Shown here one piece after another: positions 1 through 64,000 of a stretch of 64,000 nucleotides of DNA. The DNA comes from Prevotella sp. (GTDB taxonomy: Bacteria; Bacteroidota; Bacteroidia; Bacteroidales; Bacteroidaceae): assembly GCA_017940545.1 (NCBI GenBank), contig JAGAYI010000009.1, positions 16,852-80,851 of the forward strand. Direction: 5' to 3'. Made by a program: the position numbers and the translations under genes. The notes beneath the pieces were generated by a model that saw nothing but the letters and a program-made list of their open reading frames with translations, did no database searches and was not told where the DNA came from. Position 1 is the stretch's first letter, and each line of letters starts with the position of its first letter.

Positions 1-1179
1 GCCTTGGTCCTGGTTGAAGTCATAGACGGTGGATGTGGGCACGCCCAGCACTCTTGACGTCTTGGTGGGGTTGACGGCATCGATGGCGAAGTATCCGTCG
101 CAGTCGCCTGTCCATCCGAAGTTGAAGTGGTAGAGTCCGTTTTCGTCCATGCCGTCGAGTATGAAACGGTGTCCGCCCTGCATTTCCTGCGTATCGCCCA
201 GTATGGTTGTCTTGGCGGGGCCGATGCCGCCGTAGAGCAGGGGGCGCCCGGCTGCCAGCTCGCTTCTGATGATGCTGTTCCACTCGTCGCTGTCGTAGTA
301 GTTCTTCAGCAGGTGCTGCGTGTTGGGGTTGTACCCGAAGTGGTTGATGACGGCGTATGGTATCTGGTTGGGTGTAGCGCCCGACTCCGTATTGTAGTCC
401 ATGAGTACGGACACGCCACAGGCATGCATTAGTTTAGCAACTTCCTGCTTCGAGGCTTGCGGGCTCGTGTAGCTGTAGGTGTCTGACATTTTTGACCAGT
501 CGAGGCTCAGGGCGTCGAAGTCCATGGTCTGTCTGATTCCCAGCGTCTCTGTGGTGTAGGCAACGGTGCCCCCCTGCCCTTGCGCGGGGTACTGGTGGTG
601 GTTCATGACCTGTGCCATGGCGGTTGCCACGCAGCCTGTTGCCAGCCTGATGCCCCAGCTGTTGGTGGGGCAGTCATTATTGTAGGGGCTCTCCTGCCCC
701 CATTTGGTCTGAATGAGCGGGGCAATGGCTTTTACGCGCTCCCGCCTGGGGGCTTGGCCGCGGTCGGTGCTTTCGGGGATGGCGGCCCGCTGTGCGTCGT
801 ACCACGCCAGGATGTCAAACAGCTGTACGGGGGCCTCTCCGGCTGCAAAGGTGCCGTTGTCTGAGTAGCCTAATATCTGGTACATGCGTTTGTCGGCCGA
901 CACGACGACGAACCGCTGGTTGGCTTCGTCGTTCACGATGTAGTAGCTGGCTGCCGGCTGCGGGCTGCCGGCCGGCTGGCTTGTGCGGCTTCTGCGCAGC
1001 GCGACGGCCTCGCGTACTGACGCTGGTGACAGCACGTTCAGGCGCGACAGACGTGACGTAGGCCGCTGGTTGAGAAACTCGGAGGCTATCTGCATGGCTT
1101 CTGCGCTGGTTCGTTGTTGTGCGCAGAGACTGTTGAAGCTGCCCGTTAACAAGGCTAATAGAATGAGTATCTTCTTCAT
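1..1179 (-). CDS. C10 family cysteine peptidase (streptopain-like), C-terminal part outside window
   Basis: Secreted papain-like protease of the streptopain/interpain family. 393 codons are visible and the reading frame is still open at base 1, so the C-terminus is missing. A signal peptide (MKKILILLALLTGSFNSLCA) is followed by a propeptide of about 120 residues of the Spi-like type (SYYIVNDEANQRFVVVSADK), then the catalytic domain. The nucleophile is Cys183 in TGCVATAMAQ and the catalytic histidine is His337 in GGHRFILDG. The downstream YHFNFGWTGD is the usual region after the histidine. I followed one continuous frame with no break. Family knowledge: such enzymes degrade host proteins and are made as zymogens. 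Prevotella copies often carry extra C-terminal domains, which cannot be seen here. A TATCTTTG promoter lies just upstream on the same strand. Confidence 0.93.
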   Translation of the reverse strand, partial: MKKILILLALLTGSFNSLCAQQRTSAEAMQIASEFLNQRPTSRLSRLNVLSPASVREAVALRRSRTSQPAGSPQPAASYYIVNDEANQRFVVVSADKRMYQILGYSDNGTFAAGEAPVQLFDILAWYDAQRAAIPESTDRGQAPRRERVKAIAPLIQTKWGQESPYNNDCPTNSWGIRLATGCVATAMAQVMNHHQYPAQGQGGTVAYTTETLGIRQTMDFDALSLDWSKMSDTYSYTSPQASKQEVAKLMHACGVSVLMDYNTESGATPNQIPYAVINHFGYNPNTQHLLKNYYDSDEWNSIIRSELAAGRPLLYGGIGPAKTTILGDTQEMQGGHRFILDGMDENGLYHFNFGWTGDCDGYFAIDAVNPTKTSRVLGVPTSTVYDFNQDQG

Positions 1180-1197
1180 TTGTCGGGAATTCGTGTG

Positions 1198-1205
1198 CAA
1201 AGATA
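1198..1205 (-). promoter_or_regulatory. Bacteroidota -7 box for the C10 peptidase gene
   Basis: TATCTTTG on the minus strand matches the TAnnTTTG consensus and lies 18 bp upstream of the start codon at 1179. Confidence 0.6.
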
Positions 1206-1282
1206 CATAATATTCTACAATTTATTTGTATGATTCTCAAAAAAAATAATGAGCGGATGGTGCCTGTCAGACAAATAATTTG

Positions 1283-1290
1283 TACCTTTG
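1283..1290 (+). promoter_or_regulatory. Bacteroidota -7 box for the gene at 1296
   Basis: TACCTTTG ends only 5 bases before the first ATG at 1296, so the transcript would have almost no leader. Confidence 0.55.
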
Positions 1291-1295
1291 CACTC

Positions 1296-1895
1296 ATGAT
1301 GAAACACTTCAGAGTATTTTTCCTGCGGCTTGCTGCTGTGCTGCTGAGCGCGGAGGCTTCGGCCCAAACGCTGTCGGTCAGTCCCGTGGAGGCTACGCGG
1401 GGCGGCCAAGTGACGCTGACCGTCAACATGTCGCAACCTTCAGGGGCTTCGGCCCTGCAGTTCTGTCTCCTGTTGCCCGAGGGCTTCACGGTTAATGACG
1501 ATGACTGCAGGGTGAAGCAGTCGGCTGCCGGCCATGTCCTCAGTGTCACCCGCATGGACAATGGCCACCATCTTTTTGTGCTCTACAGTACTGACCTGCA
1601 GCTGATGACGGAAGGCGCGTTGCTTTCTGTTCCGGTTGACATAGCTGACGATGCCGCCGAGGGCAGCGGCCGTCTCTACTCCGTCTGCTCGTCGGGGCGT
1701 GATGCTGTCAGCACTCAAATCAGCCCGGCAGACTTCAGCATCACGCTGCATGACAGCGCTACGCGGATGGATGCCTGCGCAGCTGAAGGCACGGGCAGTC
1801 AAACAATCTACAACCTAAACGGCCAGCGCCTGTCGAAACCTCAGAAAGGCCTGAACGTCATCGGCGGCAGGTTGGTGCTGAGGGGCTGTCAATAG
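1296..1895 (+). CDS. Secreted protein with cohesin-like beta domain and Prevotella-type C-terminal motif
   Basis: About 200 residues: a signal peptide (to roughly residue 23, ending AEASAQ), a beta-rich domain resembling cohesin or adhesion modules (TLSVSPVEATRGGQVTLTVN then ALQFCLLLPEGF), and a C-terminus containing IYNLNGQRLSKPQKGLNVI. That last motif closes many secreted Prevotella proteins and may be a sorting signal for type IX secretion; this is inference, not shown here. I chose the ATG at 1296 because the longer frame (from 1230) would start upstream of the promoter box at 1283-1290. It is divergent from the C10 peptidase, with about 115 bp between starts. The exact role is unknown. 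Confidence 0.7.
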   Translation: MMKHFRVFFLRLAAVLLSAEASAQTLSVSPVEATRGGQVTLTVNMSQPSGASALQFCLLLPEGFTVNDDDCRVKQSAAGHVLSVTRMDNGHHLFVLYSTDLQLMTEGALLSVPVDIADDAAEGSGRLYSVCSSGRDAVSTQISPADFSITLHDSATRMDACAAEGTGSQTIYNLNGQRLSKPQKGLNVIGGRLVLRGCQ

Positions 1896-1936
1896 TTTTC
1901 CTGCATCCACTCGATGCCAGACACCCCCGTCAAGAC

Positions 1937-2079
1937 TGGGAGAAACTGCCGGGGAAACGGGGAGAAACTGCCGGACTGACGGGGAGAGAGTGCCGGGGAG
2001 TCTGGTAAACAGGCGGCCGTGTCAAACAAATGACACGCACGTGTCATGATCTTGACACGGGCGTGGCACATTCTTGACA
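1937..2079 (-). repeat. 22-bp-period intergenic element, copy A (minus orientation)
   Basis: Read on the minus strand from 2079: three GC-rich units (2058-2079, 2036-2057, 2014-2035) of exactly 22 bp, an 11-bp spacer (2003-2013), then three 22-bp units (1981-2002, 1959-1980, 1937-1958) with the core CGGCAGTTTCTCCCC. The first three carry inverted repeats such as GTGTCA...TGACAC, unlike the arms of the other copies, while the second three match the other copies closely. A TATCTTTG box lies upstream at 2154-2161. No coding sequence fits this stretch. Confidence 0.85.
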
Positions 2080-2153
2080 CGGGCGGGTGCACCCCTTATG
2101 TTTCCCCATCTGTTTCGTCATATCGGGAGACCCGCGATTGTCTTTCTTGTTTG

Positions 2154-2161
2154 CAAAGATA
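2154..2161 (-). promoter_or_regulatory. -7 box preceding element A
   Basis: TATCTTTG on the minus strand, about 75 bp upstream of the first 22-bp unit of element A. There is no minus-strand gene before 1179, so it would drive a non-coding transcript through the element. Confidence 0.5.
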
Positions 2162-2247
2162 CAAAATATTTCGGAATGTCTATCACTCTCTATAAAAAAA
2201 TAATGAAAAATAGCCTTCCACAAGTCTTGTGAAAGCACTTTTTGGGC

Positions 2248-2403
2248 GAGAATTACTCCGTCTCGGCAAAAAAAAAGAAACAAGTTTCTTTGTTATGCTC
2301 TCGACTTTTCGTAACTTTGCGACAAAAGTCGCGAAATTACTACGTCTCGGCAAAAAAAAGAAACAAGTTTCTTTGTTTTACTCTCGACTTTTCGTAACTT
2401 TGC
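2248..2403 (+). repeat. Tandem duplication of an 83-bp promoter segment
   Basis: Two copies (about 2248-2320 and 2331-2403, offset 83 bp) each contain GTCTCGGC, an A-run, the inverted repeat AAAGAAACAAGTTTCTTT, CTCGACTTTTCG and a TAACTTTG -7 box (2312-2319 and 2395-2402). The second box is 19 bp before the ATG at 2422. The acyltransferase therefore has two stacked promoters of nearly the same sequence. Confidence 0.85.
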
Positions 2404-2421
2404 ACGTAAATAAATTGCACT

Positions 2422-3588
2422 ATGAGTTACACTATTCCCGCAGAGTTTGACGAGATACGGCCTTTTGAGCCGTCGGAGATGAGGCAGGCATTTGACGAAC
2501 TGCTGGCAGACAGACAGTTTTCGCTGGTACTGAAGGGGTTTGCCCCGTGGCTGCCCAAGGTAGTACGCAACGGACTGCTGCGGCTGGCCTTTACGGGGGT
2601 GAAGACGCCGCTCGACTTCCAGAAACGTTTCATGAAACCTGTTGTCAAGTGGATTATCCGCAAGCATACTGACGGCTGTACGTTCGACGACAGTCTGCTA
2701 CCGCCCCCCCGGGCAAAGGGGCGCTACACCTTTGTGAGCAACCACCGTGACATTGTGCTCGACGCGGCATTCCTCGACGTCATGCTGGTGGAGCACGACC
2801 ACCCAACGACGGTCGAGATAGGCATTGGTGACAACCTGCTCATTTACCCGTGGATAAAGCGGCTGGTGCGCATGAACAAGGCGTTCACCGTGCGCCGCGG
2901 GCTGACGGCGCACGAAATGATGCGCTCCAGCCAGCTGATGAGCAGCTATATTCACTTCGCCGTCACGCAGAAAAGGGAGAACATCTGGATTGCGCAGCGC
3001 GAGGGCCGGGCCAAGGACAGCGACGACCGCACGCAAGACTCGGTGCTGAAGATGCTGGCCATGGGCGGACCACTGCAGGAGCTGAACATTGTGCCGCTGA
3101 CCATCAGCTATGAGTTTGACCCGTGCGACTACCTGAAAGCCCAGGAGTTTCAGCAGAAACGCGACAACCCTACTTTCAAGAAGAGCCGGCAGGACGACCT
3201 GGACAACATGAAGACGGGCATTTTTGGCTACAAGGGACGTGTGCACTACCACTGCGCGGTTCCCATCAACACCTGGATTGCCGGTTTGGACGACCTTCCG
3301 CGAAAGGATTTCTTCACAGCACTGAGCCACCGCATTGACCGCGAGTTGCACGCCAGCTACCGACTCTACCCCTGCAACTACATCGCCTTGGACGAGCTGG
3401 AGGGCAACCACGAATATGCTGCTCACTATACACCTAAAGACAAGGAACGGTTTGAGAAATATCTCAGCGGACAGTTGGCAAAAATCAGGATTCCCAACAA
3501 GGACGAGGCTTTTCTGCGTGAACGAATGCTCACCATGTATGCCAACCCGCTACGAAACTACCTGAAGGCGAAAGGGGACAAGGGATGA
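2422..3588 (+). CDS. PlsC-type 1-acylglycerol-3-phosphate acyltransferase family protein
   Basis: A 388-residue acyltransferase of the LPLAT/PlsC superfamily, expected to transfer an acyl chain to a lysophospholipid or related acceptor at the inner membrane. The family blocks are visible: VSNHRDIVLD (NHx4D catalytic block, about residues 106-115) and IAQREGRAKD (the EGxR-like block, about 192-201). It is longer than typical PlsC (about 240 residues) because of an N-terminal extension of about 90 residues and a C-terminal tail. The first ATG follows duplicated promoters. Its stop overlaps the start of the next gene by 4 bases (ATGA), so the two are probably translationally coupled. The acceptor cannot be told from sequence. 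Confidence 0.85.
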   Translation: MSYTIPAEFDEIRPFEPSEMRQAFDELLADRQFSLVLKGFAPWLPKVVRNGLLRLAFTGVKTPLDFQKRFMKPVVKWIIRKHTDGCTFDDSLLPPPRAKGRYTFVSNHRDIVLDAAFLDVMLVEHDHPTTVEIGIGDNLLIYPWIKRLVRMNKAFTVRRGLTAHEMMRSSQLMSSYIHFAVTQKRENIWIAQREGRAKDSDDRTQDSVLKMLAMGGPLQELNIVPLTISYEFDPCDYLKAQEFQQKRDNPTFKKSRQDDLDNMKTGIFGYKGRVHYHCAVPINTWIAGLDDLPRKDFFTALSHRIDRELHASYRLYPCNYIALDELEGNHEYAAHYTPKDKERFEKYLSGQLAKIRIPNKDEAFLRERMLTMYANPLRNYLKAKGDKG

Positions 3589-4301
3589 AAGGACACCAAG
3601 TGAAGAAATGGACGGGGCTGGTGTTGCTGCCCTTAGGCCTGCTTATGGTTTTGCTCTTCTCGTGCGAGGCTGACAACTACGAGAAGGGCGAGGGTGAATA
3701 CTCGCTGATGCGGGCCGACTTTGTGCAGGCCCACGTCGGCAGCGACAAGCGCGTAGATTACATTGTGACGGACGATGGCGACTCGCTAACCACCGAGCCA
3801 CGCTTCACCACCAAGGCCATCGGCACGGCCGACACCATCTACCGTGCCATCCTATATTATAATAAGGTAAAGAACGAGGCTGGGAAAACCGTAGCAGAGG
3901 CCAAGGGCATGTCGTTGGTTCCTACACTGCTGCTTGCCCTGCCCGAGATGCTGGACCCTATGAAACAGGACCCGGTCAAGTTTGAAAGTCTCTGGACTGG
4001 CAGCAACGGCCGATACCTGAATGGCAGCATCGTGCTGATGACGGGCAAGGACGGTGAGGAAGACCGCTATCAGGCCATTGCCATGGTGCAAGACAGCGTG
4101 GAGCAACACGACGACGGGACACGAACACTCTGCTGCCGTTTATATCACGACCAGTGCGACGTGCCGCAATACTATTCGACACAGCGTTATTTCAGCATTC
4201 CACTGACCCACGTGCAGGCCGACTCCATGCGCATAGAGATTCAGACGTATAGCGGGAAAGTTGTCAAGACCTTGGCGATACGATTTAAAATAAAAAAATA
4301 A
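3585..4301 (+). CDS. Lipoprotein, NigD-like
   Basis: A 238-residue lipoprotein. The signal peptide ends in the lipobox VLLFSC, and the next residues (EADNYEKGEGE) are acidic, which in Bacteroidota favours display on the cell surface. The remainder is a predicted all-beta protein whose layout resembles NigD-like proteins; that match rests on general appearance (IVTDDGDSL, RYLNGSIVLM) and is weak. It starts inside the stop codon of the acyltransferase. The function is not known. Confidence 0.6.
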   Translation: MKGHQVKKWTGLVLLPLGLLMVLLFSCEADNYEKGEGEYSLMRADFVQAHVGSDKRVDYIVTDDGDSLTTEPRFTTKAIGTADTIYRAILYYNKVKNEAGKTVAEAKGMSLVPTLLLALPEMLDPMKQDPVKFESLWTGSNGRYLNGSIVLMTGKDGEEDRYQAIAMVQDSVEQHDDGTRTLCCRLYHDQCDVPQYYSTQRYFSIPLTHVQADSMRIEIQTYSGKVVKTLAIRFKIKK

Positions 4302-4313
4302 AAGATTAACGCT

Positions 4314-5390
4314 TCACACTAACTGCTCCAACTGGTCAAGTTCCTCGTCGGTCGTTGCCCAGCTGGTAACGAAGCGGCAAATGGTGCGGTGCTTGTCGGC
4401 CTGTCCCCAATGGGTGAACACCACGTGCTGCGACAACCGTTCCACCTGTTCGTTGCTGATCATGACAAACTGTTGGTTCGTGGGCGAGTCAATGAAAAAC
4501 TCATAACCCTTTTTGGCGAAGATGTCCTTCATACGCATGGCGGTGTCAATGGCACGCTTTGAAAGCTCAAAGTAGAGCAGTTCGTCACCCGACGACGGAC
4601 TGAACAGCGCATCGAACTGCAGGCCGATGAGTGCCCCTTTGGCTATGACGGCTCCGTGCTGTTTCTGAATGCTGAAGAAGTGCTTGTGGGCACGGCGGTT
4701 GGTAAAGACGACGGCCTCGCCGCAGAGAGCGCCAATTTTTGTTCCCCCGATGTAGAACACATCGCAATGGCGGGCCAAGTAGGGCAACGTCATGTCATTC
4801 TCGCGGGCCATCAGTCCATAGCCCAGACGGGCACCGTCTATATAAAGAGGTATCTCGTAACGCTGGCACACATGGTAGATGTCATCCAGTTCGTGAGCCG
4901 TGTAAAGTGTTCCCAGCTCAGTAGGGAAGGTGATATAGACCAAGCCGGGATAGACGGCATGCGCATTGTTGCCATCGTGCATGAAGTCGTCCAGATACTT
5001 GTCCAGTACCTTGGGATCCATCTTTCCGTCGCACTCCGGAAGGGTAATGATCTTATGCTCCGTAAACTCTACAGCTCCCGCCTCGTGCACATTGATGTGG
5101 CCGGAACTGACACAGATGACTCCTTCGTACTGGTAAAGCATGGAGTCGATGGTGGTGGCATTGGTCTGCGTGCCACCCGTCAGGAAGAACACCTCAGCGT
5201 CAGGCAGTCCACAGGCGCGGCGAATGCGTTGCTTTGCACGTTCGCTAAACTCGTCGAAGCCGTACGGTGTGGGCTTCGCCTGATTGTTGTCAACAAGGTT
5301 TTGCAGCACCATCGGGTGTGCACCGTTATTATAGTCACATTCAAATGAAATCAAATCTTTTATTTTTTTAGTGTCTGCAAAAGTAATCAT
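4314..5390 (-). CDS. ltaE: Low-specificity L-threonine aldolase
   Basis: A PLP enzyme that cleaves L-threonine or allo-threonine to glycine and acetaldehyde. The 358-residue product begins MITFADTKKIKD. A longer frame from 5411 adds seven residues, but the fold starts at SFECDYNNGAHP, so the ATG at 5390 is preferred. Visible landmarks are FFLTGGTQTNATTIDSML (cofactor phosphate region), LYIDGARLGYGL (Asp and Arg contacting the PLP ring and carboxylate) and YIGGTKIGALCGEA, whose lysine is the Schiff-base residue. It stands alone, convergent with the lipoprotein gene. Glycine from this enzyme could feed the glycine lipids made by the genes at 40768-42602; that link is inference. Confidence 0.9.
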   Translation of the reverse strand: MITFADTKKIKDLISFECDYNNGAHPMVLQNLVDNNQAKPTPYGFDEFSERAKQRIRRACGLPDAEVFFLTGGTQTNATTIDSMLYQYEGVICVSSGHINVHEAGAVEFTEHKIITLPECDGKMDPKVLDKYLDDFMHDGNNAHAVYPGLVYITFPTELGTLYTAHELDDIYHVCQRYEIPLYIDGARLGYGLMARENDMTLPYLARHCDVFYIGGTKIGALCGEAVVFTNRRAHKHFFSIQKQHGAVIAKGALIGLQFDALFSPSSGDELLYFELSKRAIDTAMRMKDIFAKKGYEFFIDSPTNQQFVMISNEQVERLSQHVVFTHWGQADKHRTICRFVTSWATTDEELDQLEQLV

Positions 5391-5841
5391 TATTTCTGAA
5401 TAAAGCACCATACTGCCAGAGAAATTTACGCCGTAGCCGCACAGAGGCTTCTATTGACATATACAGAGACCTGCAGGTATGAGGTTTATTCGGGTGTGTA
5501 CAGTTAACACTTATCGGACGAAAGTGTAACATTTACTTTATCAATAGTATCATTTTGAGCAACAATTAAAAAAAAGTTACTTAAATTCATGATAATTTTG
5601 TTTCGTTTATTTATTTTTGCACCATGTATCGCCACGATGAGCGAATATAATCAATCTATAAGTTACAAACCAGAAACACTACTGATAACATGACCAAGAC
5701 ATAGTAACAAAACGTTTTTAGCCATTGCAGGCCCGGTGGGTTTGCGTGGAAGGGAGTTCTCCCAAACATCTGATGATTCCCGACTAACAAAATTATCGAC
5801 GAAACAGAATTTTTTTAATTAATCAAACTAAATACCTAAGT
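5391..5841. other. 451-bp intergenic region: ltaE upstream region and long susC leader
   Basis: No gene. The left part (5391-5600) shows nothing recognisable. On the right, a promoter box at 5612-5619 is followed by about 215 nt of untranslated leader before susC. That leader contains the hairpin GGGAGTTCTCCC (5752-5763) flanked by GGTTT and AAAC. Confidence 0.6.
5612..5619 (+). promoter_or_regulatory. -7 box of the SusC/SusD block
   Basis: TATTTTTG (TAnnTTTG consensus) about 222 bp upstream of the susC ATG. It is the only good box in the region, so the mRNA would have a leader of about 215 nt. Confidence 0.5.
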
Positions 5842-8800
5842 ATGAATCAAAGAATCAGAAAGACGGCGCTATTGATGAGTGCTCTGGCCCTGATGGGTCT
5901 TTGTTACTCACCTAACGCCAACGCTGCTGTGAATGTCATTGACGGCATCCAGCAGTCAACCAAGAAGGTTACAGGTACTGTATCTGATGCACAGGGTCCG
6001 GTTATCGGAGCTACTGTTGCAGAAAAGGGCAATGCCGGTAACGCAGTGATTACCGACATTGACGGTAACTTCTCGATTAATGTGAAGCCAGGTGCTACGC
6101 TGGTTATCTCGTACATCGGCTATGTCACTCAGGAAATTGCCGTAGGTAGCCAGTCGGTTATCGACGTGACTCTTGCTGAGGACAGTGAGTCACTGGAGGA
6201 AGTGGTAGTTGTAGGTTATGGTACCATGAAGAAGAAACTGGTGACCGGTGCTACCGTTCAGGTAAAGGGTGAGGAAATTGCCAAACTGAACACTACCAAT
6301 GCCCTCGAAGCTATGCAGTCCAGCACGCCTGGTGTGCAGATTACCAGTGCCTCGACTCAGCCAGGTAAGGGTTACAAGGTGTATATCCGTGGTATCGGTA
6401 CCATCGGCGACTCTCAGCCTCTGTATGTGATCGACGGTGTGGCCGGCGGAAACCTTGACGGCATCAACCCGAACGACATTGAGAGCATCGACGTACTGAA
6501 GGACGCTGCCTCGGCAGCCATCTACGGTTCGCGTGCTGCCAACGGTGTGATTCTGGTCACTACCAAGCAGGGTAAGGCCGGCAAGGTGGAGATTACCTAC
6601 AATGGTGCTTTCGGATGGTCTAACGCCTACAAGCGTCCGCAGATGCTGAACGCTCAGCAGTTCATGACCATCATGGATGAGTACAGTTTCAACACTTCTG
6701 GCCAGAAGGTTGACTTCTCTGCCTACGTGCCACAGGCTATCGTCGATAAGGTGGCCGGCGGTTGGGAAGGTACTGACTGGTGGAAGGCTTTCGAAAACAA
6801 GAATGCTTTGCAACAGAATCACTCTGTAACGCTGACGGGTGGTTCGGAACTGTCAAAGTTCTCATTGTCTTACACCTATACCGGTAATGAAGGTATTATG
6901 GGTGCTGACAGAGCTTCTTACTACAAACGTCACACAATCCGCTTGAACAGTGACCACGTGCTGCTCAAGGCCAAGGACTTCGATGTCATCACCATCGGCG
7001 AGAACATCTCCATTGGCTACAACAGGAGCCACGACCTGGCCGAGGACGGCATGTACTGGAGCTATATCCACAGTCTGCTGCAGACCAACCCGCTCGTACC
7101 TATGTATGATGACAATGGTGAACTTTACACTCATGTTAAAAATGGCGCAGGCTGGAACGACTATTGGTTCAACAACCCTTACGAGGGTCTTGATAAAGGT
7201 GGATTCAACTCGATGGCCGAGAGCCGCAACGTCAACACCTCGGCCACGGCATTCGTCACCATCCAGCCTATCAAGGGTCTGAGACTCCGCAGCCAGTTCA
7301 ACTACAACTGGGGATCGGGTGCATACCGCAGCTTCGGCGTACCGCGCTCTCCTTCTTCTGGTTCAGGTACGGTGACATCCTACAATGTCAGCCAAAGTGC
7401 ATGGCTGAGCACCAACTGGAGTGTTGAGAACACCTTGACTTACGACCTTCCTATCTTCTCTGGTCATAAGATCAGCGCCATGGTTGGTCAGAGCTTCCAG
7501 AGCACTGCCTGGAGTACGAATCTGAGTGGCTCGAACTCGGTAGGCGAAGGCTCACAGTATGCTACGCTGAAGGACTGGAATTCTGCATACCTGAAGAATT
7601 TCAGCACTGACCTGAAGAACGCCTCGCTGAGTGGTAATCCTAATGATGAAGAGTATCTGGCCTCTTGGTTCGGTCGTGTGACATGGGACTGGAATGAGCG
7701 CTACATGGCTACCGTCACCTTGCGTTACGACGGTTCAAGTATATTTAATAAAGGCAAGCGCTGGGGTGCATTCCCATCTGCATCTGTAGGTTGGGTGATT
7801 AGCAACGAGAAATTCATGGAGAGCACCCGCAACTGGATGGACTTCCTGAAGATTCGTGCATCTTGGGGTCAGAACGGTAACAACCGTATTGCCAAGTACC
7901 AGTATCTGGCTACCATCGCTCAGTCTGGTCCTAATGGAGATAGTGGCTATAAGTTCAGCGACAGTTACGACGTGACACTGAATGGCAAGCCCAATACAGG
8001 TGCCTACGCCAATATCGTGCCTAACCCCGACGTGACATGGGAGACTTCCGAGCAGCTTGACTTCGGTCTTGATGCCCGCTTCCTCGACAGCCGCCTGGGT
8101 CTGACCTTCGACTGGTATAAGAAGACCACTAAGGACTGGCTGATCGTTGCTCCGCGTATTGCCATCGAGGGTACCAACCCGGCCTACATCAATGGTGGTG
8201 ACGTTCGTAACACCGGTGTTGAACTTGCTGTAACTTGGAATGACAGAATTGGCAAGGACTTCAGCTACAACGTAGGCGTCAACTTCGCTACTAACAAGAA
8301 CAAGGTTACCCGTATTGCCAACGAGAATGGCTACATCAATGGTGGAGGCAGCATCCTCTCTCAGGGTACAGAGTATATCTATCGTGCTGAGGTCGGCAAG
8401 CCCATCGGCTACTTCTACGGCATGTCGTACAGCGGCATCTGGCAGAACCAGGAGCAGATTCAAGCTGCACGTGCTGCTGGCAAAGCCGTACTCGACGGTG
8501 CACAGCCCGGTGACGCTATCTGGGACGACTGGAACGGCGATGGTGTGATTACCTACGCTGAAGGTGCCAACTGCGACCGTCACGAGATTGGTAATCCTAA
8601 TCCCGATGTCACCCTGGGTGTCAACCTCGGTCTGAGTTGGAGGGGTCTTGACTTCGCAGTCAACGGTGCCGGTGCATTCGGCATGCAGATTATGCGTTCT
8701 TACCGTTCATTCAGTGATTCTTGGTGGCATAACTACGACACCACTATTTTTGATCGTTGGCATGGCGAGGGTACCTCTAACACTGTGCCTCGCATCTCCG

Positions 8801-9096
8801 GTACTGGTCATCCTAATACGAACTATGTATCAACACGCTACATGGAGAATGCCGACTATTTCAAGATTAAGACTGTAACGCTGGGTTACGATTTCAAGTA
8901 CCTTTGGAAGGGTTGTCCGTTCCAGCAGCTCCGTCTCTACGTTCAGGCTCAGAACCTCGTTACATTCACTGGTTACACTGGCCTCGATCCTGAGGTAGGT
9001 AACGCTGCAGGTGCTGATGGTTGGGCTTCTGGTATTGATTTGGGTCTTTACCCACCGTCTCGTACTTATTTGGTTGGTGCAAGTATCAAATTCTAA
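5842..9096 (+). CDS. SusC/RagA family TonB-linked outer-membrane transporter
   Basis: A 1084-residue outer-membrane importer that works with a SusD-type lid lipoprotein to bring in large substrates using TonB energy. In order: signal peptide (to about residue 29, ending NANA), a carboxypeptidase-D-like beta domain (KKVTGTVSDAQGPVIGATV to about 120), the SusC hallmark region LEEVVVVGYG (TonB-box area), a plug domain (GVQITSASTQPGKGYKVYIRG, then YVIDGVAGG and DVLKDAASAAIYGSRAANG), and a long 22-strand-type barrel ending SRTYLVGASIKF. The length is normal for the family. It is followed 45 bp later by susD. No glycoside hydrolase, peptidase or local regulator accompanies it, so the substrate cannot be assigned. 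Confidence 0.95.
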   Translation: MNQRIRKTALLMSALALMGLCYSPNANAAVNVIDGIQQSTKKVTGTVSDAQGPVIGATVAEKGNAGNAVITDIDGNFSINVKPGATLVISYIGYVTQEIAVGSQSVIDVTLAEDSESLEEVVVVGYGTMKKKLVTGATVQVKGEEIAKLNTTNALEAMQSSTPGVQITSASTQPGKGYKVYIRGIGTIGDSQPLYVIDGVAGGNLDGINPNDIESIDVLKDAASAAIYGSRAANGVILVTTKQGKAGKVEITYNGAFGWSNAYKRPQMLNAQQFMTIMDEYSFNTSGQKVDFSAYVPQAIVDKVAGGWEGTDWWKAFENKNALQQNHSVTLTGGSELSKFSLSYTYTGNEGIMGADRASYYKRHTIRLNSDHVLLKAKDFDVITIGENISIGYNRSHDLAEDGMYWSYIHSLLQTNPLVPMYDDNGELYTHVKNGAGWNDYWFNNPYEGLDKGGFNSMAESRNVNTSATAFVTIQPIKGLRLRSQFNYNWGSGAYRSFGVPRSPSSGSGTVTSYNVSQSAWLSTNWSVENTLTYDLPIFSGHKISAMVGQSFQSTAWSTNLSGSNSVGEGSQYATLKDWNSAYLKNFSTDLKNASLSGNPNDEEYLASWFGRVTWDWNERYMATVTLRYDGSSIFNKGKRWGAFPSASVGWVISNEKFMESTRNWMDFLKIRASWGQNGNNRIAKYQYLATIAQSGPNGDSGYKFSDSYDVTLNGKPNTGAYANIVPNPDVTWETSEQLDFGLDARFLDSRLGLTFDWYKKTTKDWLIVAPRIAIEGTNPAYINGGDVRNTGVELAVTWNDRIGKDFSYNVGVNFATNKNKVTRIANENGYINGGGSILSQGTEYIYRAEVGKPIGYFYGMSYSGIWQNQEQIQAARAAGKAVLDGAQPGDAIWDDWNGDGVITYAEGANCDRHEIGNPNPDVTLGVNLGLSWRGLDFAVNGAGAFGMQIMRSYRSFSDSWWHNYDTTIFDRWHGEGTSNTVPRISGTGHPNTNYVSTRYMENADYFKIKTVTLGYDFKYLWKGCPFQQLRLYVQAQNLVTFTGYTGLDPEVGNAAGADGWASGIDLGLYPPSRTYLVGASIKF

Positions 9097-9141
9097 AATT
9101 GAAAAATTGAAGAATTGAAAAATAGAAAAAGAATTAAAGTT

Positions 9142-11067
9142 ATGAAGAAATATATTTTATCAGCATTAGCTGTTCTGTCAGCAGCAACTGTATTTACAAG
9201 CTGTGATGACATGCTGGACACTGATCCGCGTGTTACGGATGCTACTCAGGCTACCTACCCTGGCAAGATTGGAGATGTAGAGGCTCTGAACACTGCAACC
9301 TATAGTATTCTGAATACCATGGGTGGTGGTGATGCCGATACACAGCATCCCTTCTACTGGTGGGAAATCATGTCGGACAACTGCTATGGTGCAGGTGGTC
9401 TGCAGGATAACAAGGTGAAGTCTTTGCATCATCTCGTTGAGATGAGTACAAACCAGTTCGAGATGCCCTTCACTCTTCTCTATGGTGGTATCAACCGTGC
9501 CAACAACCAGATTGCAACCATCGACAACGTAGATTGGACGGGCAATGAGGCAAAGCGTAGCCAACTTCTTGGCGAGGGCTACTTCATGCGCGGCCTCTAT
9601 ACGCTGTGGCTCACTCAGCTCTATGGCGACGTGCCCCTGATAACTTCTACCACCATCACCGATGATATGAGAAAGCAGGTGAGCGCTGAGGAAGTGATCT
9701 ATCCTCAGATCATGTCTGACTTCGTGTCGGGTATTAACCTCATGAGCACTACGAAGAGTTCTGGTCATGCCAACAAGTATGTGGCCGAGGCTTTCCTGGC
9801 TCGTGCCTATATGTTCTGGGCTGGCTTCTATAAGAAAGTCGGCGAACTGGCAACTGGTTCTGCTCCAGCCATTGAACTCGTAGAGCAGGAGGGCTGCAAT
9901 GGCGGTTCTCTTTCTCAGGCTGACGTGGTCAACTACCTGAAGGATATCGTATCCGGCGGTGCTTACAAGCTGCTGCAGGACTACCGTTCGCTCTGGCAGT
10001 ACTCCAACAGCTATGTATGGGATGAGGCCCACGACAATGAAGACGGTACTGGCAACAAGGAAGGAACCCATGCCTATGCCTTCATCGCTGACATGCCCCG
10101 CGAGCTGTGCTTCGACCAGCCCGGCATGGGTAACGGCAACGACGAGGAACTCTTAGGAATCCAGTTCATGAATGCATCGAAATGGGGTATTGGTGGTTCG
10201 GTTGAGAATGGTGGTGTTTATTCCACTGCTCGTATGTACTGTAACTATCTGTCAGTGTTCTGGGCACTCCGCGTAAACGGTAACAACGGTAACCGCGACT
10301 ACACCTACCCGTTCACTCAGGGCTGGGGCCAGGGTACACCTTCTTGCAACATTTGGGACGACTGGACCATTGCCGAGAACAATGGCGGCTACACCGACAT
10401 CCGTAAACTCGGTTCTCTGATCGACTGTAACAATGAGCTGACCGAATACTCATACGTGAAGGACGATTGTGAGGAGTCTGGCTATGGTGTGAAGAAGTAT
10501 AATGGTGTCACGACAGATAAGCTGACAGGCGACACGCCATGGTGGAGCGGCATCCAGGAGGACTTCAAGGGTACACTTGAGAATCCCATGCAGGGTGAGC
10601 ACTTCGAGGACTTCTATCTGATGCGCTATGCAGACGTGCTGCTGATGCTGACCGAGCTGACTGGTGATGCTTCTTACATGAATCAGGTTCAGAAGCGTGC
10701 TGGTGTTCCGCAGACAGCCTACTCGCTGAAAGCCGTTCAGGACGAGCGCCGCTGGGAGTTTGCCTTTGAGGGAATCCGCTTCAATGACATGCGCCGTTGG
10801 TCGGGTGTCGATAATCACAGCGAGAGTTCTTACGCTGCCAAGGCTCTTCAGGCTCAGGCCGGCAAGCAGGTGGTCGTGAAGGGCAACGTGGCCAACAAGG
10901 TCACCATGAAGCATATGACTTGCTCTTGGGCTAAGCGTTATGCCGACACTCAAGGATTCCTGGCAAAGCCGCAGTCGCAGATTACCCTGATGAATGGCGG
11001 TCTGGAGCAGAATCCCGGCTGGGATGCCGCTAACCCAGAGACTCAATATGTCGATCTATATAATTAA
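9142..11067 (+). CDS. SusD/RagB family nutrient-binding lipoprotein
   Basis: A 641-residue surface lipoprotein, the substrate-binding lid for the SusC protein directly upstream. The lipobox is AATVFTSC, followed by DDMLDTDP; acidic residues right after the cysteine fit the surface-export signal of Bacteroidota. SusD landmarks are LLGEGYFMRGLYTLWLTQLYGDVPLI (TPR-like helix), AFLARAYMFWAG and, near the end, QDERRWEFAFEGIRFNDMRRWS. I placed the start at the ATG at 9142 (MKKYILSALAVL), a clean signal peptide; the in-frame ATG at 9115 only adds a charged stretch. Confidence 0.94.
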   Translation: MKKYILSALAVLSAATVFTSCDDMLDTDPRVTDATQATYPGKIGDVEALNTATYSILNTMGGGDADTQHPFYWWEIMSDNCYGAGGLQDNKVKSLHHLVEMSTNQFEMPFTLLYGGINRANNQIATIDNVDWTGNEAKRSQLLGEGYFMRGLYTLWLTQLYGDVPLITSTTITDDMRKQVSAEEVIYPQIMSDFVSGINLMSTTKSSGHANKYVAEAFLARAYMFWAGFYKKVGELATGSAPAIELVEQEGCNGGSLSQADVVNYLKDIVSGGAYKLLQDYRSLWQYSNSYVWDEAHDNEDGTGNKEGTHAYAFIADMPRELCFDQPGMGNGNDEELLGIQFMNASKWGIGGSVENGGVYSTARMYCNYLSVFWALRVNGNNGNRDYTYPFTQGWGQGTPSCNIWDDWTIAENNGGYTDIRKLGSLIDCNNELTEYSYVKDDCEESGYGVKKYNGVTTDKLTGDTPWWSGIQEDFKGTLENPMQGEHFEDFYLMRYADVLLMLTELTGDASYMNQVQKRAGVPQTAYSLKAVQDERRWEFAFEGIRFNDMRRWSGVDNHSESSYAAKALQAQAGKQVVVKGNVANKVTMKHMTCSWAKRYADTQGFLAKPQSQITLMNGGLEQNPGWDAANPETQYVDLYN

Positions 11068-11087
11068 TCCTATAACAAGTAATCAGT

Positions 11088-11864
11088 ATGAAAAAGATAT
11101 TTTTATTATTTGTAACAATATGTGCATTTGCCGCTTGTGATCCTACTCATGAGAATATCAGCAATGACGGCCACATCACTGTTGACGAACTAAGGGCCAA
11201 GAGTTCTGTCACTGTTGACAAGGCTCCCAGTGGTCAGAATGGTAATGTGATTACATGCTCCACTTCGGCTCCTGTCAATGCAAAATGGACTCTCGGCGGC
11301 AAGGAACTCGTAGGCAACTACGCGTGGAAGAAGATGAAAGTGGGTGAACACACTGTCACTCTGACGGCTCTTTGTGCTGACGGCACTCTATTGACTACCG
11401 ATTACCAAATTAACTGTCAAGAGATTACCGATCCGCTGCAGAAGTACTATATCTATGGTGAGGACCCCGAGGCTCAGCCTCCCTTCAAGCCCGCTGCCTG
11501 GAATGCTGCATGCATGCGCTTCAGCGACAACGAAGGTAAGTTCGTAGACATCAATGGAAATGAAGGCTTCCTGCCATACCTTTCTGACGATATCTATTGG
11601 GGTATGAAGACGCTCATCTTCGACATTACAGAATGTACTGAAGATGCAAACGTTAAAATCATGACCGGTTGGTGGAGCCCCGTGTTCTTCGAGGATTACA
11701 ACCTCAGAGAGGCACTTGGTGGTGCATCCGGTTTGTGGGAACTTCCAATTACCGAAGACATGGCTAAAGCTTGCGCCAGAGGTAATGGTGGTGAGGGTAA
11801 AGACCTTGACCTCATGTTTAAGTCTGGTGGCTGCCAGATCAATGCAGTTTACTATGAGGAATAA
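11088..11864 (+). CDS. Third lipoprotein of the SusC/D locus (putative surface ligand-binding protein)
   Basis: 258 residues with lipobox ICAFAAC at about residues 11-17. Two parts can be made out: an N-terminal PKD/Ig-like segment (NAKWTLGGKELVGNYAWKKMKVGEHTVTLTALCADG) and a C-terminal domain rich in Trp and Tyr (DDIYWGMKTLIFDITEC, KIMTGWWSPVFFEDYN). The position 20 bp after susD, together with an aromatic-rich C-terminal domain, suggests an accessory ligand-binding role like SusE/SusF, but I do not recognise a named family. A strong hairpin follows it. Confidence 0.65.
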   Translation: MKKIFLLFVTICAFAACDPTHENISNDGHITVDELRAKSSVTVDKAPSGQNGNVITCSTSAPVNAKWTLGGKELVGNYAWKKMKVGEHTVTLTALCADGTLLTTDYQINCQEITDPLQKYYIYGEDPEAQPPFKPAAWNAACMRFSDNEGKFVDINGNEGFLPYLSDDIYWGMKTLIFDITECTEDANVKIMTGWWSPVFFEDYNLREALGGASGLWELPITEDMAKACARGNGGEGKDLDLMFKSGGCQINAVYYEE

Positions 11865-11890
11865 TCGTTCCTTTCAGGTATAAGTATCAT

Positions 11891-11918
11891 AGGCTGACCC
11901 AATGAATTGGGTCAGCCT
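11891..11918. terminator. Strong hairpin after the SusC/D lipoprotein genes
   Basis: A perfect 13-bp inverted repeat (AGGCTGACCCAAT, 2-nt loop, ATTGGGTCAGCCT). It is followed by TATATCT and A-run rather than a T-run on the plus strand, so it may attenuate or stabilise rather than fully stop transcription. The next gene starts 15 bp later. Confidence 0.7.
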
Positions 11919-11932
11919 TATATCTAAAAAAA

Positions 11933-13756
11933 ATGGAAAAACACTGTAAAGTTCCTATTGTCATCCTTTATGTAAGTCTGTTGACTTTCATTTTGTTTAC
12001 CGCTTACGTCTTGTACATCAATCAGGAGGTACTCTACACGGCACACGACCGTTCGGAATTCCTCTACGGAGAGCCGTTTTTCCTCACGCTGATGTCAAAG
12101 CCCTTTGGCCTGATGCAGTATGTGGGAGCGTGGCTCACACAGCTCTTTCATGTGCCGGCTGTCGGTGCCGGAGTGCTGTTGACAATTTGGATGCTTACTT
12201 TCATCGTGGGAACCAAGGCATTCCGGTTACAGGGAAGTGCCTCAGCACTGATGCTCTTGCCTGTAGCCTGTCTGCTCACATCGACAGTCGATTGGGGCTA
12301 CTGGATTTACATCTCCACCGAACGTGGCTATTGGTTCTCGCAGTCGGTAGGTTACCTGCTTATGCTACTGCTCTTATGGGCAGCACGCAGCACACCGCGC
12401 AAATGGCATCTTGCCTGGTATCTGCTGGGCTTCCTGCTCTATCCGGTACTTGGATGGTTTGCCATGCTTTTCGTCTTGTGTCTAATACTTACTGAAAAAC
12501 CTTCCTGGCGTGAGTTGCCAGGCATCGTCGTGCTGCTCCTTACCGCCAGCATCTGGCATACGCAATACTATTCAAATCAGAGATTCGACGATGTCACACT
12601 GGCCGGCTTCCCCCGTTTCGTGACACCAAGCGACAGTTGCGAGCATCTTTCCATGCCGTTCTGGGTGCTCGCTGCTGTCTCTATACTTATACCGCTGTGC
12701 CGTTGGGTCATGGCGGCAGTTCTGCCTACGACCACTTCCAAAGAAAAATGGATAACCAAAACCGTAGCCATGATTCCCGTGGCTTCTGCCGTTGCAGGAA
12801 TCATCTTTACATGGTCGCTCATGTACAGCGACCGGAACTATATCGACGAGATGCGCATGGTGCGCTATGCCGCCGATGACAATTGGAAGGAGGTGCTGAA
12901 TATAGCAGAAAACAACAAGAGACCGACCCGTACGATGGTCTTTATCAAGAATGTTGCCCTGATGAATGAAGGCGGCTTGCTCGACCGTTCGTTCAAGCTG
13001 GGTAATGACGATGTCAACATTACCAACCCTGATTCGCTCCACGTCACACTCTTGGACATTGCATCGCCTCTGGTCTATTACAACTATGGCATGATGAACG
13101 AAGCCATCAGGCTGAATTTCGAGATGGCCATACAAGCAGGGTTCTCGCCTTTCTATCTGAAGACGCTCTCACGCTGTGCCCTGGCAGTGGGTGATAAGAA
13201 ACTGGTTGAGCGCTACACCACCCTGCTGCACCATCTTCCATTCTACGGCGACTGGCAACCGGCTCCCGTCTCAGGAAAAGTAAAGGAACTGATGAAGTGC
13301 TATCCCGACGAGATTACCGGTGTTGAGTACAGTGACAGCTATCTTGTCAATGGCATCAGCCTTTGGAATGAAACCGACAGTAAAGTGGCTTCAGAGCAGG
13401 CACTGTTCTATTCCATGATACGCTGCGACTCGCACCGCTTCTGGGCATCGCTGCGCAACTACGTAAAGTCGCACATGGACGAAGAATTTCCCCTGCATGC
13501 ACAGGAGGCATATATTCTATATATGGACAAGGCTCCTGAAAAGAAGCGAATCATGCTACCCGTTGAGCAGTCTGTCTATGACCGCTACAAAAAGTTCTGG
13601 AAGACACTTGAAAGACGGATAAGGCCTGATGTTACCCGCAAACAGATTGGCGAGGAAATGCGCGGTGAATTTGGAGATACCTACTGGTGGTATAACATCT
13701 TCGGAAAGAAAATTCTTATTGTAAATGGTTATGTTGGTCATGAAGTTGCATCATAA
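11933..13756 (+). CDS. DUF6057-like multi-pass membrane protein, copy 1
   Basis: 607 residues. The first ~290 residues contain about nine hydrophobic segments (for example VPIVILYVSLLTFILFTAYV, GAGVLLTIWMLTFIV, WHLAWYLLGFLLYPVLGW, TVAMIPVASAVAGIIFTW). The last ~310 are soluble and helix-rich, with a repeat-like look (YYNYGMMNEAIRLNFEMAIQAG, LVERYTTLLHHLPFYGDW). The layout matches Bacteroidota proteins catalogued as DUF6057; function unknown. A paralogue with the same layout lies at 15250. Each copy is followed immediately by a propeller lipoprotein. The close spacing argues that the membrane protein and lipoprotein work together at the envelope. Confidence 0.7.
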   Translation: MEKHCKVPIVILYVSLLTFILFTAYVLYINQEVLYTAHDRSEFLYGEPFFLTLMSKPFGLMQYVGAWLTQLFHVPAVGAGVLLTIWMLTFIVGTKAFRLQGSASALMLLPVACLLTSTVDWGYWIYISTERGYWFSQSVGYLLMLLLLWAARSTPRKWHLAWYLLGFLLYPVLGWFAMLFVLCLILTEKPSWRELPGIVVLLLTASIWHTQYYSNQRFDDVTLAGFPRFVTPSDSCEHLSMPFWVLAAVSILIPLCRWVMAAVLPTTTSKEKWITKTVAMIPVASAVAGIIFTWSLMYSDRNYIDEMRMVRYAADDNWKEVLNIAENNKRPTRTMVFIKNVALMNEGGLLDRSFKLGNDDVNITNPDSLHVTLLDIASPLVYYNYGMMNEAIRLNFEMAIQAGFSPFYLKTLSRCALAVGDKKLVERYTTLLHHLPFYGDWQPAPVSGKVKELMKCYPDEITGVEYSDSYLVNGISLWNETDSKVASEQALFYSMIRCDSHRFWASLRNYVKSHMDEEFPLHAQEAYILYMDKAPEKKRIMLPVEQSVYDRYKKFWKTLERRIRPDVTRKQIGEEMRGEFGDTYWWYNIFGKKILIVNGYVGHEVAS

Positions 13757-13763
13757 GAAAACA

Positions 13764-15248
13764 ATGAAAAGATATATCTATTTTCAGCTTCTCGCTGCCG
13801 TGGCACTATTCCTGTCTGCGTGTGTGAACCATCCTGACGTGCCCTCTTCAAGCAAAGAGGCCAAGTGCCTGCCAGCCATTTTCCCTGACTATTGCGATGT
13901 CACCGTGCCATGCAACATTGCACCGCTCAACTTCATGCTTCCGGCTGACGAATATGAAGCGTGTATTGCCCGTTTCACCACGTCCGATGGCCGGCAGCAG
14001 ACCTACGGAGACGGCGTAAAAGTAATGATACCGGAGTCGGAATGGCAGTCGATGCTTAGTGTCTCGAAGGGGAAGGGCATGAAGGTCGAGGTATGGGGGA
14101 AAAAGGGTGATGAGTGGCTCTCGTTCCAACCGTTTGAGATACGGGTAGCCGAAGAGCCCATTGACGAATACATATCGTACCGTCTCATTGAGCCGTCGTA
14201 TGTGGCATGGAGTTTCATGGAGATTTCCCAGCGCAACCTCACCTCGTTCGATGAGACGCAGGTTTTCAACAACGAGATTACCTGTAACGACATCAAAAAA
14301 GGCCAGTGTATCAACTGCCACAGCTACCAGAACTACAAGACCGGCAACATGCTTTTTCATGTAAGGCTCGCTAACGGCGGTACCGTCATCGTAAACGACG
14401 GCAAAGTATCGAGGGTGAATATGAAGCGCGACTATACCATATCAGGGGGAGTCTATCCTGCATGGCATCCCAAGGCCAAGCTGATTGCCTTCTCAACCAA
14501 CAAGACACGGCAGGCGTTCCACACGTTAAACCCGAACAAAATCGAGGTGTATGACCTTGCGAGTGACCTGATTCTCTACGACGTAACGACCGACTCGGTG
14601 AGCATTGTCAGTAACGACTCCACCTTGTTGGAAGTCTATCCCACATGGTCGCCTGACGGGAAATATCTCTACTACTGCAAGTCGGCTCCGTTGCCTGAGG
14701 AGATGCAGGGCCAGGACATCAGAACCACCTACGAGAAAGTGCAATACAACCTTTATCGCCGTTCGTTCGATGTGTCAACGCATAACTTCGGCGACGAGGA
14801 ACTGGTCTATGATGCAGCCTCGCAAGACAAGAGTGTAACCCTGCCACGCATCAGTCCCGACGGACGCTACCTGCTGTTTGCCCAAGGACGGTATGGCTGT
14901 TTCCACATCAGGCATAGCGATGGTGACATTGTCTGTATGCCGCTTGACGGTGAGAATGCCACACCGCTTGACCTCAGCAAGTTCAATAGTGACGGTTTTG
15001 CTGACAGCTACCCGTCCTGGTCAAGCAACGGCCACTGGCTGATGTGTTCCAGTCGCCGCGAAGACACCAACTTCAGCAGGGTCTATTTCTCTTATTTCAA
15101 CAATGGGAAAGTAGAGAAAGCCTTTATGCTGCCACAGGAAGACCCCGAGCAAAACACCTTCCGCATGAAGTGTTACAACCGTCCGGAGTTCATGGTGGAG
15201 CCTGTAAGAACCAGTGTTGACGAATTTAGCAAGGTGTTTGACAAATAG
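13764..15248 (+). CDS. Beta-propeller (PD40/TolB-like) lipoprotein with CxxCH haem motif, copy 1
   Basis: 494 residues. Lipobox LFLSAC, then VNHPDVPSS without acidic residues, which suggests a periplasm-facing lipoprotein. A conserved N-terminal block (IFPDYCDVTVPCNIAPLNFM) is followed by C182-I-N-C185-H186, the signature for covalent haem c attachment. Next come PD40-type propeller blades: GVYPAWHPKAKLIAFSTNK, VYPTWSPDGKYLYYCKS, LPRISPDGRYLLFA, SYPSWSSNGHWLMCSSRR. The start at 13764 (MKRYIYFQLLAAV) gives a proper signal peptide; the frame opens upstream at 13725, inside the previous gene. The paralogue at 16842 keeps every one of these features. Haem binding is inferred from the motif alone. 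Confidence 0.75.
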   Translation: MKRYIYFQLLAAVALFLSACVNHPDVPSSSKEAKCLPAIFPDYCDVTVPCNIAPLNFMLPADEYEACIARFTTSDGRQQTYGDGVKVMIPESEWQSMLSVSKGKGMKVEVWGKKGDEWLSFQPFEIRVAEEPIDEYISYRLIEPSYVAWSFMEISQRNLTSFDETQVFNNEITCNDIKKGQCINCHSYQNYKTGNMLFHVRLANGGTVIVNDGKVSRVNMKRDYTISGGVYPAWHPKAKLIAFSTNKTRQAFHTLNPNKIEVYDLASDLILYDVTTDSVSIVSNDSTLLEVYPTWSPDGKYLYYCKSAPLPEEMQGQDIRTTYEKVQYNLYRRSFDVSTHNFGDEELVYDAASQDKSVTLPRISPDGRYLLFAQGRYGCFHIRHSDGDIVCMPLDGENATPLDLSKFNSDGFADSYPSWSSNGHWLMCSSRREDTNFSRVYFSYFNNGKVEKAFMLPQEDPEQNTFRMKCYNRPEFMVEPVRTSVDEFSKVFDK

Positions 15249-15249
15249 A

Positions 15250-16845
15250 ATGAGTATCATGGAACGCAATGAAACGAAGTCCCCAAGGCAATGGACAGGG
15301 TGGGTGTGCTCCCTGCTCTTCGGCGTGGCGGTTTTCCTGTTTTTCGGACTGGCTTATCCGCACCATCTTCATTATCAGGAACAGTACCAGCTTTTTCTGT
15401 TCGACACCGCCTACGTATGGGACATCGTCAGACTGCCGGGCGGCGGGGCTGACCTGTTAGGACGTTTCTGCACGCAGTTCTTCCTTTATGCCTGGGTAGG
15501 GGCATTCATCATTGCCCTGCTGCTCACCTCGGTACAGTTACTGACGCTCCGTCTGTTCAACGCTCATCGCCCAACCCCCAACTCTCATCCCGCCTACGGC
15601 CTGAGCTATGTGCCCTCGTTCCTACTCTGGCTCTTCCTGCTCGACGAGAATGCGCTATTAGGGGGAGTATGGGCTGTCTTGCTTACGCTTCTCGCGACCT
15701 GGCTGTTCAGTTATTTGAAAAATGGCAGGGCACGTCACATTCTGCTCTTTGTCTCCATTCCCCTACTCTACTGGATGGCAGGGCCTGTCAGCGTAGTATT
15801 CTTCCTTCTGCAAATCGTGGAGGCAATGTTGTACACAAAGAAGCCAATAGTCCCCATAGTGATTCTCGTTCTTTTGGCATTTATGCCCATCCTGCTGTCA
15901 TACCATCTCCCTGTACCAATGGAAAAGCTGTGGTCCGGTGTCCATTACCACCGTTACCCGACGGCACTTCCCACTCTGCTATGGGCAGCAGCACTATCAG
16001 TCATTGTCCTTATGGTTCTTTGCCCTGTAGCCAATCGCTTGGAAACGAATCAGACTCGGCGAAAGTCTTTGAGTGCTCCGCATTTCCCATTCCTCGTCTC
16101 TCTCTTCTCGTTTCTCCTTGTAGCTGTCATTATGGGACTTCTCGTCTGGAAAAACAGTAATTTCAAGGCTGAAAAGGTGATGCAATACGACTTTATGGCC
16201 TGTCACCAGCAATGGAACCGCATACTGGAAACCATCAACAAAGAGAAGCCCAACAACCAAATAGGCGTGACGGTGCAGAATCTTGCCCTTGCAATGCATG
16301 GCATGCTCTTGGAACACATGTTCAATTATAACCAGAATGGTATTGCTGGTCTTCTGCCCGATGTAAAGACAGATGCCACCAGTCCGTTACCCACGGCCGA
16401 AGCCTTCTATCAACTGGGTATGATAAATGTTGCCCAGCGAACAGTATTCGAAGCACAGGAAGCCATTCTTGACTTCCAGAAGAGTGGCCGATGCTACAAA
16501 CGACTGGCACAAACCAATCTCATTAACGGCGATTACGAAGTTGCTCGCAAATACCTTATCGCCCTGCAGAAAACTCTCTTCTATCGTGAATGGGCCCTTG
16601 AGACGCTACAGCTGTTAGGAAACGAAGAGGCCATAGCCCACCACCCGGAGTATGGACGTCTGCGCCAGATGGCCTACAAAAACGACTTTTACTTCAGCGA
16701 CCATGTAAGCCCCGAGATGCTCGAAAGCCTCTACTTCAGCAACACAGCTAACCGCATGGCCTATCAATATCTGATGGCCTACTATATGCTGACGGGCGAC
16801 CGTAACAGTTTCAACAAAATAATACGTCAAATCCCCAAGCAATGA
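15250..16845 (+). CDS. DUF6057-like multi-pass membrane protein, copy 2
   Basis: 531 residues from the ATG at 15250, directly after the upstream stop; an ATG three codons later (15259) is an alternative. The plan matches copy 1: an N-terminal segment (WVCSLLFGVAVFLFFGLAYP), a loop YQEQYQLFLFDTAYVWDIV comparable to copy 1's YINQEVLYTAHDRSEFLYG, further membrane segments to about residue 300, then a soluble helical C-terminal half (TAEAFYQLGMINVAQRTVFEAQ, YEVARKYLIALQKT) that looks TPR-like. It overlaps the next gene by 4 bases (ATGA). Sequence identity between the copies appears low, so the duplication is probably old. Confidence 0.68.
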   Translation: MSIMERNETKSPRQWTGWVCSLLFGVAVFLFFGLAYPHHLHYQEQYQLFLFDTAYVWDIVRLPGGGADLLGRFCTQFFLYAWVGAFIIALLLTSVQLLTLRLFNAHRPTPNSHPAYGLSYVPSFLLWLFLLDENALLGGVWAVLLTLLATWLFSYLKNGRARHILLFVSIPLLYWMAGPVSVVFFLLQIVEAMLYTKKPIVPIVILVLLAFMPILLSYHLPVPMEKLWSGVHYHRYPTALPTLLWAAALSVIVLMVLCPVANRLETNQTRRKSLSAPHFPFLVSLFSFLLVAVIMGLLVWKNSNFKAEKVMQYDFMACHQQWNRILETINKEKPNNQIGVTVQNLALAMHGMLLEHMFNYNQNGIAGLLPDVKTDATSPLPTAEAFYQLGMINVAQRTVFEAQEAILDFQKSGRCYKRLAQTNLINGDYEVARKYLIALQKTLFYREWALETLQLLGNEEAIAHHPEYGRLRQMAYKNDFYFSDHVSPEMLESLYFSNTANRMAYQYLMAYYMLTGDRNSFNKIIRQIPKQ

Positions 16846-18329
16846 AAAAGATAGTTTTTTTCCCGCTATATGTCTTTGTCTCTTTGCTTTTCTTCTCTGC
16901 CTGCACTACCGAAACAGTCAGTAATGCGAAGCAAGAGGCGATGCGTCCACAGATATTTCCCGACTACCTCGGCGTTACCATACCTGTCAACATAGCACCC
17001 CTCAACTTTTCTATGGCCGACGAGTCAGTCCTGCGTATTGATGCTGTCATTACAGACCGTCACGGTAACAATCTGCATAGTCAAGACGAGGAGTCGGTCG
17101 ATTTCAATATTGACGACTGGCACGCACTACTCGACCAGAACCGTGGCGACTCACTCAGCATTACTGTATCGGCTAAATATGACGACGGCTGGCACACCTA
17201 CCGTCCTTTCTCCATCTACGTGAGTACGGACAGCATTGACTATGGCATCTGCTATCGTCTTATTGAGCCCGGTTATGAGGTATGGAGCAAGATGGGTATT
17301 TACGAGCGCGACCTCTCCACGTTCGATGAGCGAGCATTGATTGAGAACACGCAGTTCGAGGGTTGTGTCAACTGCCATAGCTTCAACCGGGGCAATCCCG
17401 CCCAGATGAGCCTGCACATTCGTGGTCCGCATGGTGCCACGCTGCTGCGGCAGGCCGACGGTACAGTTACCGCCTACAACACCAAGACCCAGCAGACGCT
17501 CGGACTGTGTGTCTATCCGTACTGGCATCCCTCTGGCCGTTACATTGCCTATTCCACCAACACGACGAATCAGACGTTCCACAGTGCCCACAGAAACCGT
17601 ATTGAGGTGTTCGATGCCGCTTCCGACCTACAGGTCTATGACACCGAAAAGAATGAACTGCTGCTGTCGCCACTTCTCAAACGGGACTCCGTCTATGAGA
17701 CCTACCCCGTCTTCTCTTCCGACGGCCGCTCGCTCTATTTCTGTTCGGCCCGCGCCCTACCCGAGGGCAGTCATGAGCTGGACTCCATCCGTTATAATCT
17801 GTGTCGCATTGACTTCGACCCCGCCACGGGTAACTTCGGCAATCGCATAGACACGATTGTCAATGCCGCAGCCCAGCGAAAGTCAGTTTCCTTCCCCCGG
17901 CCGTCGTATGACGGGCATTTCCTCTGCTATACGCTGTCTGATTACGGGCAGTTCAGCATCTGGCACCATGAGGCCGACCTCTGGCTACTCGACTTGTCAG
18001 GTGGTCATATCCCCCGGCTCATGACGGAAGCCAATTCCAGTGACACTGAATCATTCCATAACTGGAGTACTAACTCACGCTGGCTGGTGTTCAGCTCCCG
18101 CCGTGACGACGGACTCTTTACCCGTCCCTATTTCTGTCATGTCGATGAGAAGGGTGTCATTACCAAACCCTTTATGTTACCTCAGCGTAACCCACGACAG
18201 TTCTACCGGGAACGTTTCCTTTCCTTCAACGTGCCCGATTTCATTATTGCCCCGACTGGCTTTGACAGTCACCAGGCCAGCCGGGTCATCAATAACGAAT
18301 ATCGTAAAGACTTTGGCGTGCGCCAATAA
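16842..18329 (+). CDS. Beta-propeller (PD40/TolB-like) lipoprotein with CxxCH haem motif, copy 2
   Basis: 495 residues, lipobox LLFFSAC then TTETVSN. It shares the N-terminal block of copy 1 (IFPDYLGVTIPVNIAPLNF against IFPDYCDVTVPCNIAPLNF), the CxxCH site (C175-V-N-C178-H179, followed by SF) and the propeller blades (CVYPYWHPSGRYIAYSTN, TYPVFSSDGRSLYFCSAR, VSFPRPSYDGHFLCYTLS, FHNWSTNSRWLVFSSRR). The C-terminal LPQRNPRQFYRERF matches copy 1's LPQEDPEQNTFRMK. It is coupled to copy 2 of the membrane protein by a 4-base overlap and ends the block, 7 bp from the convergent argF' gene. Confidence 0.75.
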   Translation: MKKIVFFPLYVFVSLLFFSACTTETVSNAKQEAMRPQIFPDYLGVTIPVNIAPLNFSMADESVLRIDAVITDRHGNNLHSQDEESVDFNIDDWHALLDQNRGDSLSITVSAKYDDGWHTYRPFSIYVSTDSIDYGICYRLIEPGYEVWSKMGIYERDLSTFDERALIENTQFEGCVNCHSFNRGNPAQMSLHIRGPHGATLLRQADGTVTAYNTKTQQTLGLCVYPYWHPSGRYIAYSTNTTNQTFHSAHRNRIEVFDAASDLQVYDTEKNELLLSPLLKRDSVYETYPVFSSDGRSLYFCSARALPEGSHELDSIRYNLCRIDFDPATGNFGNRIDTIVNAAAQRKSVSFPRPSYDGHFLCYTLSDYGQFSIWHHEADLWLLDLSGGHIPRLMTEANSSDTESFHNWSTNSRWLVFSSRRDDGLFTRPYFCHVDEKGVITKPFMLPQRNPRQFYRERFLSFNVPDFIIAPTGFDSHQASRVINNEYRKDFGVRQ

Positions 18330-18336
18330 GACAGGC

Positions 18337-19311
18337 CTACAGAGCCTCTAACATCCGCTTAATAACCACCGAACATGAAATTTCGCGGTTAGCAGCTTCA
18401 GGAATGACGATGCTGTTGGCAGACTCTATGACATCGTCGGTGACGATAAGTCCACGGCGCACGGGCAAACAGTGCATGAACTTCGCATCGTTCGTCCACG
18501 ACATGTGTTCCGTGTCAACCGTCCACGACATGTCCTTGCTGGTAATCTTGCCATAGTCTGCAAGGTTCGTCACACCAGGGTTCGACCAGTTCTTGGCATA
18601 AATGAAGTCGGCACCCTCAAAAGCCTTGCGCTGGTCGTATTCTACGCAGGCATCACCCACAAACTTCGGGTCGAGCTCGTAACCCTTGGGGTGCGTAACA
18701 ACAAAATCAACGTCTGCAGCTCGCATCCACTGGGCAAACGAGTTAGGAACGGCTTGCGGCAGGGCGCGGCAGTGGGGAGCCCATGTCAGTACCACTTTCG
18801 GGCGTTCCACTTTCTTATATTCCTCAATCGTTATCAGGTCGGCAAATGCCTGCAACGGGTGTACGGTAGCCGTCTCCATGGCAAAGACAGGTTTGCCAGA
18901 GTACTTGATGAACTGCTGGAGCACCGTTTCGGCGTAGTCATACTCACGGTCGGTCAGTCCGGCAAATGAGCGTACGCCAATCATGTCGCAGTAGCAACCC
19001 ATAACGGGAATAGCCTCCAGGAGGTGCTCAGACTTATCGCCATCCATGATGACGCCACGCTCGGTTTCCAGTTTCCATGCCCCGGCATTCACGTCGAGCA
19101 CAATGACGTTCATGCCCAGGTTCATGGCAGCCTTCTGTGTGGAAAGACGGGTGCGCAGCGAGTTATTGAAAAAAATCATCATCAGGGTCTTATTCTTGCC
19201 CAGATGCTGGTATTTGTAACGGTCTTGCTTAATTTCCATAGCCTCAGCGAGAGCCATATCTAACGGTCCAATGTCCTCGACATTGATAAATGAAGAAAAC
19301 TGATTATTCAT
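18337..19311 (-). CDS. argF': N-succinylornithine carbamoyltransferase (SOTCase)
   Basis: Arginine biosynthesis enzyme that carbamoylates a blocked ornithine instead of free ornithine. 324 residues; it closely follows the pattern of the Bacteroides fragilis enzyme (MIFFNNSLRTRLSTQKAAMN for carbamoyl phosphate, HCLPVRR near the end). Known from the family: the position aligned with Pro90 of B. fragilis decides between succinyl- and acetylornithine, with Glu in acetylornithine enzymes. Here that residue is Ser94 (MDGDKSEHLLE), neither Pro nor Glu. I chose the ATG at 19311 because AATAAAGAAG precedes it; an in-frame ATG at 19335 adds eight residues. A TATCTTTG box lies at 19349-19356. Next to nothing arginine-related, but an ArgE-like deacylase lies at 28547. 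Confidence 0.88.
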   Translation of the reverse strand: MNNQFSSFINVEDIGPLDMALAEAMEIKQDRYKYQHLGKNKTLMMIFFNNSLRTRLSTQKAAMNLGMNVIVLDVNAGAWKLETERGVIMDGDKSEHLLEAIPVMGCYCDMIGVRSFAGLTDREYDYAETVLQQFIKYSGKPVFAMETATVHPLQAFADLITIEEYKKVERPKVVLTWAPHCRALPQAVPNSFAQWMRAADVDFVVTHPKGYELDPKFVGDACVEYDQRKAFEGADFIYAKNWSNPGVTNLADYGKITSKDMSWTVDTEHMSWTNDAKFMHCLPVRRGLIVTDDVIESANSIVIPEAANREISCSVVIKRMLEAL

Positions 19312-19348
19312 ATCTTCTTTATTTTGGTTCAACATTTGTTTAACGCTA

Positions 19349-19356
19349 CAAAGATA
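19349..19356 (-). promoter_or_regulatory. -7 box of argF'
   Basis: TATCTTTG on the minus strand, 37 bp upstream of the chosen start. Confidence 0.55.
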
Positions 19357-19425
19357 AATAAAAAAAGTGACAGGAGTCCCAACCTGCCACCTTATTTATA
19401 GATAATTATCAAAAAACGTAACGAT

Positions 19426-20316
19426 TCAGAACTCCACGTAGGGTTGCAGTCGGCTGATGGCAGCGTCAGGGAAGTCACGATGGAGTTTCAAGTCATCAAG
19501 ACTATTCAGAGGGCCGCGTAGCCGTCGATATTCTATGATGGCCTTTGCTTGATAAAACGAGATGTACGGATGGCGCTGCAGCTGATTGAGCGTGAGTTTG
19601 TTGATGTTTATCTTACGGATGTGCGGCTGCACGACAGTAAAATAAGGTATAGCATCTGCCGGGAAGTCCTCTATCTCACGTAACTGTTCGGGGCTGACAT
19701 AACCACCGAGGCGCTGACCGTAACGTATGATGCGACGGGCAAAGGCCTCGCCCACCCCAGGCACCTTACGCAGCAATAGGGTGTCGGTGGTGTTAAGGTT
19801 CACACTTTGTGGCACCTCCACCTTGACGGGATATTTCAAGGTGTCGCGCTCGTAGTGCTCAGGTTCGCCAACCAGTATGGCAGCAGGTGTAGTATAGTCA
19901 GGCGATATGCGGATGTAAGGTTCCAATTCGCGATACTCACTGACCGTCAGACCATAAAGACGGGCAAAGTCTTCCTTCTTCCGATAGATGCCTCCACGCG
20001 CTCGATACTTATATATATTCCTCACCTGCCAGGGACGCAGACCAAGACGAAGCAGTTGCGTGGAGTCTGCTGTGTTGGGGTCGAACGGGAAAAGTTCTGC
20101 CTTATGCTCCATGGGCTGGGCATAATATCTTGCCGTCCGGCTGTTGCTCCTCACTTTCTTCCATTCTGTGGTCGAGTCAGCAGCCGCATGGTGCGTGGAA
20201 CTCTCCATACTTCCATCAGCAAAGAAGACCACCCCCAATGCAACAACCATGATGCACAACACAAAGAGGATGGCCCGGCGGTCTGACTTACGTATGAGGA
20301 AGAAGTCGCGGAACAT
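19426..20316 (-). CDS. Membrane-anchored helix-hairpin-helix protein (ComEA-like repeats)
   Basis: 296 residues. One N-terminal membrane anchor (RRAILFVLCIMVVALGVVFF) is followed by about 70 residues of linker and then three successive helix-hairpin-helix type units: FDPNTADSTQLLRLGLRPW, VNLNTTDTLLLRKVPGVGEAFARR and ININKLTLNQLQRHPYISF, each opening with the N-x-A/T-x-x-x-L pattern seen in ComEA and the type II secretion protein GspK. HHH units usually bind DNA non-specifically, so a periplasmic DNA-binding role is possible but not shown. The start is 4 bp after the stop of the symporter gene, so they probably form an operon. Convergent with nothing downstream for 90 bp. Confidence 0.75.
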   Translation of the reverse strand: MFRDFFLIRKSDRRAILFVLCIMVVALGVVFFADGSMESSTHHAAADSTTEWKKVRSNSRTARYYAQPMEHKAELFPFDPNTADSTQLLRLGLRPWQVRNIYKYRARGGIYRKKEDFARLYGLTVSEYRELEPYIRISPDYTTPAAILVGEPEHYERDTLKYPVKVEVPQSVNLNTTDTLLLRKVPGVGEAFARRIIRYGQRLGGYVSPEQLREIEDFPADAIPYFTVVQPHIRKININKLTLNQLQRHPYISFYQAKAIIEYRRLRGPLNSLDDLKLHRDFPDAAISRLQPYVEF

Positions 20317-20320
20317 TTTT

Positions 20321-21721
20321 TCAGATAATTCCGAACTGGTTGAGGAAAATCAGCAAGATGCCTATTGGACAAACGTAACGCACGCTGAACATGTAGAGCG
20401 TGAAGATGTGCGAACGCAGGGTGCCGCCATTCGTCAGTTCGTCGTGGACAAGTTCTTTCGGAACATACCAGCCAAGGAACAGACAGGTAAGCAGACCACC
20501 CATTGGCAGGAATATCTGGCCTGTCAGAAAGTCGAACCAGTCAAACAGGGAGCGGTCGGCCACGACCAACCACTGGCGGGTACTGCCAAACGAGAGGGCA
20601 CAGAACACACCAAGGACAGCGCAAAGCGCAGTGACCCATGCAGCTCCCTTACGTCGGGAGAGATTGAATTCCTCATGGAAAAAGGCGGTACTCACCTCGT
20701 GAAGAGACATCAGCGACGTCAAAGCAGCCAACGACAGCAAAGCATAGAACAAAATAGCAATGAGCTCGCCTAAGACAGGAGCACCGGCAAAAGCTTGCTG
20801 AAACACATTAGGCAGGGTGATAAACACCAGGCCCGGGCCACAATACTGACTGGCCAACTGGGGGTCAGACATGAGTTCCGGGGCATTAGGATAAATGGCG
20901 AAGAACGCAGGGAATATCATCAAACCGGCCAAGATGGCTATCAGCGTATCAATGCTGACAATCTGGACGGCGGACTTCGTCAGGTGGGTGTCGCGTTTGA
21001 AGTAGCTGGCGTATGTACACAGGCAGCCCATACCCACGCTGAGCGAATAGAAGGCCTGCCCCAACGCGCCAAGGAACACCTGACTGTCAACCTTGGTGAA
21101 GTCTGGATTGAACAGGAAGCTGATGCCTTTTCCTGCTCCCGGCAGCATACAAGAGGACACGGCAATGACCATGAGCAGTATAAACAACAGGGGCATCATG
21201 AATTTCGAAGCTTTCTCGATGCCCTTTTCCACGCCACGCGATATGATGAAGTGACAAACAAGTATAAACAATAACATGCACACGACAGGCTTCCACGGAT
21301 GGGAGGCAAAGGAGTCAAAGTAGCTCTTGATGTAGTCAGCATCGCCACTCAGATGGCCTACTACCGACGCATAGATGTACTGAAGGCACCAGCCAGACAC
21401 CACCACATAGTAGCTGGTAATCAGGAAACCGGTAAAAACGCCGAAATAACCTATCAACCGCCAGGGCGAGCCTCCTGCCAGCGAGGCGTAGGCACGGGCG
21501 GTATTGGCCTGTGCCCTGCGGCCAATGATGAACTCGTTAAGCATGCAGGGAATGCCTAACACTATGACACACGCAATATAAATCATGATAAAAGCAGCCC
21601 CACCATTCTGACCCGTCATGTAGGGGAAACGCCACACGTTACCCAGCCCCACGGCACTACCTGCCGTTGCCAGAATGATGCCTATCTTGCTTCCAAAGTT
21701 AGCTCTTTCTGTATTCGACAT
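20321..21721 (-). CDS. Sodium-dependent transporter, neurotransmitter:sodium symporter (NSS) family
   Basis: 466 residues, an inner-membrane Na+-coupled importer, probably for an amino acid. The TM1 signature KIGIILATAGSAVGLGNVWRFPYMTGQNGGAAF, shared with LeuT, is complete, including the unwound Gly-rich stretch that binds substrate and sodium. About eleven or twelve hydrophobic segments follow. I start at the ATG at 21721 (MSNTERANFG); the frame is open a further 81 codons upstream, but that stretch crosses the promoter box at 21747-21754 and does not look like the family. The substrate cannot be read from sequence. Confidence 0.92.
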   Translation of the reverse strand: MSNTERANFGSKIGIILATAGSAVGLGNVWRFPYMTGQNGGAAFIMIYIACVIVLGIPCMLNEFIIGRRAQANTARAYASLAGGSPWRLIGYFGVFTGFLITSYYVVVSGWCLQYIYASVVGHLSGDADYIKSYFDSFASHPWKPVVCMLLFILVCHFIISRGVEKGIEKASKFMMPLLFILLMVIAVSSCMLPGAGKGISFLFNPDFTKVDSQVFLGALGQAFYSLSVGMGCLCTYASYFKRDTHLTKSAVQIVSIDTLIAILAGLMIFPAFFAIYPNAPELMSDPQLASQYCGPGLVFITLPNVFQQAFAGAPVLGELIAILFYALLSLAALTSLMSLHEVSTAFFHEEFNLSRRKGAAWVTALCAVLGVFCALSFGSTRQWLVVADRSLFDWFDFLTGQIFLPMGGLLTCLFLGWYVPKELVHDELTNGGTLRSHIFTLYMFSVRYVCPIGILLIFLNQFGII

Positions 21722-21746
21722 CTTTACTATCCATATAATTCGTTTG

Positions 21747-21806
21747 CAAAAGTACAAAGAAAAATAAAAAAATAAAAGAATATAAGAATAAAAAGCATTA
21801 CTTTTG
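21747..21806. promoter_or_regulatory. Divergent promoters for the NSS symporter and VanZ genes
   Basis: TACTTTTG occurs on the minus strand at 21747-21754, 25 bp before the symporter start, and again on the plus strand at 21799-21806, 20 bp before the vanZ-like start. The two share a short A/T-rich region. Confidence 0.55.
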
Positions 21807-21826
21807 CATACAAAAAAGAAGAAACA

Positions 21827-22279
21827 ATGAGGAAATACTATCAATTTGTTAAAAAGTACCCCTTTTCCATAACATGTTTCATACTGATATGGGTCTTGTC
21901 GCTGATGCCGTTCTTCCCGGAAACAGGCTTGGAAGACGTAGCATTTATCGACAAATGGACGCACTTAGTGATGTACGGCGGCACGTGTGGAGTACTGTGG
22001 ATGGAGTATCTGAGAGCACACACTCGCCCCAAGGAAGGGAAGAAAGGTACCGCAAAGACTCCCAGCCCTTGTGCCGGGGGCAGGCTCTTCCTCCTTGCCT
22101 GGCTGGCTCCTGTCCTGATGAGCGGCTTGCTGGAGTTGCTACAGGAGTATGCCACCACCACGCGCAGCGGAGAATGGATGGACTTTGCCGCCAACTCGCT
22201 GGGTGTCAGCCTGGGAGCAGTATTCGGACTCATTGTTATGAGAATCAAAAGAAAAATAAAACCATTATCCCACTATTAA
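21827..22279 (+). CDS. VanZ family membrane protein
   Basis: 150 residues with four hydrophobic segments. Family features: FIDKWTHLVMYGGTCGVLWMEY (the DK-x-x-H block after TM1) and LQEYATTTRSGEWMDFAANSLGVSLGAVFGL near the end (the conserved R-x-x-x-x-D-x-x-x-N pattern of VanZ). VanZ proteins are small membrane proteins tied to teicoplanin resistance in enterococci, but most genomic copies are of unknown function. It stands alone between a divergent symporter and a convergent CYTH gene. Confidence 0.85.
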   Translation: MRKYYQFVKKYPFSITCFILIWVLSLMPFFPETGLEDVAFIDKWTHLVMYGGTCGVLWMEYLRAHTRPKEGKKGTAKTPSPCAGGRLFLLAWLAPVLMSGLLELLQEYATTTRSGEWMDFAANSLGVSLGAVFGLIVMRIKRKIKPLSHY

Positions 22280-22331
22280 AGTCCATATAAAAATTAGAGA
22301 CTATCAGTAATGAAAGCCTCTAAGCCCTTTT

Positions 22332-22808
22332 TCATTTCCACAGCTTGTAAGGATTCACCCGCAGACTACTGTTGTAGTAACGGCGGTCGCCCGTCACTTC
22401 CTCTCCGATGAAATCGGGCTTTTCGTAAGTTTCATCGGCCGACTGCAACTCTACTTCGGCCATGACGAGCCCCGCGTTGTCACCGTAGAACTCATCGACC
22501 TCGAAAGTGTGCGGTCCGCTCTTGACGAGCCAGCGCGTCTTGTCGATGATGCCCGGTTCGCAAAGGGCGAACAGGTGCTCTGCCTCGTCAAGGGTGATTT
22601 CCTTCTCAAACTCGTAACGGCTCAACCCGCCGTCGAAACTCGGCCCTTTGATGGTCAGGAATCCGCAGTCGTCGCGGCGACGCACCCTGACAGTACGCCC
22701 GCGACCACTACAGATGTAACCTTGCTTGATGCGACTGTGGCTGTAAGCCTGACGCTTATAGCTGTCGCCGCGAACGAGGAACTTGCGTTCGATTTCCATT
22801 CCGCTCAT
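22332..22808 (-). CDS. CYTH domain protein (triphosphate tunnel metalloenzyme)
   Basis: 158 residues forming one CYTH/TTM domain: N-terminal EIERKFLV (the ExExK signature), charged strands lining the tunnel (RTVRVRRRD, FLTIKG, RYEFEKEI, FEVDEFYG, MAEVELQ). Bacterial members hydrolyse tripolyphosphate or nucleotide triphosphates; a minority are class IV adenylate cyclases. Which activity applies cannot be told. The start may be 22808 (MSGMEIERK) or 22799 (MEIERK). Last gene of the acyl-CoA ligase, prfB, small-peptide series on this strand. Confidence 0.88.
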   Translation of the reverse strand: MSGMEIERKFLVRGDSYKRQAYSHSRIKQGYICSGRGRTVRVRRRDDCGFLTIKGPSFDGGLSRYEFEKEITLDEAEHLFALCEPGIIDKTRWLVKSGPHTFEVDEFYGDNAGLVMAEVELQSADETYEKPDFIGEEVTGDRRYYNSSLRVNPYKLWK

Positions 22809-22843
22809 CTTTGTATGGCAGATGATGGGTTACGAAATACGGA

Positions 22844-22984
22844 TTATGCCGTGGCGACGGCATAGATTACGTAGATGACTCCGAGCAGAATCAATGCTCC
22901 GAAAATCCAGTTAATCACCTGTTTACCTTCTTTCTCCTGCTGTGCTTCACGGGCTGCACGGCGAGCCTTTCCTTTTTGACTCAT
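22844..22984 (-). CDS. 46-residue single-pass membrane peptide
   Basis: A short open frame between prfB and the CYTH gene. The N-terminal half is strongly basic with many Ala and Glu (MSQKGKARRAAREAQQEKEG), then a transmembrane helix (VINWIFGALILLGVIYVIYA), ending VATA. An N-in, basic-then-hydrophobic layout is typical of small inner-membrane peptides. It lies in the same direction as its neighbours, 35 bp upstream of the CYTH start and 58 bp after prfB's stop, so it sits in the likely operon. I do not recognise a family; coding status rests on composition and position. Confidence 0.65.
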   Translation of the reverse strand: MSQKGKARRAAREAQQEKEGKQVINWIFGALILLGVIYVIYAVATA

Positions 22985-23042
22985 AATTTCTTCTATTTTT
23001 ATTGGTTTACTATCTCTGTTGATGTATCATCATCATGACCCA

Positions 23043-24164
23043 TTACTCATTGTCAACAGTCGGGAACTCCATGAGGTAGGCCTTGATGAAGCCATCCAGC
23101 TTACCGTTCATTACGCCATCTACGTCGCTGGTCTGGTAGTTGGTGCGGTGGTCCTTAACGCGTTTGTCGTCGAAGACGTACGAGCGTATCTGGCTGCCCC
23201 ACTCTATCTTCTTCTTGCCGGCCTCAATCTTGGCTTGTGCCTCCAATCGTTTCTTCATGGCACGGTCGTAGAGTTGCGACTTCAACAGCTTCAGGGCGCG
23301 TTCCTTGTTTTTTGGTTGGTCGCGCGTCTCAGTATTCTCAATGAGTATTTCCTCTTCTTCGCTGGTGTCGGGGTCGGTGTACCAATAGCGCAGTCGCACG
23401 CCCGACTCCACCTTGTTGACGTTCTGGCCGCCGGCACCGCTGCTGCGGAACGTGTCCCACGAGAGTTTGGCAGGGTCAACAAAAACCTCGATGGTGTCAT
23501 CGACCAACGGCGTAACGAACACAGAGGCGAACGACGTCATGCGCTTGCCCTGGGCATTATAGGGCGACACGCGCACCAGGCGGTGCACCCCGTTCTCGCT
23601 CTTCAGGTAACCGTAGGCATATTCACCACCCTCTATAGTCATGGTGACGCTCTTGATGCCAGCCTCGTCGCCGTCCTGCAGGTCGTTAATGGTCACCTTG
23701 TAGCCGTGGGCCTCGCACCACCGCTGATACATGCGCATGAGCATCTGGGCCCAGTCCTGTGCCTCAGTACCTCCGGCACCGCTGTTTATTTTCAGCACGG
23801 CGTCCATGGGGTCTTCCTTCTGGCGCAGCATGTTCATCAGCTCTAAGGCCTCGATGGCTTCGATGGCTTTCTGGTAGTCGGCATCCACTTCCTCTTCGGT
23901 TACCATCTCGTCCTTGAAGAAGTCGAAGGCCAGCTGCAGCTCGTCGGCCAGCGTGCGTACCTGTTTATAACCGTCAAGCCAACGTTTGATGCCCTTCACC
24001 TTCTTCATCTGTTCTTCTGCCCGTTTCGGGTCTTCCCAGAAGTCAGGAGCTTGTGTGCGCAAGTCTTCTTCCTCCCACTCCACCTGTTTCTCGTCAATCT
24101 TCAGGTAGTGGCGTAATTTATCGGCTCTGTCGAGCACGTCCTTCAGTTGCTCTTGTGTAATCAT
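23043..24164 (-). CDS. prfB: Peptide chain release factor 2
   Basis: Class I release factor, terminates translation at UGA and UAA. 373 residues; GGQ peptidyl-tRNA hydrolysis motif at residues 245-247 (SSGAGGQNVNKVES) and a stop-codon recognition tripeptide SPY at 200-202 in the place of the usual SPF, which I believe is common in Bacteroidota. The first 25-30 codons are in the same frame as the rest (RHYLKIDEKQVEW), so the +1 programmed frameshift that autoregulates prfB in E. coli is absent. Starts 44 bp after the stop of the acyl-CoA ligase gene. Confidence 0.95.
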   Translation of the reverse strand: MITQEQLKDVLDRADKLRHYLKIDEKQVEWEEEDLRTQAPDFWEDPKRAEEQMKKVKGIKRWLDGYKQVRTLADELQLAFDFFKDEMVTEEEVDADYQKAIEAIEALELMNMLRQKEDPMDAVLKINSGAGGTEAQDWAQMLMRMYQRWCEAHGYKVTINDLQDGDEAGIKSVTMTIEGGEYAYGYLKSENGVHRLVRVSPYNAQGKRMTSFASVFVTPLVDDTIEVFVDPAKLSWDTFRSSGAGGQNVNKVESGVRLRYWYTDPDTSEEEEILIENTETRDQPKNKERALKLLKSQLYDRAMKKRLEAQAKIEAGKKKIEWGSQIRSYVFDDKRVKDHRTNYQTSDVDGVMNGKLDGFIKAYLMEFPTVDNE

Positions 24165-24208
24165 TCGTTTATTTCAATTGGTAATGAGTTACCACTCATT
24201 TTAGAAAG

Positions 24209-26014
24209 TCATTCTTGATACATCGCCTCAATTTCCTGCTTATAGTTTTCATTGAGCACGCGACGCTTGATTTTCAGCGTATTAGTGAGCTCTCCGCGAT
24301 CCATAGAGAAGTGATGGGGGAGCAATGTAAAACGCTTGACTTGCTCGTAGTGTGCAAGTTGCTGCTGGAGGGTGTCTATGCGTTCCATCATCATGTCATA
24401 TATCTGACGGTTGCGACAAAGGTCCTCACGGTCCTTGTAGTAGATGTTGTGCTTGGCGGCATAGTCCTCTAACAGTTTGTATTCCGGAATAATCAGTGCC
24501 GAGACGAACTTCCGCCGGTCGGCAATGACGGCTATCTGGTCAATGTACTTATCGACCAACAGCTTCGACTCTATCATCTGCGGAGCAATATACTTGCCGT
24601 TCGATGTCTTGAAGAGGTCCTTGATACGCTCCTTGAGGAACAGCTCTCCGTCCTTCATATAGCCGGCATCACCCGTGCGGAAGAAACCGTCATCAGTGAA
24701 TGCCGCACGGTTGATGTCGGGGCGGTTGTAGTAACCCTTCGTAATGGTGGGACCCTTCAGGAGGATTTCCCCCTCGGGGCTTATCTTGATTTCGATGGAA
24801 TCTATGGGTTGCCCCACGGAGCCCACCGTAAAGGGCTCCCCTAAGTGGTCGCAGCTGACGGTGGCCAGGCTCTCCGTCAGGCCGTAGCCAACTATCATGT
24901 TTATGCCGATGGAATGGACAAATTCTTCCACATGGGCCGACACGGCAGCACCTGCCGTGGGGAAGAAGTTTGCATTCTCTAATCCTAACTCTTTACGCAC
25001 AAGCGAGAAGATTGTCCGGTTAATCATTTCGTACTCTAAGTGCAGCGAGAGAGGCGGTTTCTTCCCTCGGCTCAGATACTCAATGTTGTGTTTATAGCCA
25101 ACGGTCAGGGCACGCTGGAACACGATGCGCTTGGCGGGGTTGGCATTTTCAATCTGCTCTTGGACACCCATATATACCTTCTCCCAGAAGCGGGGCACCG
25201 ACGACATACACGTGGGGTGCGTCTCGCGCATGGACTGCTGCACTTGCTGCGGATAGGTGTTGACTATCATCGTGGCACCCTTGGTCATGGCTAAGATGGC
25301 CCAGCCACGCTCGAAGATATGAGTGTAGGGCAGAAAGTTCATTACGCGGTCCTTATCAGTAACAGGTACACACTTGCCGTTGGCTTCAAAGGCCGCATGG
25401 AACTGCCCGAAGGACAGGATGACACCCTTCGAGTCGCCCGTCGTACCACTGGTGTATAGAATGTTCGCCGTATCGTCCATCGAGGCCTCGTCGTAGCGTT
25501 GCCTGAGCTGTTCGTCATGCTCTGGCGAAGCCTTCTTCAGGAAGTCGTCAAAATAGATGGTGGTTGGGTCGTTAGGGCTCACCTTCACCTTGGGGTCATA
25601 GACGATGATATGTTCCAGTGACGGACAGAACGAAAAGATGCGGTGGGCCTTGTCGTACTGCTCTTGCTCGCCGACAAAGAGGATTCTCACCTTGGCATCG
25701 TCAACCATGAACTGTATCTGTTGCTCACTGCTCGTTGCATAGAACGGAATGGTGGTAGCCCTGACCCCCCAGGCACCGAAGTCGGAAAACAGATACTGCA
25801 CCGAGTTCTGTGAGAAGATTCCGACGTTTTCCTGTGGCTGCACACCCATTTCGAGCAATGCCAGCGATACGGCACGCACCTTGTCAGAGAATTGTTTCCA
25901 CGAATAACTTTTCCACTCTGAACCACCAAAATCCTGATAAATCAGCGCCTCACGGGTGCCGTAATGGGCGGCAACGTCATGGATGAGCACCGACATGTGA
26001 CTGTTGATTTGCAT
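24209..26014 (-). CDS. Long-chain fatty acid-CoA ligase (AMP-forming)
   Basis: 601 residues of the ANL superfamily; activates fatty acids via acyl-AMP. Motifs: P-loop-like NILYTSGTTGDSKGVILS, aromatic/adenine region GYGLTES, the Asp that binds ribose in FFRTGDAGYMKDGELFLKERIKDLFKTSNGK and the lysine of its hinge region. The start at 26014 (MQINSHMSVLIHDVA) is preferred over 26038 because the latter lies within the promoter box TACCTTTG at 26036-26043. It is the first gene of a likely operon with prfB, the 46-residue peptide and the CYTH gene. Confidence 0.92.
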   Translation of the reverse strand: MQINSHMSVLIHDVAAHYGTREALIYQDFGGSEWKSYSWKQFSDKVRAVSLALLEMGVQPQENVGIFSQNSVQYLFSDFGAWGVRATTIPFYATSSEQQIQFMVDDAKVRILFVGEQEQYDKAHRIFSFCPSLEHIIVYDPKVKVSPNDPTTIYFDDFLKKASPEHDEQLRQRYDEASMDDTANILYTSGTTGDSKGVILSFGQFHAAFEANGKCVPVTDKDRVMNFLPYTHIFERGWAILAMTKGATMIVNTYPQQVQQSMRETHPTCMSSVPRFWEKVYMGVQEQIENANPAKRIVFQRALTVGYKHNIEYLSRGKKPPLSLHLEYEMINRTIFSLVRKELGLENANFFPTAGAAVSAHVEEFVHSIGINMIVGYGLTESLATVSCDHLGEPFTVGSVGQPIDSIEIKISPEGEILLKGPTITKGYYNRPDINRAAFTDDGFFRTGDAGYMKDGELFLKERIKDLFKTSNGKYIAPQMIESKLLVDKYIDQIAVIADRRKFVSALIIPEYKLLEDYAAKHNIYYKDREDLCRNRQIYDMMMERIDTLQQQLAHYEQVKRFTLLPHHFSMDRGELTNTLKIKRRVLNENYKQEIEAMYQE

Positions 26015-26226
26015 AGCATTTCTTTTATTCTTCTGCAAAGGTACGATTAAGTGAGCAGAAAACCAAATTTTATTGGAGTTTTCTCGTTGCCTGCGGGTCT
26101 TCCGAGCTACTGGCAGAATGCCATGACAAGTAATGTCGGCCTTTTCTACTGTAGGAACAAACTTTTTTTTGTTGGTGAAAGCAACTTTTTTCTGCCTCTA
26201 TCTATGTTTATATGATATCTTTTTCG

Positions 26227-26234
26227 TACCTTTG
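26227..26234 (+). promoter_or_regulatory. -7 box preceding element B
   Basis: TACCTTTG followed by GCACATACAT. The same string, with one base changed, precedes element D at 62391. No coding gene follows on this strand, so it would make a transcript of about 300 nt ending at 26529-26565. Confidence 0.6.
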
Positions 26235-26251
26235 CACATACATAGTTTTCT

Positions 26252-26305
26252 GATTACTCAGATTATTCTGATTACTCAGATTATTCCGATTACTCAGATT
26301 ACTCA
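26252..26305 (+). repeat. Six tandem 9-bp repeats, GATTACTCA type
   Basis: GATTACTCA, GATTATTCT, GATTACTCA, GATTATTCC, GATTACTCA, GATTACTCA occupy 26252-26305 without gaps. Five units of the same kind precede element D at 62416-62460; none was seen by elements A and C. Confidence 0.9.
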
Positions 26306-26342
26306 GAAACAACCAGAAAAAACAACAGGTTTTCAGCGCCCG

Positions 26343-26484
26343 CTGCTATTACTTTCACCGCCCGCTGCTATTACTTTCAGCGGGCGCTGCTATTAGTTTC
26401 AGCGGCCGCTGAAACCCAGAGACCCCGGCAGTTTCTCCCGGCTTCCCATACTCTAACTCCCGCTTTCCCCGGCAGTTTCTCCCA
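26343..26484 (+). repeat. 22-bp-period intergenic element, copy B
   Basis: Three 22-bp units (26343-26364, 26365-26386, 26387-26408) ending CCGCCCG, GCGGGCG and GCGGCCG, with the last forming the 18-bp palindrome TTTCAGCGGCCGCTGAAA with what follows. After a 10-bp spacer (26409-26418) come three more 22-bp units (26419-26440, 26441-26462, 26463-26484), the first and third with CCCCGGCAGTTTCTCCC. Closely similar to element D, 36 kb away. Confidence 0.9.
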
Positions 26485-26528
26485 GTTTGCGGCACCCTGT
26501 CTTTCTGTCACCCTGTAGCTACCAATAA

Positions 26529-26565
26529 AAAAAACACATCTTTTTACGATCAAGATGTGTTTTTT
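26529..26565. terminator. Bidirectional intrinsic terminator between element B and the PAP2 gene
   Basis: AAAAAACACATCTT and AAGATGTGTTTTTT form a perfect 14-bp inverted repeat with a 9-nt loop. It can end a plus-strand transcript through element B or the minus-strand PAP2 transcript. Confidence 0.8.
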
Positions 26566-26633
26566 CTATAGCAGCAACACCTGTCCTGAGCGGAATAAGC
26601 AGCAGCCCTGATGCTGTCTGCTTATCGGCGAAA

Positions 26634-28409
26634 TCAGAAGTTGATAGTGAAGGAGCCTCCCAGAATGACGGTGTGGCGGTTCTTCTTGATGCTTTGCTCT
26701 TCCTGGAAATTCTCGAGTTCAAAGCCTAAATCCCTCAGATCGACGAGGCCATCGAGCAGATAACCGCCGGGGTTATAGGCCATGGTGTAGGTCTTGCGGG
26801 TAAGGTCGTAGTCAACAAACAGCTTCCAGGCGAAGTTGTCCTTATAGGCGTATGTCAGGGAGACACCCGTGCCAGCCTTGAACGAGTTACTGGCGCTCAC
26901 GGTGAAGTAGTCCCACGCACTATTGTAGGTGCCTATGTGGTCAATGCCGTCGAGATTTCCTTCGCTGTCGAAACGGTATTTCTTCAAGCCGCCCGACACA
27001 TCTGCCTCAAGACTCAGCTCCTGCATGACGCTTCTGCCGAAGAGCAGCTTGGTGCCAACGGCAAACTTGTTGGAGATGGGCAGGTTGAAGTACGCACCCA
27101 GGTCGAAGGCAAACTCGGTGAGGTGGTCACTCTGGATGGTGAAATGATAGTCGTCAACGAGTCCTGGCTTGTAGTCAGGCTGCCCCGGTGTCCCCACACT
27201 TTCCATTAAGCTGGAGAGGTCAGCGTCCTGCTTGAGGTAGGAGACAGTGGCGAGCAGGTCTCCCTTAGCTCTATCGACAATACCGTCCCAGCCCTTGATA
27301 GGCGAAGTGTTGACACGCAAGCGGCCACCCACACCAAAATATTTGTTGAAGAAGTATGCACCCTCGACACCTACTGCCGTTGACGTTCCGAACTTGAGGT
27401 TGAAGCGGCCGTCGCCGTCGCCATCGTCGAAATAGAACTTGTTGAGGTCGAAGTCCATGTTTCTGGAGCCCCAGCCCATACCCATGGAGATGGAGAAGAA
27501 CGAGGGGTTCTCAATAATAGACTTGCCACCCGTGAGGTTGTCGCGCAACAGGCCCTTTCTGCCGAATATCAAGTCGCTGGCCACGTAGGCCAACTCGGTG
27601 GTCATGATGCCGATACCGGCGCCACAGATAACGTCGCTCACCCAGTGGGCATTATTCAGCACACGCATGACACCCGTCGCGGTAGCCGCACCGTAACCTG
27701 CCACGGAATACCAGGGGGAGCGCGTCAGACCGTACTCCTTGTGCAGGATAGTAGCTCCGGCGAACGACGTGGCAGTATGGCCCGATGGCCAGGAGTTGGC
27801 TGAAGTGCCGTTAGGACGCATTTCCTTTGACGTATATTTGATGGCTGTCACACTCCAGTCCATGAAGAAATAAGACATGACGGTAGTTGCCAGGAAGCGC
27901 CCCCAGTCAGAGCGTCCCTCCAAGCCGCCTACCTTCAGGCCCAGCGTCAACGCCGGTCCGAAGTACTGCAGATAGTCATCGACATCGGTCTTGAAATGTG
28001 TTACGAGCGAGTGTTTGTCCTGCTGTTTAAAGGCATGTTTCTCGCCTTTGGCAATCCATCCGGCGGCGAAGATAGGTATGCCGACAAAGGTCAGGTCGTC
28101 TAAGGGTTTGAAAGGCTTGATGCCCTCGTTGGTGTGGAGGAATGTCCAGTTCTCCTTTGACCACGGCAGACGGTCTTTTCGCACGAAGGTCACGGTCTTG
28201 CCGGTGTCTATCAGGCACTCCTTCCACCGGTTCTTCTTGAGTTTTGCCTCTATTTGTTCGTAAGTCAAAGTTGGCTGCTCTTCAACAGCCATCGTGTCTT
28301 CAATCTCTTCAGACACAGCCGTAAGACTACTGCAGAGAATAGTAAGGGCTATGAAAAAAAACCTCTTGACATGCAAAGCGCCTAATAATGATGAATGGAT
28401 TGTTTTCAT
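26634..28409 (-). CDS. PAP2-family phosphatase fused to an outer-membrane beta-barrel
   Basis: 591 residues. A signal peptide (about 1-33) is followed by a PAP2 domain with the complete signature: K191-x6-R198-P199, S209-G210-H211, R249-x5-H255-x3-D259. Family knowledge: these residues form a phospho-histidine acid phosphatase acting on lipid phosphates. From about residue 290 the protein changes into alternating amphipathic strands (FFSISMGMGWGSRN, TAVGVEGAYFFNKYFGVGGRLR, AFDLGAYFNLPISNKFAVGTKLLFG, LSYAYKDN-like) ending HTVILGGSFTINF, a typical barrel closing strand. This suggests a phosphatase held at the outer membrane by its own barrel. Divergent from the ArgE-like gene; TATCTTTG box at 28444-28451. 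Confidence 0.85.
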   Translation of the reverse strand: MKTIHSSLLGALHVKRFFFIALTILCSSLTAVSEEIEDTMAVEEQPTLTYEQIEAKLKKNRWKECLIDTGKTVTFVRKDRLPWSKENWTFLHTNEGIKPFKPLDDLTFVGIPIFAAGWIAKGEKHAFKQQDKHSLVTHFKTDVDDYLQYFGPALTLGLKVGGLEGRSDWGRFLATTVMSYFFMDWSVTAIKYTSKEMRPNGTSANSWPSGHTATSFAGATILHKEYGLTRSPWYSVAGYGAATATGVMRVLNNAHWVSDVICGAGIGIMTTELAYVASDLIFGRKGLLRDNLTGGKSIIENPSFFSISMGMGWGSRNMDFDLNKFYFDDGDGDGRFNLKFGTSTAVGVEGAYFFNKYFGVGGRLRVNTSPIKGWDGIVDRAKGDLLATVSYLKQDADLSSLMESVGTPGQPDYKPGLVDDYHFTIQSDHLTEFAFDLGAYFNLPISNKFAVGTKLLFGRSVMQELSLEADVSGGLKKYRFDSEGNLDGIDHIGTYNSAWDYFTVSASNSFKAGTGVSLTYAYKDNFAWKLFVDYDLTRKTYTMAYNPGGYLLDGLVDLRDLGFELENFQEEQSIKKNRHTVILGGSFTINF

Positions 28410-28443
28410 ACTTGATTATGATAGTTAGTAATACTTTTGGCCA

Positions 28444-28522
28444 CAAAGATAACAATTAATTAACAAATATAAAAGAAAAATAGCATTTTTCTTTGTTTTT
28501 TGTCCGGTTTGCACTACCTTTG
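28444..28522. promoter_or_regulatory. Divergent promoters for the PAP2 and ArgE-like genes
   Basis: TATCTTTG on the minus strand at 28444-28451 (35 bp before the PAP2 start) and TACCTTTG on the plus strand at 28515-28522 (24 bp before the deacylase start). Confidence 0.55.
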
Positions 28523-28546
28523 TCGTAAAGTAGAATCATTAAGAAC

Positions 28547-29602
28547 ATGGACATCAGGAAATATACAGAGGAAGCGGTTCTGCTCTTAGAAAGGCTCATC
28601 AGCCAGCCGAGCACAAGCCGTGACGAGACGCTGGCAGCCGACGTGATGCTGGCACAAATGGAACAGTGGGGGCTGAAGCCTCAGCGCATAGGGAACAATC
28701 TGATAGCATACGGTGAAATGGCGGAAAAACGTCCCACGCTGTTGCTCAACGCACACATAGACACGGTGAAACCCGTAAGCACGTGGACGCGAGACCCCTA
28801 CAAGCCAACCCGTGAAGGTGACCGACTCTACGGCCTGGGGGCGAACGACTGTGGCGGCGGACTGGTGAGCCTGCTGCAGGTGTTCCGCATTCTGAAGAAC
28901 CAGCCCATACCTTATAATATCATATACGTAGCATCGGCTGAAGAGGAAGTGAGCGGCAGCGGAGGTATAAGCATGGTACTGCCAGAGCTGCCACCGGTTG
29001 ACGTCGCCATGGTGGGCGAACCGACAGGCATGCAACCGGCCATAGCCGAGAAGGGACTGATGGTGATTGACGGAGTGGCGCGGGGCAAGAGCGGACACGC
29101 GGCAAGGGAAGAGGGCGTGAATGCCATTTATGAAGCCTTGGACGACCTTATCTGGCTGCGCGACTACCGTTTCAAGAAAGAGAGCCCGCTTCTGGGGCCG
29201 ACGAAGATGACAATGACGGTCATTAACAGCGGCACACAGCACAATGTAGTGCCCGACAAATGCCAGTTCGTCATTGACGTGAGACCCAATGAATATTACA
29301 AAAATGAACAACTGTTCCGTTTTTTGCAGGAACACATGAAGAAGTGCGAACTGAAGGCCCGGTCGTTCCGCCTCTCGTCATCGCGCATAGCGGAAGACCA
29401 TCCTTTAGTGCAACGCTGTATGGCACTCGGCATGACACCCTTCGGCTCGCCCACGCTATCAGACCAGGCACTGATGCCCTTTCCGTCGCTGAAGTTAGGT
29501 CCTGGCATGTCGGCACGGTCTCACTCTGCCGATGAGTTCATCTGCGTGAGCGAGATTGAGGATGCCATTGAGAAATATATACAGATTATTCGCCACGAGT
29601 AA
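28547..29602 (+). CDS. argE: M20-family deacylase, probable N-acyl(succinyl/acetyl)-ornithine deacylase
   Basis: 351-residue zinc hydrolase of the ArgE/DapE group, removing an acyl group from an amino acid. Metal and catalytic residues: H70-x-D72 (NAHIDTV), D101 (GANDCGGG), the Glu cluster at 132-134 (SAEEEVSG), GEPTG, and the C-terminal ARSHSADEF histidine. The dimerisation lid domain lies between about 170 and 275. The assignment to arginine synthesis is inference from similarity of the layout to Bacteroides ArgE and from argF' in the same window; DapE-type or peptidase activity is a real alternative. Convergent with the EnvC gene, 9 bp between stops. Confidence 0.8.
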   Translation: MDIRKYTEEAVLLLERLISQPSTSRDETLAADVMLAQMEQWGLKPQRIGNNLIAYGEMAEKRPTLLLNAHIDTVKPVSTWTRDPYKPTREGDRLYGLGANDCGGGLVSLLQVFRILKNQPIPYNIIYVASAEEEVSGSGGISMVLPELPPVDVAMVGEPTGMQPAIAEKGLMVIDGVARGKSGHAAREEGVNAIYEALDDLIWLRDYRFKKESPLLGPTKMTMTVINSGTQHNVVPDKCQFVIDVRPNEYYKNEQLFRFLQEHMKKCELKARSFRLSSSRIAEDHPLVQRCMALGMTPFGSPTLSDQALMPFPSLKLGPGMSARSHSADEFICVSEIEDAIEKYIQIIRHE

Positions 29603-29611
29603 CAGGCCTCA

Positions 29612-31213
29612 CTATCGCCTGATCCACTGCATGGGATTGAGCGGAGTCTTGCCTTTTCGCAACTGGAACTGCAGGATGCCCTCGGAGCCGACGGTGCCTA
29701 ACGTCTGGCCGGTGTTAACCGTCTGCCCACGTCTGACGCTGACAGAGCCCAGATTTCCATAGACGGAGAAGTAACTGCCATGACGCACGATGACACCCGT
29801 AATGCCGGCGTAGCTGAACACCATGCTGACCTCGCCGGTAAAAATGCAGCGCACGGCAGCCCCCGGCTGGCCTTTCAGGTTGACACCTTTATTGTCGAGA
29901 CGTACGTTCTTCAGTCCTTCCACATTATACTGTCCGAAACTGTTGACCACATGGCATGAGCCGCCAAGGGGCATCGGCAGGTGCCCGCGATTGCTCTCAA
30001 AGTTGTTGCTGAGCATGCGGTCCTCGCTGTTCATGGTCGTTGCAGCAGCCGTTTCGCGCTTGGCTGCTGCCAACTCACGCTCATGGGCACGGCGTTCCTC
30101 AGCAGCACGACGCTCGGCGGCGAGTCGCTCACGTTCTGCCTCACGAGCCCGGCGCTCGGCCTCTTTACGCTCTTTGCGCTCAGCGGCACGCGCCTCAGCC
30201 TTCAGGCGTTCCTCCTTAGCCTTTGCCTCGGCAATACGACGTTTGTTTTCTCTTTCTATACGCTCGGCCTCAGCCTTCTTGCGAGCCAGTTCTTCCTTAC
30301 GTTTCTTCTCAGCTTCGGCTGCCGCCTTACGCTTTGCTTCGGCCTCGGCACGTGCCTTGGCACGCGCTACTTCCTCGGCAATCAGACGGTCAATCTGGGC
30401 ATTGAGCTCAGCGTCCTTCTTCCGTTGCTGTTCAATAAGGTTTTCTATGGCCTTATGCTCTTTCTGCAGGGTGCTTACCACCTTCTGCTGCTCGGTCTGC
30501 GAGGTTTCCAGCTCTTGGTGCGTGGTGATGTCTTTCTTCAGCAGGATATCCTTCTGGTCCTTGGCACTCAGCAACTCTGCCTTTACGCGCGTCAGTTCCT
30601 GCTGTTTTTGCATAATGGCCTCGCCCTGTGCGCGCTGGTATGATGCATAATGACGCAGGAAACGGGTGCGCCGGTACATCTGGCTGAAGTTTTTGGCGCT
30701 GAAGACAAACAACAGTTTGCTCTGCATGGAGCGGTTACGGTGCATGTATCGCAACGACTTGACATAGTCGTTTTTGTGTTGACTGAGCTGTGCCTCCAAT
30801 AACGCCATCTGCCTGTTCAGCTCTTCAATGTTCACGTTCAGCTTGCTCAGGTCCAGGCGAATGTTCTCAATGCTACGTTTCTTGTCCTGAATCTCCGTGT
30901 TCAGCATCATCAGGTTCTGCAGCCTTACCTTGACATCCTTCTCGTTCTTGCGCAAGCGTTGCTCCTGTTCCTTGATTTGCTTTTGCAGCTTCTGACGCTC
31001 GTTCTGCAAGCCTTTGATTGACGGCCCTGATGCGACGGCAGTCTTCTTTTTCTTTTTACCCGTCTTGCGGGTTGTCGTTACGGGCTTTTTCTTCTGCTGT
31101 TTCCTTTGCACAGCAGTAGCGGCCGGCTTTCTGGCAGTCTTCTTGCGTTGTGAATATGCGGGTGACAGGCAGAAGCCGAGCAAAAGGAGCAGTATAACAA
31201 AAAATCTTCTCAT
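29612..31213 (-). CDS. EnvC-like murein hydrolase activator with degenerate LytM domain
   Basis: 533 residues. Signal peptide (to SPAYSQ), a basic Lys/Thr-rich segment, a coiled coil from about 60 to 260, a helical stretch of about 120 residues made almost wholly of Ala, Glu, Arg and Lys (AEAKRKAAAEAEKKRKEELA), then a C-terminal LytM/M23 domain. The metal-binding residues of M23 are missing: NVRLDNKGVNL replaces the H-x-x-x-D block and LQFQLRKG replaces H-x-H. It is therefore an activator, like E. coli EnvC, rather than an enzyme, and is expected to switch on an amidase during daughter-cell separation. Last gene of the dut, TPR, DUF4292 operon (9 bp gap). Confidence 0.88.
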   Translation of the reverse strand: MRRFFVILLLLLGFCLSPAYSQRKKTARKPAATAVQRKQQKKKPVTTTRKTGKKKKKTAVASGPSIKGLQNERQKLQKQIKEQEQRLRKNEKDVKVRLQNLMMLNTEIQDKKRSIENIRLDLSKLNVNIEELNRQMALLEAQLSQHKNDYVKSLRYMHRNRSMQSKLLFVFSAKNFSQMYRRTRFLRHYASYQRAQGEAIMQKQQELTRVKAELLSAKDQKDILLKKDITTHQELETSQTEQQKVVSTLQKEHKAIENLIEQQRKKDAELNAQIDRLIAEEVARAKARAEAEAKRKAAAEAEKKRKEELARKKAEAERIERENKRRIAEAKAKEERLKAEARAAERKERKEAERRAREAERERLAAERRAAEERRAHERELAAAKRETAAATTMNSEDRMLSNNFESNRGHLPMPLGGSCHVVNSFGQYNVEGLKNVRLDNKGVNLKGQPGAAVRCIFTGEVSMVFSYAGITGVIVRHGSYFSVYGNLGSVSVRRGQTVNTGQTLGTVGSEGILQFQLRKGKTPLNPMQWIRR

Positions 31214-31222
31214 TCAATCAAA

Positions 31223-32080
31223 TCAAAGAGCCATAAAACGACGCAAAATTTCATCAACTGACACTTCATGATAACTGGCCGATACATCGGTACGCGTCTC
31301 CCAGTTATCGTCGTGCTTAATATAGTTCAGCACCATACCTAATTTGACCTCTTTCTCAGGAAGAGCGAACGAAATGGTATGGCTGCACGGGAAGAACTTC
31401 TTGCTACCGACGGAACGGAAATCCTCATAATCCCAGTTCAACTGGGAGTTTCCCTTGAACTGGTCAGTATAAATAATATTTGCCATACGAATGCGGGCCT
31501 GGTCTCTGGTAGTCAGCCAACGATATTGCATACGGCCTTCGTCAAATGAAAGGATTCCATCGGTACCCGACAGATTGACTTTCACCTTGCTCAGTAAAGC
31601 CTCGTCGGTCACCTTGCTTTGTCCGGGAATGAAGAGTTCGTTCCAAAACAGGGCCTGCATGGTATAGAAGTTCAAGCCGCTGTTTCGCAGAAAGTCCAAA
31701 GAACTGTAGGTAGCTTTGACGTATTGCTTGTTGATGCGGTCCATGATAAGCACATAGTCAGGTGTCAGCTCAATACGCCCAGCCTCCACAAAGCCGAAGG
31801 CCATCAACTGTAGGCGTATGCAGTCGTCACGTTTCATTTTCAGGTTTCCCGTCAAGGTCAGGTTCTGAGCACCAACCTGAACTGAGAACTTCACCTTTGA
31901 AGTCACGAACTTGGTAAACTGTGCGTTATCGCTCACCTGCAGCAGGTATTCCCGTTCTTTGAGCGTTTCGGGTGTCAACGGCTTTGTGGGCTGATCCACC
32001 ACCACACTCTTCGACTTACAACCTCCAAGCAACAGAGGCAACGCCAGCAGGGCAACCTTCAAAAACTTAACAACTTTCAT
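31223..32080 (-). CDS. DUF4292 lipoprotein
   Basis: 285-residue lipoprotein, lipobox LLLGGC followed by KSKSVVV (basic, so predicted to stay on the periplasmic face). The rest is beta-rich and matches the DUF4292 pattern (KVKFSVQVGAQNLTLTGNLKMKRDDCIRLQLMAFGFVEAGRIELTPDYVLIMDRINKQYVKATYSSL), a family that looks like an open half-barrel of the LolA/LolB kind; a lipid or lipoprotein carrier role is possible but unproven. Its ATG overlaps the stop of the TPR gene (ATGA). Confidence 0.85.
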   Translation of the reverse strand: MKVVKFLKVALLALPLLLGGCKSKSVVVDQPTKPLTPETLKEREYLLQVSDNAQFTKFVTSKVKFSVQVGAQNLTLTGNLKMKRDDCIRLQLMAFGFVEAGRIELTPDYVLIMDRINKQYVKATYSSLDFLRNSGLNFYTMQALFWNELFIPGQSKVTDEALLSKVKVNLSGTDGILSFDEGRMQYRWLTTRDQARIRMANIIYTDQFKGNSQLNWDYEDFRSVGSKKFFPCSHTISFALPEKEVKLGMVLNYIKHDDNWETRTDVSASYHEVSVDEILRRFMAL

Positions 32081-33804
32081 TCCTTGATATATTTTTTTTG
32101 TTTGATTTTCTTAATCAACAGTTCTTTCCGCTCGCCCGTTACTTCTGAATCGTCAGAAGATTTCTCGAGAGCTTGTTTCCAGAAATCGAGAGCCTGTTGC
32201 ATCTCTCCACAGTTTGCATAGATGTCGCCGGCATGTTCCAATACCACGGCACTGGGTGCCTCATCGTTCTGTAAAGTCTGGTCCATATAGATTTTGGCTT
32301 CGGCAAAACGGCCCTGTTTGAACAATATCCAGGCATACGTGTCTAAATAGGTAGCGTTTTTGGGCTCTGCCTTGATGGTCTTATAAGACATTTGTTCGGC
32401 ACGGTCCAACTGTTCGCCCAGCACGCTGAGGTAGTAAGCATAGTTATTCAGGCAGCTGATTTTGTCTTCCTTCCAGACTAAACAGGAATCGTAAGCAGCA
32501 AAAGCCTCGCGCTGCATGCCTTTCTTGTAGAGCAGCTCGCCCATTACCTCATAAAAATCGCTTGCCAGGTCGGGATTGCTTTCAGGTGTTATCACACTTA
32601 CTCCGTTCTGGAAAGCATCTAAAGCATGGTCAACATCATCTTTCCTATAATAGGCAAAACCCTGATAATAGTAGAATGCCATATCGTCAGGGTTATACTG
32701 ACGGGCAGCCTTGCAGAGTTCAATCACCTTATCCAAATCTTCATGTTCCCAAGCATCGGCCACCAGTTGAAGTCTGGAGTAGGCATTGTCGGGTGCCATC
32801 TGCAGGACACGCTCATACATGGCATTGATACTGTCCTTTGGCATTTCCTTCAGTTTCATATAGGCGGCGCACATCAACGCCATGTCAGTATCAGCCTCGG
32901 GCATGGCCAGTACTTTTCGGAATAATGTCATGATGTGCAGGCTGTCTCCACCGTTCTGCAAGTTGTTCACCACTTCACGGCGCATGATTTCCAAGCGTGT
33001 TCCTGACTCTACGTTCTCGTTCAGCAAGAGGCGCTCATTCATCTCGTCGGCTTTCTTCGTGTCACCCTGTTCGGCATAATAACCAACCATGGAGAGTTGG
33101 GCCTGAACATTTCCGGGTTCTTCCTTTAACACCGACTGATAAACGGAAAGAGCCTGTTTCTTCTGGCCGTTCTGCATCAGCGCATCACCATACATGACCC
33201 GGAAGTTCAGGTCGTTGGGATATTGGTCGGCCAGCGACTTCATCTCGGAAACGGCAGCCTTCTTATTACCCTGACGGGTATAAATCTCACTCTTAGCCAT
33301 CGCCATTCGTTCGTTTTTCCCGTCGAGTGCTTCTAAGCGTTCCAGAGCATCCACCGCCTTGTCCAGTTGACCGTCACGCTGGTAGAGTTCGAAGAGCATG
33401 CCCAGCACATCGTCACGGTCATGTTCCCGTCTGACAAGTTCTTCAAACACGCCAATGGCCTTATCATACTGTTGCATACTGGTATATGCCTGTGCCAATG
33501 TTTCAGTATAGGTAGAGTTCTCAGGGTTCAGAGTGTATGCTTTCTCTAAATGAGCCAATGCCACGTCTTGTTTCTTCAGCGCACTGTAATACTGGGCCAG
33601 ATAGAAATAAGCCTCGGAGGCATTCGGATTCAGTTCTACGCAATGCTTCAACAAATCGAAGGCTGCATCATGGTTGCCTTTCTCACGTTCACAAATGGCC
33701 TCCAGAAAAAATTTGTCATAGGACTGGACTTCCTGTGCAGAACAAACGGGAAAAGAGAAATGGGGAATAAGTAATATTAAAATAGAAATGAGAAAAAATC
33801 TCAT
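32077..33804 (-). CDS. TPR-repeat secreted or periplasmic protein
   Basis: 575 residues from the ATG at 33804 (MRFFLISILILLIPHFSF), chosen because it opens a signal peptide ending PVCSAQ; the frame extends 27 codons further up without looking like coding sequence. After residue 30 nearly the whole protein is tetratricopeptide repeats, about 14 in number (for example NASEAYFYLAQYYSALKKQDVALAHLEKA, NSTYTETLAQAYTSMQQYDKAIGVFEEL). TPR arrays are protein-binding scaffolds. Conservation of this order (dut, TPR, DUF4292, EnvC-like) in Bacteroidales suggests an envelope-assembly role; that is from memory and inference. Confidence 0.88.
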   Translation of the reverse strand: MRFFLISILILLIPHFSFPVCSAQEVQSYDKFFLEAICEREKGNHDAAFDLLKHCVELNPNASEAYFYLAQYYSALKKQDVALAHLEKAYTLNPENSTYTETLAQAYTSMQQYDKAIGVFEELVRREHDRDDVLGMLFELYQRDGQLDKAVDALERLEALDGKNERMAMAKSEIYTRQGNKKAAVSEMKSLADQYPNDLNFRVMYGDALMQNGQKKQALSVYQSVLKEEPGNVQAQLSMVGYYAEQGDTKKADEMNERLLLNENVESGTRLEIMRREVVNNLQNGGDSLHIMTLFRKVLAMPEADTDMALMCAAYMKLKEMPKDSINAMYERVLQMAPDNAYSRLQLVADAWEHEDLDKVIELCKAARQYNPDDMAFYYYQGFAYYRKDDVDHALDAFQNGVSVITPESNPDLASDFYEVMGELLYKKGMQREAFAAYDSCLVWKEDKISCLNNYAYYLSVLGEQLDRAEQMSYKTIKAEPKNATYLDTYAWILFKQGRFAEAKIYMDQTLQNDEAPSAVVLEHAGDIYANCGEMQQALDFWKQALEKSSDDSEVTGERKELLIKKIKQKKYIKE

Positions 33805-33896
33805 CCTCACGCTGTAGTGATATGTCATGCCTTCATTGACCATTTCCCGATGATGAATTGTCTTATTATAAAAATAATGTCGCACTTCTTGTACTG

Positions 33897-34334
33897 CTAT
33901 TTCACCCCTGTATGCCCATAGCCACCCTCGCCACGCTCGGTTTCATCAAGTATCTTTACGAGCTGCAGTTCTGCCTGTTCGTAGCGTGAAATGACCAGCT
34001 GGGCAATGCGCTCGCCGTCATTAACGACAAAGTCTTTGTCGGACAGATTGATGAGCACTACGCCGATTTCACCACGATAATCTGCATCGATTGTTCCGGG
34101 GGCATTGAGTACTGTCAACCCGTATTTTAGGGCAAGACCACTACGTGGACGCACTTGTGCCTCGAAGCCCTCTGGCAGCGCGATGTGCAATCCCGTAGGT
34201 ATCAACTTACGTTCCATAGGATGCAACACTATAGGTTCGTCAATGTTTGCACGTAAATCCATACCGGCACTCTGCGGAGTGGCATACTGTGGCAGGGGGT
34301 GGTGCCCTTTATTTACTACATTAATTGCTATCAT
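33897..34334 (-). CDS. dut: dUTP diphosphatase (dUTPase)
   Basis: 145 residues, homotrimeric type. Hydrolyses dUTP to dUMP and pyrophosphate, keeping uracil out of DNA and supplying dTMP synthesis. All five motifs are present: [43 protein letters not shown] and [10 protein letters not shown]. The ATG at 34334 ([10 protein letters not shown]) gives the usual length; a longer frame from 34394 overlaps the promoter. First gene of the operon ending with the EnvC-like gene; TACTTTTG box at 34364-34371. Confidence 0.94.
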
Positions 34335-34363
34335 GAGTCGTCTTCTTTCAATTATATTAGGTG

Positions 34364-34442
34364 CAAAAGTACTCATTTCTGCGGAAATATACACATTTTT
34401 AAGTCTAAAATGTAGTTAATTCTACAAAAAAGCGTAATTTTG
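34364..34442. promoter_or_regulatory. Divergent promoters for dut and dgt
   Basis: TACTTTTG on the minus strand at 34364-34371 serves dut. TAATTTTG on the plus strand at 34435-34442 ends 5 bases before the dgt ATG, leaving almost no leader. Two dNTP-sanitising enzymes thus share one control region. Confidence 0.55.
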
Positions 34443-34447
34443 CAACC

Positions 34448-35788
34448 ATGATGAACTGGAAACAACTCATTTCGAATCAAAGATTAGGGCAGGAATACCG
34501 GCACTCCATACGGCACGATGACCGTACGGAGTTCAAACGCGACTACGACCGCCTGATATTCTCAGCTCCGTTCCGACGTCTTCAGAACAAGACACAGGTG
34601 TTCCCACTGCCGGGAAGCGTCTTTGTGCATAACCGTCTGACCCACTCGCTTGAGGTGGCAAGCGTCGGCATGTCGTTAGGTAACGACATCGCTGCTCAAT
34701 TGACCGTCAAGCACCCGGAATTGCAAGGGACGATGTTTGAACAAATCGGTCAGATCGTTTCTACAGCCTGTCTGGCCCACGACTTGGGCAACCCACCCTT
34801 CGGGCATAGCGGCGAAAAGGCCATCCAGACCTTCTTTACGGAGGGGCCTGGCAAAGAATTGCAGAAAATGGTGACACCTGTTTTCTGGTCAGACATTACC
34901 CACTTTGAGGGAAATGCCAATGCCTTTCGGCTACTTACACACCAGTTTCGCGGGCGACGCCCCGGTGGCTTCGTCATGACCTACAGCACGCTGGCCAGCA
35001 TCGTAAAATATCCTTTCGCCTCATCGGCGGCAGGCAAAAAGGGGAAGTTCGGATTCTTTGAAAGTGAAAGGGAGAACTACCAACACATTGCCGATGAAAT
35101 GGGCATTATTCGTCTTTCAACTCCAAGTGAGCCACTGCGTTACGCCCGACATCCATTAGTATATCTCGTGGAAGCAGCCGATGACATTTGTTACGAAATT
35201 ATGGATTTGGAGGACGCGCACAAACTGAAGATTCTTTCATTCGAGGAAACAGAGCGGCTTTTGCTTGGATTCTTCGATGAAATGGGGAAAAAACGCATTT
35301 GCCAGCGCATAGAGGAGGAAGGCGTTACCGACCCTAACGAAAAAGTGGTATATATGAGAGCCTGCGTCATTGGACAATTGGAGAACGAGTGTGTCAAGGC
35401 TTTCGTTGAAAACGAGGAAAACATTCTCTCCGGCACATTTAAAGGAGCACTTATCGACCATATCAGTACCCGGCAGCGCGAAGCGTACAAACAGTGTGCC
35501 GCACTGTCCGTCGAACGTATCTACAAGAGTAAGCCTGTACTTGACGTGGAGTTGTCGGGTTATAAAATCATGGAGACACTCATGGAACAAATGGTACAGG
35601 CCGTGATGACCCCGGACCGTTACTACTCACAGCAACTTATCGGCCGTGTAAGCAGTCAGTATGACATTCATGCCACAGAGCTTGAAACGCGTATCATGGC
35701 CGTAATCGACTACATTTCCGGAATGACGGATGTCTATGCACTCGATGTCTATCAAAAAATGAATGGCATCTCATTGCCCATCGTATAA
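34448..35788 (+). CDS. dgt: Deoxyguanosinetriphosphate triphosphohydrolase (dGTPase)
   Basis: 446-residue HD-domain enzyme that cleaves dGTP (or other dNTPs) to the nucleoside and triphosphate. The metal site is visible: NRLTHSLEV (His66) and CLAHDLGNPPFGHSGE (His111-Asp112), followed by VEAADDICYEIMDLEDAHK, which supplies the distal Asp. Length fits the type of Bacteroidota dGTPase. The start may be 34448 or the next codon, 34451. Divergent from dut; followed 40 bp later by the GH2 gene with no visible promoter between, so they may be cotranscribed. Confidence 0.93.
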   Translation: MMNWKQLISNQRLGQEYRHSIRHDDRTEFKRDYDRLIFSAPFRRLQNKTQVFPLPGSVFVHNRLTHSLEVASVGMSLGNDIAAQLTVKHPELQGTMFEQIGQIVSTACLAHDLGNPPFGHSGEKAIQTFFTEGPGKELQKMVTPVFWSDITHFEGNANAFRLLTHQFRGRRPGGFVMTYSTLASIVKYPFASSAAGKKGKFGFFESERENYQHIADEMGIIRLSTPSEPLRYARHPLVYLVEAADDICYEIMDLEDAHKLKILSFEETERLLLGFFDEMGKKRICQRIEEEGVTDPNEKVVYMRACVIGQLENECVKAFVENEENILSGTFKGALIDHISTRQREAYKQCAALSVERIYKSKPVLDVELSGYKIMETLMEQMVQAVMTPDRYYSQQLIGRVSSQYDIHATELETRIMAVIDYISGMTDVYALDVYQKMNGISLPIV

Positions 35789-35828
35789 TAAATATATATA
35801 AACATAAACAAATTAAACTACTAACCTT

Positions 35829-38279
35829 ATGAAAAACTATTTTAGACATGTTCTGACACTCGTGGTGGGGATGGTAATTGCGACCTCGCTACACGTCAAT
35901 GCACAAAGTGTCCGCGAAGCCATCCGTCTGGACGAAGGATGGAAGTTCTCATTTGGCCATGCCGCTGACCCCGTCAAAGACTTTGGGTGCGGAACAGAAT
36001 ACTTCAACTACCTGACCAAAGCCAATTCCATCCATAACGAAGGACCATACGCCATGAAGTTCGATGACTCCACATGGCAAGAAATACGCATACCCCACGA
36101 CTGGGTGACCACACTGCCCTATGCTTCCGACGCCAGTCACTCCCACGGATATAAGACGGTGGGCTACAAGTACCCTGAGACCAGCGTGGGTTGGTACCGC
36201 AAGGTCATCAACATCCCTGAATCCGACTTGGGTAAGCACTTACAACTACGTTTCGACGGCATTTTCCGCAATGCACAGGTATGGTTCAACGGCTTTTACA
36301 TAGGCACGGAACCCAGCGGATATGCCACTCAGGTGTATGACATCACCGAATACGTCAACTACGGTGGCGACAACCTTATTTGCGTAAGAGCTGACGCATC
36401 GTTGGAAGAAGGCTGGTTCTACGAGGGTGCCGGCATCTACCGCGATGCATGGCTCGAGAAACGTGCTGCCGTCGGTGTGGCTCCCTTCGGGACGTTTGTC
36501 TATGCAGCACTCCAGCAGCCTTACACGTCTGCCGACATCCACATCGAAACGGAGGTCAACAATCACTCGCTAACCACTCAATGCTGTGAGATCAGCCAGC
36601 GGTTATTAGGCGCAGACGGCAGCGAGATGGGCGCGGCACAGCCTGTCACGCTTACGCTAAGAGGAATGGAGACACAAGCATGTAAGCAGGCCATTGCCCT
36701 CGCCAAGCCACACCTGTGGAGTTGCACAGACCCCTATCTATATAAGATAGAAACGACCGTCAAGGTTGACGGACAAATAACCGATGTGTATGAAACCACC
36801 ACAGGTGTACGAGACGTCAGTTTCTCTGCAGAACAGGGTTTCCTGCTGAACGGTCAGCCGCTGAAACTGAAAGGCGTCAATATGCATCAGGACCATGCCG
36901 GCGTCGGTTCGGCTATCCCCGATGCACTGCAGGCATGGCGTATCAAACAGCTGAAGAAGTTTGGCTGTAACGCCTATCGTGCATCCCATAACCCCATGAC
37001 ACCCGCCTTGCTTGACATCTGCGACCGGGAGGGCATCCTCGTCATCGACGAAAACCGACTGACAGGTATCAACCAGGAGCACATTCGACTGTTAGAACGC
37101 ATGATCAAGCGCGACCGCAATCACCCCAGCATCATTCTCTGGAGCGACGGCAACGAGGAATGGGGCATTGAGAACACCGTCCAAGGCACCCGCATTGCCG
37201 CCGCCATGCGTGAATATACTCGTCTGCTCGACCCTACCCGACACTCGACCATCGCCAATGCCGGAGGTTCTGAGATGATTAAAGGCTTGGACGTTGTTGG
37301 TTTCAACTACATTGTCCAGAACGATGTGGATAACCGTAAAAAGACGTATCCCACGTGGAAAATCGTCGGCACGGAAGAGACTACTGGCTGCGGCACGCGT
37401 GGCGTTTATTTCAACTCACCCGCAGAACCCGGACACATGGTATCCATGAACCGTGACACCACCCACCATCATATTGAAAACGTCATTGAACGTGGTTGGA
37501 AGTTCTATGCAGAGCGTCCCTGGGCAGCAGGACTGTTCTACTGGACCGGCTTCGACTACCGCGGCGAGCCGAACCCGCTGAAATATCCTGCCCACGAATC
37601 GGAATTCGGCATCCTCGACTACTGTGGATTCCCCAAGGACGAGGCTTATTACCTGAAGTCGTGGTGGACCGACGAGCCCGTGCTGCACCTCCTGCCCCAC
37701 TGGAACCTGCAGGGACACGAGGGCGAAAAAGTGGAAATTTGGGCTTACAGCAACTGCGACGAGGTGGAACTCACGGTGAATGGCAAGAAACTGGGGCGTC
37801 AGAAAATGCCTCACAACGGTCACCTGAAGTGGACGGCCACTTACCAGCCGGGCAAGATGGTTGCCGTTGGTTACAAGGACGGCAAACGCGTCATCACACA
37901 GACAGTCGAGACGACCAAGCCAGCTGCACGGCTGCTGCTCACTGCCGACCGCACCTGTATCATGGCTGATGGGCGCGACGTCGCCGTTGTCACCGTCGAA
38001 GTAAAGGATGCGAAGGGACGCACCGTCCCCGATGCCTGTCCGCTGCTCACCTTCAGCCTCAACGGCAACGGCCGCATCATCGGTGCAGGGAATGGCGATC
38101 CATCCTATCTGGGTGCCGACCACCCACAGGACAAGGACTGCACCACATTCCAGATTCCTGCCTTCAACGGTCTTGCCCAGGTCCTCATCCAGAGCACCCA
38201 CACCGCCGGTTCACTCCAACTGACCTGCACGGCCGACGGCCTGAAGGAGCATACCATCACACTGAATACAGCGGATTAG
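35829..38279 (+). CDS. Glycoside hydrolase family 2 protein (beta-galactosidase/glucuronidase type)
   Basis: 816 residues with signal peptide (to LHVNAQ). Order: N-terminal sugar-binding jelly roll (about 30-200), Ig-like domain (about 210-310), TIM-barrel catalytic domain (about 320-600) and further C-terminal beta domains typical of periplasmic Bacteroidota GH2 enzymes (DUF4982-like, then a big Ig-like unit). Candidate acid/base Glu443 in SDGNEEWG and nucleophile Glu516 in GTEETTG; NRLTGINQEH replaces the usual SxxNxHxxD block. Specificity cannot be read; unlike most such enzymes it is not inside a SusC/D locus. It follows dgt by 40 bp. Confidence 0.9.
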   Translation: MKNYFRHVLTLVVGMVIATSLHVNAQSVREAIRLDEGWKFSFGHAADPVKDFGCGTEYFNYLTKANSIHNEGPYAMKFDDSTWQEIRIPHDWVTTLPYASDASHSHGYKTVGYKYPETSVGWYRKVINIPESDLGKHLQLRFDGIFRNAQVWFNGFYIGTEPSGYATQVYDITEYVNYGGDNLICVRADASLEEGWFYEGAGIYRDAWLEKRAAVGVAPFGTFVYAALQQPYTSADIHIETEVNNHSLTTQCCEISQRLLGADGSEMGAAQPVTLTLRGMETQACKQAIALAKPHLWSCTDPYLYKIETTVKVDGQITDVYETTTGVRDVSFSAEQGFLLNGQPLKLKGVNMHQDHAGVGSAIPDALQAWRIKQLKKFGCNAYRASHNPMTPALLDICDREGILVIDENRLTGINQEHIRLLERMIKRDRNHPSIILWSDGNEEWGIENTVQGTRIAAAMREYTRLLDPTRHSTIANAGGSEMIKGLDVVGFNYIVQNDVDNRKKTYPTWKIVGTEETTGCGTRGVYFNSPAEPGHMVSMNRDTTHHHIENVIERGWKFYAERPWAAGLFYWTGFDYRGEPNPLKYPAHESEFGILDYCGFPKDEAYYLKSWWTDEPVLHLLPHWNLQGHEGEKVEIWAYSNCDEVELTVNGKKLGRQKMPHNGHLKWTATYQPGKMVAVGYKDGKRVITQTVETTKPAARLLLTADRTCIMADGRDVAVVTVEVKDAKGRTVPDACPLLTFSLNGNGRIIGAGNGDPSYLGADHPQDKDCTTFQIPAFNGLAQVLIQSTHTAGSLQLTCTADGLKEHTITLNTAD

Positions 38280-38292
38280 GAAAGCCATCGCG

Positions 38293-38685
38293 TCAGTTCT
38301 GCACCAACAAATCATAGCGTATCTTGTCTTCTGCGAGGGATTGTCCAGAAGAATGGTGAGACGAGCGCTTGACTTTAGAGGCTTTTGTCCTGACATTTAC
38401 TGGCCGTGGTGCAGCATGCGTTACAGTGTCAGCATTGACAGTAGGCTCGGTGACCTTGACATACACGGTATCGGTCATTGCTGTCAGTGGCATATCGCCC
38501 GTTGTCTCGCCGTCAAACCATATACCCAACAGGAAGCCAAGGAAGGCAGCTGCAGGTATCGCTACCAGCCACGAGGGTACACGGAAACGGTGTTGACGAT
38601 GCCAAGATGTGACATGCAACTGCTCATTTCCCTCGTCACGGAGTTGCCGGGCAGCACGAGTAATGTCTTGATCAGTAATTTTCAT
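38293..38685 (-). CDS. Putative membrane anti-sigma factor
   Basis: 130 residues with one transmembrane segment at about 37-57 (VPSWLVAIPAAAFLGFLLGIWF). The cytoplasmic N-terminus (MKITDQDITRAARQLRDEG) is short, the periplasmic part is polar and ends HHSSGQSLAEDKIRYDLLVQN. It overlaps the ECF sigma gene by 14 bp, the usual arrangement of a sigma with its membrane-bound inhibitor. The protein is shorter than FecR-type anti-sigmas and has no zinc-binding ZAS motif, so the assignment is by position and topology only. Confidence 0.6.
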   Translation of the reverse strand: MKITDQDITRAARQLRDEGNEQLHVTSWHRQHRFRVPSWLVAIPAAAFLGFLLGIWFDGETTGDMPLTAMTDTVYVKVTEPTVNADTVTHAAPRPVNVRTKASKVKRSSHHSSGQSLAEDKIRYDLLVQN

Positions 38686-39238
38686 ATTGCTTCAGTTTTG
38701 TTTTTATCGTTGTCATTGTTTTATGCAGACGCGACTTCACGGTGCCTTCGGGCAACTGCGTGATTTGTGCAATCTGCGGAATGGTCAGCTCCTCTTCGTA
38801 ATGGAGCGAAAAGAGCAGGGCCAGTGACTCTGGCAAGTTTTTCAGCACGTTGCGGAGAGCGTCGTGGAGGATGCTGGCGTCTAAATCAACCTCGATATCG
38901 GAGTTATCGGGAATCATATCACCCCGCTCTTCCGAAGTGGATAGAGAGAGACCTCTCCTAAAGTGGTTCTTCAACAGGTTATACGCAATGGTGTAAAGCC
39001 ATGCCCGGAAGTCCCTGTTTCCCTGATAACGCTCACGGGCGGCATAGAGCCGCAGGAACGTGTCGTGCGTGAAGTCGGCAGCAAGGTCAGCGTCATTGCC
39101 AAGCCTACGGGTGAAGAAACCCTGCAACCGCCGGGCATGACGGTTGTAGAGTTCCTCGAAGGCCCGCTCGCTGCCTTGCGATGCCCTTTTCATCAGCTGT
39201 TCATCGGACTGAGCCGATAGTCTCAGGGGTAATAGCAT
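38672..39238 (-). CDS. ECF-type RNA polymerase sigma factor
   Basis: 188 residues with regions 2 and 4 of sigma-70. Region 2: AFEELYNRHARRLQGFFTRRLGNDADLAADFTHDTFLRLYAARERYQGNRDFRAWLYTIAYNLLKNHFRR. Region 4: LPESLALLFSLHYEEELTIPQIAQITQLPEGTVKSRLHKTM, a helix-turn-helix that would read the -35 element. The nine or so residues before QSDEQLMK may be an overlong start. It lies 3 bp after the stop of the secreted protein and 14 bp into the anti-sigma gene, so all three are one unit. Confidence 0.9.
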   Translation of the reverse strand: MLLPLRLSAQSDEQLMKRASQGSERAFEELYNRHARRLQGFFTRRLGNDADLAADFTHDTFLRLYAARERYQGNRDFRAWLYTIAYNLLKNHFRRGLSLSTSEERGDMIPDNSDIEVDLDASILHDALRNVLKNLPESLALLFSLHYEEELTIPQIAQITQLPEGTVKSRLHKTMTTIKTKLKQYENY

Positions 39239-39241
39239 GAC

Positions 39242-40396
39242 TTACTTTTCCATCAGCAGATTCATGAATTCCTGTTTCTTTTCCTCGCTGAGCGACGTAT
39301 TCATGATGCCGCATACCAACAGTCGCATCAACCAGTCATAGCGTTTCTGGTCGTGCTTGGCATAGTAAGGCAGGAGGTCAGCCAAAAGCACGGCATAGTT
39401 GGCAGAGAGCCGCTGACCAGCCGTCCATTCTGGGCGGAACGAAACGAGCAGATACTCCAGCATATAGCGTTCCTCCACATTGCGACGCTTGATGGCGAGG
39501 TTGTCGTAGGGTTTCTTAGAATATTTCAGCAATAGTCCCTCGTTATAGAGATTTTGCTTCCACGGGTCAGATATAGACGCAGGTGTCGTGGTCGAGAAAT
39601 AAACCTTGCTGCCGTAACGGTCGATGATGGTCTGAAGGAGAGCACGGCATGATTCATCCGTCCAATAAGGTTCCTCATGGATGGGGTCAACAATGTCCAG
39701 CTTCCTGCAAAGCCAATCGCGGTATTCCTTCACAGCAAGGAACGGCATACAGACAATGGTCTTATCCTTGTGTTTGCCCATCCCCTCTTGAATGAGCCAT
39801 TTCGGTATGATGGCAGCATCGCCGTTGGCAATGTAGATGCCGTCCTCGTCCATTCCTGCCAGTTCGTTGTAACTGTAGCGCAACACGGTCTCTGAATAGA
39901 TGCCACTGTCGAAATAGCGTTTCGCCAAAGGCCTCATACGTGCCTCGTCGCCCTGCATCGCCAGATAGCAAACCCAATTGTCATAGTCAAAGAACTGCAT
40001 CTCGTTGGGCAACTTCGTCAAGGCAGCCTCTGCATAGTTTTTGGGATCACCATAGCCCTTGCCCGACACCGACTCGCGGTAGGCACAATAATTAAAGGTG
40101 TAACTGTCAGGAATAGCTGTCTCCATCTCACGCACCACCTGCTTGGCGGTCGAGTCCTCCTGCTGGTACCATGCCATGTAGCGAGCGGCATTATAATAGT
40201 TCAGCCACGCCGTCTCGTCCTGCGGACTCTTCGTGGCGATGTCCTTCCACGCCTCTTTTTGCTCTACGTACCACATGAAGTCCTTTTCCGAAACGATAGG
40301 ACTTTCTATTTTCACTGCCTTTGTTTGCGCCATTGCACCGATGGCAAAAGCCAAGGCTATGACACTCATGACGACTCTTTTCTGATTCATTTTCAT
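39242..40396 (-). CDS. Secreted protein of unknown function, first gene of the sigma-factor operon
   Basis: 384 residues with a signal peptide (to GAMAQ). The rest is helical and rich in aromatic residues (YNAARYMAWYQQEDSTAKQVVREMETAIPDSYTFNYCAYRESVSGKGYG), and the early part looks TPR-like (DETAWLNYYNAARYMAWYQQ). I do not recognise a family. An ATG two codons downstream (40390) is an equally good start. It is transcribed before an ECF sigma factor and its probable inhibitor, so it may be the signal receptor or a target of that system; this is inference. No TAnnTTTG box was found upstream, which would fit an unusual promoter. Confidence 0.7.
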   Translation of the reverse strand: MKMNQKRVVMSVIALAFAIGAMAQTKAVKIESPIVSEKDFMWYVEQKEAWKDIATKSPQDETAWLNYYNAARYMAWYQQEDSTAKQVVREMETAIPDSYTFNYCAYRESVSGKGYGDPKNYAEAALTKLPNEMQFFDYDNWVCYLAMQGDEARMRPLAKRYFDSGIYSETVLRYSYNELAGMDEDGIYIANGDAAIIPKWLIQEGMGKHKDKTIVCMPFLAVKEYRDWLCRKLDIVDPIHEEPYWTDESCRALLQTIIDRYGSKVYFSTTTPASISDPWKQNLYNEGLLLKYSKKPYDNLAIKRRNVEERYMLEYLLVSFRPEWTAGQRLSANYAVLLADLLPYYAKHDQKRYDWLMRLLVCGIMNTSLSEEKKQEFMNLLMEK

Positions 40397-40516
40397 TGTT
40401 TTCTATTGATTAATTAAACGATTAACTTGTTTTGATATTGCGTCAGCTGCTCGCATCACTATTGCATACACAGAAAGAAGAAAATCGTTCAAAAAAAACA
40501 GGAGTACGCTACAGAC

Positions 40517-40658
40517 TGGGAGAAACTGCCGGGGAAACTGGGAGAAACTGCCGGGGAAACGAGGAGAATCTGCCGGGGAAACAGGAACACAGCGGCCGCT
40601 GTTAGAATGAACACCGCCCGCCGTTAGTTCTAACAGCGGGCGGTGTTCATTCTAACAG
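40517..40658 (-). repeat. 22-bp-period intergenic element, copy C (minus orientation)
   Basis: Three GC-rich 22-bp units (minus order 40637-40658, 40615-40636, 40593-40614), a 10-bp spacer (40583-40592), then three 22-bp units (40561-40582, 40539-40560, 40517-40538), of which the last two are identical. The outer GC units are exact reverse complements of each other, so the three together fold into one stem of about 28 bp with a single mismatch. A TATCTTTG box on the same strand lies at 40722-40729. Confidence 0.9.
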
Positions 40659-40721
40659 CGGTCGGTGTAATCCCCTTTTTCTTTTCGACTATCCGATAAG
40701 AGAAAGATAATCAATACTTTG

Positions 40722-40729
40722 CAAAGATA
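40722..40729 (-). promoter_or_regulatory. -7 box preceding element C
   Basis: TATCTTTG on the minus strand, 63 bp upstream of the first 22-bp unit and downstream of the glsB-like stop codon (40768). The position suits transcription of element C on its own rather than of any gene nearby; the next gene on this strand starts at 40396. Confidence 0.5.
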
Positions 40730-40767
40730 CGAAACAAATATGGGAAATCCAAATTATTTTCCAAAAT

Positions 40768-41760
40768 TTACTTATCCTTATAGATAACTTTATTGGCACC
40801 ACTGGTGATTTTAAGTGCCTCGGGATGTTCGCGGACGAAGGACTCAATGTGACGGACACGCTTCTGCTCCAAAATCTCATCCACAGCAATGAGAATTCCC
40901 GTTTCCTCCACGTCGCCGAAGCCATCATTAATAGCTGTACCAAAAAGTTTCATGGTGGGAGAGAGATTCATATAGGCATTCACCAACGGAGGGATGTTAT
41001 AGCCGAGTTTGCGGATTTCGCTGTTCAGAATACGATAGTCGGCACGGAAGTCATCTTCGCAGAAAAGGGTTGCCAGTTCCTGCTCGTCAGCCTCGATTTT
41101 TAGCGGTTTCATCGGAATAATGAGGTTGTCCTTGTCGTCAAAATGCTTCTTCAGGAAGTAGAGAATCATGTCGCGTCCCTTGCGGATATACGAAGGGTAC
41201 ATGGTCATTTTCCCGAAGAAATAACGGACATTGGGCTTAATAACAGTTAGTGCACCAAGACCGTCCCAGAGATTGTCAAGAGCAAAAAGGCTCTTGCTGC
41301 CATTGGCATTCGTATTCTGATAAGGGAGCGAAACAAAGGAACGACCAAGTTCAATGGTTTTCGGAAGATATTCGCGAATAAACTTCTCGCTGAAATGGAA
41401 CATGTGACTGGTGGCAAGGATGGGCTGTCCCTGAGCGTCAAACTCTATATCAGTACCTAAGATATAGCGATAGCCGCCGATAATCTCCTCTGCCTCAGGA
41501 TTCCAGACGATAAGCTGTTTGTAACAGTTGTCACAAACGTCAAACTCGTCAAGATCCAATTCCTTGCCAGTACCACCACCAGCCTCACGAAACACGATTT
41601 CACGCAGTCGTCCAATCTCCCTTAACGTGTTAGGAGCATTATGAACATCTACTATGTAAATCTCGTTATGACTCTTATTAGTCATGCGTAACTGACGTTC
41701 GGGAGTCAGTTCTTGTTTTAAAAGAGCCTTATCAACAGGCGGGATAATCAGTTGTTCCAT
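40768..41760 (-). CDS. glsB: GNAT/OlsB-type N-acyltransferase, probable glycine lipid synthase component
   Basis: 330 residues. The N-terminal two-thirds resemble the GNAT-like OlsB N-acyltransferases (REIGRLREIVFREAGGGTGKELDLDEFD, then IGGYRYILG and ELGRSFV). Family knowledge: in Bacteroides thetaiotaomicron the adjacent glsB and glsA genes make glycine lipids, with GlsB attaching a 3-hydroxy fatty acid to glycine and GlsA adding a second acyl group to that hydroxyl. Gene order and the two domain types match here. It starts 2 bp after the stop of the PlsC-type gene. The residues after about 230 extend beyond the GNAT core. Confidence 0.75.
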   Translation of the reverse strand: MEQLIIPPVDKALLKQELTPERQLRMTNKSHNEIYIVDVHNAPNTLREIGRLREIVFREAGGGTGKELDLDEFDVCDNCYKQLIVWNPEAEEIIGGYRYILGTDIEFDAQGQPILATSHMFHFSEKFIREYLPKTIELGRSFVSLPYQNTNANGSKSLFALDNLWDGLGALTVIKPNVRYFFGKMTMYPSYIRKGRDMILYFLKKHFDDKDNLIIPMKPLKIEADEQELATLFCEDDFRADYRILNSEIRKLGYNIPPLVNAYMNLSPTMKLFGTAINDGFGDVEETGILIAVDEILEQKRVRHIESFVREHPEALKITSGANKVIYKDK

Positions 41761-41762
41761 TT

Positions 41763-42602
41763 CTATTTTTGCGATAATGCATATACTCTATCTTGAACTA
41801 TTTTTGCCCATTCCATCGGAGTCTTTGAGCGGTCAAAAGTCTGCCAGGGAATCGGTTTCCCTACGGTTACCGTAAACGTCTTATGAACATTTTTGTACAT
41901 TTCATCGACAAGAAACATCATGGCCAAATTGAATGGCAGGAAACGATCGCTAAAGTTGGCGAGCCGATAGAAAAAAGGACTGTTGTGACCGCTGAAATGA
42001 ATGGGCACCACGTCACGTTTGTATTGTACACTCTTTGATATAAACGTCTTTTTCCAAGGCAAATCACGAACAACCCCGTTCTTCTTGCGAGAACACAAAC
42101 CAGCAGGGAACATCAGCATGTGGTTATCACTCTGAAATCCTGCTTCGACCATTGCAGGGAAGTTGCGTGCCTGTTTACCGGTTTTATTGATGGGGATACA
42201 GAGCGGTGCCAACCCTGGCAGGTTCATCAGCAGGTCGTTGACAAGGTAACGGAAGCGCGAGTCGTAATGACGTCCGATAATGGCTCCTAACGCCACACCG
42301 TCCTCACCACCCAACGGGTGATTGCTGACAAAGGTATAAAGCCGGCCGTCCGCAGGGTCAGGAAGATTTTCCTTCCCTTCGACAATGAGCGTCATATCCA
42401 AATAACGGACACACTCTTCGAGCCACGGCGTGCCTACCTTGTCACGACTCTCCCAAAGAAAGGCGTTAACCTGATCCTGGTGAACCACTCGTTTAAGCCA
42501 ACTGACGAGAAACGACGGAACATATTTAGACTTTGGCCCCATCTTCCCCCTGAGAATCTTGTCAATATCAATAGTATTCTCAATGTCCTTACCCTTTTTC
42601 AT
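41763..42602 (-). CDS. glsA: PlsC-type O-acyltransferase, probable glycine lipid O-acyltransferase
   Basis: 279 residues from the ATG at 42602 (MKKGKDIENTIDIDKIL), preferred to 42632 because the extra ten residues cover the region near the promoter box TAAATTTG at 42630-42637. LPLAT motifs: FVSNHPLGGEDGVALG (NHx4D) and FPAGLCSRKKNG (equivalent of EGxR). It is immediately followed by the OlsB-like gene. The pair matches the Bacteroides glsA/glsB arrangement, giving the acyl-oxyacyl glycine lipids. An ornithine-lipid activity remains possible. Confidence 0.75.
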   Translation of the reverse strand: MKKGKDIENTIDIDKILRGKMGPKSKYVPSFLVSWLKRVVHQDQVNAFLWESRDKVGTPWLEECVRYLDMTLIVEGKENLPDPADGRLYTFVSNHPLGGEDGVALGAIIGRHYDSRFRYLVNDLLMNLPGLAPLCIPINKTGKQARNFPAMVEAGFQSDNHMLMFPAGLCSRKKNGVVRDLPWKKTFISKSVQYKRDVVPIHFSGHNSPFFYRLANFSDRFLPFNLAMMFLVDEMYKNVHKTFTVTVGKPIPWQTFDRSKTPMEWAKIVQDRVYALSQK

Positions 42603-42629
42603 TGTATCAGCACAAATCAAATTAAGTTG

Positions 42630-42637
42630 CAAATTTA
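42630..42637 (-). promoter_or_regulatory. -7 box of the glsA-glsB pair
   Basis: TAAATTTG on the minus strand, 27 bp upstream of the glsA start. Confidence 0.5.
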
Positions 42638-42849
42638 AGGAATATCTTTTAATTACTCTACTTTTTTTTTGTAAAAATGTTCAAAAAGTGAAAAAACAGC
42701 CTAATATTATAACTTTTTGAAGAATTTTACTGTTAGCATCCATCTTACGCGAAGAGAACTTGCACCACCTGCAATGAGACATGCACTAGTCTGATTTTCA
42801 AAGGAATATAAAAACAGGAAAAATATTTCAAAAAAAATCGCAAAAGTTG

Positions 42850-42864
42850 TGGGGAATTGTGGGG
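42850..42864 (+). promoter_or_regulatory. Probable MraZ operator at the head of the dcw cluster
   Basis: Two direct repeats TGGGG (42850-42854 and 42860-42864) spaced 10 bp apart, each followed by A. MraZ proteins are known to bind TGGGN repeats spaced by 5 nt in front of their own gene. The repeats overlap the expected -33 region of the promoter (-7 box TACCTTTG at 42874-42881), a position suited to repression. Confidence 0.75.
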
Positions 42865-42873
42865 ATTTTTTAT

Positions 42874-42881
42874 TACCTTTG
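42874..42881 (+). promoter_or_regulatory. -7 box of the dcw cluster
   Basis: TACCTTTG, 29 bp before the mraZ ATG. It is the only strong box before ftsW and would drive the first two-thirds of the cluster. Confidence 0.65.
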
Positions 42882-42910
42882 CAGCCAAGACTTTTACAAA
42901 AGGTGCACAC

Positions 42911-43381
42911 ATGCGATTCTTAGGTAACATAGAGGCAAAAACCGACACGAAAGGACGGGCATTCCTTCCCGCTACATTCCGCAAAATTTTGCAAGCGGCT
43001 GGCGAGGAACGACTGGTGATGCGCAAGGACATTCACCAGCCATGCTTAGTGTTATATCCAGAATCGGTGTGGAACGAGCAGATGGATGCACTACGTCAGC
43101 GACTGAACCGCTGGAACAAACAGCACCAACAGGTTTTCCGGCAATATGTTTCAGAAGTTGAAGTGCTGACACTTGACGGTAACGGGCGCTTTCTTATATC
43201 CAAACGCTACCAAAAGCTTGCAGCCATCGAACAAGACATCAAGTTCATCGGCATGGGTGACACGATAGAAATATGGAGCAAACAGCTGATTGACCAGTCT
43301 CAGATGCAGCCGGAGGAATTTGGTCTTGCTATTGAAAATTTGATGGAAGTTGCTCCCTACAACACCAAAGGACAAGAATAA
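42911..43381 (+). CDS. mraZ: Transcriptional regulator MraZ
   Basis: 156 residues with two AbrB-like MraZ half-domains: FLGNIEAKTDTKGRAFLPATFRKIL and VEVLTLDGNGRFLISKRYQKLAAI, each with the D-x-x-G-R DNA-contact motif. MraZ forms a ring and represses its own dcw operon through TGGGN repeats, which are seen just upstream. The ATG at 42911 is preferred to 42857: the longer frame would start inside the operator. Confidence 0.93.
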   Translation: MRFLGNIEAKTDTKGRAFLPATFRKILQAAGEERLVMRKDIHQPCLVLYPESVWNEQMDALRQRLNRWNKQHQQVFRQYVSEVEVLTLDGNGRFLISKRYQKLAAIEQDIKFIGMGDTIEIWSKQLIDQSQMQPEEFGLAIENLMEVAPYNTKGQE

Positions 43382-43403
43382 AAAGCACGAAATTCGCAAA
43401 TAA

Positions 43404-44351
43404 ATGACAGTAACTGCTAAGTCATATCATGTTCCCGTTTTGCTTAACGAGAGTATTGACGGGTTAAACATCCATCCTCATGGGGTCTATGTGGATGTTA
43501 CCTTTGGCGGCGGTGGACATAGTCGCGAAATATTGCGGAGACTGGGTAAAGAGGGGCATCTGTTCAGCTTCGACCAAGATGCCGATGCCGAAAAAAACAT
43601 CATTAACGATGATAGATTCACCTTTGTCAGGAGCAACTTTAGATATATCAGCAACTGGATGCGGTATTACGGAATAGACCACATTGATGGACTTCTCGCC
43701 GACTTAGGAGTTTCGAGCCATCACTTCGACGACGCAATGCGTGGCTTTTCATTTCGTTTTGATGCACCACTTGACATGCGAATGAACAAGCGGGCCGAAC
43801 AGACGGCGGCCGACATCATTAACGATTATGAGGAAAAACAACTGGCCGACATTTTTCACCTATACGGTGAACTCAAACAGTCTCGCCGAATTGCTTCCGC
43901 ACTTTGTGCCTACAGGAGAAATAAAAAAATTCTTACGACGGCTGATTTAATTGACGCCACAAGCAAGTTGTTCCAGCGGGAACGCGAGAAGAAAGAACTG
44001 ACCAAACTGTTTCAGGCCCTGCGCATTGAAGTGAACCACGAGATGGACGCTCTGCGAGACATGCTTAAAGGAGCAACCGCGCTCCTAAAGACTGGGGGGC
44101 GACTAAGCATCATTACCTACCATTCGCTGGAAGACCGTATTGTCAAAAACATTATGAAATCCGGCAACGAAGAAGGACATGTGGAACAAGATTTCTATGG
44201 CAATGTAAACAGTCCGTTCCGCCAGATAAACAAAATCACGACACCGACAGCTGATGAATTGCTGCGAAACCCACGCAGCCGCAGCGCAAAACTGAGAATT
44301 GCAGAAAAAACTGATTATGGCAAGAGACAAGGAAATAGAGCTGACATTTGA
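43404..44351 (+). CDS. rsmH: 16S rRNA (cytosine1402-N4)-methyltransferase
   Basis: 315-residue SAM-dependent methyltransferase (MraW/RsmH) acting on the ribosomal P site. SAM-binding block YVDVTFGGGGHSREIL, further LLADLGVSSHHFDDAMRGFSFRFDAPLDMRM, and the C-terminal TYHSLEDRIVKN and RSRSAKLRIAEK. Second gene of the dcw cluster, as in most bacteria. The last 35 bases are shared with the ftsL start, a sign of coupling. Confidence 0.95.
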   Translation: MTVTAKSYHVPVLLNESIDGLNIHPHGVYVDVTFGGGGHSREILRRLGKEGHLFSFDQDADAEKNIINDDRFTFVRSNFRYISNWMRYYGIDHIDGLLADLGVSSHHFDDAMRGFSFRFDAPLDMRMNKRAEQTAADIINDYEEKQLADIFHLYGELKQSRRIASALCAYRRNKKILTTADLIDATSKLFQREREKKELTKLFQALRIEVNHEMDALRDMLKGATALLKTGGRLSIITYHSLEDRIVKNIMKSGNEEGHVEQDFYGNVNSPFRQINKITTPTADELLRNPRSRSAKLRIAEKTDYGKRQGNRADI

Positions 44352-44871
44352 GAAGTCAGGCACCAATAGCGAGGATTATTCCAAACAGCTGCAGCCCAAT
44401 GACGGTCCGCAAGAATCCGTCATGGAAACAAGCAAAGAAGAAAAGGAGAAGCTCAGCCTGGAAGAAAAAGCAGAAATTGCCGACCAAAAGCTGAAAGACA
44501 CTATCAAGAAAATCAAGGAAAACGTGCACGAGGACGACCCGCGCCCCTCACAAGGCCTTACGTTCCGGTCAATTCTTGGTGGCGACATCCTGACCGGTGA
44601 AGTGGTACGAAAACACATCTGGCTGTTTGTCTTTATTGTTGCTCTTTCAACTGCCTATGTCGCTATACGCTACCAATGTCAACAGGACATGATTGCCATC
44701 GACAAGCTGAATGCCAAGCTGACCGATGCCAAGTACAAAGCCCTTTCAAGCTCGAGCACACTAACTGAGAAGTGCCGCGAGAGTCGGGTTTTGGAGATTT
44801 TAAAGCAGAACAAGGATTCGTTACTGCATATAGCAGACCAGCCCCCTTATATAATAAATGTACCGGAATAG
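44317..44871 (+). CDS. ftsL: FtsL-like cell division protein
   Basis: 184 residues, start at 44317 (MARDKEIELTFEKSG) inside the end of rsmH. A long acidic cytoplasmic region (about 1-105) comes first, then one transmembrane segment (HIWLFVFIVALSTAYVAI) and a short periplasmic helix that looks like a coiled coil (DMIAIDKLNAKLTDAKYKALSSSSTLTEK). Bacteroidota FtsL proteins are longer at the N-terminus than the ~120-residue E. coli form. The identity rests on topology and on its place between rsmH and ftsI. It would form the FtsQ-FtsL divisome link. Confidence 0.8.
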   Translation: MARDKEIELTFEKSGTNSEDYSKQLQPNDGPQESVMETSKEEKEKLSLEEKAEIADQKLKDTIKKIKENVHEDDPRPSQGLTFRSILGGDILTGEVVRKHIWLFVFIVALSTAYVAIRYQCQQDMIAIDKLNAKLTDAKYKALSSSSTLTEKCRESRVLEILKQNKDSLLHIADQPPYIINVPE

Positions 44872-44921
44872 GAAATAAAGAAAAATAAAAAACTGATATT
44901 TGAAATTAAATTAAGACATAA

Positions 44922-47087
44922 ATGAGTAAATTTGACAGTGAGAAAGTGATGCCACGCTACTTTATCATCGCAGTAGTTCTGAGCATCATCGGGGTTGCCA
45001 TCTTAGGCAAGGCCCTCTATATCATGACTGCCAAAAAGGAATACTGGACAGAGGTGGCAGACCGACTGAAACGTGACAGCGTCAGCGTGAAGCCGACGCG
45101 CGGAAACATCCTCAGTTGCGATGGTCAGCTAATGGCCAGTTCTATTCCAGAATTTAAGATGTATATGGATTTCCAAGCCAGTGCTTTCGAGAATGACACA
45201 CTTTGGAACGAAAAGTTGGATAGTGTATGCCAAGGGCTTAACGATATTTTTCCACAGAAGAGCGCTGAAGAATTCAAAAAGCATCTGGAAGAAGGCCGGA
45301 AGAAAATACAAAAGAACGGCAAAGTCGGAGCCCGTCATTGGCCCATATGGCCATACCGTGTCAACTACGACACCTACACCGAAGTCAAGAGTCTGCCGTT
45401 TTTCAGCATGCCGAAATTTAAAAGCGGATTCCATGAAGAAGAATACAATGCACGACGACGTCCTTTCGGCTCATTGGCACAGCGTACCGTGGGCGACATG
45501 TTCGGTGCTAAAGACACGGCCCGCTGTGGTTTGGAATTGTCATACGACTCTATTCTGCGTGGGACCAACGGTATTGTAAACCGCCGTAAGGTGCTTGACA
45601 AGTACCGCAACATTACGGTGCTACCTCCCATTGATGGAGCAGACATCGTAACAACCATTGATGTCAACATGCAGGATTTGGCCGAAAAAGCTGTCATCGA
45701 CGAGTTAAAACTGATAGGAGGGGATTTAGGCGTTGCTATTTTGATGGAGGTAAAGACGGGCGACATTAAAGCCATTGTGAACATGACCCGATGCGCAGAC
45801 GGTGAATATCGGGAAGTGAAGAACAATGCCGTAGCAGACTTGCGAGAGCCTGGCTCCGTATTCAAGACTGCAAGTTTCCTTGTGGCTCTTGACGATGGTG
45901 TAGTTGACACTACCTACCGTATTGAAACCGGTTCCGGAGTATATCACATGCATGGTCGTGACATGAAGGACCACAACTGGCGCAACGGCGGCTACCATAA
46001 TATTTCTTTACCTCGTGCACTTGAGGTAAGTTCAAACATTGGTGTAAGCCGTGTTATCGACGAGCACTATGGAAACAATCCAGAAAAATTCGTTGAGGGG
46101 CTCTACCGTATTGGCATTGCCTCCGACCTGCATATACCACTCGTAGGTGCCACCGCTCCCCGAATCCGCAAGCCTCGGAAGAACAAACGCGGTCAATATG
46201 AGAATTGGAGCAAGACAGCATTACCATGGATGAGTATCGGATACGAAACCCAGATCCCACCCATTTCAACAGTAACCTTCTACAATGCAATTGCAAATGA
46301 CGGCCGCATGATGAGGCCCAGATTTGTCAAGAAAATAGTAAAAGACGGAGAAACCGTCATGGAGTTTCCGCCTGAAGTAATAAAAGAGCACATTGCAAAA
46401 CCCCAAACCATCAAAACGATGCAGACCATTTTGGAACATGTAGTCAGCCAAGGTTTGGGAAAGAAAGCTGGCTCAAGAGCCTTTAAAGTAGCAGGAAAAA
46501 CAGGAACAGCGCAAATAGCCGAAGGTGGTGGCTATAAGACGGGCACTATGAAGTACTGGTTATCGTTTGCAGGATTTTTTCCGGCTGACAAGCCATTATA
46601 TAGTTGCATTGTCTGTTTGAAGAAATCAGGGCTTCCAGCATCAGGCGGTGGTATGAGTGGTGTTGTATTCCACCATATTTCAGAAGGTGTCATGGCACGT
46701 TATCTGAAACTTAGTGTAGAAGATGCCCATGATTCAACCTCAGTGGTCATCCCTGACGTTAAAAACGGTGATCTTCAGGCTGCTCATTTTGTTTTAAATC
46801 AGCTTGGAATCAAGACCAATAGCGGATGGAATGGAGACATTGCTACTGGCGCCCCCATCTGGGGTAGCACAACAAGAAATGCCAAAGATGTCACCATGTA
46901 TCCTTTCAAGGTACAAAACAACATCATGCCAAACGTTACAGGAATGGGTGCCAGGGATGCTGTATTCTTGTTAGAAAGCAAGGGACTGAAAGTTAAGTTA
47001 CATGGTCGCGGGAAAGTAACCAACCAAAGTATCGCCTACGGAAACTCCATCAAAGCAGGAAGCACGTGTTCGCTGACATTGAACTAA
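44922..47087 (+). CDS. ftsI: Peptidoglycan transpeptidase (class B PBP, FtsI/PBP3) with PASTA domains
   Basis: 721 residues. N-terminal anchor (YFIIAVVLSIIGVAILGKALYI), a pedestal domain, then the transpeptidase with all three active-site motifs: S312-V-F-K315, S370-S-N372 and K526-T-G528. From about residue 610 two PASTA modules follow (SVVIPDVKNGDLQAAHFVLNQLG and NIMPNVTGMGARDAVFLLESKG). Septal crosslinking enzyme. PASTA tails on FtsI are usual in Bacteroidota and in Gram-positive SpoVD/PBP2x but absent in E. coli. 50 bp after ftsL. Confidence 0.94.
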   Translation: MSKFDSEKVMPRYFIIAVVLSIIGVAILGKALYIMTAKKEYWTEVADRLKRDSVSVKPTRGNILSCDGQLMASSIPEFKMYMDFQASAFENDTLWNEKLDSVCQGLNDIFPQKSAEEFKKHLEEGRKKIQKNGKVGARHWPIWPYRVNYDTYTEVKSLPFFSMPKFKSGFHEEEYNARRRPFGSLAQRTVGDMFGAKDTARCGLELSYDSILRGTNGIVNRRKVLDKYRNITVLPPIDGADIVTTIDVNMQDLAEKAVIDELKLIGGDLGVAILMEVKTGDIKAIVNMTRCADGEYREVKNNAVADLREPGSVFKTASFLVALDDGVVDTTYRIETGSGVYHMHGRDMKDHNWRNGGYHNISLPRALEVSSNIGVSRVIDEHYGNNPEKFVEGLYRIGIASDLHIPLVGATAPRIRKPRKNKRGQYENWSKTALPWMSIGYETQIPPISTVTFYNAIANDGRMMRPRFVKKIVKDGETVMEFPPEVIKEHIAKPQTIKTMQTILEHVVSQGLGKKAGSRAFKVAGKTGTAQIAEGGGYKTGTMKYWLSFAGFFPADKPLYSCIVCLKKSGLPASGGGMSGVVFHHISEGVMARYLKLSVEDAHDSTSVVIPDVKNGDLQAAHFVLNQLGIKTNSGWNGDIATGAPIWGSTTRNAKDVTMYPFKVQNNIMPNVTGMGARDAVFLLESKGLKVKLHGRGKVTNQSIAYGNSIKAGSTCSLTLN

Positions 47088-47111
47088 TATTATATATAAT
47101 AAGGTATAAAT

Positions 47112-48566
47112 ATGAAATTAAGTCATTTACTAAAAAACAACAAAGTAGTCTTCATCCATGGAGATGCCGAGACGGATATTACCGGCGTCAACATTGATTC
47201 AAGGCGAATTGAAAAAGGGCACTTGTTTGTTGCTATCAAAGGCACACAGACTGACGGGCACCAATATATTCCCAAAGCAATTGAGTTGGGTGCATCAGCT
47301 ATTCTTTGTGAAGACCTCCCCGAAACCTTGCAAGAAGGAGTTACCTATATACAGGTATCCTCGACAGAGGCAGCCATCGGGAAAGTTGCCACACAATTCT
47401 ATGGCAACCCGTCAGAGAAATTAAAACTGGTGGGAGTCACCGGAACTAATGGGAAGACAACTATTGCTACCTTATTATATCACATGTTCCGCAAATTCGG
47501 GCATAAATGCGGCCTGCTATCCACGGTTTGCAACTATATTGAAGATGAGCCCATACCAGCAGACCATACAACCCCCGACCCGATCGAATTAAACAGACTG
47601 TTGGCACGCATGGTAGAAGCCGGGTGCGAATATGCATTCATGGAATGTTCAAGCCACGCCATCCAACAGCAACGCATTGGCGGTCTGAAATTTGCAGGAG
47701 GCCTCTTTACCAATTTGACAAGAGACCACCTGGACTACCATAAAACCTTTGAAAATTACAGAAATGCAAAGAAGATGTTCTTTGACGGATTAGGAAAAGA
47801 TGCATTCGCCATTACTAACGTTGATGACAAGAACGGTTTGTATATGGTTCAAAACTGCAGGGCACAGGTAAAGACTTATTCCATTCGATCAATGGCAGAC
47901 TTCAAGGCACGCATTATCGAATGTCATTTTGAGGGTATGTACCTGAACATCGACGGTCACGAAGTAGGTGTCCAGTTCATTGGAAAATTCAATGTAAGCA
48001 ATCTGCTGGCTGTCTATGGAGCCGCCATCATGTTAGGCAAGAAAGCGGAGGATATACTCGTCATTTTGAGTACCTTAAAGAGCGTCAGCGGCCGATTAGA
48101 GCCAATACGCTCCGCGGATGGAGTAACTGCCATCGTTGATTATGCCCATACTCCTGATGCCTTAGCAAATGTTCTTAATGCGATCCACGAAGTGCTTGAC
48201 GGAAAAGGCGGACAGCTGATCACTGTATGTGGTGCCGGCGGCAATCGCGACAAGGGCAAACGTCCTCTGATGGCCCAAGAGGCTGTCCGGCAAAGTGACA
48301 AGGTCATCATTACCAGCGACAATCCACGTTTCGAGGAACCTCAAGACATCATCAACGACATGTTGAACGGCCTTGATGCAAAACAAGCGAAGAAAGTTCT
48401 AAGTATCGTTGACCGCCGTGAAGCTATCCGAACTGCCGTCATGATGGCACAAAAAGGAGACATCATCCTCATCGCAGGGAAGGGGCACGAAGACTATCAG
48501 GAAATCAAAGGCGTAAAGCACCACTTCGATGACAAAGAGGTGGTACGTGAGATTTTCAATTCATAA
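47112..48566 (+). CDS. murE: UDP-MurNAc-L-Ala-D-Glu:meso-diaminopimelate ligase
   Basis: 484-residue Mur ligase adding the third stem-peptide residue in the cytoplasm. ATP P-loop [17 protein letters not shown], carbamylated-lysine region [10 protein letters not shown], and the DNPR motif ([11 protein letters not shown]), which marks meso-DAP as substrate rather than lysine. Follows ftsI by 24 bp. Confidence 0.96.
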
Positions 48567-48599
48567 GAGACAAACTTTCATAAAAATATGTCATAGAAT

Positions 48600-49871
48600 A
48601 TGCTATACTATTTATTCAGGTTCTTAGAAAGATTTGACATTCCAGGCTCTCATATTTGGAGTTACATATCATTCCGTTCATTATTGGCACTCATCTTGTC
48701 ACTAATTATTTCGGCATGGTTCGGTGAGAAGTTCATCAAATGGATGAAACGCCGCAATATATCGGAAACTGCACGCGATGCCAGCATCGACCCATTTGGC
48801 GTTGAGAAAAAAGGAGTACCTACAATGGGCGGCATCATTATTATGGTGGCCATCCTCGTCCCTGTCTTGCTTTTAGGGCGAATGCGAAACACCTACCTAC
48901 TGTTGATGATTGGCACAACTGTATGGCTGGGATTTTTAGGATTTCTCGATGATTATATCAAGGTATTCCGTCAGGAAAAAAACGGTTTGAAGGGGAGATA
49001 CAAAATCGTAGGTCAAGTCAGTATTGGTTTTATCGTAGGACTGGTACTGTGGCTAAGCCCTGATGCCGTGGTGCGCGAGAATGTTACCGTAGCAGAACAA
49101 AATCAGGAAATTGTTATCAAGCATAGAGCGGAAGCAGTAAAATCGCTAAAGACAACTATTCCATTTATGAAAAACCATAACCTGAACTACTCAGACATCA
49201 TGAGCTTCTGTGGCAAGCATAAAGTTGCAGCAGGTTGGATTCTGTTTGTCATCATGACCATCTTAGTAGTAACAGCAGTCTCAAATGGTGCTAACTTGAA
49301 TGACGGTATGGACGGCATGTGCGCAGGAAACTCTGCCATAATAGGAGTAGCATTAGTCATCCTGGCATATGTCTCTGCCCACATAGGCTATGCGGCATAT
49401 TTTGACATTATGTACATTCCCGGCTCGCAGGAACTGGTAGTATTCCTTAGCGCATTCATCGGAGCCATGATTGGTTTCCTTTGGTACAACGCATACCCGG
49501 CACAAGTATTCATGGGCGATACAGGGTCACTGATGATAGGCGGCATTATTGGCGTTTGTGCCGTCATCATACACAAGGAGTTGCTATTACCTTTACTCTG
49601 TGGCATTTTCTTCATTGAAAGTCTCAGTGTGATTGTTCAGACTCAGTGGTTCAAATTCATGAAGAAAAGGGGGAAACGTGTACGCATTTTTAGAGCCACC
49701 CCCATTCACGACACGTTCCGCCGTTTAGACTCTCAGTTAGATACTACAAGTAGCTACATTCTGAAAGGCTGGCCTCACCGCCCTTTTCATGAGTCTAAAA
49801 TCACCATCCGTTTTTGGATTACAACCATTATATTAGCAGCATTAACAATAATTACACTAAAAATCAGATAG
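48600..49871 (+). CDS. mraY: Phospho-MurNAc-pentapeptide transferase (lipid I synthase)
   Basis: 423 residues, about ten transmembrane helices; transfers phospho-MurNAc-pentapeptide to undecaprenyl phosphate. Motifs: KKGVPTMGGIIIM, FLDDYIKVFRQEKNGL, NLNDGMDGMCAG and FMGDTGSLMIGG hold the catalytic aspartates. It is about 60 residues longer than E. coli MraY owing to an insert (VVRENVTVAEQNQEIVIKHR and following) usual in Bacteroidota. Confidence 0.96.
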   Translation: MLYYLFRFLERFDIPGSHIWSYISFRSLLALILSLIISAWFGEKFIKWMKRRNISETARDASIDPFGVEKKGVPTMGGIIIMVAILVPVLLLGRMRNTYLLLMIGTTVWLGFLGFLDDYIKVFRQEKNGLKGRYKIVGQVSIGFIVGLVLWLSPDAVVRENVTVAEQNQEIVIKHRAEAVKSLKTTIPFMKNHNLNYSDIMSFCGKHKVAAGWILFVIMTILVVTAVSNGANLNDGMDGMCAGNSAIIGVALVILAYVSAHIGYAAYFDIMYIPGSQELVVFLSAFIGAMIGFLWYNAYPAQVFMGDTGSLMIGGIIGVCAVIIHKELLLPLLCGIFFIESLSVIVQTQWFKFMKKRGKRVRIFRATPIHDTFRRLDSQLDTTSSYILKGWPHRPFHESKITIRFWITTIILAALTIITLKIR

Positions 49872-49913
49872 TATGATTCTATCTCATAAGGAAAAAAATA
49901 GAAAACCAATACA

Positions 49914-51248
49914 ATGAATAAGAAGATTGCAATATTAGGAGCAGGTGAAAGTGGTGCTGGTGCAGCAGTTTTAGCCAAGAAAGAAGGTTTTGACGTCTTC
50001 GTATCGGACATGTCAAAAATTCAAAACAAGTACAAAGATCTGCTGGACAAACACCATATTGAATGGGAAGAAGGGCAGCATACAGAAGAACGTATCCTCG
50101 ATGCCGACGAAATCATCAAGAGTCCCGGAATACCCGAGACGGCTCCGATGGTTAAGAAAGCCAAGGAACGTGGCATAAACATTATTAGTGAGATAGAATT
50201 TGCAGGGCGCTATACGACCTCAAAAATGATTTGTATTACGGGTTCCAATGGCAAGACGACAACCACCAGCCTCATCTATCACATATTTAAAGCCGCTGGA
50301 TATGATGCTGGCCTGGCTGGTAACATAGGAAACTCACTTGCACTGCAAATAGCAGAAGAACCTCACGAGTACTATATCATAGAACTGAGTTCGTTCCAAT
50401 TAGACAACATGTATGACTTTCGAGCCAATATTGCCATCCTACTGAACATTACTCCGGACCATCTTGACCGTTATGATAATTGCATGCAAAACTATGTGGA
50501 TGCAAAAATGCGCATTATTCAGAATCAGACTCAGCAAGATGCTTTCATTTACTGGAACGATGACCCCATCGTAAAACGTGAACTGGAAAAATATAATATC
50601 AAAGCTATTCAATATCCATTCTCGGAACTGAAAGAAAAAGGATCCATCGGTTATATTGAGGCAGGCCAATACACTATTGAGAAACCTGAGCCATTTAACA
50701 TGGAACAGGAGCAACTGAGCCTTACTGGCAAACACAACATCTACAATTCACTTGCCGCAGGCATTGCTTCAAACATCGCAGGAATAAAAAAAGACATCAT
50801 TCGTAAAAGCCTAAGCGACTTCCCCGGTGTGGAACACCGCCTGGAGAAAGTATGCACTGTACGTGGTGTACAATATATTAACGACTCCAAGGCAACCAAT
50901 GTAGATGCTTGCTGGTATGCTTTAGAGTCGATGAAAACCAAAGTCGTACTCATTATAGGCGGCAAAGACAAAGGCAACGATTACAGTCCCATCATACCAT
51001 TAGTCAAGGAAAAATGTTCGGCTTTGGTATATCTGGGCGCAGACAATCAGAAGTTACATGACAACTTCGACAGTTTGAATATTCCCGTTCGCGACACACA
51101 CTCCATGAAGGAGTGCATGAAAGCCTGCTATGAACTGGCAAAGCCAGGTGAAACAGTTTTACTCTCTCCCTGCTGTGCGTCGTTCGACCTCTTCAAGAAC
51201 ATGGAGGACCGTGGCGAACAGTTCAAGGAACTGGCACGTAATCTCTAA
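49914..51248 (+). CDS. murD: UDP-MurNAc-L-alanine:D-glutamate ligase
   Basis: 444-residue Mur ligase for the second stem-peptide residue. N-terminal Rossmann-like fold (IAILGAGESGAGAAVLAKK) binding UDP-MurNAc-Ala, P-loop CITGSNGKTTTTSLIYH, ITPDHLDRYDN and FPGVEHRLEKV, then YINDSKATNVDA. 42 bp after mraY. Confidence 0.95.
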   Translation: MNKKIAILGAGESGAGAAVLAKKEGFDVFVSDMSKIQNKYKDLLDKHHIEWEEGQHTEERILDADEIIKSPGIPETAPMVKKAKERGINIISEIEFAGRYTTSKMICITGSNGKTTTTSLIYHIFKAAGYDAGLAGNIGNSLALQIAEEPHEYYIIELSSFQLDNMYDFRANIAILLNITPDHLDRYDNCMQNYVDAKMRIIQNQTQQDAFIYWNDDPIVKRELEKYNIKAIQYPFSELKEKGSIGYIEAGQYTIEKPEPFNMEQEQLSLTGKHNIYNSLAAGIASNIAGIKKDIIRKSLSDFPGVEHRLEKVCTVRGVQYINDSKATNVDACWYALESMKTKVVLIIGGKDKGNDYSPIIPLVKEKCSALVYLGADNQKLHDNFDSLNIPVRDTHSMKECMKACYELAKPGETVLLSPCCASFDLFKNMEDRGEQFKELARNL

Positions 51249-51285
51249 GAAACAATAACTGACAATAAAACAAGTAGAAATTAAG

Positions 51286-52548
51286 GTGAACAAGAAGATT
51301 GGCAACATATTCAAAGGAGACAAGGTCATCTGGATGGTGTTCTTCTTTCTTTGTATGATCAGTATCGTCGAGGTATTCTCTGCTTCGTCAGGACTGACCT
51401 ACAAGAGTCAGGACTTCCTATCCCCCATTCTCAAACACACCGGAACTATTGTCATGGGTTTTTTCATTGCCGTAGTGACACTGAACATCCCATGTAAATA
51501 CTTCAAGCTGATGACCCCCTTTCTTTTGCTCATATCTCTCATTACCCTTCTATGGGTTCTTGCAGGCGGCGAAACCATCAACGGCGCCAACCGTGTCATT
51601 GAGATTCCCGGTTTCACCTTCCAGCCTTCAGAAATAGCCAAAGGGTCACTTGTTCTGGCTGTGGCACAAATACTAAGTGCTATGCAACGTGAGAATGGTG
51701 CCGACAAGGATGCCTTCAAATATATTTTATGGATTACGCTGCCCATCACCTTTCTCATTGGGCTTGAAAATCTTTCTACGGCAGCCATGCTATTTGGCGT
51801 TGTCGTACTCATGATGTATATAGGACGTGTATCGTACAAACAGTTAGGAAAACTTCTGGCTGTAGTAGTCGGATTAGCCATTACCGCTGTTCTTTTCATC
51901 ATGATAGTGGGACATACGGAAACACCCGGGGATGCCCAGCTGTCAAAGACAGAGAATGTTGAGCAGACCAAGACGAAAAACAAAATTGAGAAATTGTTTC
52001 ACCGTGCCGATACTTGGAAAGGGCGAATCATGAATTTCGGCAAAGGAACAGTATCGCCTCAGGAATATGACCTTGACAAGGACGCACAGGTAGCCCACGC
52101 AAACATTGCCATCGTGTCGAGTGGCATCATTGGAAAGGGTCCCGGGAAGTCTGTAGAACGCGATTTCCTGTCGCAGGCTTTCTCCGATTTCATCTATGCC
52201 ATCATCGTGGAAGAACTGGGCATCATTGGTGCTGCCTTTGTCGTTTTACTCTACATTATTCTGCTTTACCGTTGTGCTCGCATTGCAAGCCGATGCGAAA
52301 ACAATTTCCCAGCCCTATTAGCCATGGGGTTAGGGTTGCTCTTGGTTGTCCAGGCCATCTTTAATATGATGGTAGCAGTAGGACTGGCTCCTGTAACCGG
52401 TCAACCGCTTCCGCTTATCTCTAAGGGAGGAACATCAACCATTATCAATTGCGCTTATATCGGTGCTCTTCTAAGCATTAGCCGCTCTGCAAAAATACGC
52501 AATGAGAAAAAACCGAGGATAAAATTAGCAGAAACAAAAGAAATTTAG
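51286..52548 (+). CDS. ftsW: Peptidoglycan glycosyltransferase FtsW (SEDS family), GTG start
   Basis: 420 residues, about ten transmembrane segments. Polymerises lipid II at the septum together with FtsI. Family motifs: GGETINGANRVIEIPGFTFQPSEIAKGSLVL (the NGA-R-W-like and PSE blocks), FIYAIIVEELGIIGAAFV and TGQPLPLISKGGTSTI near the end. The start codon is GTG at 51286 (VNKKIGNIFKGDKVIW); no ATG fits before the first membrane segment. Confidence 0.94.
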   Translation: MNKKIGNIFKGDKVIWMVFFFLCMISIVEVFSASSGLTYKSQDFLSPILKHTGTIVMGFFIAVVTLNIPCKYFKLMTPFLLLISLITLLWVLAGGETINGANRVIEIPGFTFQPSEIAKGSLVLAVAQILSAMQRENGADKDAFKYILWITLPITFLIGLENLSTAAMLFGVVVLMMYIGRVSYKQLGKLLAVVVGLAITAVLFIMIVGHTETPGDAQLSKTENVEQTKTKNKIEKLFHRADTWKGRIMNFGKGTVSPQEYDLDKDAQVAHANIAIVSSGIIGKGPGKSVERDFLSQAFSDFIYAIIVEELGIIGAAFVVLLYIILLYRCARIASRCENNFPALLAMGLGLLLVVQAIFNMMVAVGLAPVTGQPLPLISKGGTSTIINCAYIGALLSISRSAKIRNEKKPRIKLAETKEI

Positions 52549-52556
52549 TAATTTTG
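52549..52556 (+). promoter_or_regulatory. Internal -7 box between ftsW and murG
   Basis: TAATTTTG begins right after the ftsW stop and is 21 bp before the murG ATG. It would give murG-murC-ftsQ-ftsA-ftsZ a promoter of their own. Confidence 0.45.
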
Positions 52557-52577
52557 CACACTATTAATGAAAATGAC

Positions 52578-53690
52578 ATGAATGAGAAGCTAAGAGTGAT
52601 TATCAGCGGCGGCGGAACGGGAGGCCATATTTTCCCGGCCGTATCGATAGCCAATGCCATACGCTCCAAACAACCTGACGCAGAGATTCTGTTTGTCGGA
52701 GCTTTGGGTCGCATGGAGATGCAGCGTGTGCCTGCTGCCGGCTACGACATCAAGGGACTGCCCATTTGTGGGTTCGACCGTAAGAACCCGTTGAAGAATA
52801 TCAAGGTGCTTTATAAAATATGGAAAAGCCAGCGCATGGCAAAGGAAATCATTAAGCAGTTCCGCCCGATGGTGGCTGTCGGTGTAGGTGGCTATGCCAG
52901 CGGTCCCACCCTGAACAAGGCTGCAGCCATGGGAATACCCTGTCTCATTCAAGAACAAAACAGCTATGCTGGCGTTACTAACAAGCTGCTGGCCAAGAAA
53001 GCTGAAAAAATCTGCGTGGCTTATGATGGTATGGAGCGCTTCTTCCCTGCCGAAAAGATTATCAAGACCGGCAATCCGGTACGTCAGTCTTTATTAGACA
53101 CCCCCATGACGAGAGAAGAAGCTGTTCGTTCTTTTGGTCTTACCCCGGAGAAAAAGACCATTCTACTGGTTGGAGGAAGTTTGGGAGCACGCACCATCAA
53201 TGAAAGCATCTTGCAGCATCTTGATGCCGTCAAAGAGGCAGACGTACAATTTATCTGGCAGACGGGCAAATATTACAATGCTACCATCATGGAGCAACTT
53301 AAGTCTCAGGGACAGCCCAAGAATTTAGTTGTTACCGACTTTATCAGCGATATGGGAGCTGCATATCAGGCTGCAGACCTCGTCATCAGTCGTGCGGGAG
53401 CCAGCAGCATTTCCGAGTTCTGTCTCATTGGCAAGCCGGTCATCCTCGTACCAAGCCCCAATGTGGCTGAAGATCATCAGACAAAAAACGCACTTGCTTT
53501 GGCCAACGTAGATGCTGCACTCTACGTGAAGGATGCCGATGCTCCTGCACAATTATTAGAACTGGCCATCAAGACAGTCAACGACAAAGAAAAACTCAAC
53601 TCTTTACATACTAATATACTTCAGTTGGCACTACCCGACTCTGCGGACATCATTGCCGACGAAGTCATCAAACTGGCAAAATGGAAATAA
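52578..53690 (+). CDS. murG: UDP-GlcNAc:lipid I N-acetylglucosaminyltransferase
   Basis: 370 residues, GT28 family, makes lipid II at the inner face of the membrane. Starts at 52578 (MNEKLRVIISGGGTGGHIFP), with the N-terminal GGTGGH loop directly after; the upstream open codons are not conserved. Other marks: VGVGGYASGP, VGGSLGARTINE and the C-terminal UDP-GlcNAc site ISRAGASSISEFCLIGKPVIL. Overlaps murC by 10 bp. Confidence 0.95.
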   Translation: MNEKLRVIISGGGTGGHIFPAVSIANAIRSKQPDAEILFVGALGRMEMQRVPAAGYDIKGLPICGFDRKNPLKNIKVLYKIWKSQRMAKEIIKQFRPMVAVGVGGYASGPTLNKAAAMGIPCLIQEQNSYAGVTNKLLAKKAEKICVAYDGMERFFPAEKIIKTGNPVRQSLLDTPMTREEAVRSFGLTPEKKTILLVGGSLGARTINESILQHLDAVKEADVQFIWQTGKYYNATIMEQLKSQGQPKNLVVTDFISDMGAAYQAADLVISRAGASSISEFCLIGKPVILVPSPNVAEDHQTKNALALANVDAALYVKDADAPAQLLELAIKTVNDKEKLNSLHTNILQLALPDSADIIADEVIKLAKWK

Positions 53691-55057
53691 AAGATATTAA
53701 ATCTGTATATTTTGTAGGTGCAGGCGGCATCGGAATGAGCGCTATTGCACGCTACTTTATCCATCGAGGGATGGTTGTTGCCGGCTACGACAAAACGCCA
53801 AGCGACCTTACCCGTCAATTGGAAAAAGAAGGTATGCTGATACACTACGACGAGGACGTTCAGAAAATTCCAAGCGCATGCCGCCAGAAGTCCTCGTGCC
53901 TGATTATCTACACTCCTGCCATTCCAGCCGACCATCAAGAATTACAGTATTTCCGCAAAAACGGATTTGAGGTACAAAAGAGGGCACAGGTGCTGGGGGC
54001 TCTTACCCAGGAACACAAAGGACTCTGCGTGGCCGGTACTCATGGAAAAACGACAACCTCTACGATGTGTGCACACATCATGCACCATAGTCATCTCGAC
54101 TGCAATGCATTTCTGGGAGGCATTTCCAAAAATTACGGCACGAACTACATTCTCAGCACGTCTGACTTTGTTGTCATTGAAGCCGACGAGTTCGACCGTT
54201 CTTTCCATTGGCTGCGCCCATGGATGAGCGTCATTACCGCTACCGACCCTGACCATTTGGACATATACGGAACGAAGGAAGCCTATCTGGAAAGTTTCCG
54301 CCACTATACCGAGCTCATTCAACCTGAGGGAGCATTAATTATTCATCGTGGTCTGGAAATGCAGGAAAGCTTGGCCGACGGCGTTCGACGTTATGACTAC
54401 GCCCTGACAGAAGGAGATTTCCATGCCGAGAATATTAAGATTGACAATGGGGAAATCACTTTCGACTTCATCTCCCCTTTTGAGAATGTGTGCAACATTG
54501 AATTGGGGCAACCAGTACCCATCAATATTGAGAACGCCATAGCTGCTATGGCCATGGCACAATTAGCAGGTTGCACTGCAGATGAACTGCGTTACGGCAT
54601 GAAGACCTACGGGGGTGTTGAGCGTCGATTCGACTTCAAGATCAAGAATGACAAATTAGTATTTCTCAGCGACTATGCTCACCATCCGAAAGAAATTTAT
54701 CAAAGTGCCCGCAGCATCCGTGAACTCTATCGGAATCGTAAGATAACAGCCATCTTCCAGCCCCATCTTTATACCCGCACCCGCGATTTCTATCAAGAAT
54801 TTGCCGATGCCCTAAGTCTGCTGGACGAGGTCATTCTAACTGAAATCTATCCTGCACGCGAACTACCTATTGAGGGTGTCACATCAAAACTCATTTACGA
54901 CAACCTTGCTCCTGAGGTGAGCAAACAAATCATCCGAAAAGAAGACGTACTCGATTTCGTCAAAGGACGCGATTTTGACGTACTCATCGTTTTAGGAGCT
55001 GGCGACCTCGACAACTATGTACCACAGATTACAAAGATATTAAATAGCAAGCAATGA
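53681..55057 (+). CDS. murC: UDP-MurNAc:L-alanine ligase
   Basis: 458-residue Mur ligase starting stem-peptide synthesis. N-terminal FVGAGGIGMSAIARYFIHRG, P-loop VAGTHGKTTTSTMCAHIM, then IEADEFDRSFHWLRP and YGGVERRFDFK, and the C-terminal FQPHLYTRTRDFYQEFADAL. Starts within the end of murG and shares 4 bases (ATGA) with ftsQ. Confidence 0.95.
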   Translation: MEIKDIKSVYFVGAGGIGMSAIARYFIHRGMVVAGYDKTPSDLTRQLEKEGMLIHYDEDVQKIPSACRQKSSCLIIYTPAIPADHQELQYFRKNGFEVQKRAQVLGALTQEHKGLCVAGTHGKTTTSTMCAHIMHHSHLDCNAFLGGISKNYGTNYILSTSDFVVIEADEFDRSFHWLRPWMSVITATDPDHLDIYGTKEAYLESFRHYTELIQPEGALIIHRGLEMQESLADGVRRYDYALTEGDFHAENIKIDNGEITFDFISPFENVCNIELGQPVPINIENAIAAMAMAQLAGCTADELRYGMKTYGGVERRFDFKIKNDKLVFLSDYAHHPKEIYQSARSIRELYRNRKITAIFQPHLYTRTRDFYQEFADALSLLDEVILTEIYPARELPIEGVTSKLIYDNLAPEVSKQIIRKEDVLDFVKGRDFDVLIVLGAGDLDNYVPQITKILNSKQ

Positions 55058-55809
55058 ACATCAACTGGAAGAAAACAGCCGTCGTTATACTGGATACTGC
55101 CATTAGTGCATATCTGGTATTAGCCATCACCGCGTTCAACAAACCCGATGGACAGGCCACGGTATGCTCTGAAGTGAAAATCAATATCCAGAAAGATGTT
55201 ACCGACGGGTTCCTGAATGCTGAAGAAGTCAAGAAATTCTTAGAATACAATAAGGTATATCCTTTGGCTAAGCCCCTGAAGGAAATCAACACCCGCCACA
55301 TTGAAGAAGTGCTCAGGCAGAGCCCGTTCGTAGAGACCGCCGAATGCTACAAGACACAAGGAGGAAACATCTGTATCACTCTTAAACAGAAGACCCCCAT
55401 CCTTCGTGTCAAAGCCGACAATGGTGACGATTATTATATTGACAACCACGGCTCTCAAATGAGCAATACCCGATACCCGAGCAACCTCATTGTCGCAACA
55501 GGACATATTAGCAGACAATACGCACAAAAGGTTCTCACCCCCATTGGGAACATGATCGTCAACAATCCGTTCTGGCAGAACCAAATTGAGCAAATCAACG
55601 TGTTGGCCGACGGTACTGTTGAGATTGTCCCCCGGGTAGGAGAACACATTATCTACTTAGGCCGCCCAACGAACATTGAGAACAAGCTTCAACGGTTAGA
55701 GAAGTTCTACCGTTACGGGCTGAGCCAGGCAGGCTGGAACAAATACTCGTATATCAGCCTTGAATTCGACAACCAGATTATTTGCAAAAAGAAACAAAAA
55801 CATTCATAA
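55054..55809 (+). CDS. ftsQ: FtsQ/DivIB-like cell division protein
   Basis: 251 residues: short N-terminus, one membrane segment (AVVILDTAISAYLVLAITAF), a POTRA-like region (LNAEEVKKFLEYNKVYPLAKPLKEINTRHIEEVLRQSPFVETAECYK) and the FtsQ beta domain (RVKADNGDDYYIDNHGSQMSN). Connects early divisome proteins to FtsI/FtsW. The identity is supported by topology and by its position between murC and ftsA. Confidence 0.88.
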   Translation: MNINWKKTAVVILDTAISAYLVLAITAFNKPDGQATVCSEVKINIQKDVTDGFLNAEEVKKFLEYNKVYPLAKPLKEINTRHIEEVLRQSPFVETAECYKTQGGNICITLKQKTPILRVKADNGDDYYIDNHGSQMSNTRYPSNLIVATGHISRQYAQKVLTPIGNMIVNNPFWQNQIEQINVLADGTVEIVPRVGEHIIYLGRPTNIENKLQRLEKFYRYGLSQAGWNKYSYISLEFDNQIICKKKQKHS

Positions 55810-55813
55810 CAAG

Positions 55814-57262
55814 ATGGCAGCAAAGGACTTTATCGTAGCTATTGAACTCGGTTCATCCAAGATGACCGGTATTGCGGGAAAGAAGAATCTCGATGGCAGC
55901 ATTCAGGTGCTTGCCGTGGTCAAGGAAGACTCGTCTTCATTCATCAGGAAAGGTGTGGTCTATAACATTGAGAAGACCGCACAATGCCTCACCAATATCG
56001 TGAAGAAACTGACAGCCCAACTCAAGACGGAAATCACTCAGGTATATGTGGGAATTGGGGGCCAGTCCATCCGCGGCGTACGTAATGTCATCACCAAAGA
56101 CCTTCCTGCCGACACTTTAGTAACCCAGGACATGATAATTGAGTTGATGGACTCTAACCGCAACATGAGATATCCCGACCAGGAAATCCTTGACGTTGCA
56201 GTTCAGGAGTACAAGGTTGACGCTCAATACCAGACGGACCCCGTGGGCATTCAGTGTACACACTTGGAAGGAAACTTTCTGAACATCTTGCAGCGGAAAG
56301 CATTCTACAAGAGTCTTAACAACTGCTTTGAAATGGCAGAAATCGGTATTGCCGAGCTATACCTCGCACCATTAGCATTAGCCGACAGCGTACTGACAGA
56401 GTCAGAAAAGCGCTCCGGCTGTGCCCTGGTTGACATTGGAGCTGACACAACAACCGTTTCTGTCTATAATAAAAACATCCTACGCCACCTTGCTGTCATC
56501 CCTCTCGGTTCCAACAACATCACCAAAGACATTGCATCTCTCCAAATGGAGGAACAGGATGCCGAGAAGATGAAGTTGAAATATGGCTGCGCATTTACCG
56601 ACAATAACGAAATAGACAACAACATGAAATACTCCATCGACTCAGAACGTCAGGTGGAGTGCCGTAAGTTTATCGAGATTGTTGAAGGACGACTGGAGGA
56701 AATCATTGAGAATGTATGGTATCAAATACCCAACGACTACTATGACAAATTGTTGGGCGGCATTATCCTGACAGGCGGCGGTTCGAACATGAAGGACATT
56801 GAAAAAGCCTTCCGCAACCACACACACATTGACAAGATTCGAATAGCCAAGTTCGTGACGCAGACTATTACGTCGAACATTCCCGAAATCAAGGCTAAGG
56901 ACGGATCCATGAATACCGTTCTCGGACTTCTTGCCAAGGGTGACATCAACTGTGCAGGCAACGAAATAGACCCCAACGGTGATCTTTTTGCCATCAGACA
57001 GTCAGGAACCGTCAATGCAGAACCTCGCAAGGTTCGCCAAGCTACTGAGACCGACCCCGGCGTAATCCGAACAGAACGTGAAAAACAGCTGGCCGAAGAA
57101 GAGGCACGCCGCAAGAAGGAAGAGGAAGACCGCATAGCACGCGAGAAAGCCGAAGCAGAAGCCCGCGAAAAGGAACGTCTGAAGAAAGAAAACTCTTTCT
57201 GGAACAAAGCCTTTAGGGGAATCAAGAAGTTTGGAAAGACTATGATTGAGGAAGAAGAGTAA
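55814..57262 (+). CDS. ftsA: Cell division protein FtsA
   Basis: 482-residue actin-like ATPase that ties FtsZ to the membrane. Start 55814 (MAAKDFIVAIELGSSKMTG); the longer frame from 55760 lies in ftsQ. Phosphate-1 IELGSSKMTG, phosphate-2 LVDIGADTTTVSVY, adenosine ILTGGGSNMKDIE. Residues about 410-450 are a charged, Glu/Arg/Lys helical linker (REKQLAEEEARRKKEEEDR), and the end (NSFWNKAFRGIKKFGKTMIEEEE) is the amphipathic helix for membrane binding, displaced by the linker. Confidence 0.94.
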   Translation: MAAKDFIVAIELGSSKMTGIAGKKNLDGSIQVLAVVKEDSSSFIRKGVVYNIEKTAQCLTNIVKKLTAQLKTEITQVYVGIGGQSIRGVRNVITKDLPADTLVTQDMIIELMDSNRNMRYPDQEILDVAVQEYKVDAQYQTDPVGIQCTHLEGNFLNILQRKAFYKSLNNCFEMAEIGIAELYLAPLALADSVLTESEKRSGCALVDIGADTTTVSVYNKNILRHLAVIPLGSNNITKDIASLQMEEQDAEKMKLKYGCAFTDNNEIDNNMKYSIDSERQVECRKFIEIVEGRLEEIIENVWYQIPNDYYDKLLGGIILTGGGSNMKDIEKAFRNHTHIDKIRIAKFVTQTITSNIPEIKAKDGSMNTVLGLLAKGDINCAGNEIDPNGDLFAIRQSGTVNAEPRKVRQATETDPGVIRTEREKQLAEEEARRKKEEEDRIAREKAEAEAREKERLKKENSFWNKAFRGIKKFGKTMIEEEE

Positions 57263-57303
57263 TAAGAGTAAAGTAAATTAGAGTAAGAAAGTAAAAAGAC
57301 AGA

Positions 57304-58635
57304 ATGATTATGGCAGATTATCCCAATATAGACCTCCTGAATTTCGGCGAGCCCGAAAAGGAGAACAGCATCATCAAAGTGATTGGTGTAGGCGGTGGTG
57401 GCGGCAATGCCGTAAACCACATGTACCGAGAGGGCATTCACGACGTGACATTTGTGCTCTGCAACACAGACAATCAGGCGCTCAACGACTCTCCCGTTCC
57501 CGTACATCTGCAACTTGGAAAAGAGGGTCTGGGAGCAGGCAACAAGCCTGAGCGTGCACGGGCAGCAGCCGAAGAGAGCCTTGACGACATCAAGAATATG
57601 CTGAACGACGGTACGCGCATGGCCTTTATAACTGCCGGTATGGGTGGCGGAACGGGTACTGGCGCAGCACCCGTCATCGCCCGTGTGTCAAAAGAAATGG
57701 GTATTCTGACCGTAGGCATCGTAACCATCCCCTTCCGTTTTGAGGGCGACCGCAAAATTGACCAGGCGCTGGATGGCGTGGAGGAAATGTCGAAACACGT
57801 TGATGCCTTATTGGTCATTAACAATGAGCGCCTACGCGAAATATATCCTGAGCTGACGGTACTCGACGCCTTCGGCAAGGCCGACGACACCCTGAGTGTA
57901 GCAGCCAAGTCTATTGCTGAAATTATTACCGTACACGGTCTCATCAACCTTGACTTCAACGACGTAAAGACGGTGCTGAAAGACGGTGGTGTCGCCATCA
58001 TGTCAACTGGCTATGGCGAAGGCGAAGGACGCGTGAAGAAAGCTATTGACGACGCGCTGAACTCTCCGCTGCTTAACGACAACGACGTGTTCAACTCGAA
58101 AAAGATACTGCTCAGCATTTCCTTCGCCGGCAACAAAGACGGAACGGGTTCGCTGATGATGGAAGAGATGAATGACGTCAACGACTTCATGGCCAAGTTT
58201 GGCGACTTCGAAATCAAGTGGGGCCTGGCCACCGACCCGGAATTGGGCAAGAAGGTAAAGGTGACCATTCTGGCAACCGGTTTCGGCATCAGCAACGTGG
58301 ATGGCATGAACAACCACCTGAAAAAACATTCACAGGAAGAAGCCAACCGTCTGGCAGAAGAACAGGAGCGTGCTGCCAAGCGCGAAGACCGTCGCCAACA
58401 GTATTACGGTGACCCGGGCAATAACCGCCGCTACAAGCGCCGCCCGCACATTTACCTGTTCCGTCCTGAAGACTTGGATAATGACGATGTTATTTCGGCA
58501 GTTGAATCTACACCTACCTATAAGCGTACACGCGAGATTCTCGACAGCATCAACAGTCAGACGCAAGACGACGAGCCAGTCAATCGCCATGACAGTGACA
58601 ACGATACTGTTCAGGGCACTATCAGATTTTCATAA
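57304..58635 (+). CDS. ftsZ: Cell division GTPase FtsZ
   Basis: 443-residue tubulin-like GTPase forming the Z ring. KVIGVGGGGGNAVNHM, GTP signature GMGGGTGTGAAPVIA, T7 loop NLDFNDVKTVL. A long disordered linker after about 320 ends TVQGTIRFS. In most bacteria the tail ends in a short FtsA-binding peptide; DVISAVESTPTYKRTREIL is the best candidate region here. The start may be 57310 (MADYPNIDLLNFG). Last gene of the cluster, followed by a hairpin. Confidence 0.96.
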   Translation: MIMADYPNIDLLNFGEPEKENSIIKVIGVGGGGGNAVNHMYREGIHDVTFVLCNTDNQALNDSPVPVHLQLGKEGLGAGNKPERARAAAEESLDDIKNMLNDGTRMAFITAGMGGGTGTGAAPVIARVSKEMGILTVGIVTIPFRFEGDRKIDQALDGVEEMSKHVDALLVINNERLREIYPELTVLDAFGKADDTLSVAAKSIAEIITVHGLINLDFNDVKTVLKDGGVAIMSTGYGEGEGRVKKAIDDALNSPLLNDNDVFNSKKILLSISFAGNKDGTGSLMMEEMNDVNDFMAKFGDFEIKWGLATDPELGKKVKVTILATGFGISNVDGMNNHLKKHSQEEANRLAEEQERAAKREDRRQQYYGDPGNNRRYKRRPHIYLFRPEDLDNDDVISAVESTPTYKRTREILDSINSQTQDDEPVNRHDSDNDTVQGTIRFS

Positions 58636-58657
58636 GCTATACTTTACTATATATGTT

Positions 58658-58695
58658 GAACCGGGAGAAGGACATCACAGTCCACCTCCCGGTTC
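58658..58695. terminator. Hairpin between ftsZ and recO
   Basis: GAACCGGGAG and CTCCCGGTTC form a 10-bp stem; a second inner stem GGAC/GTCC extends it. It is followed by TATTTT on the plus strand. It serves convergent ftsZ and recO. Confidence 0.8.
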
Positions 58696-58715
58696 TATTT
58701 TCACCACCGCCCGTG

Positions 58716-59450
58716 TCAGGCAAATAACGCCTGTAGCACCTGGAGTGACTTAAGTTCAGGAAAAGCAGGCAGGTGAAGCCGGTAATATGCCAAAATAACA
58801 TCCAGACACCGATTTCTCTCTCCGTGGCTCAGCCGGAACAAGTGCATGTTCTGGTAGTCCATTCGCAGCATGGAATGAATGCGTGCGGCCTCCTCTGGCC
58901 TCAGAAATTCCTGGTGCAGCGGCGGCACGTCACAAAACTCTCCCTCTCGCAAGTCGAAGAACCGGCCGTTTTCCTCTCTCGGTATGTTACGTGGCAGCCC
59001 CACCCCAAGGAAACGCGACAAATGAATAAGGAAAGACAAATGAAAATTGGCATAGCCCCCCTCAGCAGCATCTAACCACAGCAGGCTATGTTTCATGTAG
59101 TCAAACAGTGCCACATCAGGCTGTTGCTCTCCTCGCAGTGCGTGATATAGGAACTCTGCCAGGAACATGATGACCGACATCTTGGCCGGTTCTACAGTCA
59201 CGCTTGAATAAGGATACAGCAGACGGGCATCTCGCAGACGTTGCAACTGTACGTTCGGACGCATGTCACATTCCACATCAATCAGGTTCAGCGCCTGAAA
59301 GTACTGTTTCTTTAGCCGGCCACGTCCTGTCTTTGGAATACCCACAACACACGAGAGACGGCCTGTCTCACGAGTAAACAAATCGACAATCAACTTGCTT
59401 TCTCCGTACTTCAAAGCATGCAGAACAATGGCTTCAGTCTTCTTCAACAT
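58716..59450 (-). CDS. recO: DNA repair protein RecO
   Basis: 244 residues, recombination mediator loading RecA with RecR. OB fold at the N-terminus (MLKKTEAIVLHALKYGESKLIVDLFTRETGRLSCVVGIPK), then a helical part (SVIMFLAEFLYHAL), with no zinc-binding cysteine cluster at the expected site, as is usual in Bacteroidota. The start at 59450 is the ATG right behind the promoter box (59457-59464); a longer frame would begin with TTG inside it. Confidence 0.88.
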   Translation of the reverse strand: MLKKTEAIVLHALKYGESKLIVDLFTRETGRLSCVVGIPKTGRGRLKKQYFQALNLIDVECDMRPNVQLQRLRDARLLYPYSSVTVEPAKMSVIMFLAEFLYHALRGEQQPDVALFDYMKHSLLWLDAAEGGYANFHLSFLIHLSRFLGVGLPRNIPREENGRFFDLREGEFCDVPPLHQEFLRPEEAARIHSMLRMDYQNMHLFRLSHGERNRCLDVILAYYRLHLPAFPELKSLQVLQALFA

Positions 59451-59456
59451 ACGCTG

Positions 59457-59464
59457 CAAAGGTA
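59457..59464 (-). promoter_or_regulatory. -7 box of recO
   Basis: TACCTTTG on the minus strand, ending 6 bases before the ATG: a nearly leaderless transcript. Confidence 0.55.
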
Positions 59465-59592
59465 ATTATATAAAATGAGAAATGAGAATCGGAGAATGAG
59501 AAATAAGCGACAAAATTAATAAAAAACGTTAAAATTACGGCCTGCTGAAGTAATTTCTTCATTCTTCATTCTTCATTCTACATTTTAATCCG

Positions 59593-59600
59593 TACCTTTG
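59593..59600 (+). promoter_or_regulatory. -7 box of tRNA-Glu
   Basis: TACCTTTG, 45 bp upstream of the tRNA, preceded by an A/T-rich stretch with ATTCTTC repeats (59548-59580). It may also drive rpsT, since no terminator separates them. Confidence 0.6.
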
Positions 59601-59645
59601 CACCCGCTTTTTACGAAATTTGAGAAAACCAAAGCGTAACAGCAT

Positions 59646-59717
59646 GGTCCCTTCGTCTATCGGTTAGGACGAGAGATTTTCATTCTCTAAAGAGGAGTTC
59701 GACTCTCCTAGGGACTA
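59646..59717 (+). tRNA. tRNA-Glu (UUC anticodon)
   Basis: A 72-base cloverleaf: acceptor GGTCCCT pairing with AGGGACT (one G-U), D arm with GTTAGGAC, anticodon arm GAGATTTTCATTCTC with anticodon TTC, T arm GAGGAGTTCGACTCTCC, then discriminator A. CCA is not encoded in the chromosome. Confidence 0.95.
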
Positions 59718-59733
59718 CGATTAAAAATACAAT

Positions 59734-59815
59734 CTGTCATCTGCACAGCAAAGTGCTACTGTTAGCAGGAAATGGTGACAGAGACTCCGCAAGGGGTCGC
59801 TCAGGGCAGCCTGCC
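59734..59815 (+). ncRNA. Structured leader before rpsT
   Basis: Between tRNA-Glu and rpsT the sequence can fold into nested stems: CTGTCA (59734-59739) with TGACAG (59776-59781), enclosing CTGC/GCAG; then GACTCC with GGGGTC closed by a GCAA tetraloop (59783-59798); then GGCAG with CTGCC (59805-59815). 56 bases separate it from the ATG. Autoregulation of S20 is known in E. coli by other means, so a control leader here is plausible but unproven; it may also be a processed piece of the tRNA transcript. Confidence 0.5.
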
Positions 59816-59871
59816 AAGACGTAAGACCCACAAGCTTTATTCTTACAAATTAAACATTAAACAATTAAAAA

Positions 59872-60123
59872 ATGGCAAACCACAAATCATCTCTTAAGAG
59901 AATCCGTCAGGACAAGAAGAAGGCCCTGCACAATCATTACTATGCAAAGACCATGCGCAACGCCGTACGTAAACTGCGTGCCATGACTAACAAGGACGAG
60001 GCAGCAAAGCTGTATCCAAGCGTACAGAAGATGCTCGACAAGCTGGCAAAGCGTAACATTATCCACAAGAACAAGGCAGCAAACCTGAAGTCAAGCCTTT
60101 GCAAGCACATCAGCAAGTTGTAA
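59872..60123 (+). CDS. rpsT: 30S ribosomal protein S20
   Basis: 83 residues, highly basic helical protein of the small subunit ([43 protein letters not shown]). Normal length. It follows tRNA-Glu and a structured leader. Confidence 0.96.
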
Positions 60124-60146
60124 GAAACAAACGAAAGAATAAGAAG

Positions 60147-60178
60147 GCACCAATGTCAATAAAGATGTTGGTGCTTTT
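60147..60178 (+). terminator. Intrinsic terminator of rpsT
   Basis: GCACCAA and TTGGTGC enclose a 14-nt loop, followed by TTTTATTTT. Confidence 0.8.
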
Positions 60179-60228
60179 ATTTTGTGCTTTTTTAGCAAAT
60201 AAACCTTCGCTTTTTTCGCTTTTTTTTG

Positions 60229-60236
60229 TACCTTTG
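60229..60236 (+). promoter_or_regulatory. -7 box of gyrB
   Basis: TACCTTTG, 25 bp upstream of the gyrB ATG at 60262. An upstream in-frame ATG at 60226 lies within it and is not used. Confidence 0.6.
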
Positions 60237-60261
60237 CACCATTATTGCGAAAAACAAGAAA

Positions 60262-62238
60262 ATGACTGAAGAACAACTGACTCAAGAACAGAATTATTCC
60301 GCGAGTAACATTCAGGTGCTCGAGGGACTGGAGGCCGTGCGCAAACGCCCGGCCATGTATATCGGAGACATTAGTGAGAAGGGGCTGCACCACTTGGTAA
60401 ACGAGACGGTGGACAACTCTATTGACGAGGCCATGGCAGGCTACTGTACACATATTGAAGTAACCATTAACGAAGACAACTCCATTACCGTTCAGGACAA
60501 TGGCCGTGGCATTCCCGTCGATGAGCATGAGAAAATGCACAAGTCAGCCCTTGAGGTTGTCATGACGGTGCTGCATGCCGGCGGTAAGTTCGACAAGGGT
60601 TCCTATAAGGTTTCGGGCGGTCTTCACGGCGTGGGCGTAAGCTGCGTGAACGCGCTCTCCACCCACATGATGTCGCAGGTGTTCCGCAACGGCCACATCT
60701 ACCAGCAGGAGTACGAGAAGGGTAAACCGCTCTACGACGTGAAGATTGTGGGCGATACTGACCGCACCGGCACACGCCAGCAGTTCTGGCCCGACGGCAG
60801 CATCTTCACCACCACCGAGTACAAGTACGACATCATTGCCCGCCGCATGCGCGAGCTGGCCTATCTGAATGCCGGCATTACCATTACGCTGAGCGACCTG
60901 CGCCCCGACGACGAGGGCAACCTGCGCCAGCCCGAGGTGTTCCACGCCAAGGACGGTCTGAAGGAGTTTGTGCGCTACGTTGACCGTCACCGCACGCATC
61001 TGGTTGATGACGTCATATACCTGAAAACCGAGAAGCAAGGCATCCCCATCGAGGTGGCCGTGATGTACAATACAGACTATAGCGAAAACATTCACTCTTA
61101 CGTCAATAACATCAACACCATCGAGGGTGGCACCCACCTGGCAGGTTTCCGTGCCGCACTGACACGTACGTTGAAGAAATACGCCGACACCGACCCGCAA
61201 ATATCAAAGCAGATTGAGAAGGCGAAGATAGAGATTGCCCCCGAGGACTTCCGCGAGGGACTGACGGCCGTCATCAGCATCAAAGTGGCAGAGCCCCAGT
61301 TCGAGGGACAGACCAAGACGAAGTTAGGCAACTCGGAAGTTGCCGGCGCCGTTCAGCAGGCTGTAGGCGAGGCACTGAGCAATTACCTGGAGGAACACCC
61401 GAAGGAGGCCAAGATGATTTGCGACAAGGTGGTGCTGGCAGCCACGGCGCGTATCGCGGCACGCAAGGCTCGCGAGAGCGTTCAGCGCAAGAACCCCATG
61501 ACGGGTGGCGGACTGCCCGGCAAGCTGGCCGACTGCTCCAACAAAGACCCGAAGGACTGCGAGATATTCCTCGTCGAGGGTGATTCGGCCGGCGGTAGTG
61601 CCAAGCAAGGCCGCGACCGTCACTTTCAGGCCATCCTGCCGTTGCGCGGTAAGATTCTGAACGTAGAGAAGGTACAGTGGCACCGTGTGTTCGAAGCCGA
61701 GTCGGTCATGAACATCATCCAGTCCATCGGCGTACGCTTCGGCGTTGATGGCGAGGGCGACCGCGAGGCCAACATCGACAAGCTTCGTTACGACAAGATC
61801 ATCATCATGACCGACGCCGATGTCGATGGTTCTCACATCGACACCCTCATCATGACGCTCTTCTACCGCTTCATGCCCCAGGTCATTCAGGGTGGACACC
61901 TCTACATTGCCACTCCCCCACTCTACAAGTGTACCTACAAGAAGTTCTCGGAGTACTGCTACACCGAGCAGCAGCGTCAGGCTTTCATCGACAAATACGT
62001 AGCTGGCGACGAAAACTCCACGGCTCTGCACACCCAGCGCTACAAAGGTCTGGGCGAAATGAACCCCGAGCAACTGTGGGAGACCACCATGAACCCCGAG
62101 AACCGTCTGCTGAAGCAGGTGACCATCGAAAATGCAGCCGAGGCCGACGAGATATTCTCCATGCTGATGGGCGACGACGTGGAGCCGCGCCGGGAGTTCA
62201 TTGAGAAGAACGCCACATACGCAAATATCGACGCTTAG
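60262..62238 (+). CDS. gyrB: DNA gyrase subunit B
   Basis: 658 residues. GHKL ATPase domain (NETVDNSIDEAMAGYCTHI, VQDNGRGIPVDEHEK, GGKFDKGSYKVSGGLHGVGVSCVNALS), transducer, then the Toprim domain with EGDSAGGSAKQGRDRHFQAILPLRGKILN and DADVDGSHIDTL, and the C-terminal QRYKGLGEMNPEQLWETTMNP. The QTK loop reads TKTKLGNSE. Supplies negative supercoiling together with GyrA. The length, about 650 rather than 804, is normal for non-enterobacterial GyrB. ParE is the alternative, but EQLWETTMNPENR favours GyrB. Confidence 0.93.
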   Translation: MTEEQLTQEQNYSASNIQVLEGLEAVRKRPAMYIGDISEKGLHHLVNETVDNSIDEAMAGYCTHIEVTINEDNSITVQDNGRGIPVDEHEKMHKSALEVVMTVLHAGGKFDKGSYKVSGGLHGVGVSCVNALSTHMMSQVFRNGHIYQQEYEKGKPLYDVKIVGDTDRTGTRQQFWPDGSIFTTTEYKYDIIARRMRELAYLNAGITITLSDLRPDDEGNLRQPEVFHAKDGLKEFVRYVDRHRTHLVDDVIYLKTEKQGIPIEVAVMYNTDYSENIHSYVNNINTIEGGTHLAGFRAALTRTLKKYADTDPQISKQIEKAKIEIAPEDFREGLTAVISIKVAEPQFEGQTKTKLGNSEVAGAVQQAVGEALSNYLEEHPKEAKMICDKVVLAATARIAARKARESVQRKNPMTGGGLPGKLADCSNKDPKDCEIFLVEGDSAGGSAKQGRDRHFQAILPLRGKILNVEKVQWHRVFEAESVMNIIQSIGVRFGVDGEGDREANIDKLRYDKIIIMTDADVDGSHIDTLIMTLFYRFMPQVIQGGHLYIATPPLYKCTYKKFSEYCYTEQQRQAFIDKYVAGDENSTALHTQRYKGLGEMNPEQLWETTMNPENRLLKQVTIENAAEADEIFSMLMGDDVEPRREFIEKNATYANIDA

Positions 62239-62277
62239 CTTCTTTCTTTAGCAATTAAGCATCAAAAGACAGTACAT

Positions 62278-62312
62278 GGGGTGAACACACGTCAGGGGTG
62301 TTCACCCCTTTA
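62278..62312 (+). terminator. Terminator of gyrB
   Basis: GGGGTGAACAC (62278-62288) and GTGTTCACCCC (62298-62308) form an 11-bp perfect stem followed by TTTA. Confidence 0.85.
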
Positions 62313-62390
62313 CTTATTATACTATATTATATATATAGAATAACCTGAAACTTTTTTCAATTTCCGTTTGGCTTTGTCATAACTTTTTCC

Positions 62391-62398
62391 TACCTTTG
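62391..62398 (+). promoter_or_regulatory. -7 box preceding element D
   Basis: TACCTTTG followed by GCACATGCAT, as before element B. It lies after the gyrB terminator and before a minus-strand gene, so it can only start a non-coding transcript. Confidence 0.6.
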
Positions 62399-62415
62399 CA
62401 CATGCATCGTATTCT

Positions 62416-62460
62416 GATTATTCAGATTACTCAGAATATTCTGATTACTCCGATTATTCA
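62416..62460 (+). repeat. Five tandem 9-bp repeats, GATTATTCA type
   Basis: GATTATTCA, GATTACTCA, GAATATTCT, GATTACTCC, GATTATTCA, followed by GAAATAACC as in the copy at 26252 (GAAACAACC). Confidence 0.9.
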
Positions 62461-62495
62461 GAAATAACCAGGAAACAACAGGTTTTCAGCGTTCG

Positions 62496-62637
62496 TTGCT
62501 ATTACTTTCAGCGCTCGCTGCTATTACTTTCAGCGGCCGCTGCTATTAGTTTCAGCGGCCGCTGAAACCCAGAGACCCCAGCAGTTTCTCCCGGTTTCCC
62601 CTACTCTCACTCCCGGTTTCCCCGGCAGTTTCTCCCA
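62496..62637 (+). repeat. 22-bp-period intergenic element, copy D
   Basis: Three GC units (62496-62517, 62518-62539, 62540-62561), a 10-bp spacer (62562-62571) and three further units (62572-62593, 62594-62615, 62616-62637). The palindrome TTTCAGCGGCCGCTGAAA is the same as in element B. Substitutions between the two copies are few and mostly fall in the first GC unit and in the last block's second unit. Confidence 0.9.
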
Positions 62638-62724
62638 GTTTGCGGCACCCTGTCTTTCCGTCCTTGGAATGTAAGCAAGCAAAGCGACATAGTCAGGCAG
62701 AGCGCAAGCACAACGTAAACATCC

Positions 62725-63354
62725 TTATCTTGCGGGGAAATCAAAGCGGTATCCGAGAGTCAGCCACAGCGAGTTGGTACGCCACGTTTCGTCCAAGAGT
62801 TCCACGTTGCAGAGGTTTGTCAGACCGATGTTATAGCGCAGGTCAAGCATCACCTGACGATATTCATAGGAGATGCCGACGGGAATTGAGAGGTTCACTT
62901 TCTTATAGAGCTTGCTTTCACTCTGCGACGAGCCGTCAGCCAATGCCGACTTGCTGCTGAGCAGGCAGCCCAACTGCAGGCCCGCCTTGACGGCAAGGCC
63001 TTCAGTCACATGAAAATTCTCGACGGCAGAAAAGTTCAGAAGGTTCAAATGACTCTTTTTCTCGCCTTCAGGAAAATCATGGCGGAAGCCCTCTTGCGAA
63101 TACCAGATGCCAACGGCCGTTGATAACGGCCGCATATAGTGGTAGCTGACTTCTGCACCTGCCACAAGGCCTATTCTGCGCTTTGGTCGGACGGCGTCAT
63201 CAAGGGTATAGTAGATTTCCTGTCCAGACATGGTCGACGAGTTAATGCCCACACGGGGTGTGACAGACCACCGTCCTGTTTCCTGCGACTGTGCCAAGGC
63301 GGCCAATGGAGCTGCCATGCCGAGCAGCATGGCAAAAAGTGTTCTTTTCATCAT
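62725..63354 (-). CDS. Outer-membrane beta-barrel protein (porin-like)
   Basis: 209 residues with a signal peptide (to ALAQS), then alternating strands (WSVTPRVGINSSTM, RIGLVAGAEVSYHYMRPLSTAVGIWYSQEG, GLAVKAGLQLGCLLSS, VNLSIPVGISYEYRQVMLDLRYNIGLTNL) and a closing strand ending LTLGYRFDFPAR, as in small OmpA/PorT-like barrels. The start may be the first or second ATG (63354 or 63351). Lies after element D and in the same direction as the barrel gene cut by the window edge. Confidence 0.82.
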   Translation of the reverse strand: MMKRTLFAMLLGMAAPLAALAQSQETGRWSVTPRVGINSSTMSGQEIYYTLDDAVRPKRRIGLVAGAEVSYHYMRPLSTAVGIWYSQEGFRHDFPEGEKKSHLNLLNFSAVENFHVTEGLAVKAGLQLGCLLSSKSALADGSSQSESKLYKKVNLSIPVGISYEYRQVMLDLRYNIGLTNLCNVELLDETWRTNSLWLTLGYRFDFPAR

Positions 63355-63430
63355 CTTGTCCTGATTTTGATTTCCTTTTATCTAATAAATGCTGAAAACA
63401 GGAATTTATTGTATCAAAAAGGTGAAAAGT

Positions 63431-64000
63431 TTACTTGCGTCCTTCCAGGTCATCATTCTCTATGGTCTTGTTGGTCTTTTTTACATTAGCATCAAGTGAG
63501 CCGATACGTAGGGTGATGCTGATGCCAGCCACGCGGGAATAACTACGTGAGGAACTCCATCCTGTATAGTCACCACGGTCAGTGTAGGAACGATAATACT
63601 CATACTTACTGCTGTTGAAGGGGTTATACACCCAGGCACGCACCGTCAGACGGTCGTCCTTCAGGAACGAGCGTTGCAATTGGAAGGAGTAGTTCCACGG
63701 GCCGCCGTCGCTGTAGCCATAAAGTCCGTTCAGATAGCGTCCCTGTTTGTTGAGCGAGAGGGTTAGCTTGAGTTTCCAGGGCAGCTGTTGCGATAGCTGG
63801 GTGTAGAATCCCGGTTGCCAGCCAGTATTACGGATTTGCTGGTTCTTGTTTTCACGCTCCACATACGACAGCCATCCATTCAGCATCCATTGTGTGCCGT
63901 TCCACGGTCGCCACTGCACGTAGGTGTTCAGTCCGTAGCGACGATATTTGCCCACGTTGCCGTAAGAACTGTAGATGATGCCTCCATTGACATATCGGTA
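63431..64000 (-). CDS. C-terminal part of a large outer-membrane beta-barrel protein, start outside window
   Basis: 189 residues are visible and the frame is open at the window edge. The sequence is a run of amphipathic strands with aromatic ends (YGLNTYVQWRPWNGTQWMLNGWLSYVE, GFYTQLSQQLPWKLKLTLSLNKQ, WNYSFQLQRSFLKDDRLTVRAWVYN, VAGISITLRIGSLDANVKKT). This is the pattern of the barrel of Bacteroidota 'outer membrane beta-barrel family' (OMP_b-brl_3) TonB-receptor-like proteins. A short charged tail (DDLEGRK) follows the last strand. Confidence 0.78.
   Translation of the reverse strand, partial: YRYVNGGIIYSSYGNVGKYRRYGLNTYVQWRPWNGTQWMLNGWLSYVERENKNQQIRNTGWQPGFYTQLSQQLPWKLKLTLSLNKQGRYLNGLYGYSDGGPWNYSFQLQRSFLKDDRLTVRAWVYNPFNSSKYEYYRSYTDRGDYTGWSSSRSYSRVAGISITLRIGSLDANVKKTNKTIENDDLEGRK

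Follow-up and report, generated by a model that had tools for sequence, protein, structure and literature searches.

Predicted operator arrays with an exact 22-bp period beside HU-HIG winged-helix genes in Prevotella, and their dispersed gene-less copies

In textbooks HU proteins figure as architectural proteins without sequence specificity, and HU of the type represented by PG0121 of P. gingivalis has no winged helix. The HU clades to which HU-HIG belongs were reportedly first described by Burroughs and colleagues in 2017; to our knowledge, what the expanded HU-HIG family does in Bacteroidetes has so far only been predicted. Plasmid iterons and ParB/parS arrays are tandem sites about two helical turns apart; the winged-helix or HTH proteins that recognise them are encoded close by. 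The arrays described here resemble them in the tandem spacing and in the nearby gene, but they are chromosomal and seem to have a private specificity for each gene.

Two further systems come close. According to PMC3116915, REPINs are dispersed palindromic DNA lying beside a cognate RAYT gene, form repeat groups that go with specific genes and are hairpin-capable. Our elements share all of these traits (dispersed palindromes, adjacent cognate gene, gene-specific groups, hairpin capability), but their partner is no tyrosine transposase and their architecture is exactly four by 22 nt. PMC3969353 reports that the HU protein PG0121 binds an unrelated 77-mer less well than a 77-bp inverted repeat that lies upstream of an operon. 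Here too an HU-type protein goes with an inverted repeat; however, in that account PG0121 is similar to E. coli HU, has one site and is described with no 22-bp period.

The window that we analysed is a stretch of 64,000 nt from Prevotella sp. (GCA_017940545.1, contig JAGAYI010000009.1, positions 16,852-80,851, forward strand), taken from an assembly of 2.22 Mb in 65 contigs that is 70.5% complete. A first-pass annotation had placed four intergenic copies of one plan in it, and on direct reading copies A, B, C and D are all at the positions claimed and have the claimed parts: a TAnnTTTG box is followed by GC-rich 22-nt units, which a short spacer separates from C-rich 22-nt units (Table 1). The GC-rich units, counted as three, are in fact four and palindromic, u1 beginning 22 nt earlier. 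A short spacer is present, but the proposed 10-11 bp must be replaced by 17 nt (18 in copy A), measured between the u4 centre and the first CCCC, and the three C-rich units are there, albeit with a divergent middle one in copies B and D. The 14-bp stem and T-run reported 3' of copy B also exist; since by eye the stem has no counterpart after copy D, it seems to lie outside the element, and it is probably the terminator for a convergent gene pair, one gene of which ends at 26634, rather than part of the element.

Table 1. Positions of the four copies and their parts (window coordinates)
Feature	Position	Strand	Remark
Copy B box TACCTTTG (-7 box type TAnnTTTG)	26227..26234	+	146 nt ahead of array axis
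Copy B four palindromic 22-nt units u1-u4	26329..26416	+	half-site class CGCTGAAA
Copy B tail, three C-rich 22-nt direct repeats	26423..26488	+	
Stem-loop and T run 3' of copy B	26528..26565	+	by eye; absent after copy D
Copy D box TACCTTTG	62391..62398	+	
Copy D four 22-nt units	62482..62569	+	class CGCTGAAA
Copy D C-rich tail	62576..62641	+	
Copy C box TATCTTTG	40722..40729	-	
Copy C four 22-nt units	40585..40672	-	class CGCTGTTA, long inverted repeat
Copy C C-rich tail	40513..40578	-	
Copy A box TATCTTTG	2154..2161	-	
Copy A four 22-nt units	2006..2093	-	class CGTGTCA
Copy A C-rich tail	1933..1998	-	

The same annotation had claimed an exact 22-bp period and predicted dozens to hundreds of copies per genome; the period holds, and the source genome has dozens of copies. 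A genome scan with the 17-base tail motif CCCCGGCAGTTTCTCCC, allowing at most one mismatch, gave 57 matches in the assembly against none for the reversed control, and the count of array loci came to 47, including a few truncated at contig ends; because the search began from the tail motif, through which the copies were first located, tail-less copies are under-counted in this figure. Lag 22 was the best period in 39 of 42 copies, the exceptions being L040, L055 and L065, and the mean self-match across 41 copies was 0.535 at lag 22 compared to 0.20-0.31 at other lags from 8 to 43. Related arrays were also found in other genomes of the genus. The exact tail pattern occurs in 6 of 119 genomes, the source and five with one match each; given that on inspection only G056 among these five carries a true element, the other four matches resembling coding sequence, the exact tail is nearly confined to the source species.

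A complete copy in the source genome consists of a TAnnTTTG box, a leader, GG(G), four 22-nt units, a spacer (17 nt from the centre of the last unit, 18 in one class) and C-rich 22-nt direct repeats. Each unit has a CGnnCG core with little or no variation among 33 aligned copies, and the arms fall into several classes, of which CGCTGTTA/CGCCGTTA, CGCTGAAA and CGTGTCA are the largest; the window copies span three of them, with B and D in one, C in another and A in a third. In 29 of the 33 arrays the reverse complement of unit 2 matches unit 3 better than unit 2 itself does (three are direct and one is a tie), so that the array has one overall dyad. The leaders of class CGCTGAAA (window 26240-26305 and 62405-62465, and loci L047 and L054) hold 9-nt repeats of GATTACTCA type and vary in length between copies, the 11-nt promoter phase nonetheless being kept. 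Several arrays also lie within a few hundred bases of the ends of contigs C5, C8, C16, C48, C52, C53 and C55, and for this reason the repeat may break short-read assemblies; the C48 and C52 ends share one array end.

The protein that recurs next to the arrays is HU-HIG: the adjacent gene, not the DNA element, matches PF18291 with 37.4 and 53.9 bits against a cut-off of 26.2. A covariance model of the element found matches in 13 of 75 genomes at E 0.01, a few no better than chance; at the better of these loci several arrays begin at the stop codon of genes that share a similar C-terminus, and other arrays follow unrelated genes, for example murF-, prfC- and rnc-like (names assigned by eye). PF18291 has 15 matches in the source genome, 14 of them above the cut-off. 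Arrays accompany four of the 15, exactly those with a C-terminal winged helix (wHTH), and the fetched loci of the remaining 11 contain none. The array stands shortly after the stop codon in three of the four HU-HIG-wHTH genes and about 200 nt after it in L109. A profile of the full HU-wHTH protein returned the same four intact genes and a fifth match, which is a remnant. The predicted structure model comprises an HU-like domain and a winged helix; the likeness to HU-HIG consists of profile membership together with these modelled parts. PADLOC and PHROGs gave no family for the two proteins examined, a PDB sequence search returned a designed protein alone (E 0.014), the Pfam description of PF18291 names no DNA site, and among the titles listed in a literature search there was none on a DNA site of HU-HIG or HU-wHTH proteins, nor any on 22-bp Prevotella repeats. 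Matches to ribosomal and ESCRT winged helices reflect the common fold only and were set aside as having no functional meaning. At L106 (G000:C14), 3' of the stop codon of an HU-HIG gene without a wHTH, there is a different long tandem repeat, GTCTGTTGTCCCGCAGAAATAAAGG...

The pairing of gene and array is widespread in the genus. The HU-wHTH profile matched 60 of 150 genomes, source included, and among 93 distinct loci 69 have the array downstream, in the interval from -60 to +600 nt around the stop codon, and eight shortly before the gene; none was found in the other 16, three of which end less than 100 bp past the stop codon. A set of named records, mostly Prevotella-type metagenome genomes, many of them ruminant by title, together with the isolate Prevotella sp. 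tc2-28, contributed 53 loci absent from the first set; 50 of these have an array and three do not, one of the latter ending 1 bp after the stop codon. Both surveys used a looser threshold than the initial scan of the source genome, and the background was two matches elsewhere in the named-set loci and one in 239 kb of shuffled DNA. As the loci are related, these figures do not stand for independent events. Across the wider order the profile matched, apart from the source, just 3 of 247 genomes; two of these three matches outside the genus have a 22-periodic array at a looser threshold, upstream of the gene. With one protein (L230) as query, a plasmid search gave no match and a phage search a single record, MT838260.1 (3423-4064, 24% identity, E 2e-7), which is a 5.5-kb human faecal record.

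Not only does the array adjoin the gene but its sequence also varies with the protein. Mean half-site distance rises from 0.19 to 0.59 with winged-helix distance, and a Mantel test on 69 pairs, obtained after a quality filter and the omission of six named loci, gave r 0.45 for half-site against winged helix and 0.43 against HU domain; some half-sites had been read in the wrong 11-nt phase. The partial value for the winged helix given the HU domain was 0.18, which 0 of 2000 permutations reached, and the opposite partial value (HU given winged helix), calculated without permutation, was 0.13. The distances of the HU domain and of the wHTH are themselves correlated (0.82), so the partial signal is small and part of the Mantel value is due to shared descent; an effect beyond it is present but modest. 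At the level of single helices, GLKRDSAK goes with GGGCGnnCGCCC or GnGCG in all nine pairs that pass the filter (L123, which has this helix and an off-phase half-site, was removed by it), LTPYMAQKWL with ATGACAnnTGTCAT at two loci and TTNYHARKLL with GCGACGGCCGTCGC at two. L141 (QLKRDSAQ) and L150 (GLKRDSARR) are without a GGGCG site, which argues against a simple code. In a hand-made table covering part of the loci, consensus sites differ within each of 13 genomes that have more than one gene, genome G119 having six genes and six different sites; in the source genome, though, L111 and L112 share the arm GTGTCAA.

The arrays also keep a fixed register with the promoter. The TAnnTTTG box is present in 32 of 41 source-genome copies scored; in the 30 copies tested it lies 90-187 nt upstream of the array axis, and all 30 distances deviate from an 11-nt grid by at most 2 nt, six copies having been left out beforehand and five more having no box. 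The boxes of two of the pre-excluded copies, L032 and L040, lie at -79 and -67, also on the grid, with an uncertain axis. When each of the 15 leader families contributes one value, R is 0.78 (p ~1e-4), and 11 is the best of nine periods tried. In distant clades the box stands between array and gene in seven of the eight upstream-array genes, where the array is therefore probably outside the transcript, and these seven arrays have the same phase despite lying on the opposite side of the promoter. Among 21 loci outside the source genome only five have a box within the stretch scanned: at L293 and L079 the phase is exactly 9 and at L103 it is 10, whereas L078 (10 and 3) and L294 (7 and 1) have one misfitting box each. 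In the pooled set all 21 values are no more than 2 away from phase 9 (R 0.81); this set was hand-assembled after the pattern had been seen and consists of one hand-typed value per leader family (that of its first member), four values that represent the seven upstream arrays and, from loci outside the source genome, L293 and L079 alone, L103, L078 and L294 being omitted. It thus seems that RNA polymerase and the protein bound to the array hold a constant angle to each other, and phase-locked promoter control is the leading, but unproved, candidate for what the arrays do. Given that most of the arrays at these 21 loci have no nearby box, promoter control cannot be their sole role.

Given that the arrays adjoin HU-HIG-wHTH genes, that the site follows the protein and that the promoter holds an 11-bp phase, the better supported of the possibilities raised by the first-pass annotation is an array of protein sites on the same face of the helix. 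We believe that the elements are cognate operator arrays of the HU-HIG-wHTH proteins, a prediction from sequence to which we assign a probability of about 0.74, and the best reading is that such operator arrays come with dispersed gene-less copies. Among the observations that count against it, gene-linked arrays mostly follow the stop codon, an unusual place for autoregulation, and the whole array is also an inverted repeat with 55% linker pairing, which simple operators do not need.

That inverted repeat is the starting point for a reading in RNA, in which the transcribed array would form a single hairpin, about 100 nt long, and the C-rich, G-poor tail would load Rho, the two together forming a 3' end or a small RNA; we regard this as improbable. 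In an alignment of 33 of the 41 source-genome rows (eight short, truncated or divergent ones omitted, and L055, cut by a contig end, already out), one long hairpin does fit, with 86.4% of cells paired against 70.2% when shuffled and a covariation score of 0.400 against 0.140 (none of 500 shuffles reached it; slid versions did not exceed 0.107). Three local hairpins do less well (79.7%, 0.377), with a clear deficit at columns 25/40 and 69/84, and that fold was rejected. However, neither pairs changed on both sides (22 against 20.3 shuffled; 88 of 500) nor further pair types (285 of 500 shuffles) are in excess, and the pairing is largely a consequence of palindromic units set head to head. The linkers pair less than the arms (55% against 81% Watson-Crick), although still more than simple protein sites need; the array lies upstream of eight HU-HIG genes, seven of them with a -7 box in between; and the 11-bp promoter phase requires no RNA. 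The composition of the tail speaks for the RNA reading. In the 100 nt after downstream arrays C is 0.32 and G 0.17, with C exceeding G in 59 of 65 and 48 of 50, and there is a lag-22 peak; a control 300 nt further on has C 0.24 and G 0.25 (C above G in 27 of 71), and the equivalent stretch after the eight upstream arrays is not C-rich (C 0.17, G 0.14). We infer that the tail is the part most likely to act as RNA, for instance as a Rho-loading site, and downstream arrays are likely to yield a transcript, with a hairpin that is possibly relevant. The earlier proposal of an undescribed ncRNA family stands in so far as the window has no Rfam 15 gathering-score match beyond a tRNA gene at 59646-59717, and at the lax threshold only weak matches appear, the best at copy B being a miRNA model with 23 bits against 74; a stand-alone ncRNA is nevertheless not the best reading. 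Nor do all copies have the layout of an intrinsically terminated small RNA gene, with promoter and terminator: nine of the 41 copies scored have no box, of B and D, the two compared by eye, only B is followed by a terminator-like stem, and the distant-clade arrays lie upstream of the promoter.

Gene-less copies are dispersed in the source genome and in its relatives. On C33 and C54 the start and end of an HU-HIG gene are kept and its middle is missing, with array and tail following, and by eye L078 and L082 are similar internal-deletion remnants in relatives. Copy A shares with L049 a sharply bounded stretch of 257 bp at 98.4% identity. A single-contig relative has four arrays of one class, one gene-linked and three gene-less, and the axis of one of the latter lies 152 bp from the -7 box of a gene that by eye is glycoside hydrolase-like. 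An orthologue search with the gene adjoining copy B gave 68% identity over a long stretch at best. Deletion forms that retain both ends, the near-identity and sharp ends of copy A and L049, the patchy presence across the genus and the occurrence at several genomic sites would also suit mobile DNA, that is, a selfish unit of HU-HIG gene and array whose gene-less copies are miniature derivatives, like REPINs of RAYT genes. We find this unlikely, since copy A and L049 show by eye no target duplication or terminal repeats, a separate MITE with ~40-bp inverted ends at some copies could account for their spread, the conserved phase speaks for a function at rest, and we know of no nuclease or transposase fold in HU-HIG proteins. 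At L034, L042, L038 and L044 the array lies in or beside this inverted-end element, whose ends start with TAACGTGAGTTCGA; it has both ends visible in L034 only and presumably is an IS630-type MITE with a TA target. A RAYT was rejected as partner: the 70%-complete genome has a single Y1 transposase (PF01797), which by eye has its own hairpin repeat. This match (G000:C33:2258-2617, L311; apparent repeat GGGGACAGGTT...AACCTGTCCCC) adjoins one HU-HIG remnant with its array. At L066 (G000:C58) the gene ahead of a tail-only fragment is, by eye, RelE/ParE-type toxin-like. The many dispersed arrays, the HU-like domain and the finding that most of the relatives' arrays looked at have no nearby -7 box would suit sites that the protein bridges or marks for nucleoid folding or partition, with no promoter control, and a partition role for this HU clade has reportedly been proposed. 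The promoter phase argues against such chromosome-organising sites, as do the six sites for six genes of G119, which one chromosome does not need, and we hold them to be improbable as well.

Returning to operator arrays, we propose the following model. The HU domains would dimerise, allowing two winged helices to read one palindrome. Four dimers would then sit on one face of the DNA, two turns apart, with the HU parts bending it, and the resulting nucleoprotein complex would control the neighbouring promoter or transcript. According to PMC5683647, HU binds junctions avidly; together with the inverted-repeat binding of PMC3969353, this makes it plausible that the HU domain acts on an extruded cruciform of the array. 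The gene-less copies, that is A, B, C, D and most others, would be further candidate binding sites, some of them visibly internal-deletion derivatives of the gene that keep promoter, array and tail.

The operator-array reading would account for a repeat family with 47 loci counted in the source genome. More tentatively, and with the odds against it, the whole may be a self-linked recognition system, in which an HU-wHTH protein encoded beside its private array re-invents its site while diverging and seeds the chromosome with miniature promoter-and-array copies that put new genes under phase-locked control. If this is true, one genome carries several mutually insulated site codes. As most of the genes adjoin their own predicted binding site, their function is testable, and the dozens of protein-site pairs are material for a recognition code. 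In conclusion, the genome sequence by itself seems to reveal sequence-specific, gene-linked sites for a whole branch of the HU-HIG expansion.
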